The notes under the pieces: generated by a model
What the model was told of the DNA's origin: nothing
The model's database searches: none
The model's input: only the letters and a program-made list of their open reading frames with translations
Shown here: one piece after another, positions 1 through 32,910 of the stretch
Layout of the letters: the number at the start of each line of letters is the position of its first letter
How positions within the stretch are numbered: the first letter of the stretch is position 1
Assembly (NCBI GenBank): GCA_945862285.1
Contig: CAMAYN010000019.1
Coordinates: 1-32,910 of the forward strand
Direction of reading: 5' to 3'
Length of the DNA: 32,910 bases
Source of the DNA: Akkermansia muciniphila
GTDB taxonomy: Bacteria; Verrucomicrobiota; Verrucomicrobiia; Verrucomicrobiales; Akkermansiaceae
Made by a program: the position numbers and the translations under genes

Positions 1-2
1 CT

Positions 3-32
3 CTTGTTCCTACTGTTTTAACGCCACAGTAA
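3..32 (+). CDS. C-terminal end of an upstream pseudopilin-like paralogue (partial)
   Basis: Only the last nine codons and the stop lie in the window. The frame reads LVPTVLTPQ followed by TAA. The next gene downstream ends LVPTVLIPQ and TAA, and the underlying bases are also clearly alike (CTTGTTCCTACTG against CTGGTTCCTACTG). I infer that two related genes sit in tandem. The TAA at 30-32 shares its last base with the ATG at 32-34 (TAATG), so the two are probably translated from one message by coupling. Nothing can be said about the rest of this protein from the window. Confidence 0.6.
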   Translation, partial: LVPTVLTPQ

Positions 33-778
33 TGAAAACTAACGAAAACACGTGTATGGAAAATCCAAAGCGAAAATTCTTCACCTGGGGACAAATTCTG
101 ATCTTATTGGTGATCATTGTGATTCTTGCGGCATTGGCCACTCCTTATATTCTCAAACAGCGAAAAAAAGTGGATAAGGTAAGAACGATTGGACACATGA
201 AGCATATTCACCTTATTATGATGGACTTCGAGCAGGATTTTCAATCATTTCCTGACGCGAATTCGGCACGCAGTAAGCCGCAACTGCATGCATTCACAGG
301 GCAATTTTCGAATCAATTTCTCGGGCAGCTTATCGCGAGTGGCTACAGCCAGTCAGAAGAAATCTTCTATGCGAAAGGCGGGAATCCCTCCGGCGTGATA
401 AAGATCGATAACATCATTCAACCCTCAAATCAAATTTTGCAAGCTGGTGAATGTGGCATGTCTTACGTGCTTGTTACTGGGGGGTCAGATACGGTCAAAG
501 GTCTTCGTGGTTTGACTTCAAAAGATGATGGAGCAATTCCCTATCTCTGCGCGCCAGTACATCGAGGCGGTCAAGATGCTATTTTCCGTACGGATGCCTA
601 CGATTACCGTGGCGTTTACATGCGTGTTGACGGATCAGCGAAAGATGAACGTCTCAATCCACAGAACAACCGGATCAAGCTACCAGGAACAAATCGAACC
701 CTATTTGAGACCGGCGAAGGCTCGGTTTGGGGATCGGGAGAAAATGCTCTGGTTCCTACTGTGCTGATACCGCAGTAA
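32..778 (+). CDS. Non-canonical type II secretion / type IV pilin-like protein (pseudopilin-like)
   Basis: This 248-residue protein has a short basic N-terminus, one hydrophobic helix at about residues 21-40 and a soluble C-terminal domain, the layout of a class of pseudopilins common in Verrucomicrobiota and Planctomycetota. After the helix come a charged stretch and a 'DFEQDFQSFPD' segment, which resembles the usual spot where pseudopilins read 'Y..D.G.YP'. It is odd, however: the usual G|FTL.E cleavage motif is replaced by KFFTWGQ, so both the Gly at -1 and the Glu at +5 are missing, and prepilin peptidase processing is doubtful. The ATG at 32 overlaps the stop of an upstream paralogue. 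A second ATG at 56 (MENPKRK) would give a more typical N-terminus and cannot be excluded. No partner secretion genes are visible. The family assignment is moderate and the role is unknown. Confidence 0.6.
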   Translation: MKTNENTCMENPKRKFFTWGQILILLVIIVILAALATPYILKQRKKVDKVRTIGHMKHIHLIMMDFEQDFQSFPDANSARSKPQLHAFTGQFSNQFLGQLIASGYSQSEEIFYAKGGNPSGVIKIDNIIQPSNQILQAGECGMSYVLVTGGSDTVKGLRGLTSKDDGAIPYLCAPVHRGGQDAIFRTDAYDYRGVYMRVDGSAKDERLNPQNNRIKLPGTNRTLFETGEGSVWGSGENALVPTVLIPQ

Positions 779-906
779 AAAAATCGCCTTCACATTTCAA
801 ACAATTCTCATCAACCAAGGGGGCAATCGAAACTAGTGGGCAAGATGTCGATCCCCTCTCGTTTTGATTCACGCCGACAACGTCGTAACTTCTTTACGTA
901 GGACAG

Positions 907-2241
907 CTACTCGCGGGACGGGTCATTTTTCTCAGCATCAGGCGCCTTTTTTTCTGGCTCTGGCTCGCTGATTGGATCACTTACGTCTTCTGTTTCTCCT
1001 TCTTCCGTTTGATGCATGGGATCGTGGTATGCGTCGTGGTAGGAATCGTGATCTGCGTAATGGCTGGTGGGATAAGGATCCGGCATCACATCCGGCGCAA
1101 CAGGCGCGGCATGATCTTTTTCTAGAATGCTTTTCATCCGCCGTTGTTCTTCTTCGTCTTCGCGTTTTTTGGCACGTCGAGCATCGAACCATGCCAGCCA
1201 AATGGACATTTCATAAAGAACGATCATTGGTGCGGCAAGAAGCATCAAGGTAAAGGCATCCGGCGTGGGAGTGACAATGGCCGAGATGATGACGATGGCG
1301 ACAATCGCATAACTGCGGGTGCGGCTCATGAGTTCATAATTCAATAGCCCCACTTTTACCAGAACCCAGACGATGACTGGCAATTCAAAACACAAGCCAA
1401 AGATTAAAGTGAATTGAGTGGCAAATGACAAATAGTAGCCGATACGCCATTCGTTGGCGATGCCCATCGATTCGCCGTAGGAATAAAAGAACTCGAGAAC
1501 ATTGGGTAAAATCCAGTAGTAGGCAAATAGTACGCCACCTAAAAATAGCCCAAAGCCCACCGCTAAGGCCGGATAAAGTGCTTTTTTCTCATGTGCATGC
1601 AATCCGGGAAGAATGAATTGCAAGATGAATGCTAACAATAAGGGAAAGGCGATGACGATGCCGGCATAGAGGGCGAGCTTCATCGAGAGCATGAATGACT
1701 CCGTGGGATTCAATGTGGACATGAAGCGGAAGCGATCTTTGGTGCCCAGCATCATATCGGGCTTTTTCTCGATCAACTCCGTTAAAAATGCCTGATCTTC
1801 CCGCCGAACTGCGGGGTTGTTGGTTAAGAAGGCTTGGCGTTTTTCCTGCTCCAGTGACATGGCGCTTTTGTAGGCGATGAAGAGATTCATCAGGCGTTGT
1901 TGATCGGCGGATAGCTGAGCAAGATAAAAGGCTTGCTGAGAATCCGGCAATGTCGCTAGGACATCCGCTTGAACTTTCGCTTGTTCCCATCGATCCACAT
2001 CAAACAGGGGATCTGTGGGCAATTTTTTATCTGTATGCACATCCCAAACCTCGTTGATGGGCTTGCGTAAAATTTCCATCAAGGTATCGCGATAAGTAAA
2101 ACTCACGATGGTGGTGATCAGCAGTGTGATGACAATACGCGTGATGGCCACCCGCAATTCTTCGAGGTGCTCCAGAAAGGGCTTTTCCTCTGCATTTGAG
2201 GCCTTATCTCGCAGTTGGAAAACTTTTTTCAGCAAAAACAT
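907..2241 (-). CDS. tatC: Twin-arginine translocase subunit TatC, enlarged
   Basis: TatC is the membrane receptor that binds twin-arginine signal peptides for export of folded proteins. Family marks seen: HLEELR at residues 25-30 before the first membrane helix (31-50), LNPTESF at 177-183, FGLCFELPV at 281-289 and TPTPD at 324-328 followed by a helix ending LYE at 342-344. At 444 residues it is far longer than the usual ~250. The excess lies in two places: about 110 extra, charged residues in the first periplasmic loop (about 62-172), and a cytoplasmic tail after about 352 that is rich in Asp, Glu and His (several HD/DH pairs at 394-410, then acidic/Pro to the end). It is the last gene of a probable operon with the DCC protein (39-bp gap) and the DUF4407 protein. 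No tatA or tatB is in the window. Identity is secure; the roles of the extensions are unknown. Confidence 0.93.
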   Translation of the reverse strand: MFLLKKVFQLRDKASNAEEKPFLEHLEELRVAITRIVITLLITTIVSFTYRDTLMEILRKPINEVWDVHTDKKLPTDPLFDVDRWEQAKVQADVLATLPDSQQAFYLAQLSADQQRLMNLFIAYKSAMSLEQEKRQAFLTNNPAVRREDQAFLTELIEKKPDMMLGTKDRFRFMSTLNPTESFMLSMKLALYAGIVIAFPLLLAFILQFILPGLHAHEKKALYPALAVGFGLFLGGVLFAYYWILPNVLEFFYSYGESMGIANEWRIGYYLSFATQFTLIFGLCFELPVIVWVLVKVGLLNYELMSRTRSYAIVAIVIISAIVTPTPDAFTLMLLAAPMIVLYEMSIWLAWFDARRAKKREDEEEQRRMKSILEKDHAAPVAPDVMPDPYPTSHYADHDSYHDAYHDPMHQTEEGETEDVSDPISEPEPEKKAPDAEKNDPSRE

Positions 2242-2280
2242 CTGCCACAGACTAGATCAAGCAATCGGCATGAGCAAGAC

Positions 2281-2691
2281 TTAGGGTAGAAGTTTTTTTT
2301 GCAAATTTTGATCAGGTAAAGAGCAGAGATCGTGTGACGGAAGAAGCCGACGGCGGTTTTTTGCGATGAGATTGTAACCGGCATCGAGCAGATTACGTGG
2401 CATCAAGGAAAGCAGGCCGGCGAGAAATTTCCCGCAATATCCCAAATGCTGCAAGATTACGATCCACGCACGCGACTTGGAGAACAATTGTTGATCGGCA
2501 AGGCGCAGCAGCAAAAAGCTATCATGCTCGGCGCGATGCGTTAGGGAATATTGCCGAAAGGTTTGCCCCTCTAAAGGCGCGAAGAGAAATCGATTTTCCT
2601 CGTCCACGCAGTGCAGCCAGCGAACGGAGCGGGAGCACAATCCACAATCTTCATCGTAGAAAATAATGCACTGCTCTTGCTTTGCCGCCAT
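2281..2691 (-). CDS. DCC-family thiol-disulfide oxidoreductase (DUF393)
   Basis: The 136-residue protein starts with a beta-strand followed by DEDCGLC at residues 13-19, the DxxCxxC motif that names the DCC1 family (PF04134), a thioredoxin-fold group thought to act on thiols. Downstream features fit the family: an aromatic/hydrophobic central part and a C-terminal 'YNLIAKNRRRLLP' segment typical of these proteins. No signal peptide is seen, so it is probably cytoplasmic. It lies 26 bp after the DUF4407 gene and 39 bp before tatC on the same strand, so co-transcription is likely. The substrate is unknown; the link to protein export is only suggested by position. The start ATG at 2691 is the natural one, placing the motif near the N-terminus as in relatives. 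Confidence 0.85.
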   Translation of the reverse strand: MAAKQEQCIIFYDEDCGLCSRSVRWLHCVDEENRFLFAPLEGQTFRQYSLTHRAEHDSFLLLRLADQQLFSKSRAWIVILQHLGYCGKFLAGLLSLMPRNLLDAGYNLIAKNRRRLLPSHDLCSLPDQNLQKKLLP

Positions 2692-2717
2692 GGGGTCATA
2701 AATGCTGGATCGGGATC

Positions 2718-4403
2718 TTAGGCTGGATTCGGCTTAAAGAAGCTTTCCATGCGCCGATGGAGATCTGTGTAAAAATTTTTCTTCATTTCCTCAATGATGG
2801 CGACTTGTTCTGGTGTGGCATTGGCGCGCAGGGCTTCTTCTTGTTTCATTTTCTCCGCAAAGGCATATTCCATTTCAAAGAGCGACTGCAAAAATTCCCG
2901 CGCCGCTCGCGAATGCTCTACACCATCGATCATCGCCGCTTCGAGTCGTTTATTGCGCGTGATGGCAATGAGATTGCTGCCTGCATGTTCCTCCATGTAG
3001 CGTTTGTGACTACGGATAAAGGATTGATGTTGCCCTTCAAAGCCCATTTCTTCGCGGTCTAACAAAGTATCATACGGCCCGGGTTTGGTGAAAAACTTCA
3101 CGATCAGCGGAATGGTATCCACCAGCATGAAGAGAGCGGTGAGGATCAAGTAGGTGTAATAGGCAAAAGTCCCCCCTTGCTGGCCAGCTTCAAAGAGTTG
3201 ATGCAGTGCTAAGGTCTGCGTTAAGACATCGCGCCGTGGTTCTGCGGCGATGGCATTGACGCTGGCTCTCTCCTCAGCGGCAACTTCAGCGAGTTCATTT
3301 TGCATGCGGTCTAACTCCTTGAGTCGAGTATCAATCTGTTGTTTGATGGTGTCTCTCAGGGCATTTTGCTGTGAGGTGAAAGCCGTAGCTTGATCATTTT
3401 CGACTTGGCGTTTTAAAGCTGCCACTCGGTCTTCTTCTGCCTTATTGGCGATTTCAATTTCTTTGAGTTTGGTTTCAAAAGTCGCAATTGCTTGGGATTC
3501 CGCTAGGCGAACTTGTGCTTCGAGGGTTTTTTTCTCGCTCGTAAGATGCTCAAGCAATCCACCGAGTCGCTTTGCCTCTTCGCGCCGTGGTTCGAGCTGA
3601 TCCGAGCGGATCGAGCGCGCGCGTGGCCCTTCGCCTGCGAGTCCCGACCGTTGACCATTTAATTCCTTCTCAAATTCCGTTTGCCAATACCCAAGTTCCG
3701 TTTGCAGTTTGGCGTATGTGGGACTCAATTCATCGGCTTGCTCCTGAATGGATTTGAGTCGTTCCGTAAAGGGTGCGGTGGCTTCTTGCGTCGCTTTGGT
3801 TAATTCCGCTTGTTGCGCCGCTGTGATTCCGGGAATGGCGGCATCTGCGTTTTCTTTCTCTTGGATGATAAATTTCGCTTGGAAAGACTCGTTCCATTTT
3901 TCTCTTTGTTGAGCGATGCTATTCTCTAAAGCGGCGATTTTTTGACCAACGGCATTTTTTTCCGCAGCGAATTGGGTATGGGTCTTTTCAATTAGTGCCG
4001 AACGATCTGCTTCGATAACGGAGTTCACCGTATCGCGAAACAAGAGCAGCACCAAGGGGTGAGCAATGGTAATGCCCATCAACATGGCAACGATGAAACG
4101 TAATGCAAATTGCCCAAATTTACGAATTGCCGACATATATGGCCGATAGGAAGCCAGCAGAGCCCGGTCGATTGATAAAATGATGAACGCCCAAACCGTA
4201 GCCACGGAGTAGATTACGGCATTGTTATCCGTGAGAGTGGAAAGTGCGTAAGCACTGGCAATAAAAGCGAAAGCACAGGGAACTAAAACCGTGCAACCGA
4301 AGGCGACGTACTTGCGCTGCTCCCAATTGGGGCATTGCTCCAAGGTCTCCGTTCCCGCACCCGATAACCAAAAAAATACCCGCTTCATGGTGGATGATTT
4401 CAT
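2718..4403 (-). CDS. DUF4407 membrane protein with long coiled coil
   Basis: The 561 residues divide into three parts: an N-terminal membrane block with three helices (about 32-54, 62-83 and 98-122), a long charged helical region (about 130-395) rich in Glu, Lys, Gln and Ala that looks like coiled coil, and a fourth membrane helix (about 413-438) followed by a charged tail. The order, with 'WLSGAG' near the start and 'SIDRALL' at 77-83, matches the DUF4407 family (PF14362), which has no known function. The topology suggests a coiled-coil domain that loops out on one side of the membrane and returns. It is the first gene of the minus-strand group that continues with the DCC protein and tatC. 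Start: M1 at 4403 or M6 at 4388; either keeps the membrane block whole. Confidence 0.85.
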   Translation of the reverse strand: MKSSTMKRVFFWLSGAGTETLEQCPNWEQRKYVAFGCTVLVPCAFAFIASAYALSTLTDNNAVIYSVATVWAFIILSIDRALLASYRPYMSAIRKFGQFALRFIVAMLMGITIAHPLVLLLFRDTVNSVIEADRSALIEKTHTQFAAEKNAVGQKIAALENSIAQQREKWNESFQAKFIIQEKENADAAIPGITAAQQAELTKATQEATAPFTERLKSIQEQADELSPTYAKLQTELGYWQTEFEKELNGQRSGLAGEGPRARSIRSDQLEPRREEAKRLGGLLEHLTSEKKTLEAQVRLAESQAIATFETKLKEIEIANKAEEDRVAALKRQVENDQATAFTSQQNALRDTIKQQIDTRLKELDRMQNELAEVAAEERASVNAIAAEPRRDVLTQTLALHQLFEAGQQGGTFAYYTYLILTALFMLVDTIPLIVKFFTKPGPYDTLLDREEMGFEGQHQSFIRSHKRYMEEHAGSNLIAITRNKRLEAAMIDGVEHSRAAREFLQSLFEMEYAFAEKMKQEEALRANATPEQVAIIEEMKKNFYTDLHRRMESFFKPNPA

Positions 4404-4733
4404 ACTGTAATGCTATACGAGGCAAGAAAGATCTTTATTCGATATTTTTCTGCGGAGTTTCTTTAATTTTTCCTCGATAGTAAGTTTTCTTTGCGAAGCT
4501 GACGTACGCAGTGTGGCGCGCTTATGTAGAGGAAATCTATCGACACTACGGAGTTCACTCCTACGTAGACAAATAAAGCGGTTTTCCATCGGCAACGGCG
4601 AGGATTGACCTCGGGCTCCCATCTTCCCCCCTAATTTGGAAGGGTGACGGATTCGTGTAAAATTGTTTCGATTCACTTTAGCACTTGTCTCTATGAATTT
4701 TACCGCGCATTCTCATCTACCACATTTGACTCC
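4404..4733. other. Intergenic region between divergent genes
   Basis: This 330-bp gap separates the minus-strand DUF4407 gene from the plus-strand PEP-CTERM gene. I see no convincing gene: the open frame at 4413-4676 on the minus strand is basic, low in complexity and resembles nothing I know. The gap contains a small imperfect hairpin at 4546-4568 (CTACG...CGTAG and GAGT...ACTC arms with a 3-base bulge) and a promoter-like pair described separately. It should hold promoters for both flanking genes. Confidence 0.5.
4636..4663 (+). promoter_or_regulatory. Possible promoter of the PEP-CTERM gene
   Basis: TTGGAA at 4636-4641 and TAAAAT at 4658-4663 are 16 bp apart, a sigma-70-like pair about 70 bp before the ATG at 4734. 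The match is moderate and was found by eye only. Confidence 0.25.
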
Positions 4734-5381
4734 ATGAAATACATCAAACTACAATCCTTGATCCTTCCTTTCCTTGTTACTGCTAAAATAAGCCACGCTG
4801 CAGTGATCGTGAACGGCTCATTTGAAGATCCCGTTGTAACTGTAGGCTCGTATGAAGCATACGGACATGCCTCTACGTCCATCACAGGCTGGACTGTGAT
4901 TAACCAAACCGCCATTGTATCTGGATCAGCTTCGGAAGGCGCAATCACTTGGAATGCCCAGATAGGAAACGCCTGGCTTGACCTAACTGGAGAAAACTCC
5001 ATCACAAGCTATGGCATCACGCAAACGATCAGCACCGACATAGGTCAGGCATATCAGTTGAGCTTTTATGTAGGATCAGTCACTGATGGTGTAAATTACT
5101 TCCCTTCAACGGTAGATTTGCAAATCGGCGCAGGAGCAAGAATTGGCTACCACAATCTGAATGCGCCGACGACGAATCTAGATTGGCAACAATTCACGGT
5201 GGATTTCACAGCTACGGACTCCTCTACCGCGATTTCTTTCTATAATGGCAATACATCTTACAATAATGTATCAGCACTCGACAATGTATCCATCACAACC
5301 ATTCCTGAGCCTAGCGTTGCAGGCTTGGCGATTTTATCATTATTCGCGGCAAAATTGATCCGCAGACGCCAATCAGACTGA
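4734..5381 (+). CDS. Secreted PEP-CTERM surface protein with DUF642-like / choice-of-anchor C domain
   Basis: The product is 215 residues from the ATG at 4734, which puts a signal peptide (residues 1-22, ending SHAA) at the N-terminus; an in-frame extension to 4644 would bury it and is rejected. The mature part begins VNGSFEDP and continues with GWTV at 52-55, AWLDLTG at 80-86 and a 'GITQTIST...YQLSFYVG' stretch at 94-114, the pattern of DUF642 / choice-of-anchor C beta-sandwich domains, which often bind carbohydrate. The C-terminus has PEP at 191-193, a hydrophobic helix and RRR at 210-212, the PEP-CTERM sorting signal. By family knowledge it is recognised by an exosortase and delivered to the cell surface or exopolysaccharide; no exosortase gene is in the window. 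It appears to be a single-gene unit, with a repeat array downstream. Confidence 0.88.
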   Translation: MKYIKLQSLILPFLVTAKISHAAVIVNGSFEDPVVTVGSYEAYGHASTSITGWTVINQTAIVSGSASEGAITWNAQIGNAWLDLTGENSITSYGITQTISTDIGQAYQLSFYVGSVTDGVNYFPSTVDLQIGAGARIGYHNLNAPTTNLDWQQFTVDFTATDSSTAISFYNGNTSYNNVSALDNVSITTIPEPSVAGLAILSLFAAKLIRRRQSD

Positions 5382-5472
5382 AGGTCTCAACCTCAGAACA
5401 CACTTTGGCACACAAAAATCGATGAAAATTCGGTATTTCAGGTATCTTCGCGCGGATACAGCGGCATTCTAC

Positions 5473-5499
5473 TTTGTGTTTTTTGTGTCTTTTGTGGTA
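5473..5499. repeat. Three 9-bp repeats, TTTGTGNNN
   Basis: TTTGTG occurs at 5473, 5482 and 5491 at exact 9-bp spacing (TTTGTGTTT, TTTGTGTCT, TTTGTGGTA). On the minus strand this reads as HKRHKKHK. Similar short Lys/His-coding strings are scattered in intergenic DNA of many bacteria. It is not in a credible gene here and sits between the PEP-CTERM gene and the 42-bp array. Confidence 0.5.
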
Positions 5500-5561
5500 A
5501 AAAGATCCCATTCCATTCACCCAGCGGTTCTCACAAAACCTAGGATGGCATAAAAAACTAT

Positions 5562-5813
5562 ACAAATGCCAGTGACAAAACTTTCACCGGCATAAATCGT
5601 TCGACAAATGCTAGTGACAAAACTTTCACCGGCATAAATCGTTCGACAAATGCTAGTGACAAAACTTTCACCGGCATAAATCGTTTGACAAATGCTAGTG
5701 ACAAAACTTTCACCGGCATAAATCGTTCGACAAATGCCAGTGACAAAATTTTAACAGGCATAAATCGTTCGACAAATGCCAGTGACAAAATTTTCACGGC
5801 GTAAATGATTTGC
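5562..5813. repeat. Tandem array of six 42-bp hairpin-forming repeats
   Basis: Six head-to-tail copies start at 5562, 5604, 5646, 5688, 5730 and 5772 with no spacers. The unit begins ACAAATGCCAGTGACAAAAC and ends ATAAATCGTTCG. Copies 2 and 4 are identical and copy 3 differs from them by one base; copies 5 and 6 have several changes, and copy 6 loses a base. Each unit contains an inverted pair, ATGCC(A/G)GTGA and its complement TCACCGGCAT, separated by an 8-base loop, so every copy can form a stem. In copy 1 the one mismatch would be a G-U pair in minus-strand RNA. The array sits in the 482-bp gap between two genes that converge on it (PEP-CTERM plus strand, lipoprotein minus strand). A repetitive 79-residue minus-strand frame crosses it, with a 14-residue period, but this follows from a stop-free unit length divisible by three. 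Confidence 0.95.
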
Positions 5814-5863
5814 GCAAATGAGAGTTTTTTTTCCCATGCTTTTGATTTTGCAGATTGATCTGG

Positions 5864-6439
5864 TCAACCGGGAAATGTGACGCGATTTTCGGACGACTTC
5901 GAACGGGCAAAGGATCGGGTTCCTCTGGTGCCGTTGCTGTATCGATAGGTTACATCCTTGTCGGAAATGGCCGTTACGTATGCATTTTCGTAGTCCGTTT
6001 CAGACGGCTGAATTGTAGGCAGTTCTAAATAATGATAGATCAGTTCATCATCAATCACCTGCACGAGGAGATAGTTGGAGCAGGGGGCGCAATCATTAGG
6101 AACGATCTCTTGAATCAACAAAGAGTTGCCTGTCGCGCTTGCATAAATGGATATAAAATCAGACAGCTTATCATTTGGGCTAGAAAAACTGTCGGAAGAC
6201 AGAGCACTTTCTAGCACAAGGGAACTGAGATGAGTAAATTTTGCTAATTTTCTCTCGATCCGGTAGCAGGAAAACGAACGATGTTTTTCCTCAGTATTTG
6301 CATGAGGGCCAGCTTGAAATGATACCGAAAACGGCGCTACTTTCCATGTGGCTGACGTATTTTTCGGAGCAGCCTGGGGGATCGACGCACAACTGGAAAA
6401 AAACAGTAAGGACAGTAGAGAAAATAGGAGATGACGCAT
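5864..6439 (-). CDS. Predicted lipoprotein of unknown function
   Basis: The 191-residue product starts with a short hydrophobic signal and a lipobox-like FSSC with Cys at 17, so it is probably lipid-anchored in the envelope. The remainder is a soluble domain of mixed composition with two close cysteines (DCAPC, around residues 116-120) and a polar C-terminus. I do not recognise the family. It lies 14 bp downstream of glmM on the same strand and may be its last co-transcribed gene, although nothing ties it to cell-wall synthesis except position. The 42-bp repeat array begins about 50 bp past its stop and would be in the 3' end of its message. Confidence 0.7.
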   Translation of the reverse strand: MRHLLFSLLSLLFFSSCASIPQAAPKNTSATWKVAPFSVSFQAGPHANTEEKHRSFSCYRIERKLAKFTHLSSLVLESALSSDSFSSPNDKLSDFISIYASATGNSLLIQEIVPNDCAPCSNYLLVQVIDDELIYHYLELPTIQPSETDYENAYVTAISDKDVTYRYSNGTRGTRSFARSKSSENRVTFPG

Positions 6440-6453
6440 AGCAAAGTAGCGTT

Positions 6454-7815
6454 TTATTTTTTCAGACTATCCTTAATTTCATCAAGCAAGGCAGTGGCGA
6501 GTTTGGCAGTCCAGTAGCGAACGGTTTCGGGATCGCGGTGCTCAACCATAACGCGGGCTTTGTTTTCTGTTCCGGAGTAGCGGATGAGATGTCGCCCTTC
6601 TTTGCCAAATGCGGTGGCGGCTTCGGCAAGAAGTTTCTGGAAATGGGGAAGGGAATCTAAATCGGGTTTGGCGGGAACGCTGAAGCTTTCCAGCTTTTGC
6701 GGGTATTCTTCCATGCAGTCGGCGAGGACATGGAGGGGTGATTTTTCCTCTTGCATCATGCGCAGAACTTGCAAGGCGGAGAGTATGCCGTCGCCTGTGG
6801 TGGCGTGGTCGGCAAAGATCAGGTGGCCGGAATTTTCCCCACCGAAGGAATGGTCGTGTTGGCGCAGCGCCTCGATGACTTGTCGATCACCCACGCCGGT
6901 GGTGATGACTTCTATGCCGGCGGCGGTCATGGCGGCGTGTAGTCCAAGATTGCTCATCACGGTTACGGCGATGGTGTTGCCGCGGAGTTGGTCGCGTTTT
7001 TTTAGGGCAAGGGCGGTGAGTGCCATGATGCGATCTCCGCTGACGACATTGCCTTGCGCATCGGTAAAGATCACGCGGTCGGCATCGCCATCGAAGCTGA
7101 TGCCGAGATCCGCTTGGTGCTGGGTGACGAGAGCCGCTGCTTGTTCGGGATGGAGGGCACCGCAGTTGGCGTTGATGTTCATGCCGTCTGGCTGAGTCGC
7201 CATGGTGATGACTTCGGCGCCGAGTTCGCGAAAAATCAATGGCGCCACGTAGTAAGCGGCTCCATTGCCGCAATCGACGACAATTTTTAATCCGTGCAGT
7301 GATACGTTATCGGCGGTGTATTTGGCATATTCGATGTAGCGTCCGCGAGCATCATCAATGCGGGTGGCTTTGCCGATGTGTTTGGCATCGACGTGAGTAT
7401 CGGGCGATGTGGGATCGAGGATGTATTTTTCGATGGCGAGTTCTAGGTCGTCGTTGAGTTTATAGCCATCGGCGCCGAAGATTTTTAAGCCGTTATCTTC
7501 AAAGGGATTATGCGATGCCGTGAGCATGATGCCAGCGGCACAGCCCATAGAAGTGGTAAGGTGAGCGACGGCGGGGGTGGGCATGGGGCCTACGAGAAAG
7601 ACATCCATGCCGGAGGCAACGAGTCCGCTGGTAAGTGCTGTTTCCAACATGTAGCCGGAAATGCGGGTGTCTTTGCCGATGATCACTCGCTGGCGTGGCT
7701 TTTCTGGATTGGCGAGAACGTGGGTAATCGCTTTCCCTGCGCGCAAGGCAATTTCAGGCGTGATCGGGTATTGGTTGGCGGTGCCACGTATGCCATCAGT
7801 GCCGAAGAGTTTCAT
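6454..7815 (-). CDS. glmM: Phosphoglucosamine mutase
   Basis: GlmM converts glucosamine-6-phosphate to glucosamine-1-phosphate, feeding UDP-GlcNAc for peptidoglycan and lipopolysaccharide. The 453-residue product from the ATG at 7815 begins MKLFGTDGIRG, the family N-terminus; a 13-codon upstream extension is possible but unlikely. Key motifs are all present: TASHNP at 99-104 with the phosphorylated Ser101, the metal-binding DGDADR at 242-247, the sugar-binding GGENSGH at 325-331 and the phosphate-binding RYSGTEN at 412-418. The GlmM-type spacing and length separate it from phosphoglucomutase/phosphomannomutase. It is preceded on the same strand by the DUF5069 gene (84-bp gap) and followed 14 bp later by a lipoprotein gene. 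Confidence 0.96.
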   Translation of the reverse strand: MKLFGTDGIRGTANQYPITPEIALRAGKAITHVLANPEKPRQRVIIGKDTRISGYMLETALTSGLVASGMDVFLVGPMPTPAVAHLTTSMGCAAGIMLTASHNPFEDNGLKIFGADGYKLNDDLELAIEKYILDPTSPDTHVDAKHIGKATRIDDARGRYIEYAKYTADNVSLHGLKIVVDCGNGAAYYVAPLIFRELGAEVITMATQPDGMNINANCGALHPEQAAALVTQHQADLGISFDGDADRVIFTDAQGNVVSGDRIMALTALALKKRDQLRGNTIAVTVMSNLGLHAAMTAAGIEVITTGVGDRQVIEALRQHDHSFGGENSGHLIFADHATTGDGILSALQVLRMMQEEKSPLHVLADCMEEYPQKLESFSVPAKPDLDSLPHFQKLLAEAATAFGKEGRHLIRYSGTENKARVMVEHRDPETVRYWTAKLATALLDEIKDSLKK

Positions 7816-7899
7816 GATGGGGAGTTTATAAACGTAAATTCCATCATTGCCCAATGGAAACTGTATAAATCATTCTGAGGATGCTGCTATGCGGAAGTG

Positions 7900-8403
7900 T
7901 TATTTTTCCACGAGTCGAAGGATCAGTTGATCATCCCCGGCAGCGGCCCAGACGTGGCGGAGGAAGTCCGCAGGATGGATGTTGCCGTTTTTTTCGAGAA
8001 AATTACGATCGCCGCCACAGCCGTACATGATGTCAGGATCTAATTCCCCGCGGAGTTTGGCTTTCGCTTTTGCGAGAATGCGCGGCAAGTAACTGATGCC
8101 ACCGAGTGTATCGCCAAATGTGGGCAGATCGGCGGGCATGAGGCGTGCGGGCGAAGGTATGCTGCCCTGAACAACCAGAAAATAATCGCGGCGAACGGCG
8201 GCGATGAGCAATGCGGTTTCGGGACTGGGCGCGCCGTAATCATTGAGGTCTTCGACGAAATCGTAAAATTCGCGTTCGCCGTAGCCGATCGACGCAAGAA
8301 ATGCTTGATCGGCATCGGAGTAATAACTGGCGAAATTTTTATCGCCTGCGGCATGAAGTGCTAGGCATTTGGCATGGAGTGTTAAGAAGGTTTTGTCCCA
8401 CAT
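7900..8403 (-). CDS. DUF5069 domain protein
   Basis: The 167-residue protein carries the DUF5069 signature in its second half: GGISYLPRILAKAKAKL at about residues 101-117, followed by GELDPD, and a C-terminal 'FLRHVWAAAGDDQLILRLV' segment. The N-terminal ~85 residues (FYDFVEDLNDYG, RRDYFL) look like the extension seen in relatives of the same family. The fold and function are not known. It is soluble, with no signal peptide. It lies 15 bp after the KamA-like gene, so the two are almost certainly co-transcribed. It may be functionally linked to that enzyme or to glmM, but this rests only on gene order. Confidence 0.82.
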   Translation of the reverse strand: MWDKTFLTLHAKCLALHAAGDKNFASYYSDADQAFLASIGYGEREFYDFVEDLNDYGAPSPETALLIAAVRRDYFLVVQGSIPSPARLMPADLPTFGDTLGGISYLPRILAKAKAKLRGELDPDIMYGCGGDRNFLEKNGNIHPADFLRHVWAAAGDDQLILRLVEK

Positions 8404-8418
8404 AGGATTTTTGATCGA

Positions 8419-9636
8419 TTAAATGGTTGAAGTTGTTTGTTCGTGAAGCGATTTGAGAATGTGATTAGGAATTGGTGTGGGATCTGGGTATTCGTAGATT
8501 TCCTTTTTGTAATTGCGCAGGATCACACGTCCGTGTTGCTGGCTGACGATGTAATCGGGATTAATGGGGATTTTCCCACCTCCGCCAGGGCCATCGATGA
8601 CGTATTGGGGGATGCCATAACCGGTTGTGTGGCCACGGAGTTGCTCCATAATATCGATGCCCTGCCCTAGCGGAGTTCTCAGGTGAGATGACCCTTGAAT
8701 GAGATCGCATTGGTAGAGGTAATACGGTCTCACACGGCAGATGAGCAGTTTATGCAATAGGGCTCGCATGATTTCGGGATCGTCATTTACGCCTTTGAGG
8801 AGGACGGATTGATTGCCCATGGGAATGCCCGCATCGGCCAGGCGATTGAGCGCGGATTGTACCTCGGTAGTGATTTCCTTTGGGTGATTGGTATGAATGG
8901 AAATGAAGAGCGGATGGTATTTCCGCAGCATTTCGCAAAGTTTGGGGGTAATCCGTTGCGGCAGGAATAGGGGAATGCGCGAACCGATGCGAATGAACTG
9001 GATGTGGGGGATGGCGTATAGGCGGGAGAGAATGCGTTCCAGACGATCATCCGATAGAAGCAGCGGATCGCCGCCGGAGAGCAGGACATCGCGGACTTGT
9101 GGCGTGCGCTCTAGGTATTGAAAAACCGCTTCCCATTGGATTTCCAGTTGTTGGTCGCCCACGCCAGAAACGACGCGTGAGCGTGTGCAGTAACGGCAAT
9201 AAGAAGCACAACGGTCAGTAACGAGAAATAAAACACGATCGGGATACCGATGCACGAGTCCAGGCACGGGCATGTGTTGATCTTCTCCGCAAGGATCAGC
9301 GAGTTCTTCGGGTGCCGTCCATGCCTCTTCCATCCGCGGGATGACTTGGCGGCGAATCGGGCAGGCTGGATTTTTCCGATCGATGATTGAGAAAAATTGT
9401 GGCGTAATGGACATGGCAAGTTTGTTGCCAGCAAGCAGAACACCAGCTCGCTCTTCGGGCGTAAGCGTCATTTTTTCTTCGAGAGACGAAAGAGAATTGA
9501 TGCGGTTTTTGAGCTGCCATTTTGCATCGTTCCATTCATCGTTCGTTACATCAGGCCAAAGGTTGCGCGGCGCAGGCTGGAATGTAATGAGTGATTCGTA
9601 TTGATTATCCATTTCGTCCGGCAAAAATAATGGCAT
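8419..9636 (-). CDS. KamA-family radical SAM aminomutase (lysine 2,3-aminomutase-like)
   Basis: The enzyme family uses S-adenosylmethionine, a 4Fe-4S cluster and pyridoxal phosphate to move an amino group, classically converting L-lysine to beta-lysine. The 405 residues contain the cluster motif CxxxCxxC (Cys143, 147, 150), a GGDPL motif at 188-192 of the SAM site, and GGGGK at 351-355 with the likely PLP lysine 355. Length and order match KamA rather than the shorter EpmB. Odd point: there is no cysteine after Lys355, whereas clostridial lysine 2,3-aminomutase has a zinc-binding cysteine cluster in that tail, so the oligomer or substrate may differ. Lysine is the best guess; glutamate 2,3-aminomutase or a protein-modifying role is possible. 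It heads the minus-strand group with DUF5069 and glmM. Confidence 0.88.
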   Translation of the reverse strand: MPLFLPDEMDNQYESLITFQPAPRNLWPDVTNDEWNDAKWQLKNRINSLSSLEEKMTLTPEERAGVLLAGNKLAMSITPQFFSIIDRKNPACPIRRQVIPRMEEAWTAPEELADPCGEDQHMPVPGLVHRYPDRVLFLVTDRCASYCRYCTRSRVVSGVGDQQLEIQWEAVFQYLERTPQVRDVLLSGGDPLLLSDDRLERILSRLYAIPHIQFIRIGSRIPLFLPQRITPKLCEMLRKYHPLFISIHTNHPKEITTEVQSALNRLADAGIPMGNQSVLLKGVNDDPEIMRALLHKLLICRVRPYYLYQCDLIQGSSHLRTPLGQGIDIMEQLRGHTTGYGIPQYVIDGPGGGGKIPINPDYIVSQQHGRVILRNYKKEIYEYPDPTPIPNHILKSLHEQTTSTI

Positions 9637-9718
9637 TTTCTATGATGTCAAATCACCAATGAAGGGGTGAGAGGGCGATGCACGTCTAGTGGTCATGTGA
9701 AATTTCTACTTGTTGCCG

Positions 9719-10840
9719 ATGAAGGTGTTGGACTACGTTCTCGCCGCAATGATCTATTTTGTTTTTCTGATCGTTATAGGATTAGTATTACTCGTGGTGG
9801 GAGCGGATCTTTTAGTGAAGGGGGCGGCACGATTGGCTTTATCATTTGGGGTATCATCGCTAGTGGTGGGCTTAACGGTGGTGGCCTTTGGCACGAGTGC
9901 GCCAGAAATGAGTGTGAGTGTGATGTCGGCTTATAATGGCCAATCGGAGATGGCGGTAGGAAACATCGTAGGGAGTAATATTTTTAACGTGCTATTTATT
10001 TTGGGTCTGGCTGCCATGATTGCGCCGTTGGTGATTTCTAAGCAACTCGTGCGACTTGATGTGCCAGTGATGATTGGTGCGTCGGGCTTGCTGTATCTCA
10101 TTTGTCGCGATGGCGTGATTTCGCGCGTCGATGGCATGATCTTGTTTGCCTGTGGTGTGGCCTATACCTGCTGGCTAATTCAGATGAGCCGCAAGGCATC
10201 GAATCAACTGCCCCCACGAGAAAGCGAAGAGAAACCGGGGAAGAAAAAAGGTGGAAATTGGATGAATCTGTTGCTGATTGCAGTGGGCTTAGTGTTGCTC
10301 GTTTTGGGTTCAAAATATCTCGTGCAAGGTGCGATCGCCATTGCCAAGCAGTTTGGCATTAGCGAGGCAATTATCGGTCTAACGATTGTAGCAGCGGGAA
10401 CGTCATTGCCAGAAGTGGCGACTTCTTTGATGGCGACGATCAAAGGCGAGCGAGACATTGCGGTGGGAAATGTGGTGGGGAGTAATACGTTTAATATTTT
10501 TTCTGTTGCAGGTCTGTCAGCCTGTGTTGCTCCTAGCGGGCTCACCGTCGCGCAGCCGATCTTGTTTTTCGACATTCCGTTTATGGTGGTGGTCGCGGTG
10601 GTTTGCTTGCCGCTGTTTGTAACCGGTTTGCGACTAGAACGATGGAACGGGGCATTGTTCTTGTTTTACTACATCGCCTACACCGTTTATTTGATTTTAG
10701 CCGCGCAGCAACATGACGGGCTGAGCACCTTTAGCACGATGATGTTTCGCTTTGTCGCTCCATTGACTGCGGTAATGATTCTGGTGCCGTTGTTGTTAGA
10801 GTGGGAAAAATACCGGGGAAGAAACGGCACAGAAAGCTAG
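9719..10840 (+). CDS. CaCA-family sodium/calcium (cation) exchanger
   Basis: This is a 373-residue inner-membrane protein with two homologous halves, each carrying an alpha-repeat: GLTVVAFGTSAPE at residues 51-63 with GNIVGSNIFN at 81-90, and GLTIVAAGTSLPE at 220-232 with GNVVGSNTFN at 250-259. These define the YrbG/CaxA-like calcium/cation antiporters, whose conserved acidic and Asn residues bind the ion. About ten hydrophobic segments are visible, split by a Lys/Glu-rich cytoplasmic loop (about 160-180). I chose ATG 9719; a TTG at 9710 is in frame but adds only three residues. It is divergent from the kamA-like gene (82-bp gap) and convergent with rsmI, so probably a single-gene unit. The ion (Ca2+ with Na+ or H+) cannot be told from sequence alone. 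Confidence 0.92.
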   Translation: MKVLDYVLAAMIYFVFLIVIGLVLLVVGADLLVKGAARLALSFGVSSLVVGLTVVAFGTSAPEMSVSVMSAYNGQSEMAVGNIVGSNIFNVLFILGLAAMIAPLVISKQLVRLDVPVMIGASGLLYLICRDGVISRVDGMILFACGVAYTCWLIQMSRKASNQLPPRESEEKPGKKKGGNWMNLLLIAVGLVLLVLGSKYLVQGAIAIAKQFGISEAIIGLTIVAAGTSLPEVATSLMATIKGERDIAVGNVVGSNTFNIFSVAGLSACVAPSGLTVAQPILFFDIPFMVVVAVVCLPLFVTGLRLERWNGALFLFYYIAYTVYLILAAQQHDGLSTFSTMMFRFVAPLTAVMILVPLLLEWEKYRGRNGTES

Positions 10841-10865
10841 GAAGCGTGACGCAGAGCTTGCGTAG

Positions 10866-11570
10866 TTAGGATTTTGGATGAATGAGGAAGACGATTTCAC
10901 CCTTGGGGGGGTGGGCCGAAAACCAATGGTAGAGGGCGGTGGCGGTGGCGCGGTGGAAGGTTTCGAATTTTTTTGTTAGTTCGCGAGCGACACAGCAATG
11001 CGTTTCTGGGGCTTGTTGGTGGAGGATTTCCAAGGTAGATAAAAGCCGATGGGGGGACTCAAAGAAGATGTGGGTGACGGGGGCGGCGGCGGCATCTAGC
11101 AAGACTTGGGCGCGGCGGCCTTTTTTGATGGGAAGAAAACCGCCAAAGGTGAAGGAATGGCAGGGGAATCCTGAGCCGATGAGGGCATTAAGAATGGCGG
11201 ATGGCCCGGGGAGGACGTGATAGGGAATTTGCTCTTTGATGCAGTGCTGAATGAGGCGGTAGCCAGGATCAGAAATGCCAGGCATGCCGGCATCAGTAAT
11301 GACGGCTAGACATTCACCAGCTTGGAGCATGCTGATGATTTCAGGAATACGGCGTTGTTCGTTGTGCTCGTGGAGGGAAATGAGCGGCTTATGGATGCCG
11401 TGGTGTTGGAGCAGCGGCGAGGAGTGGCGCGTGTCTTCACAGGCGATGCGATCGACGTGTCGCAGCACATTGATGGCGTGAAGAGTGATGTCATCGCGGT
11501 GGCCGATGGGGGTGGGCACGAGGTAAATCGTTCCCGGTGTGACGGGGAGCGGTGGATCGGTTTGCTCCAT
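10866..11570 (-). CDS. rsmI: 16S rRNA (cytidine1402-2'-O)-methyltransferase, short form
   Basis: RsmI methylates the 2'-OH of C1402 in the ribosomal decoding centre. The product begins GTIYLVPTPIGHRDD, continues with RIACEDTRHS, TDAGMPGISDPG (SAM-binding loop) and GPSAILNALIGSG, and ends with GEIVFLI, all in the order of the tetrapyrrole-methylase fold of RsmI. At 234 residues it stops at the end of the methylase domain; the E. coli protein has about 50 more residues, so the C-terminal extension is missing. It is the last gene of the proC-bamD-lptE-rsmI run, 22 bp after lptE. Identity is secure. Confidence 0.94.
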   Translation of the reverse strand: MEQTDPPLPVTPGTIYLVPTPIGHRDDITLHAINVLRHVDRIACEDTRHSSPLLQHHGIHKPLISLHEHNEQRRIPEIISMLQAGECLAVITDAGMPGISDPGYRLIQHCIKEQIPYHVLPGPSAILNALIGSGFPCHSFTFGGFLPIKKGRRAQVLLDAAAAPVTHIFFESPHRLLSTLEILHQQAPETHCCVARELTKKFETFHRATATALYHWFSAHPPKGEIVFLIHPKS

Positions 11571-11592
11571 GAGGAAGAGTGGAAAAGCGGAG

Positions 11593-12123
11593 TTAGTAGT
11601 CGTCGGTTAAACGACCAATGATTTGTTTGCAGGCTCGCTGCATGGCATCGGGCAAGGCATTATTGCGGGCGGTTTGTTGGTTGGCATCGATGGCGAAGCG
11701 GGAAGTGCCACGGGAAATGCCGGATTTGATCACTTTGATCGGGTTTTTCGCATCGATAAGTTCCCAGGATAAGGTGACGGTATTTTGCATTTCCTCGGAG
11801 CGCAGGGTATCGAGACGTGTGGCGCGGACTTGATTGTAGGAAATATTAGCGAGTTTACCACGGAGGATGGCGTCTGCTCCATCGATGCCGGATAAAACGT
11901 AGGTACCATCCAGAAGAATGGCATCCGTCATCGAGTTGGTGGCGATGGATTCGCCGCGGATGGTGATGGTTTCATTCTCGAAAAGCGGCACATGGATGCG
12001 TTGAACATTTTTCATGGCAGCAGGTTTTGATCTCCCTTGGATGCTGTAACCCGCGCAGGAGTTGAGCGCTGCGGCGCAGAGAATTGTGATGCCGAGATGG
12101 AAGATGAATGAATGGCGAGTCAT
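11593..12123 (-). CDS. LptE-like LPS-assembly lipoprotein
   Basis: The 176-residue product has a signal peptide ending in LNSC with the lipidated Cys at 23, then CAGYSIQGRSKP, and 'VQRIHVPLFENETI' followed by a helix that ends the first beta-alpha unit. This is the pattern of LptE, the outer-membrane lipoprotein that plugs LptD and delivers lipopolysaccharide to the cell surface. Sequence conservation in this family is weak, so the call rests on size, lipobox and the N-terminal pattern. The neighbour 13 bp upstream is a BamD-like lipoprotein, which supports an outer-membrane assembly role. LptD is not in the window. Confidence 0.75.
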   Translation of the reverse strand: MTRHSFIFHLGITILCAAALNSCAGYSIQGRSKPAAMKNVQRIHVPLFENETITIRGESIATNSMTDAILLDGTYVLSGIDGADAILRGKLANISYNQVRATRLDTLRSEEMQNTVTLSWELIDAKNPIKVIKSGISRGTSRFAIDANQQTARNNALPDAMQRACKQIIGRLTDDY

Positions 12124-12136
12124 GAAATCGGGTGGG

Positions 12137-13072
12137 CTATTTGAGCTTTTCTAGGGCGGCTTTTGCTTGGTCGTGAAGTGAGCCGGAGCCATGTTTTTTC
12201 ATGACTTCTTGGTAGTAAAATCGAGCGGATTCGATGTCGCCTTTGCGTTGGTAGAATTTGGCAACATCGAGGGAGCGTTGCACGTCTTGATTTTTCAGCA
12301 AGTCGAGTTGTTTTTTTACCTCAGCGGTGCGGGGTTTGTCGGGGAAAAAGTTGAGATAGTCATCGAAGACTTCGCGGGCGCGGTCGAGGTTGCCACTGTC
12401 TTGGTTGCCTTTGCGGGCTTCTTCGAGGAGAATCATGCCAGTGCGGTATTGGGCTTCGTGCGCTTGGCTATCGTCCGGCCAATCTTCTACGAGTTTTTTG
12501 TATTCCTTGATGGCGAGGGGAATTTTTTCATGTTGTTGATAGATTTCCGCGATACGAAATTGAGCTCGTGCGGCGTTTTTCGATTGTGGAGCCGAATCGC
12601 GCAGGGTTTCGAGGATTTTGATCATGTCAGAGTAATCGACATTTCGAGAGAAAATGAGACCGGTTTTGATTCGACCAGCGAAGGCATCTTCGGCGATGGC
12701 ATTTTCGCGAGCGAGTGCTTGCGAGTAGAGTCCGCTATTTTGGTATCGATTTACGACATCGCTATAGGCGGTGAAGGCTTCGAGTGGTTTGCCGAGTTGC
12801 TCTTGGAGTTGTGCTTGGCGGAAGCGTGCGGCGGCGGCATCGTGCGCGGTGGGGTAGCGATCTGCCATTTTTTTGTAGAGGGCGCAGGCTTTTTTGCTTT
12901 TTCCTGCTTGGTCAGCCGTTTGGGCGTACTGGTAGAGTTCGTGTGCTCGACCGCTGGAAGCATTGACGAGGCCTAAGAGTGGAGGGGTATCATCGGTATC
13001 ATTTCCACATGAAATGAGGGCGAATGAGCTAATGAAGGCGGAAAATAGAGCGAGGCGAGGTAGATGAATCAT
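12137..13072 (-). CDS. BamD-like outer-membrane assembly lipoprotein (TPR)
   Basis: This is a 311-residue protein with a lipoprotein signal (ALISC, Cys at 22) and several tetratricopeptide-like helical repeats, for example 'ACALYKKMADRYPTAHDA', 'AIKEYKKLVEDWPDDSQA' and 'AREVFDDYLNFFPDKPRT', each with the A..Y/F....YP spacing of BamD/YfiO repeats. BamD is the essential partner of the BAM machine that inserts beta-barrel proteins. At 311 it is longer than E. coli BamD (245), with an extra repeat near the C-terminus, so a related outer-membrane TPR lipoprotein remains possible. The gene sits between proC (18-bp gap) and the LptE-like gene (13-bp gap). No bamA is visible. Confidence 0.75.
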   Translation of the reverse strand: MIHLPRLALFSAFISSFALISCGNDTDDTPPLLGLVNASSGRAHELYQYAQTADQAGKSKKACALYKKMADRYPTAHDAAAARFRQAQLQEQLGKPLEAFTAYSDVVNRYQNSGLYSQALARENAIAEDAFAGRIKTGLIFSRNVDYSDMIKILETLRDSAPQSKNAARAQFRIAEIYQQHEKIPLAIKEYKKLVEDWPDDSQAHEAQYRTGMILLEEARKGNQDSGNLDRAREVFDDYLNFFPDKPRTAEVKKQLDLLKNQDVQRSLDVAKFYQRKGDIESARFYYQEVMKKHGSGSLHDQAKAALEKLK

Positions 13073-13090
13073 CTGAGGAATAGGTAGGGA

Positions 13091-13900
13091 TTACGATAGG
13101 GAAGAGAGTTCTTTGGAGCGTTGCGTGGCGGCGGATACGGCTTCATGGAGGGCATGGCGGAGGCCGTTTTTTTCTAAGGCGGCAATGGCGGCAATGGTAG
13201 TGCCAGCGGGTGAGGCTACCATATCGCGCAGGGCGGCGGGATGCATTCCTGTTTCGAGGACCATGGCGGCGGCACCGAGGATGGTTTGGGCGGCGAGTTC
13301 GAGGGATTTTTGACGAGATAGGCCTTGTTTTACACCTGCATCGGCGAGAGCTTCAATGACCATGAATCCGTAGGCTGGGCCAGAGCCTGATAGTCCGGTG
13401 ACGGCATCGAGCAGGGATTCAGATACCTCGGTAGCAATGCCTACGGCGGCGAGGATGGTATGAGTGATTTTTTGATCATCGGGCGTGGCGAGTGTGCCGA
13501 GACAGTAGGCGGATGCGCCTTTTCCGACCAAGGCGGGAGTATTCGGCATGGTGCGAATGACGCGGGCATTTTCGGGAAGCAATTTTTCTAAGCGCGAAAG
13601 CGTGACACCAGCGGCGAGTGAAATGACGAGTGCGGGGCGTCCGGCGAGTGCATGTGTGAGCGATTCGCAGGCGGTGGCAATATCTTGCGGCTTAGTGGCG
13701 AGGAGAAATGTGTCACAATTTTCCGCAAGCTGAAGGAAGGAAGTCGCATGGTGGGCTTTGGTGCTGGCGGAAAACGCGACGGTTGCTGCATCGATGGCAT
13801 CGATACCCCAAACGTTTTGTGGCAACAGCACATTACAACGAATGGCGCCACTAACTAATGCTGTGCCCATTTTCCCACATCCAATCACGCCTAAGTGCAT
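13091..13900 (-). CDS. proC: Pyrroline-5-carboxylate reductase
   Basis: ProC carries out the last step of proline synthesis, reducing pyrroline-5-carboxylate with NAD(P)H. The 269-residue product opens with the dinucleotide-binding GVIGCGKMGTALV, has RTMPNTPA in the middle and ends with the dimerisation/active-site segment TGLSGSGPAYGF. The length equals that of typical ProC. It is the first gene of the minus-strand run proC-bamD-lptE-rsmI, whose promoter should lie in the 80-bp gap to the divergent TPR gene at 13981. Start ATG 13900 is fixed by the Rossmann motif at its N-terminus. Confidence 0.95.
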   Translation of the reverse strand: MHLGVIGCGKMGTALVSGAIRCNVLLPQNVWGIDAIDAATVAFSASTKAHHATSFLQLAENCDTFLLATKPQDIATACESLTHALAGRPALVISLAAGVTLSRLEKLLPENARVIRTMPNTPALVGKGASAYCLGTLATPDDQKITHTILAAVGIATEVSESLLDAVTGLSGSGPAYGFMVIEALADAGVKQGLSRQKSLELAAQTILGAAAMVLETGMHPAALRDMVASPAGTTIAAIAALEKNGLRHALHEAVSAATQRSKELSSLS

Positions 13901-13980
13901 GCGGCGAGTATAGGCAATGAAGCTGGTGAGATGCGAGCGATTTTTCTTGGTTTACGGTATTTTTCATGCCATGAGCGGGC

Positions 13981-15636
13981 ATGCGCTATCTGCTCGTTTT
14001 CTTCTGTTTTTTGACATTCCTCCCTGCAAATGAAGATTTTCAGCTGGCCGATGTCAAATTGTCGCGGCTTAGTAAGCTCAACGCACCGGAGATGAGGGAA
14101 TTTCCTGGTGGCATTGAGATGGCCATTTCCACGAATCATCCCGAGGCGCAGAAGCATGTGCTGCAAGGTTTGAACTTGATTCATGGCGGATGGGATTTCG
14201 AGGCCTATCGACATTTTTTAGCGGCGATTGAAAAAGATCCGGATTGTTTGATGGCATTTTTCGGCATGGCCTTTGCCACGCAAGGCGACGGCGATGAATT
14301 TACCAAGGCGCGGATTACGGCCATTGATCGATCACTGGTATTAGCACAAGCAGGCGCGGGAACGCCGTTAGAGCGAGGGTATGTTCATGGGCTGCACACA
14401 TTGGTAAGTAAAGGTCCGCAACAGGCGGCGGAGGCATTTGCTAGCGTAGCCGCGAAATTTCCTAACGACCCGCAACTCCGATTATTTGAGGCTTATTTCT
14501 TACGCAGCGGATTCGATGAGAGCGGCACACCGTCTGCTGGTCAGGAACTTGCGCAGAAAAAAATTAACGATCTTCTCGCGAAAAACCCTGAGTCTCTGTT
14601 GTTTCGTAATTCGTGGTTGGTGATTCGCGCCGAAAATCCTTTTCCTGCCGAAAATGATATGGCGATGGCTCGTGAGGTCGCGGCAGCGATGCCAGATTTT
14701 CCTCCAATTCATCATTTGTTAGGTCATTACGAATGGCGTAGTGGAAATTTTTCGAATGCGTCAGCCGCATTTTCAAAGACCAGTGATCTTTATCACGCGT
14801 GGATGAAAAAATCGGAATTGGGTATCGTCGATTGCCCAGAGTGGATTCGTTCAGAGAGCTATCGCGCGGTGGCTCTTAGCAGTGCTGGTAAATTGGACGA
14901 TGCCATGAATATCGCGAGTGCCTTGCAAAAATTAGCCATTCCAGAGAAAGAAATCGGCTCGGCTGGTGCGCGAATGATTGCTTGGGAAGGGCGCACACTC
15001 GCGGCACGACTCTACCATCGATTTACCGATAAAGCTTCGATACAAAATGCTCTGGATTCCTTACCCAAACCCCAAGAGGTGAATCGATTGATGAAGAGCA
15101 CCAAAGCGGGATCACTCTATCAAGCACTAACCTTGTACTTTGAGGGGATGAAATCAGTCACAGGCGGAGACTTCAAGCGTGCGGAAGAAATTTCTCAGTT
15201 GATGAATTTGCATGGGAATCAGATGACAGCCCTACGCAAAGAAGCGATACAGTTGGGTGAAATTTCTCATTTCGCCCGAGCGTTTCGCGGATTGGAGATC
15301 ATCACTGCGGAGCTAAAGGGCAATACCGTCCAGCGCAAAGAAAAAGGAAAATCGACCGCCTACAACTGGTATTCGGGAGCTGTTGATCGGCAAAACCCTG
15401 CCAGCAGAATGATGCCGCCGCTTTTTTTACTACCGATGCAAATCAAAGTGGGGCAATATTTTCATCAGCTAAAAGAGTATGATGATGCCTTAGAGGCCTA
15501 CGAAGATGGTCTGAAGCGATGGCCGAATGATCTGCTTTTGCTCGATGCGCAGCGAATAACTCTGGTCGAAAAGGGCGATGCCGCAACTGCTTTAGAAGTG
15601 CGGTTAAAAATCGAAGCGATCAAAGCAAAGAAATAA
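13981..15636 (+). CDS. Secreted TPR-repeat protein of unknown function
   Basis: The 551-residue protein starts with a short signal peptide (MRYLLVFFCFLTFLPA). The body is helical with tetratricopeptide-like repeats; 'GWDFEAYRHFLAAIEKDPDCLMAFFGMAFA' near residue 70 (split here as GWDFEAYRHF and AAIEKDPDCLMAF) and 'LKEYDDALEAYEDGLKRWP' near the C-terminus are the clearest. It resembles the large group of exported TPR proteins that open with an 'A..hv..Gl.l...fd..eA...F..A...DP' block and whose function is mostly unknown. It is monocistronic, divergent from proC and convergent with the small membrane protein, the stops being 6 bp apart. A role in protein-protein contact in the periplasm is a reasonable guess only. 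Confidence 0.75.
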   Translation: MRYLLVFFCFLTFLPANEDFQLADVKLSRLSKLNAPEMREFPGGIEMAISTNHPEAQKHVLQGLNLIHGGWDFEAYRHFLAAIEKDPDCLMAFFGMAFATQGDGDEFTKARITAIDRSLVLAQAGAGTPLERGYVHGLHTLVSKGPQQAAEAFASVAAKFPNDPQLRLFEAYFLRSGFDESGTPSAGQELAQKKINDLLAKNPESLLFRNSWLVIRAENPFPAENDMAMAREVAAAMPDFPPIHHLLGHYEWRSGNFSNASAAFSKTSDLYHAWMKKSELGIVDCPEWIRSESYRAVALSSAGKLDDAMNIASALQKLAIPEKEIGSAGARMIAWEGRTLAARLYHRFTDKASIQNALDSLPKPQEVNRLMKSTKAGSLYQALTLYFEGMKSVTGGDFKRAEEISQLMNLHGNQMTALRKEAIQLGEISHFARAFRGLEIITAELKGNTVQRKEKGKSTAYNWYSGAVDRQNPASRMMPPLFLLPMQIKVGQYFHQLKEYDDALEAYEDGLKRWPNDLLLLDAQRITLVEKGDAATALEVRLKIEAIKAKK

Positions 15637-15642
15637 TCGGCA

Positions 15643-16028
15643 TCAGCCTTCGCGTAAGCGTCGGGCTTTTTCCTCCAATAAACTTCTGACCGCCACAATC
15701 ACGATCACGCTCGAAATAATGGCAGTGATCATTTCAAAAATAGCGACCAAGGGTTGTCCCGATTTGGCGACGATTGATTCGATCCAACGCGGGAAGTTCC
15801 ACCATGAGCGACAGGCGGCAAGTAGGGCGACGACCGCACCGCCAATCATCCCATGCCAGTAACTTTGGCAAGTGTAGGCCGCACAAATGAGCCATGCTCC
15901 ACCAATCGTTACGGCACCTTTGAAAAAGCCTAGCGCGAGGGATTTATCTGCCACGTTGAGTAAAATGACTACTCCCATGGCGATCATGATCAGCCCCGCA
16001 ACGATGAGTCCCACTCGCATGATTCGCA

Positions 16029-16029
<1 letters not shown>
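15643..16029 (-). CDS. Small four-helix membrane protein, unknown
   Basis: A 128-residue, strongly hydrophobic protein with four likely membrane helices (about 5-23, 33-52, 58-74 and 94-115) and a short basic tail (EEKARRLREG). I do not recognise the family. The start overlaps the leuB stop as TAATG (stop at 16029-16031, start ATG at 16027-16029, minus strand), so translation is probably coupled to leuB. There is no evident link to leucine synthesis beyond position. Confidence 0.65.
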
Positions 16030-18114
<2,085 letters not shown>

Positions 18115-18207
18115 CTGCGGCGGAAAATATCCACTACCACCATGATAGCAAGCCGATTTGCATATTTTTCTTTTCTGAAAGTCGCGCATATCAGATAGCC
18201 TCTGCGT

Positions 18208-18963
18208 ATGCGAATTAAGCTCACACTCGCCTACGATGGCAGAGTCTTCGAAGGATCTCAGTCACAAGTCGGAGGAAATACCGTGCAGGATCACCTCGAA
18301 CGTGCCATCGAAGCCACGGCAAAACAAGCCATCCGCATGCAACTCGCCGGACGCACCGATGCCGGCGTGCATGCCATGGCACAAACAGCACACTTTGATG
18401 CCCCTGAAACCCTCAACATGAATCCCTACAATTGGGTTCCCGCATTAAATAGCAAGCTCCCTCCCGCCATACGCGTGATGAATAGCGAGGAAGTGCCCGC
18501 TGATTTTCATGCGCGCTATTCTGCCAAAGGAAAAGTGTACATCTATCGGCTTTGCACCTTGCCTGTGCTCCCGCCCTTACTCCATGGACTGGTCTGGCAC
18601 GTGCCAAAACTCTTTGATCGCTCGGTCATGGAGCAAGCGCTCGCCGCTTACGTCGGACGTCACGATTTCCGCTACTTTGCTGCCGTGCGGGGCAATGAAA
18701 CAGAGGAGTCAGATTTCCATCGCACGATTCATTCCTGCACTCTCAACGCGCAGGATGATGGCTATGAAATCACCTACATCGGCGATGGTTTCTTTTACAA
18801 AATGATCCGACTCCTAACCGGTGCCGCGCTCGCCTGTGCCCAGGGGAAAATGGAAATCTCTCAACTGGAAAAATGGATTTCTGCCGAGGGTCTTACCTTT
18901 CGCGATACATGTTCCCATTGCGCCCCCGCCGATGGATTAACCTTAGAAAAAGTCATCTACTAG
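18208..18963 (+). CDS. truA: tRNA pseudouridine(38-40) synthase
   Basis: TruA isomerises uridines 38-40 in the anticodon stem of many tRNAs. The 251-residue product contains AGRTDAGVHA (about residues 48-57) with the catalytic Asp, the DFHARYSA segment, and the final APADGLTL typical of TruA. Two spots deviate: the N-terminal 'YDG..Y.GWQ' is YDGRVFEGSQSQ (Trp replaced by Ser), and the middle DFRYFAA region is slightly altered. The catalytic core is intact, so it should work. The gene is divergent from pfkA and 42 bp upstream of recQ on the same strand, so truA and recQ may share a message. Confidence 0.93.
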   Translation: MRIKLTLAYDGRVFEGSQSQVGGNTVQDHLERAIEATAKQAIRMQLAGRTDAGVHAMAQTAHFDAPETLNMNPYNWVPALNSKLPPAIRVMNSEEVPADFHARYSAKGKVYIYRLCTLPVLPPLLHGLVWHVPKLFDRSVMEQALAAYVGRHDFRYFAAVRGNETEESDFHRTIHSCTLNAQDDGYEITYIGDGFFYKMIRLLTGAALACAQGKMEISQLEKWISAEGLTFRDTCSHCAPADGLTLEKVIY

Positions 18964-19005
18964 CTTGACACAATTCAGCCAGATTTGTTCATTTGCGCAG
19001 CTACC

Positions 19006-21096
19006 ATGACGGGCGAACGCAAAATCATCCTCTCCGCTCAGGAGGCATTGAAACAGTTTTTCGGCTTCGATCAATTTCTCGATGGCCAAGAAGAAGTCGT
19101 CGCGAACATTCTCGCGGGTAGAGATGGCCTCGTCGTCATGCCCACAGGGGGCGGAAAATCGCTGTGCTACCAACTCCCCGCTCTCTGCCTAGAAGGTGTC
19201 ACCCTTGTCGTTAGTCCCTTGATTGCGCTGATGAAAGACCAGGTCGATGCCTTGGTTAATAAAGGCATTGCCGCGACGATGATCAATTCCACGCTGACGT
19301 GGGAAGAGCAAAAAGAACGTCTGCGCGGCATTCGCGATGGTACATGGAAACTCGTTTATGTCGCCCCCGAACGATTCCGCGCCGAGAGTTTCCTTAATGC
19401 CCTCGAAGGCGCAAAAATCGAACTTTTCGCCGTCGATGAAGCCCACTGCCTCAGTCAATGGGGGCACGACTTCCGTCCGGATTACCTTCGCCTCGGCAAG
19501 GCACTCGAAAAAATTGGCCGCCCGCAATGCGTCGCCCTCACCGCCACCGCCACGCCAATCGTGCGCGAGGACATCACCAGCGTATTGCAGTTGCGCGATC
19601 ACTTTGAAATGGTCAGCGGCTTTTCCCGCCCGAATCTTTCTCTCAACATTACCTCCACGGAAAATGTTCTAACCAAAGAAGAGCGCATGAAGGCGATCAT
19701 CACCGCTCATCGCACCGGCATCGTCTATTGTGCGACGCGGAAAAAAGTCGATGCCGTTTCTGAAACCCTGCATAGCTGGGGGATCAAATGCGTTGCCTAC
19801 CACGGCGGCATGAGCGATGACGAACGCGCCCGCGCCCAAGATATTTTTATTAGCCGCCGCGCCGATGTCGCCGTCGCTACCAACGCCTTTGGCATGGGCA
19901 TTGACCGCGCCGATGTCCGCTTCGTCATTCATTACGAAGTCCCGGGCAGCATCGAGGCCTACTACCAAGAAGCAGGACGCGCCGGGCGCGATGGCGAGAG
20001 TGCCTACTGCGAACTTTTATTCAACTACGCCGATACCCGAACGCAGGAATTTTTTATCGATGGCGCCAATCCCAGCGTTGAGGACATACGGGCGATTTAC
20101 GAATACCTCCTCAACGAGGCCAATCAAGAGCATGAGATCACCCGCACCATCGACGAAATCTCAGAAGGAGCGGAAATGAAAAACTCCATGACGGTGAGTA
20201 GTGCGCTCACTCTTCTGGGCAAAGCAGGATACATCGAACGCTACGACATTCCCGGCAAACGCATGCGCGGCACCCGCCTCCTGCGGCCCGATGTTTTTGC
20301 ACGAGGGCTAAAAATCGATGAAGAAGCCATCCGCGAAAAAGATCGACGCGATCGCGAAAAACTCAAAGCCATGGTGCAAATGTGTTACTCCCACACCTGC
20401 CGGCAAGAATGGATTCTCGAATACTTCGGCGAGGACGATGCGGAACCATGTGGCAACTGCGATGTTTGTCGCAGTGGCACGGCGGGAGAATCGCGCGCTG
20501 CGACCACAGATGAAGATCTCGTCGTGCGGAAAATCCTCAGCGGCGTCGCCCGCATGTCGCGAAAGACTCCAACCGGCTGGGAAGGTCGCTTTGGCAAAGG
20601 AAAAATCCTGCTCATGCTCACCGGCAGTAAATCGCAAGAAATCCTCCAAGCAAAACTCCACACCCTCACCACCTACGGCATCCTCAAGGCCGAAGGCAGC
20701 GGCTACGTCAGTGCCATTATGCGCGCACTCATGGACGCCAACTTGATCGTGACCCAGCAAGGCGAGTTCCCCGTCGTGACTCTTTCCGAGCGCGGCGAAA
20801 AAGTGATGAAAGGCAGCGCCACTTACAAACTCGTCTGGCCGAAATCGCGTCAAGCCGCGCCCGTGGAACTCAAAGACGCCGGCTTCGATCCACAAATTTA
20901 CACCAAACTCCGCGACCTGCGCGCCAAGATCGCCAACGCCGAATCCGTGCCAGCCTACTGCATTTTATCGAACAAAACCCTCGAAGCCCTCTGCCGCTAC
21001 CGCCCGACCAACGCCGATGAATTACTCGCCGTCCCGGGCATCGGCGCCGTAAAAGCGCAACGCTACGGACGCGCCTTTCTGGATGCGCTGCGCTAA
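19006..21096 (+). CDS. recQ: ATP-dependent DNA helicase RecQ
   Basis: RecQ is a 3'-5' helicase used in recombinational repair and fork processing. The 696-residue product (ATG 19006; a TTG at 18985 is in frame but less likely) has Walker A PTGGGKS at 46-52, DEAH at 144-147, an aromatic-rich loop starting SQWGHDFRP, the motif VI segment [10 protein letters not shown], a RecQ-C-terminal zinc site with four Cys (CYSHTC...CGNCDVC), a winged helix and a C-terminal HRDC domain ending with '[16 protein letters not shown]'. The full E. coli-type layout is present, so it is a bona fide RecQ rather than a shorter RecQ-like helicase. It is followed by a 21-bp repeat array and converges with the hicBA locus. 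Confidence 0.97.
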
Positions 21097-21198
21097 ATTG
21101 GCAATACCCAAGCGGCGTCCAGAGCGTCCAGCCTGTGCATGGAAAATTCGCGTTAGGGTTTATCAAAAAAACAAAATTCATAAGCAATTGTGCAAAAA

Positions 21199-21387
21199 TC
21201 AAATGCCAATGTTAAAAGATCAAATGCCAATCCCAAGAGTTCAAATGCCAATCCCAAGAGTTCAAATGCCAATCCCAAGAGTTCAAATGCCATTCCCAAA
21301 AGATCAAATGCCATTTCCAAAAGATCAAATGCCATTTCCAAAAGATCAAATGCCATTCTCAAAAGTTCAAATGCCATTCCCAAAAGT
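21199..21387. repeat. Tandem array of nine 21-bp repeats
   Basis: Nine contiguous copies begin at 21199, 21220, 21241, 21262, 21283, 21304, 21325, 21346 and 21367. All start TCAAATGCCA; the right half varies (copies 2-4 identical, copies 6-7 identical). A much weaker match precedes the first copy. The array sits between converging genes (recQ plus, hicA minus), as does the 42-bp array at 5562-5813, with which it shares the AAATGCCA core. The first half of the 42-bp unit matches this unit at about 16 of 21 positions. All frames are open because the unit is 21 bp; the minus-strand frame gives a heptad-like string of (M/L)AF(E/D)LL. I find no start signal for it. The 431-bp gap from 21097 to 21527 otherwise shows nothing I can identify. 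Confidence 0.95.
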
Positions 21388-21527
21388 TCACTAGCTTACT
21401 TGAAGTTCAAGTGGTGATAAATGGCTCGCAATAGATAGCAAAATTTTTTAGCAGCTTGGGTCGATATTACGCCAAATCATTCTGGCTGAATGCTGCTATG
21501 GATTAAATGCTGCAAATTGGCGTTTTT

Positions 21528-21732
21528 TCACAGTTCATGCTCGGAAATAGGAATGATTTTCATAAGCGACTTCTGTAATCCATCTTTAATATCTTGTTGC
21601 CATGGATTGGAATCACGACGCGCTCCATTCTGCCTTCCATAGTGTAAATGTGATGGCTGCCGTTTACTCTCGCCAAGACCCAACCTTTCTCCTCTGCCAG
21701 CTTGGCATCCTCTTGCCTGTCACAGCCTTCAT
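21528..21732 (-). pseudogene. hicA: hicA toxin gene broken by two single-base frameshifts
   Basis: HicA is a small mRNA-cleaving toxin with a double-stranded-RNA-binding-like fold. On the minus strand the ATG at 21732 opens MKAVTGKRM and then leaves frame near 21705; the HicA core GWVLARVNGSHHIY and VVIPIHGN is read in the next frame; a second shift near 21592 is needed to read the tail KDGLQKSLMKIIPISEHEL, ending at TGA 21528. Restoring one base (a G in each of two GG pairs) gives a continuous 68-residue HicA with the catalytic His in GSHH and a normal length; 205 bp plus 2 equals 69 codons. As written, the toxin cannot be made. The ATG overlaps the hicB stop (ATGA), the standard arrangement. 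Alternative: assembly errors at both sites. Confidence 0.8.
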
Positions 21733-21932
21733 ATCGCCAGCTCAAGGATCTGTTGATCTTTTGTCGATCGTAACTCCTCCTGTCCGGCCGCAAGCCATCC
21801 CTCAATTGCCTCTCGTAAATTCAATTCCAGTTCCTCTTTAGTGTCGCCCTGTGTGACGCACCCTGGCAAGGCGGGAACTTCAGCCCAGTAACCACCTTCT
21901 TCTGCAACATGGAGAATCGCTTTGAATTTCAT
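21729..21932 (-). CDS. hicB: HicB-family antitoxin
   Basis: The 67-residue product has the HicB N-terminal fold: a beta-strand start MKFKAILHVAEEGGYWAEVPALPGCVTQG (quoted in part: GGYWAEVPALPGC), then TKEELELNLREAIEGWL. That is the pseudo-RNase-H fold that masks the HicA active site. It is short and has no visible DNA-binding tail, like many single-domain HicB proteins. The gene precedes hicA, overlapping as ATGA, and is intact while the toxin is frameshifted. A 10-bp palindrome lies 6 bp upstream of its start and could be an operator. Confidence 0.88.
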   Translation of the reverse strand: MKFKAILHVAEEGGYWAEVPALPGCVTQGDTKEELELNLREAIEGWLAAGQEELRSTKDQQILELAI

Positions 21933-21937
21933 GGGAT

Positions 21938-21947
21938 GATACGTATC
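21938..21947. promoter_or_regulatory. Perfect 10-bp palindrome upstream of hicB
   Basis: GATACGTATC is its own reverse complement and begins 6 bp before the hicB start codon (minus strand), a position suited to autoregulation of the hicBA promoter. Short palindromes also arise by chance. Confidence 0.3.
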
Positions 21948-22045
21948 GCAGCACGGCGTAGAATAAAAGCAATTTTTTGTGACTACGTGAAGATATTAAA
22001 AAAACAACATGCACACACATGGAGAGCAAAGAGATCACCAAGCAG

Positions 22046-22059
22046 CTTGATGCATCAAG
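22046..22059. repeat. Perfect 14-bp palindrome
   Basis: CTTGATGCATCAAG is self-complementary over 14 bp and lies between hicB and the 3' end of the phosphoethanolamine transferase-like gene (stop 22085). It has no T-tract on either side, so it is not an evident terminator. It may be an operator or chance. Confidence 0.35.
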
Positions 22060-22084
22060 TCCTGCGTCTTGTGTCCTTGCTCCT

Positions 22085-23953
22085 CTATTGCTTCTGCGGA
22101 AATGCTTTGTCGATCATTCCGGCGGAGACCGGGTAGGGGCGGAAGGCTTGGCGGAAGGCTTCGCGCTCGATTGGGGGAAGATTGGGCCACAGATTTTGCC
22201 GTTCTTGGGGATCGCTGTCGATGTTGTAGAGGTCTTCGAGCGGTGTTTTGCCACTGGTGCGCAGCATGTAGTGCATGGGGCCGATGACGGAACTGAGGCC
22301 GATCACGCTGGGCATGATTTCATCGGTATTGGTGATGAGGATGGGGCGGTTCGCGTCGATGGGACGGAAGAGGCTGCTGCCGAGCATGGAGCGGGTGTGC
22401 GAGGTAAGTTCGGGGTGATCCCAGGCGCCGATGGCATCGAGGATGGTGGGGAGGATGTCGAGGTTTTGGGTGTTGCGAGTGAGGTTTTCGCGTAGGGCTT
22501 GGAGGTCGCGCGATTTGGTGATTTGCTCGGGTAGCAGCAACCAGAGGGGGACGGTGATGGTCTCGGTGAAGTGGCAGTAGAAGTGCGCGGTGTAGCCGTG
22601 TTCGTTAAATGCCTCGCCGTGGTCCGAGGCGAAAATGATCAGGGTGTTTGCGAATTGATTGTTGGCTTTTAGGGCATCGATGATGCGCTGGGTGTGGGTG
22701 TCAACTTCGAGGATGGAGTTGTCGTAAAGGTCGCTGGGGGAACCTTGCCATTTTTGATAGGGTGCTGCCGTATTGTAAGGGTAGTGATTGGTGTTGAGGT
22801 GGATGACACCGAGGAAGGGTTGGGGATTTTGGGCGCGGGCGTTGAAGTGGGCGATGCTGCGGGCGATGGTGATGTGGTCATCGCAGCCCATGTCGCGGTA
22901 GTGGGGGAGGTTTTCTTGGCGCATGTCCCATGTGTGGTCGGGCGGGGGAGTGGTGATGAATTTTCCGAGGCCAAGCCAGTCGAGATGATGGGAGCTGTGG
23001 TAGAAGCTGTGCATTTGGGCGGCTTTGGCCCATTGCCAGATGTTTGGCGCAGTGATTTTTTGGGCGATGGGTTGGTAGGGGGCGATGCCGTTGAGGATGC
23101 TGGGGACGGAGAGCAGGGTGGTGGTGGAGTTGGTGTAGGTGTGATCGAAGCGGAAGAATTGTTGCGGGGAAGTGGCGGCGAGTTGATCGATGAAGGGGGT
23201 GGTTTTGCGGTCGTGACCGTAGAGGGAGAGGCGGTTGCGGCGTAGGCTTTCGTTGAGGATGAGCAGGACGTTAATGGGCGGCTGCGGGAGTGTGGTGGTG
23301 ATGGTGTGGGCTTGGCGCTCGGGGAGGAGGATGGGCTTGGGGTTGATGCCTTTGATTTCGTTTTGCAGATAAACGCCGATGATGAGTGGGGTGCGGGTGA
23401 GTGGTAGATAGGTTTGTCCCTGAGAATAGGTGTAAGTCCAGGAAAACCAGAGCGTGACGCAGGCGGTGATAGCGGTCAGGTAGATTGGGCGGCGTGTTTG
23501 AGGAGGGGTGAATTTTTTTACTGAAATGTGCGTACCAAAGGCGAGGAGGGCGGTGCCGAGAATAGCTCCGAGGTAATGAAGCCAAGTCGTGGAATCGCGA
23601 AACATGATGGCGGCGTTTTCTGTTTCGCAGCGGATGAAGGAGAGGAGAAATAGGTCGGGGAGGTCGCCATTGGCAAAATAAAGGCCGTAGCCGAGGCCGA
23701 TGGTGATGATCTGTAAGCCGCTGGTGGCGATGATAAGCAGAAGGTAGCGGTATTTTTTTTGTTTTTTAAGGAAATGGCAAAATAGTGACCAAAGGCTAGC
23801 GATCAGGAAGAAGGAGGCGAGGTAGCAATTCCAGTCGAAGAACGAAAATGTGGCGATGATCCGTGCCCGCAGTGCGAGGTCGGCAAAGAGCATCAGTAAG
23901 GGCCATACAATGACCAAAATTATGCGGCGGATGGGGGAGTGTTCGCGTGGCAT
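22085..23953 (-). CDS. Membrane phosphoethanolamine transferase-like protein (alkaline phosphatase superfamily)
   Basis: Starting at ATG 23953 (the in-frame extension to 24100 reads into hemB and is rejected), the 622-residue product has about five membrane helices in the first ~200 residues and a large periplasmic domain. The domain has LLILNESLRRNRLSLYGHDR at about 230-249, the metal-binding Glu and 'slYGyxR' pattern of phosphoethanolamine transferases, NSTTT at 275-279 with the likely nucleophile Thr, and SDHGE at 443-447 with further metal ligands. Relatives such as EptA and CptA attach phosphoethanolamine to lipid A, core sugars or other glycans; sulfatases would need a Cys or Ser nucleophile motif that is not seen. 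The acceptor here is unknown. The gene starts 4 bp after hemB ends and closes the cysS-hemB operon. Confidence 0.85.
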   Translation of the reverse strand: MPREHSPIRRIILVIVWPLLMLFADLALRARIIATFSFFDWNCYLASFFLIASLWSLFCHFLKKQKKYRYLLLIIATSGLQIITIGLGYGLYFANGDLPDLFLLSFIRCETENAAIMFRDSTTWLHYLGAILGTALLAFGTHISVKKFTPPQTRRPIYLTAITACVTLWFSWTYTYSQGQTYLPLTRTPLIIGVYLQNEIKGINPKPILLPERQAHTITTTLPQPPINVLLILNESLRRNRLSLYGHDRKTTPFIDQLAATSPQQFFRFDHTYTNSTTTLLSVPSILNGIAPYQPIAQKITAPNIWQWAKAAQMHSFYHSSHHLDWLGLGKFITTPPPDHTWDMRQENLPHYRDMGCDDHITIARSIAHFNARAQNPQPFLGVIHLNTNHYPYNTAAPYQKWQGSPSDLYDNSILEVDTHTQRIIDALKANNQFANTLIIFASDHGEAFNEHGYTAHFYCHFTETITVPLWLLLPEQITKSRDLQALRENLTRNTQNLDILPTILDAIGAWDHPELTSHTRSMLGSSLFRPIDANRPILITNTDEIMPSVIGLSSVIGPMHYMLRTSGKTPLEDLYNIDSDPQERQNLWPNLPPIEREAFRQAFRPYPVSAGMIDKAFPQKQ

Positions 23954-23957
23954 GGAT

Positions 23958-24959
23958 TCATTTCCCTGGCTGTTGTTGCAACCATTCTGCTGCTTGTTTC
24001 GCAAAGTAGGTGAGAATGATGTCGGCACCGGCGCGTTTGATGCCGATGAGCGATTCCATGACGGTGGCGCGGAGGTCGAGCCAGCCAGCGGCGCAGGCAC
24101 TCTGGATCATGAGGTATTCGCCACTGACTTGGTAGGCGGCGATGGGAAGTGAGGTGTTTTGGCGGGCGAGGGCGATGATGTCGAGGTAGGGACCTGCGGG
24201 TTTGATCATGAGCATGTCGGCGCCTTCGGATTCGTCGAGAGTGAGTTCGCGGAGCGCCTCGCGGGCGTTGGCGGGATCCATTTGGTAGGTTTTTTTGTCG
24301 CCCTCTTTGGGCGCGGAGTCGAGCGCGCCGCGGAAGGGGCCGTAGTAGGCCGAGGCGTATTTGGCGCTGTAGCTGAGAATGGAGACGTGGGTGTAACCGG
24401 CATCGTCGAGGGCGTGGCGAATGGCGGCGATGCGGCCATCCATCATGTCGCTGGGGGAAACGATGTCGGCACCGGCGGCGGCGTGGCAGAGGGCTTGTTG
24501 GCAGAGGACGTGGACGGTTTCGTCGTTGAGGATTTCGAGGTTGCCGTTGGGGTGTTTTTTGACGAGGCCGTCGTGTCCGTCGGAGTTATAGGGATCGAGA
24601 GCGACATCGGTGATGACGATGAGGTGGGGGCAGGCGTGTTTGATGGCGGCGACGACGCGTGGGATGAGGCCATTAGGGTTGAAGCATTCGGCGGCGTCGG
24701 CGGTTTTCAGGTGATCGGGGATTTTGGGAAAGAGGACGATGGCGGGGATGCCGAGTTTTTCGATTTCGATGGCTTCGTTGACGATGTCTTTCTCACTCCA
24801 GCGGGTGATGCCGGGCATGGAGGCGATAGGAGTATTTTCCTCGCCGTCTTGGAGAAAGAGTGGCTGCACGAAGTCGGCGGCGGATAGGGAGGTTTCGCGG
24901 ATCATGGCACGGATGCCTGCGCTTTTCCGATTGCGGCGAGGTCGGATGGGGATCTTCAT
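23958..24959 (-). CDS. hemB: Delta-aminolevulinic acid dehydratase (porphobilinogen synthase)
   Basis: HemB joins two 5-aminolevulinates into porphobilinogen for haem and other tetrapyrroles. The 333-residue product has the N-terminal RPRRNRKS arm and both Schiff-base lysines: Lys200 in SYSAKYAS and Lys253 in MIKPAGPYLD. The metal-binding stretch reads DVALDPYNSDGHDG (118-131): Ala and Asp stand where zinc enzymes have Cys, so this is predicted to be the magnesium-type enzyme rather than the zinc type. Its ATG overlaps the cysS stop (ATGA), and the next gene starts 4 bp downstream, so it is the middle gene of a tight three-gene operon. Confidence 0.96.
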   Translation of the reverse strand: MKIPIRPRRNRKSAGIRAMIRETSLSAADFVQPLFLQDGEENTPIASMPGITRWSEKDIVNEAIEIEKLGIPAIVLFPKIPDHLKTADAAECFNPNGLIPRVVAAIKHACPHLIVITDVALDPYNSDGHDGLVKKHPNGNLEILNDETVHVLCQQALCHAAAGADIVSPSDMMDGRIAAIRHALDDAGYTHVSILSYSAKYASAYYGPFRGALDSAPKEGDKKTYQMDPANAREALRELTLDESEGADMLMIKPAGPYLDIIALARQNTSLPIAAYQVSGEYLMIQSACAAGWLDLRATVMESLIGIKRAGADIILTYFAKQAAEWLQQQPGK

Positions 24960-26359
24960 ACGTGAGCTGATTCGTTCGGGGTTAATTGGTAGGTTTCTTT
25001 GCCGTCTTTCATAAGCCAGCCTTGGGCGGCGAGGGCGTTACGGAGTTCATCGGATCGCGCCCAATCTTTCGCACTACGGGCGGCCCAGCGTTCTTCGGCG
25101 AGGACGCGGATTGCTTCGGGGATGACAATTTCTTGATTGCAGGGCGGTAGTGTGAGGCCGAGAGCTTTGAGAATGCGGTTGAATGCAGCGAGGGCGGAAG
25201 TGGCAGCATCGCCTTTGAGTTCGGAGGTATCACGAATGGCGCTGAAGAGTGCTCCGAGGGCGGCGGGGGTATTGAGGTCGTCGTTCAGTTTGTCCCATGC
25301 CTCTTGGAAAATACCGAATCCGACTTCGGAGAGAATGGCATTGGGATTGCTGTGATCGGCCATACGCTGGGCGGCGCGGGACAATTTCATGAGTGCCTCG
25401 CGGGCGGCGTGGAGGGACTCGAAGGTGAAGTTCAGCGGTTTACGGTAATGCCCGCTAATGAGCACGTAGCGCACTTCGGAGGCGGTCCAGCCTTTTGCTT
25501 CGAGGTCGTCGAGTGTGTAAAGATTGCCGAGGGATTTTGACATTTTTCCGCCATCGACCATGAGATGGGTAATGTGAAACCACGTAGCGGCAAATTCACC
25601 ACCGCAGGCGCAGCGACTCTGGGCGATTTCATTTTCATGATGCGGGAAAACCAAGTCCACGCCGCCGCTGTGCATATCGAAATCCGTGCCGAGGTATTCG
25701 CGGATCATCGCCGAGCATTCGAGGTGCCAGCCTGGGCGGCCTTCGCCCCACGGCGATTGCCAGAAATTCTCTCCATCTTCGGCACGGCGGGATTTCCAGA
25801 GCACGAAATCGCTGACGCTTTGCTTTTCATACTCGTCGGCACTAGCGCGTTGCGATTGCGTGCGACCGAGTTCTAGCTCGCGTTCGTCAAGGCGTGATAA
25901 TTTGCCGTATTCAGGGAATGAAGCGATGTTAAAATAGACCGAGCCATCTTCTGATTTGTAGGCGTGACCTTTATCGACGAGTTCCTGAACCATGGCGACT
26001 TGGTGGGGGATATGCTCCACGGCACTCGGCTCTACGTGCGGCGCTAGGCAATTCAATTTTCGGCAATCTTGGTGAAATTTTACCGTCCAGAAATCGGTGA
26101 AGTCCTTGAGCGACTTGGCGGCGCGTTGCGATTCACGGATGGTCTTATCGTCCACGTCGGTCAGATTTCTCACATGCATCGTAGGCACGCCGCCAGTTTC
26201 CATGGTTCTGCGGAATACATCCTGCAAGACAAATGTGCGGAAATTCCCGATATGTGCAGGACCGTAAACCGTAGGGCCACAGCAATAAAAACGATAGGTT
26301 TTGCCATCCATGGGCGTCACTTTTTTCGTCTTTCTGCTTATGGTATCGTAGATTTGCAT
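24956..26359 (-). CDS. cysS: Cysteinyl-tRNA synthetase
   Basis: CysS charges tRNA-Cys. From ATG 26359 the product has 467 residues, starting MQIYDTIS; a 31-codon extension to 26452 is in frame but hydrophobic and unlikely. It shows the class I HIGN motif (36-39) within CCGPTVYGPAHIGNF, KMSKS at 272-276, and the zinc-ligand residues expected near Cys27, Cys215 and His240. The C-terminal helical domain is present. The stop overlaps the hemB start by 4 bp, and the pair likely share a promoter near 26400, upstream of which rpsP diverges. Confidence 0.96.
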   Translation of the reverse strand: MQIYDTISRKTKKVTPMDGKTYRFYCCGPTVYGPAHIGNFRTFVLQDVFRRTMETGGVPTMHVRNLTDVDDKTIRESQRAAKSLKDFTDFWTVKFHQDCRKLNCLAPHVEPSAVEHIPHQVAMVQELVDKGHAYKSEDGSVYFNIASFPEYGKLSRLDERELELGRTQSQRASADEYEKQSVSDFVLWKSRRAEDGENFWQSPWGEGRPGWHLECSAMIREYLGTDFDMHSGGVDLVFPHHENEIAQSRCACGGEFAATWFHITHLMVDGGKMSKSLGNLYTLDDLEAKGWTASEVRYVLISGHYRKPLNFTFESLHAAREALMKLSRAAQRMADHSNPNAILSEVGFGIFQEAWDKLNDDLNTPAALGALFSAIRDTSELKGDAATSALAAFNRILKALGLTLPPCNQEIVIPEAIRVLAEERWAARSAKDWARSDELRNALAAQGWLMKDGKETYQLTPNESAHV

Positions 26360-26539
26360 CGAGGTATGCGTAATCGTCAGTGCTGGATTTAGCAAGCACC
26401 AGATGAGTGGTTGTGAAAAAATTCGCAAGAAAAGGAAGATTCTTCTTGCCAACAGAAAAAAAATTTAGCAGTTTCCGCCCCCGCGCTTATCACAAGCACT
26501 CAAACTATCTCGAACTAACTCTTCATTCTCACTTCTGTT

Positions 26540-26788
26540 ATGGCTGTAGCACTCCGACTTTCCCGTCAAGGAACATCAGATCGTCCTTATTACAAAATCA
26601 TCGCTGTTGACAGCCGTGTGCGCCGCGATGGTCGCTTCATTGAGCAACTAGGCACATACAATCCCATGGCTGAAGGAGTCAATTACGATATCGACCTAGC
26701 TGCCACGGATAAATGGCTAGGAAATGGTGCGAAACCGTCCGAAACAGTTCGCTCCATCATTCGCAAAGCTCGCACAGCGGCAAAGTAA
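26540..26788 (+). CDS. rpsP: 30S ribosomal protein S16
   Basis: This 82-residue protein of the small subunit begins [24 protein letters not shown] (in part: [14 protein letters not shown]), then [10 protein letters not shown], the S16 signature. In many bacteria rpsP leads an rpsP-rimM-trmD-rplS operon; here it is alone, with a strong terminator only 34 bp after the stop. It is divergent from cysS, whose ATG is about 180 bp away. Confidence 0.96.
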
Positions 26789-26822
26789 TCGAACATATTT
26801 TGTCCATTGTTTCATGTTTACT

Positions 26823-26850
26823 AACCAACCATTCGTGGTTGGTTTTTTTA
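26823..26850 (+). terminator. Rho-independent terminator after rpsP
   Basis: AACCAACCA and TGGTTGGTT form a 9-bp stem with a TTCG tetraloop, followed by a run of T. The TTCG loop is especially stable, and the location just past rpsP fits transcription end of that gene. Confidence 0.93.
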
Positions 26851-26886
26851 TACGATTGACAGTTGTGCAGTTGGCATAAATGCTGC

Positions 26887-26916
26887 TTGTGGCGAGGTTG
26901 ATTATTGATTTATACT
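26887..26916 (+). promoter_or_regulatory. Possible promoter of the zinc-ribbon gene
   Basis: TTGTGG at 26887-26892 and TATACT at 26911-26916 are 18 bp apart, about 47 bp before the ATG at 26963. It lies right after the rpsP terminator, where the next operon must start. Confidence 0.35.
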
Positions 26917-26962
26917 TGATGCTTAAAACGTTTTCACTTGGTAGGATTCTTCCGCGAACATC

Positions 26963-28387
26963 ATGAATGGAGCACCTAATATTTTTTTTACCTGTAATTT
27001 TTGTGGCACATCCTTAAGTGTCCCCGCGAGTATGGCGGGGATATCAGGACCTTGCCCAAAGTGTGGTAATCGAATTGTTGCGCCACATCTCCCCACAGTC
27101 AATAAGATCAATCCCGCGCCGCGCTTGGCTGTGGCACCGAAATTGTCTGCATTGGTCAGCAGTAACGCACTTCATAGCACCTTACCTGCTGCGCATCATC
27201 CGCCTAAAATAGAGCCGATGCCCGTTCCTACGCAGAGTCCTACCGTAGATCCCGCGGAAACAGCAAGGACGGTATATGTGCCAGCTAGCTCAACGGTATC
27301 GACCCCAACCCACCAATACATTCCGTTTTCCAATAAAAATTTTACTGATGAGGAAAAGCTCGTTCATGCGATTCCGAAAAAGAAAAAAATGAAAATCTCT
27401 AGAAAGACCGTCGCTATGGTCTTCTATGTGACATTTACTTTCGGCACCTTACTCGGAGTTATGCAATTTCTCAAAAAGAATAAGTCAGGAAGGGTTAAAA
27501 ATACGCCGATCGTTGTTAGCGATACACCCATAGCTAAGCCGGAGAAAATACCAGAAACTGCGCAAAATGTAGCAGCGGGAAATTCGCTAGAAGCTATTTT
27601 GGATGGCACCGAAACGCAAGAATCAGACGATCAGCAGTCCGATTCTAGCTCCATGCCCCAGAGCAAGTCCCGAGAAGTCGGTCAAATGCTGGAGAAATTT
27701 TTAAAAGCCAATAACCTTGAAGAGAGAAAAGTGTTTATTGAGTCAAATCTCCCCGAAGAAGTTTTAAAACAAAGTGTTTTTAATAAATTGTGGCCCATAG
27801 CTAGCGCCTCCCTGCTTAAGCAAGAGCCATTTCCGGACATGCGTCTCATCGAATACAACTACCATGTAGAATTCGCGGTGAATGCCGCCGGATTCCCTAC
27901 CGATGCGTTAATTGTTGTTCACCAATATGGTTCCAATGCGCCGAAAATTTATATTGATCCACTACTTGATACGATAGGTGGCAATTTGAAAAAATACGCC
28001 AAATCACACGAAATCGATAAAAAGCAACAACTCGGCATGCTCCATGAAGATGGACAAGAGCCATTTTACCAGGATTCGAAGACAAAACCACAACAAGATT
28101 TTTACTGCATTATCGACGCTCGTCGCGATAGCTACTCCCAAGATATTCCTGACCACGGTAATAAAGCTTCCATAAAAATTCTGGCGTATAACCAAGGTGA
28201 TGAAATTGCTGTCGCTTACATCAATTACGCATCCGAACTGTTTAAGTTGATCGAAGATCAGAAAACGAAACTTCGGTGGAATGAACCAACGAGAGCGAAA
28301 ATCACTTTAAAATGGAATTTGAAAGAAGATCCAACGAGGCCATTTCTCGAAGTCATAAAAATTTACTCGCTCGACTGGAAAAGTTAG
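26963..28387 (+). CDS. Zinc-ribbon, single-pass membrane protein of unknown function
   Basis: The 474-residue protein opens with a four-cysteine zinc ribbon (Cys11, 14, 31, 34; CNFCG...CPKCG), then a Pro/Ala/Ser-rich linker (about 45-135), a Lys-rich stretch, one membrane helix (about 149-170) and a 300-residue domain on the other side of the membrane. The order places the ribbon in the cytoplasm and the large domain outside. That domain has a charged coil (about 195-250), then a folded part with 'YNYHVEFAVNAAGFPTDALIVV' (in part: EFAVNAAGFPTDALIVV) that I do not recognise. The gene is followed after 1 bp by apaG. It may sense or regulate something at the membrane; no family name can be given with confidence. 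Relatives with 'zinc ribbon + TM' are common in Verrucomicrobiota and Planctomycetota. Confidence 0.75.
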   Translation: MNGAPNIFFTCNFCGTSLSVPASMAGISGPCPKCGNRIVAPHLPTVNKINPAPRLAVAPKLSALVSSNALHSTLPAAHHPPKIEPMPVPTQSPTVDPAETARTVYVPASSTVSTPTHQYIPFSNKNFTDEEKLVHAIPKKKKMKISRKTVAMVFYVTFTFGTLLGVMQFLKKNKSGRVKNTPIVVSDTPIAKPEKIPETAQNVAAGNSLEAILDGTETQESDDQQSDSSSMPQSKSREVGQMLEKFLKANNLEERKVFIESNLPEEVLKQSVFNKLWPIASASLLKQEPFPDMRLIEYNYHVEFAVNAAGFPTDALIVVHQYGSNAPKIYIDPLLDTIGGNLKKYAKSHEIDKKQQLGMLHEDGQEPFYQDSKTKPQQDFYCIIDARRDSYSQDIPDHGNKASIKILAYNQGDEIAVAYINYASELFKLIEDQKTKLRWNEPTRAKITLKWNLKEDPTRPFLEVIKIYSLDWKS

Positions 28388-28388
28388 T

Positions 28389-28757
28389 ATGCAAGAGTGT
28401 AAAGATTGGGTTGTCGAAATTGTAGAAGTGAGATACACGCCGGGCTTAGATGCTCCGCCTGATAAGCCACACCCCTTTTTATATTCCATCCGTATCACCA
28501 ATCACTCAACACAGACAATCACTCTGCGCGGTAGAAAATGGATTATTAAGGAAGACGATGGCGATACACGGGTGATTGAAGGTGAAGGAGTGATTGGGGA
28601 ATCGCCGGTATTTTCTTATCGTGATACATTCGAGTATAAAAGCTACCACGTCGTCAAGCATAGCGCGACGGTTCAGGGCGCGTATTTTGGGCAAAATGAT
28701 CTAGGTGAAATGGTTTTTGCACGGATACCTGACTTCCGATTACATGTGAAATCATAA
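28389..28757 (+). CDS. apaG: ApaG family protein (DUF525)
   Basis: The 122-residue product matches the ApaG fold: '[20 protein letters not shown]' then [10 protein letters not shown], '[16 protein letters not shown]', FEYKSYHVV and IPDFRLHV at the end. ApaG (PF04379) is a fibronectin-III-like fold of unclear biochemical role, often linked to Ap4A metabolism through neighbours, and used as a domain in some F-box proteins. It begins 1 bp after the stop of the zinc-ribbon gene, implying translational coupling, and 68 bp before mdh. It lacks an ApaH neighbour here. A shorter form starting later is unlikely, since the N-terminal strand is needed. Confidence 0.85.
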
Positions 28758-28825
28758 GCATTTTTGCTCATTTTTTCCTCCAGTGCTTGACCGCAACGCG
28801 ATTCCCGCCTATGGATGTGCGCCGT

Positions 28826-29815
28826 ATGAAAGCACCAATTACCGTATCAATCACCGGAGCAGCTGGCCAAATTGGCTATGCCTTGCTTTTCCGCATCGCA
28901 TCAGGATCCGTTTTCGGCCCTGACCAACCAGTTAACCTACGACTCATCGAGATTGAACCAGGCATGCCTGCTCTCGAAGGCGTATGCATGGAGCTTGATG
29001 ACTGTGCTTTTCCATTGCTCAACCAAATCGTTCCTACGAGTGACCTGAATGAAGGATTCCGCGATACTAATTGGGCTCTACTCGTTGGTTCGGTGCCACG
29101 TAAAGCCGGTATGGAGCGCGGTGACTTGCTCGGCATCAACGGGAAAATTTTCACAGGCCAAGGAAAAGCCATTGCCAGAAATGCGGCAAAAGACGTTCGC
29201 GTTCTCGTTGTTGGCAATCCTTGTAATACCAACTGCCTCATCGCCATGAACAATGCCGATGGTGTACCAAATGACCGCTTCTTCGCGATGACGCGTCTCG
29301 ACGAAAACCGCGCGAAAAGCCAACTCGCTCGCAAAGCCGCAGTTCATCAATCGAAAGTCACCAACCTCTGCATCTGGGGCAATCACTCCGCCACACAATA
29401 TCCCGACTTCACCAATGCGAAAATCAATGGCCGTCCCGTCACCGATGTGATCTCTCACGTCGAATGGCTCAAGGGTGACTTCATCAGCACCGTCCAACAA
29501 CGTGGTGCCGCCATCATTAAAGCTCGTGGGGCTTCCTCTGCTGCCTCTGCCGCGAACGCCGCCCTCGATACCGTAAAAAGCCTGATCACTCCTACCCCAG
29601 CGGGTGACTGGCATAGCGTCGCCATCTGCTCGGATGGATCGTACGGCATCGAAAAAGGCCTCATCGCCTCCATGCCAATCCGCACGATCGAAAACGGTAA
29701 ATGGGAAGTCGTTCAAGGCGTGCCTGTTGATGCATTCAGCCGCGAAAAGATCGATCTTTCCATCAAGGAACTCCAAGAGGAGCGCGACGCAGTGAAAGAC
29801 CTGCTGCCGAAATAA
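28826..29815 (+). CDS. mdh: NAD-dependent malate dehydrogenase
   Basis: The enzyme interconverts malate and oxaloacetate in the TCA cycle. From ATG 28826 it has 329 residues and opens [19 protein letters not shown], as in the actinobacterial/chlamydial-type Mdh (about 327-329 residues); an ATG at 28811 and a TTG at 28787 would only add residues before that N-terminus. GAAGQIG at 11-17 binds NAD; substrate arginines lie in [11 protein letters not shown] (90-100) and 'TRLDENR' (156-162), and the catalytic His187 is in IWGNHSAT. It follows apaG by 68 bp; a strong terminator lies beyond its stop. This is a housekeeping gene with no anomaly. Confidence 0.95.
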
Positions 29816-29856
29816 TCGATTCTTCCTATTTGCTCACAAAGTTACTACTTTTCCGC

Positions 29857-29892
29857 AAAGCCGCTTCGTCCCGCGATGAAGCGGCTTTTTTG
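29857..29892 (+). terminator. Rho-independent terminator after mdh
   Basis: AAGCCGCTTC and GAAGCGGCTT form a stem of about 10 bp, followed by TTTTT. It lies between the converging mdh and oxidase genes. The other side carries only a short A-tract, so it is a good terminator for mdh and a weak one for the opposite strand. Confidence 0.9.
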
Positions 29893-29896
29893 CGTT

Positions 29897-31324
29897 TCAA
29901 TCTAACCACTTTCCTGGGTTTAAAATATTTCGTGGATCCATCGCCTGCTTGACCGCTCGCTGCATCTTGAAAGACGAATCGCCGAGAGCTTGGCGGATCC
30001 ATGGTTTCTTCGCTAACCCAACTCCATGCTCGCCCGTGATGGCACCGCCTTGTTCCAGTAGCCATGTAAATAATTGATCCAAGAGCGCATCGGCACGCAA
30101 GCGCACATCGGGCTGTGAGTAATTTGCCACCATGATGTTGGTGTGAATGTTGCCGTCGCCGGCATGACCAAAGCAGGCGATGGCGATCCCTGATTCACTC
30201 TGCAAACGCCGCGCATAACTCACGAGTTCCACTAGTTTGGAGCGCGGCACAACGATGTCCTCATTCAATTTTGTTAGCCCCGTATCTCGTAGTGAATAGG
30301 AAAATTCACGACGAATTTTCCAAAATGCATCACAGCCTTTCTCGTCATTTGCTTCCTGAATAAATGTCGCACCCACCCGTGTTAACAGATCGCGCATCGC
30401 GGCAAGATCCGCTGCCACAGCGACTTCGGAACCGTCTGTCTCTAGCAAAAGATGGGCATCGCCATCCGGTAAAAAATCATTTCCAAGCCGTTTCCGCGCC
30501 GCCGCCAAGGTAAATGAATCAGTGATTTCTAAGGCCGATGGCAGAAAACCACAGGCAAAGACTTCCTGCACGGCGGCAGCAGCATTTTCAAAGGAGGGGA
30601 AAATCGCTGCTAGCATGGCGCGCGAACGTGGTTTCGGAATCAAACGCAATGTCGCTTGCGTAACGATCCCCAGCATACCTTCGCTCCCAGTCATTAAACC
30701 CACGAGGTCAAATCCTGTTTTATTTTTATGCACCGCCCCACCACAACGCATGACTTCGCCCGTGGCCGTGACCACTTCCAAGCCAAGAACGTAATGTCGA
30801 GTCACACCGTATTTTAAACATCGTGGCCCACCCGCGTTTGTGGCGATGTTGCCGCCGATGGAACAGTCTTTCAACGATGCCGGATCAGGCGGGTAATCCC
30901 AGCCGATTTCCCGCGCCGATGCCTGTAAATCCGCCGTAATTACCCCCGGCTGGACAACGGCCACTCCATCCATGGGAAAAATCTGACACGATTTCATTCG
31001 CATGAGGTTTAAGACGATGCCTCCGCACACCGGCACACAGCCGCCCACATACCCATGACCAGCCCCACGCGTGGTCACGGGGATTCTTCGCGCGTAGGCA
31101 AATTTCATCACCCGTACCACATCATCAGTCGATTCCGCATGCACGACCACATCAGGCATGGCACTGGCATACCATTTATCTTGGGCATGATATTCCCTCG
31201 CGTCTGCCGTATCGCTTACTTTGTTCGAGCCTAACAGCGCGGTTAACGCTAAGCCCATTTCGCTCGTCGGTTCAGGATTAGAAAAAAGAGCTTGCTGTGG
31301 TTCACTTTGCATCAGCGACGACAT
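29897..31324 (-). CDS. FAD-binding oxidase, GlcD / D-lactate dehydrogenase type
   Basis: The 475-residue product has an N-terminal FAD-binding (PCMH-type) domain: 'PVTTRGAGHGYVGGCVPV', then 'DCSIGGNIATNAGGPRCLKYG', 'TGSEGMLGIVTQATLRLIP'; and a C-terminal FAD-oxidase domain with CFGHAGDGNIHTN and 'GAITGEHGVGLAKK', the substrate/flavin motifs of the GlcD and D-lactate dehydrogenase family. The substrate is a 2-hydroxy acid (glycolate or lactate-like) but cannot be named. No glcE/glcF partners or iron-sulfur subunits follow. Starts: GTG 31336, ATG 31324 and ATG 31312 are all in frame; 31324 is chosen as an ATG that keeps the N-terminus modest. It is divergent from the LamG-like gene at 31413. 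Confidence 0.9.
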   Translation of the reverse strand: MSSLMQSEPQQALFSNPEPTSEMGLALTALLGSNKVSDTADAREYHAQDKWYASAMPDVVVHAESTDDVVRVMKFAYARRIPVTTRGAGHGYVGGCVPVCGGIVLNLMRMKSCQIFPMDGVAVVQPGVITADLQASAREIGWDYPPDPASLKDCSIGGNIATNAGGPRCLKYGVTRHYVLGLEVVTATGEVMRCGGAVHKNKTGFDLVGLMTGSEGMLGIVTQATLRLIPKPRSRAMLAAIFPSFENAAAAVQEVFACGFLPSALEITDSFTLAAARKRLGNDFLPDGDAHLLLETDGSEVAVAADLAAMRDLLTRVGATFIQEANDEKGCDAFWKIRREFSYSLRDTGLTKLNEDIVVPRSKLVELVSYARRLQSESGIAIACFGHAGDGNIHTNIMVANYSQPDVRLRADALLDQLFTWLLEQGGAITGEHGVGLAKKPWIRQALGDSSFKMQRAVKQAMDPRNILNPGKWLD

Positions 31325-31412
31325 TGCCAGCAACACGGGTCAAGGTCAAACCGTGATGTCTCGATTTCGCGAGAAAAATGAAAGATTTTCTTCCAAGCAT
31401 TGTTCTATCTTC

Positions 31413-32276
31413 ATGAAGGTTTCCGCGTCGTTTCTCTTATTTCTATCGATTCACTTGTCCGCCAACGAATCGACCATTCCTAAAAATAACCTCATCCTAG
31501 ATCTGGATGCCGAGCAAGGCGTAACCCACGATTCGCAACAGCGTGTCACATCGTGGCAAAGCCAAGCGCTTACGACGCCGCGCATCATTTTCCAAAAGCA
31601 AGACAAAGGGCGGAAGGAACCGCATAGTGGCTGCCCCAGTTTTCGAAAAGATGCTACCTCGAACAAAAAACCGAGCATTGTCTTTCGCCAGCAAGAGCTT
31701 GTTTGCGCCGAAGAAGATTTCTTCGATGGACTCGTAACCGGCGATGGCTATACGTGGATTGCCGTAATAGCGGTTCACCCGCAGCGCGTTGGTGTCAAAG
31801 ACGTCAATTCTTTCTTTGGCAACCTGCGCAATGGCGGCAAGTATGAAGGGATTTGGGGTTGCCTGAATGACGATAACTCGATCTGGATCGGCTCGCGCAA
31901 TGGCAAATCCTTCGGGCGCTTCGATGCCAACAACCCACAAGTTTTAGGGCCCGTGTTAGAGCCGGGAAAATTCCACATCATCGCCGGCAAAATGGAAGCA
32001 GGGAAAGACCAAGTAAAAATCTCTCTTTATGTCAATTCCTCGCATGCCAGTCAGGAAGGCGTTTTTCCCGTCAATCCCCACGCAAATTCATCCAAGATGG
32101 CGATTGGTCAAGAACGCGATGCCGTAGAGCATCCCGGCCATGAATCATTCGATGGAGAAATCGCCCGATTTTTACTCTGGAAAGGCGCGCTTGCTCCGCA
32201 GGAGTGGCAAGAAGCCTTCACAAACATCGCGAAACAATATGAAGTCCTGAGCGAAAAAAACACCTCTAAAAAATAG
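31413..32276 (+). CDS. Secreted LamG / concanavalin A-like domain protein
   Basis: From ATG 31413 the product has 287 residues with a clear signal peptide (MKVSASFLLFLSIHLSA). The mature part looks like a beta-sandwich: it starts 'LILDLDAEQGVT', has a 'DGYTWIAVIAVHP' strand pair, 'GIWGCLNDDNSIWIGSRNG' and 'HESFDGEIARFLLWKGALAP' (quoted in part), the last being the usual final strands of laminin-G/concanavalin A-like domains with the 'G.I.e..ly...Ls..e' pattern. Such domains bind sugars or are found in surface proteins in this phylum. In-frame extensions reach 31221 but overlap the divergent oxidase start. The enzyme or ligand is unknown; no catalytic motif is seen. Confidence 0.75.
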   Translation: MKVSASFLLFLSIHLSANESTIPKNNLILDLDAEQGVTHDSQQRVTSWQSQALTTPRIIFQKQDKGRKEPHSGCPSFRKDATSNKKPSIVFRQQELVCAEEDFFDGLVTGDGYTWIAVIAVHPQRVGVKDVNSFFGNLRNGGKYEGIWGCLNDDNSIWIGSRNGKSFGRFDANNPQVLGPVLEPGKFHIIAGKMEAGKDQVKISLYVNSSHASQEGVFPVNPHANSSKMAIGQERDAVEHPGHESFDGEIARFLLWKGALAPQEWQEAFTNIAKQYEVLSEKNTSKK

Positions 32277-32434
32277 CTTATTTGCCCTTGGTTTTAGCAA
32301 ACGGGCGCATGGCTATTGACTCAATAGTAATAATTTCTATGTTGCCCATGCAACACACATTGATTCCACAAAAATCGTCTGTCCCCATGCAGCAATCGGG
32401 TGTAGTTGATTAATTTTTGCAGAACGTTCAAGCT

Positions 32435-32530
32435 CATCCACCGCTAGGAGCGAGGGCGAGGCCTAAACGCGGGGTTGAGGTTGTAGTTACAGGAAATCAT
32501 GGCAACAGAACGGCTCCTAGTGGTTGGATG
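32435..32530 (+). other. attC-like imperfect palindrome (possible integron cassette site)
   Basis: A left arm CATCCACCGCTAGGAGC (32435-32451) and a right arm GCTCCTAGTGGTTGGATG (32513-32530) pair along their length with one extra base and one mismatch, separated by 61 bp. The right arm contains GTTGGAT at 32523-32529, a match to the R' core GTTRRRY of integron attC sites, and the left arm has the opposite ATCCACC at 32436-32442, one base from RYYYAAC. The 96-bp span lies in the normal size range of attC. A YefM-YoeB toxin-antitoxin pair, a typical integron cassette load, follows at once. I see no integrase and no second attC, so this is a candidate only. Confidence 0.35.
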
Positions 32531-32549
32531 ATGCGTCTTGTTGGGCTTC

Positions 32550-32813
32550 TCATTCATAGTGCGACCATAGGCGTAGTACTTTAACTATCCCTTCATCACC
32601 GAGAACCTCGTAGACCAATCTGTGTTGAATATTGATTCGTCTAGAATATGCCCCCTTCAGATCACCAACCAGCGCCTCAAATGGAGGCGGATCGGCAAAT
32701 GGATCATCTTGAATGACTTCAAGGAGTTCTCTTGCTTTTTTAGCGAGTGGTGTACCCTTGAGCTTTTTTGCGTCCTTCTTGGCTTGTTGGGTATAAACCA
32801 ATTCGTAGCTCAT
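32550..32813 (-). CDS. yoeB: YoeB/Txe-family toxin
   Basis: The 87-residue product is a RelE-superfamily mRNA interferase: 'EALVGDLKGAYSRRINIQHR' then LVYEV and a C-terminal RLWSHYE. It has Glu46, Arg65, His85 and Tyr86, near the catalytic positions known in E. coli YoeB (Glu46, Arg65, His83, Tyr84). It cuts mRNA at the ribosome A site in the family. The ATG overlaps the stop of the upstream antitoxin as ATGA, the standard arrangement. It appears intact, unlike the hicA toxin in this window. Confidence 0.9.
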   Translation of the reverse strand: MSYELVYTQQAKKDAKKLKGTPLAKKARELLEVIQDDPFADPPPFEALVGDLKGAYSRRINIQHRLVYEVLGDEGIVKVLRLWSHYE

Positions 32814-32908
32814 AGATCTATGTTCCTGCTACACTTCCCAAGTGGTTCGGCCATACCAGCTAAGATTGACTCACGCATACCTGGAATACTAACCAGATGA
32901 AGAGTCTC
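32810..32908 (-). CDS. YefM/Phd-family antitoxin, C-terminal part (partial)
   Basis: The final 32 codons are in the window (the gene begins outside it). They read ETLHLVSIPGMRESILAGMA and then EPLGKCSRNIDL before a TGA at 32810-32812. 'ETL.L.SIPGMRESI..G' is the typical C-terminal segment of YefM/Phd antitoxins that cover the YoeB active site. The ATGA overlap with the toxin start confirms the pair. The N-terminal DNA-binding domain cannot be seen. Confidence 0.88.
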   Translation of the reverse strand, partial: ETLHLVSIPGMRESILAGMAEPLGKCSRNIDL

Positions 32909-32910
32909 TT

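Follow-up and report, generated by a model that had tools for sequence, protein, structure and literature searches.

Bacterial intergenic minisatellites, VNTR loci among them, are generally known as head-to-tail units that are restricted to particular lineages and vary in copy number beside near-identical flanks. The iteron and partition-site arrays of plasmids consist of helically phased tandem units of ~20-22 bp in which the core is more constant. The Borg tandem repeats, as presented in excerpts of their description, are perfect or near-perfect A-rich units, 14-38% of the intergenic unit lengths being divisible by three, and these excerpts report no 21-bp rule (PMC9879509). Extracts of two other studies document abundant intergenic heptamer repeats without known function (PMC6344855, PMC4679880).

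Here we describe two tandem arrays, with units of 21 and 42 bp, in a 32,910-nt stretch of Akkermansia muciniphila DNA (the window). Our preferred reading, which we hold tentatively, is that the 21-bp array belongs to a lineage-specific, dispersed and helically phased superfamily of minisatellites, whose register is perhaps held by a putative DNA-binding protein.

Anatomy and setting of the window arrays

Table 1. Positions of the two arrays, the genes beside them and a flanking motif in the window
Feature	Coordinates	Strand	Remarks
PEP-CTERM/choice-of-anchor type protein gene	4644..5381	+	left neighbour of 42-bp array; below NCBIfam cut-offs
42-bp array	5562..5806	+	5.9 copies; AATGC[CT] core in first half, inverted GGCAT core in second
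Flank motif TCAACCGGGAAATG	5864..5877	+	one mismatch from motif beside G002 C12 and source-genome C106 arrays
Weak unnamed ORF	5864-6439	-	right of 42-bp array, followed by glmM (-)
recQ-like helicase gene	18985..21096	+	left neighbour of 21-bp array
21-bp array, nine units	21199..21387	+	TCAAATGCCA constant, other positions variable; TRF limits 21193-21390
HicB-like antitoxin gene (hicB)	21732..21971	-	right neighbour of 21-bp array

TRF and a direct listing of the units both bore out the nine 21-bp repeats described in a sequence-only reading of the window (period 21, 9.5 copies, 91% matches, score 256). The 42-bp array scored 420, and the periods of both arrays are multiples of 21 bp, as that reading had stated. 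The nine 21-bp units are arranged head-to-tail, and TCAAATGCCA is invariant in all of them. Neighbouring units are identical in blocks 2-4 and 6-7, which fits local slippage or unequal exchange. The pattern TCAAATGCCAWT occurs nine times in the 3.65-Mb genome, each time inside this array (reversed control pattern, one occurrence); the repetition is far beyond chance. Sub-periodicity of 7 bp is slight, with an identity at lag 7 of 0.33 and 0.29 compared to 0.20-0.31 at other lags, and these values do not support heptamer sub-repeats within the 21- and 42-bp units. A CRISPR array does not fit, given that the spacers recur within each array and that no cas match was found in the 13 distinct window ORFs scanned. 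Tandem units of ~20-22 bp with a constant core, as in iterons, are present in the 21-bp array; no replication initiator gene adjoins it, the neighbours being recQ, hicB, a sulfatase-domain gene and a porphobilinogen synthase gene.

The core common to the two arrays is AAATGC(C/T)A. It is a little looser than the shared core originally claimed, as three of the six 42-bp units carry AAATGCCA and the other three AAATGCTA. Counting by eye, we found 16 of 21 positions matching between the first half of the 42-bp unit and the ninth 21-bp unit, in agreement with the earlier estimate of about 16, and the inverted ATGCCGGTGA in the second half, also as described; the 42-bp unit thus has one direct and one inverted core, not two direct cores. 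Compared directly, the two window units show weak similarity (z 4.1; 1/150 shuffled pairs exceeded 5). The TCAACCGGGAAATG-type flank motif, with two matches in a 1.585-Mb sample of which one is the motif beside the 42-bp array itself, is weak evidence.

Both arrays lie in gaps between converging genes, as the sequence-only reading had pointed out, but the wider sample gives no support for such placement as a rule. Flanking genes are known on both sides for 22 intergenic arrays, of which 12 lie in tandem, 5 in convergent and 5 in divergent gaps, and 5/22 is not distinguishable from the 93 convergent gaps among 740 intergenic regions (p 0.13). For the family defined below by the core AATGCC, four of seven loci with both neighbours known are convergent (p 0.006), a count that includes the two window arrays that prompted the idea and falls to 2/5 (p 0.12) when they are removed; the neighbours of sister-species loci were called with the gene model of the source genome, and the source-genome locus C6 and most loci of the sister species G002 lie outside the orientation count. 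Conserved synteny at the recQ locus was not supported: in G002 the gene after recQ is parA, which tblastn located in no other sister locus examined. Next to the array, on the minus strand at 21551-21731, a hicA-like sequence that follows the intact HicB-like gene appears by eye to be frame-broken.

Periods and relatives across genomes

The source genome comprises 3,648,390 bases in 279 contigs and is 92% complete. TRF was applied to 1,585,198 bases, made up of the window and 80 stretches from the 61 longest contigs (43% of the genome); arrays were retained at a score of at least 80, and the period was taken as the smallest whose score reached half or more of the best. Nearly all intergenic arrays in this sample (24/25) fall at periods of 21-22 or 41-43 bp, the 25 periods being 21 (8), 22 (4), 27 (1), 41 (2), 42 (8) and 43 (2). 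Across 778 intergenic regions, lag 42 was found in 17 and lag 21 in 9, compared to a mean of 0.75 per lag. Periods that are multiples of 21 were also detected for 7 of the 11 coding arrays, with coding and intergenic arrays separated by a simple hexamer gene caller whose coding calls for L189 and L252 are doubtful, their same-unit sister arrays being noncoding. The arrays at L252 (13498-13736) and L255 (17792-18114) are 21-bp arrays of one unit family with a common 139-bp right flank that is 92% identical.

Five sister genomes (G003, G004, G006, G007 and G009; 631,499 bases) gave four intergenic arrays, with periods of 7, 90, 99 and 189, none in the 21-22 or 41-43 range, though 189 is formally 9 x 21. 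This sample is thin: the 60,000 bases from the sister species G004 contained no such array, yet G004 has 42-bp arrays at C14 and C110. In G002 (477,433 bases), the 14 intergenic arrays have periods of 1, 9, 16, 20, 21, 21, 22, 41, 41, 42, 61, 68, 69 and 71, and on this spread the 21/42 rule is weaker there than in the source genome. When 40 units with periods of 20-23 or 40-44 were compared (both genomes, coding arrays included), 20 of 780 pairs exceeded z 5, with 1/150 among shuffled pairs, and two of the 20 are neighbours on one stretch (L254, L170). Most unit pairs look unrelated despite their common period. A general origin of 42 as a doubled 21 was not supported, as doubling is clear only in L164 and L268 and weaker in L188 and L170.

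Scans for the exact core returned little beyond the window. The genome contains 20 pairs of AAATGCYA separated by 8-38 bp (control, 1), 13 of them within the two window arrays and the remaining seven as single pairs elsewhere. No exact-core array was found in the 3.65-Mb genome beyond the two window loci; two cores at 18-21 bp were present in one of 10 genus genomes and three cores at 19-23 bp in one of 387 phylum-level genomes, in each case the window's own. A genome-wide family defined by the exact core is thus rejected. The earlier reading had held that a genome scan returning only these two arrays would count against a family, and this is what we found for the exact core, but not for the degenerate AATGCC family.

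In a search across phyla, arrays of CAAATGCCA were recovered from 84 stretches in genome contigs and 12 in viral contigs; we do not claim them as homologues, since the shared 9-mer was imposed by the search pattern. Among 80 such loci classed, 31 are noncoding, with spacings of 9 (2), 14 (5), 18 (1), 20 (1), 21 (8), 22 (4) and 23 (10), the pattern having admitted only spacings of 18-25 and fractions thereof. Further noncoding arrays within the 84 loci range in period from 12 to 78, 7/23 lying at 21-22 and 2 at 42, and a mild two-turn excess may accordingly be general. At L042, L066, L069 and other Bacteroidales loci, 22-23-bp arrays retain CAAATGCCA while the rest of the unit differs among copies.

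With the core relaxed to AATGCC at an exact 21-bp spacing, we detected three more loci in the source genome (C4, C106 and C6), loci in G002 and G004, and the same pattern in two species of another genus (G497 and G498). BLAST of 10 genus genomes with the 42-bp array of C4, a query that came from tandem-repeat scanning, identified C106 (93%) along with six loci in G002 and two in G004. Two different 15-bp spacers alternate between cores 21 bp apart in the seven family arrays that were read out from AATGCC; the window 21-bp array has one spacer type, whereas most 42-bp family arrays alternate two. Three AATGCC cores at 21-bp spacing were found in 7/260 family genomes and the reversed control, which is poorly matched (613 CCGTAA to 1714 AATGCC in the sample), in 3/260 (G495, G501 and G521). 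Subtracting two genomes with 7-bp repeats (G472 and G479) leaves G000, G002, G004, G497 and G498. The control itself matches 55 times at 21-bp spacing in G501, perhaps through another phased family or a 7-bp repeat. Two cores with one mismatch allowed gave 137 matches in the source genome and 14 for the reversed control; among the matches listed, most are single pairs, and a further array lies at C6 46113-46265. Of 35 collapsed units from all array families, only 6 contain the core, a number that equals the 95% limit for the maximum in shuffles. Outside arrays, AATGCC pairs showed no clear 21-bp preference (3 pairs), and a role as single dispersed sites is not supported.

The window 21-bp array contains eight consecutive exact AATGCC pairs at 21-bp spacing, which places it in the superfamily. 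Its unit, tested as the ninth copy doubled, matches those of source-genome C4 and C106, G002 C59 and C105, and G004 C14 and C110 at 24-26/42 positions (p 0.001 each, the floor of a test against 1000 shuffled units); the comparison with L134 was doubtful (p 0.054), and no match was found with source-genome C49, G002 C40 or G002 C464 (p 0.16-0.34). The window 42-bp unit matches G004 C14 and C110 (24/42; p 0.001 and 0.004, per comparison) and none of the other eight units tried, including C4, C106, G002 C59 and C105 (16-17/42, p 0.75-0.96). The C6 unit matches both window units (p 0.001 for the 21-bp and 0.002 for the 42-bp unit, per comparison). Unit similarity thus supports the proposal that the two window arrays belong to one superfamily, with a link that would run through G004 C14, G004 C110 and C6 as intermediates (p 0.001-0.004, per comparison).

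Core conservation, copy number and alternative explanations

Across nine family arrays, the core departs from the array consensus in 17/498 cells and the rest of the unit in 100/1350 (Fisher 0.0012), a pooled test that counts cells singly when those of one array share a history and are not independent. In a seven-array subset with one range shortened, the values were 8/420 and 79/1050 (Fisher 1.2e-5); once two further arrays and an end unit were included, the rate for the core rose from 1.9% to 3.4%, with the rest steady near 7.5%. The window 42-bp array reverses the contrast (core 2/30, rest 4/180), and G002 C12 has none (6/36 and 15/90). No single array showed a significant conserved block (0/21 at p <= 0.05; 0.21 for the window 21-bp array and 1.0 for the 42-bp array). 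Between seven loci, cores 1 and 2 had identities of 1.00 and 0.86, compared to 0.60 and 0.34 for the spacers. The high core identity is partly built in, since two of the seven units were retrieved by the exact-core pattern alone, and AATGCC was used for the window 42-bp unit when half its copies are AATGCT.

Copy number differs between genomes at a locus of another unit family, whose unit gave no match to that of the window 21-bp array in the similarity test. The source-genome C49 array has six units plus a partial and its counterpart at G007 C33 one unit plus the same partial; the right flanks are 96.7% identical over 1.55 kb, and on the left only ~40 bp outside the array aligns. A 1.55-kb segment with a PDZ-domain gene (L248 9231-10781; L291 1-1556) is 96.7% identical between this species and G007, whose RecQ is only 73% identical, and has possibly been transferred recently.

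Our preferred reading brings together what is directly observed, namely the anatomy of the array, the dispersal of its relatives, their exact 21-bp register and the six-versus-one unit difference in another unit family. A distance of 21 bp is two turns of B-DNA, and the AATGCC core recurs once in every such step, with 15-bp spacers between. Slipped-strand mispairing or unequal exchange would add and remove units in place, and a putative DNA-binding protein, touching one core per two turns on a single face of the helix, could fix the register, much as in iteron or partition-site arrays.

A strong competitor, which we regard as nearly as probable, is that these are neutral minisatellites: a process particular to the lineage would make and expand duplications preferentially at two or four turns, nothing would read the arrays, and the likeness between loci would reflect common descent of copied seeds. 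This explanation accommodates the common period of seemingly unrelated unit families and the identical neighbouring units in the window array. The 21-multiple periods of coding arrays are explicable by a bias in how repeats arise, bearing in mind the doubtful coding calls. A 12-bp near-repeat brackets the one-unit state in G007 and is a possible slippage seed. Phasing of A-tracts, the signature of a curved-DNA element, was not above that of shuffled units (mean z -0.39 and -0.43, 18 units), which does not support curvature and fits neutrality. Neutrality alone does not explain why the core changes more slowly than the spacers, itself a modest result, and our searches of partly accessible literature found no mutational process with a two-turn step. 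For the AATGCC branch, our weighing slightly favours arrays read by a protein over neutral minisatellites biased to two turns, since on the pooled count the core and its spacing are better preserved than the spacers; the argument covers that branch alone and not the other array families. An extended version of the protein-read model, in which the lineage carries genome-wide arrays quantised to two turns, the AATGCC branch docks a putative chromosome-organising or partition-like protein and the other families dock its relatives, seems unlikely to us.

An origin of the arrays in mobile elements, as expanded ends or as internal repeats, is improbable, whether of the REP/RAYT type or like the multi-site transposon ends of IS21, Mu and Tn7 types. 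Three alignments that include part of an array do extend beyond the repeats: 580 bp (84%, G002 C12/C59), 204 bp (86%, source-genome C106/G002 C12) and 452 bp (80%, L252/L255). Y1_Tnp has eight matches in the genome, none in the window contig, and by simple count three have a tandem array within ~1.5 kb (periods 42, 27 and 21), but the units differ. A scan of ten proteins near arrays gave no transposase match, four of them matching nothing, and no flank common to other arrays was found for the window 21-bp array. The flank motif GTCACCTTACAT, with one mismatch allowed, occurs three times in the 1.585-Mb sample and nine times in 477 kb of G002, eight of them in one stretch. Short arrays of period 16, 27 and 21 adjoin Y1_Tnp (RAYT-type) matches at L281, L282 and L284.

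A role at the RNA level, with the arrays transcribed and acting as hairpins or 3´-end signals, is more improbable still. As RNA, either strand of the 42-bp array folds strongly (z -6.7 and -8.3 relative to dinucleotide shuffles of the complete array), and units of the 42-bp class fold slightly better than chance with DNA energies and tandem-preserving shuffles (mean z -0.84, s.e.m. 0.30, 18 units; window array -1.6). Against this, RNA folding of the 21-bp array was no better than that of shuffles (z +2.2 and +1.0), which also speaks against a palindromic REP/BIME unit for this array, and hairpins of the 21-bp class gave a mean z of +0.27 (DNA energies, 22 units). There was no Rfam match at gathering scores, and the lack of a convergent preference noted above does not favour 3´-end signals. 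Finally, the window array almost certainly does not encode protein: a 103-aa ORF with a 7-residue repeat (21083-21394) spans it, but a stop-free frame in one unit stays open across any 21-bp tandem array, and the hexamer score is -0.246 per codon compared to 0.15 to 0.61 for well-scoring window genes.

Comparison with known systems

Full-text searches, with most subscription papers outside their reach, returned no description of a genome whose tandem arrays are quantised at 21 and 42 bp. The 21-bp array resembles iteron and partition-site arrays in its ~20-22-bp tandem units, constant core and helical phasing and differs in that many arrays are dispersed here, and neither a rep nor a par gene was seen next to those in the window. 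Like the Borg repeats, as far as the excerpts of their description go, the arrays are limited to a lineage, lie in both genes and gaps and change rapidly (PMC9879509). They share their abundance between genes with the intergenic heptamer repeats, again judged from extracts, but their units measure 21 or 42 bp and show slight 7-bp sub-periodicity (PMC6344855, PMC4679880).

Sister species rich and poor in such arrays provide a natural contrast. Either something reads the DNA two turns at a time at numerous sites on the chromosome, or repeats arise and expand with a two-turn step. The minisatellites and VNTR loci with which we began share the head-to-tail intergenic units, the variation in copy number beside near-identical flanks and the restriction to a lineage; the difference here is that 24 of the 25 sampled arrays stand at two or four turns and related units with a core every 21 bp recur at many loci. 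It is usual to classify tandem arrays by sequence, whereas the property common to these arrays, across units that look unrelated, is a length of two or four helical turns.
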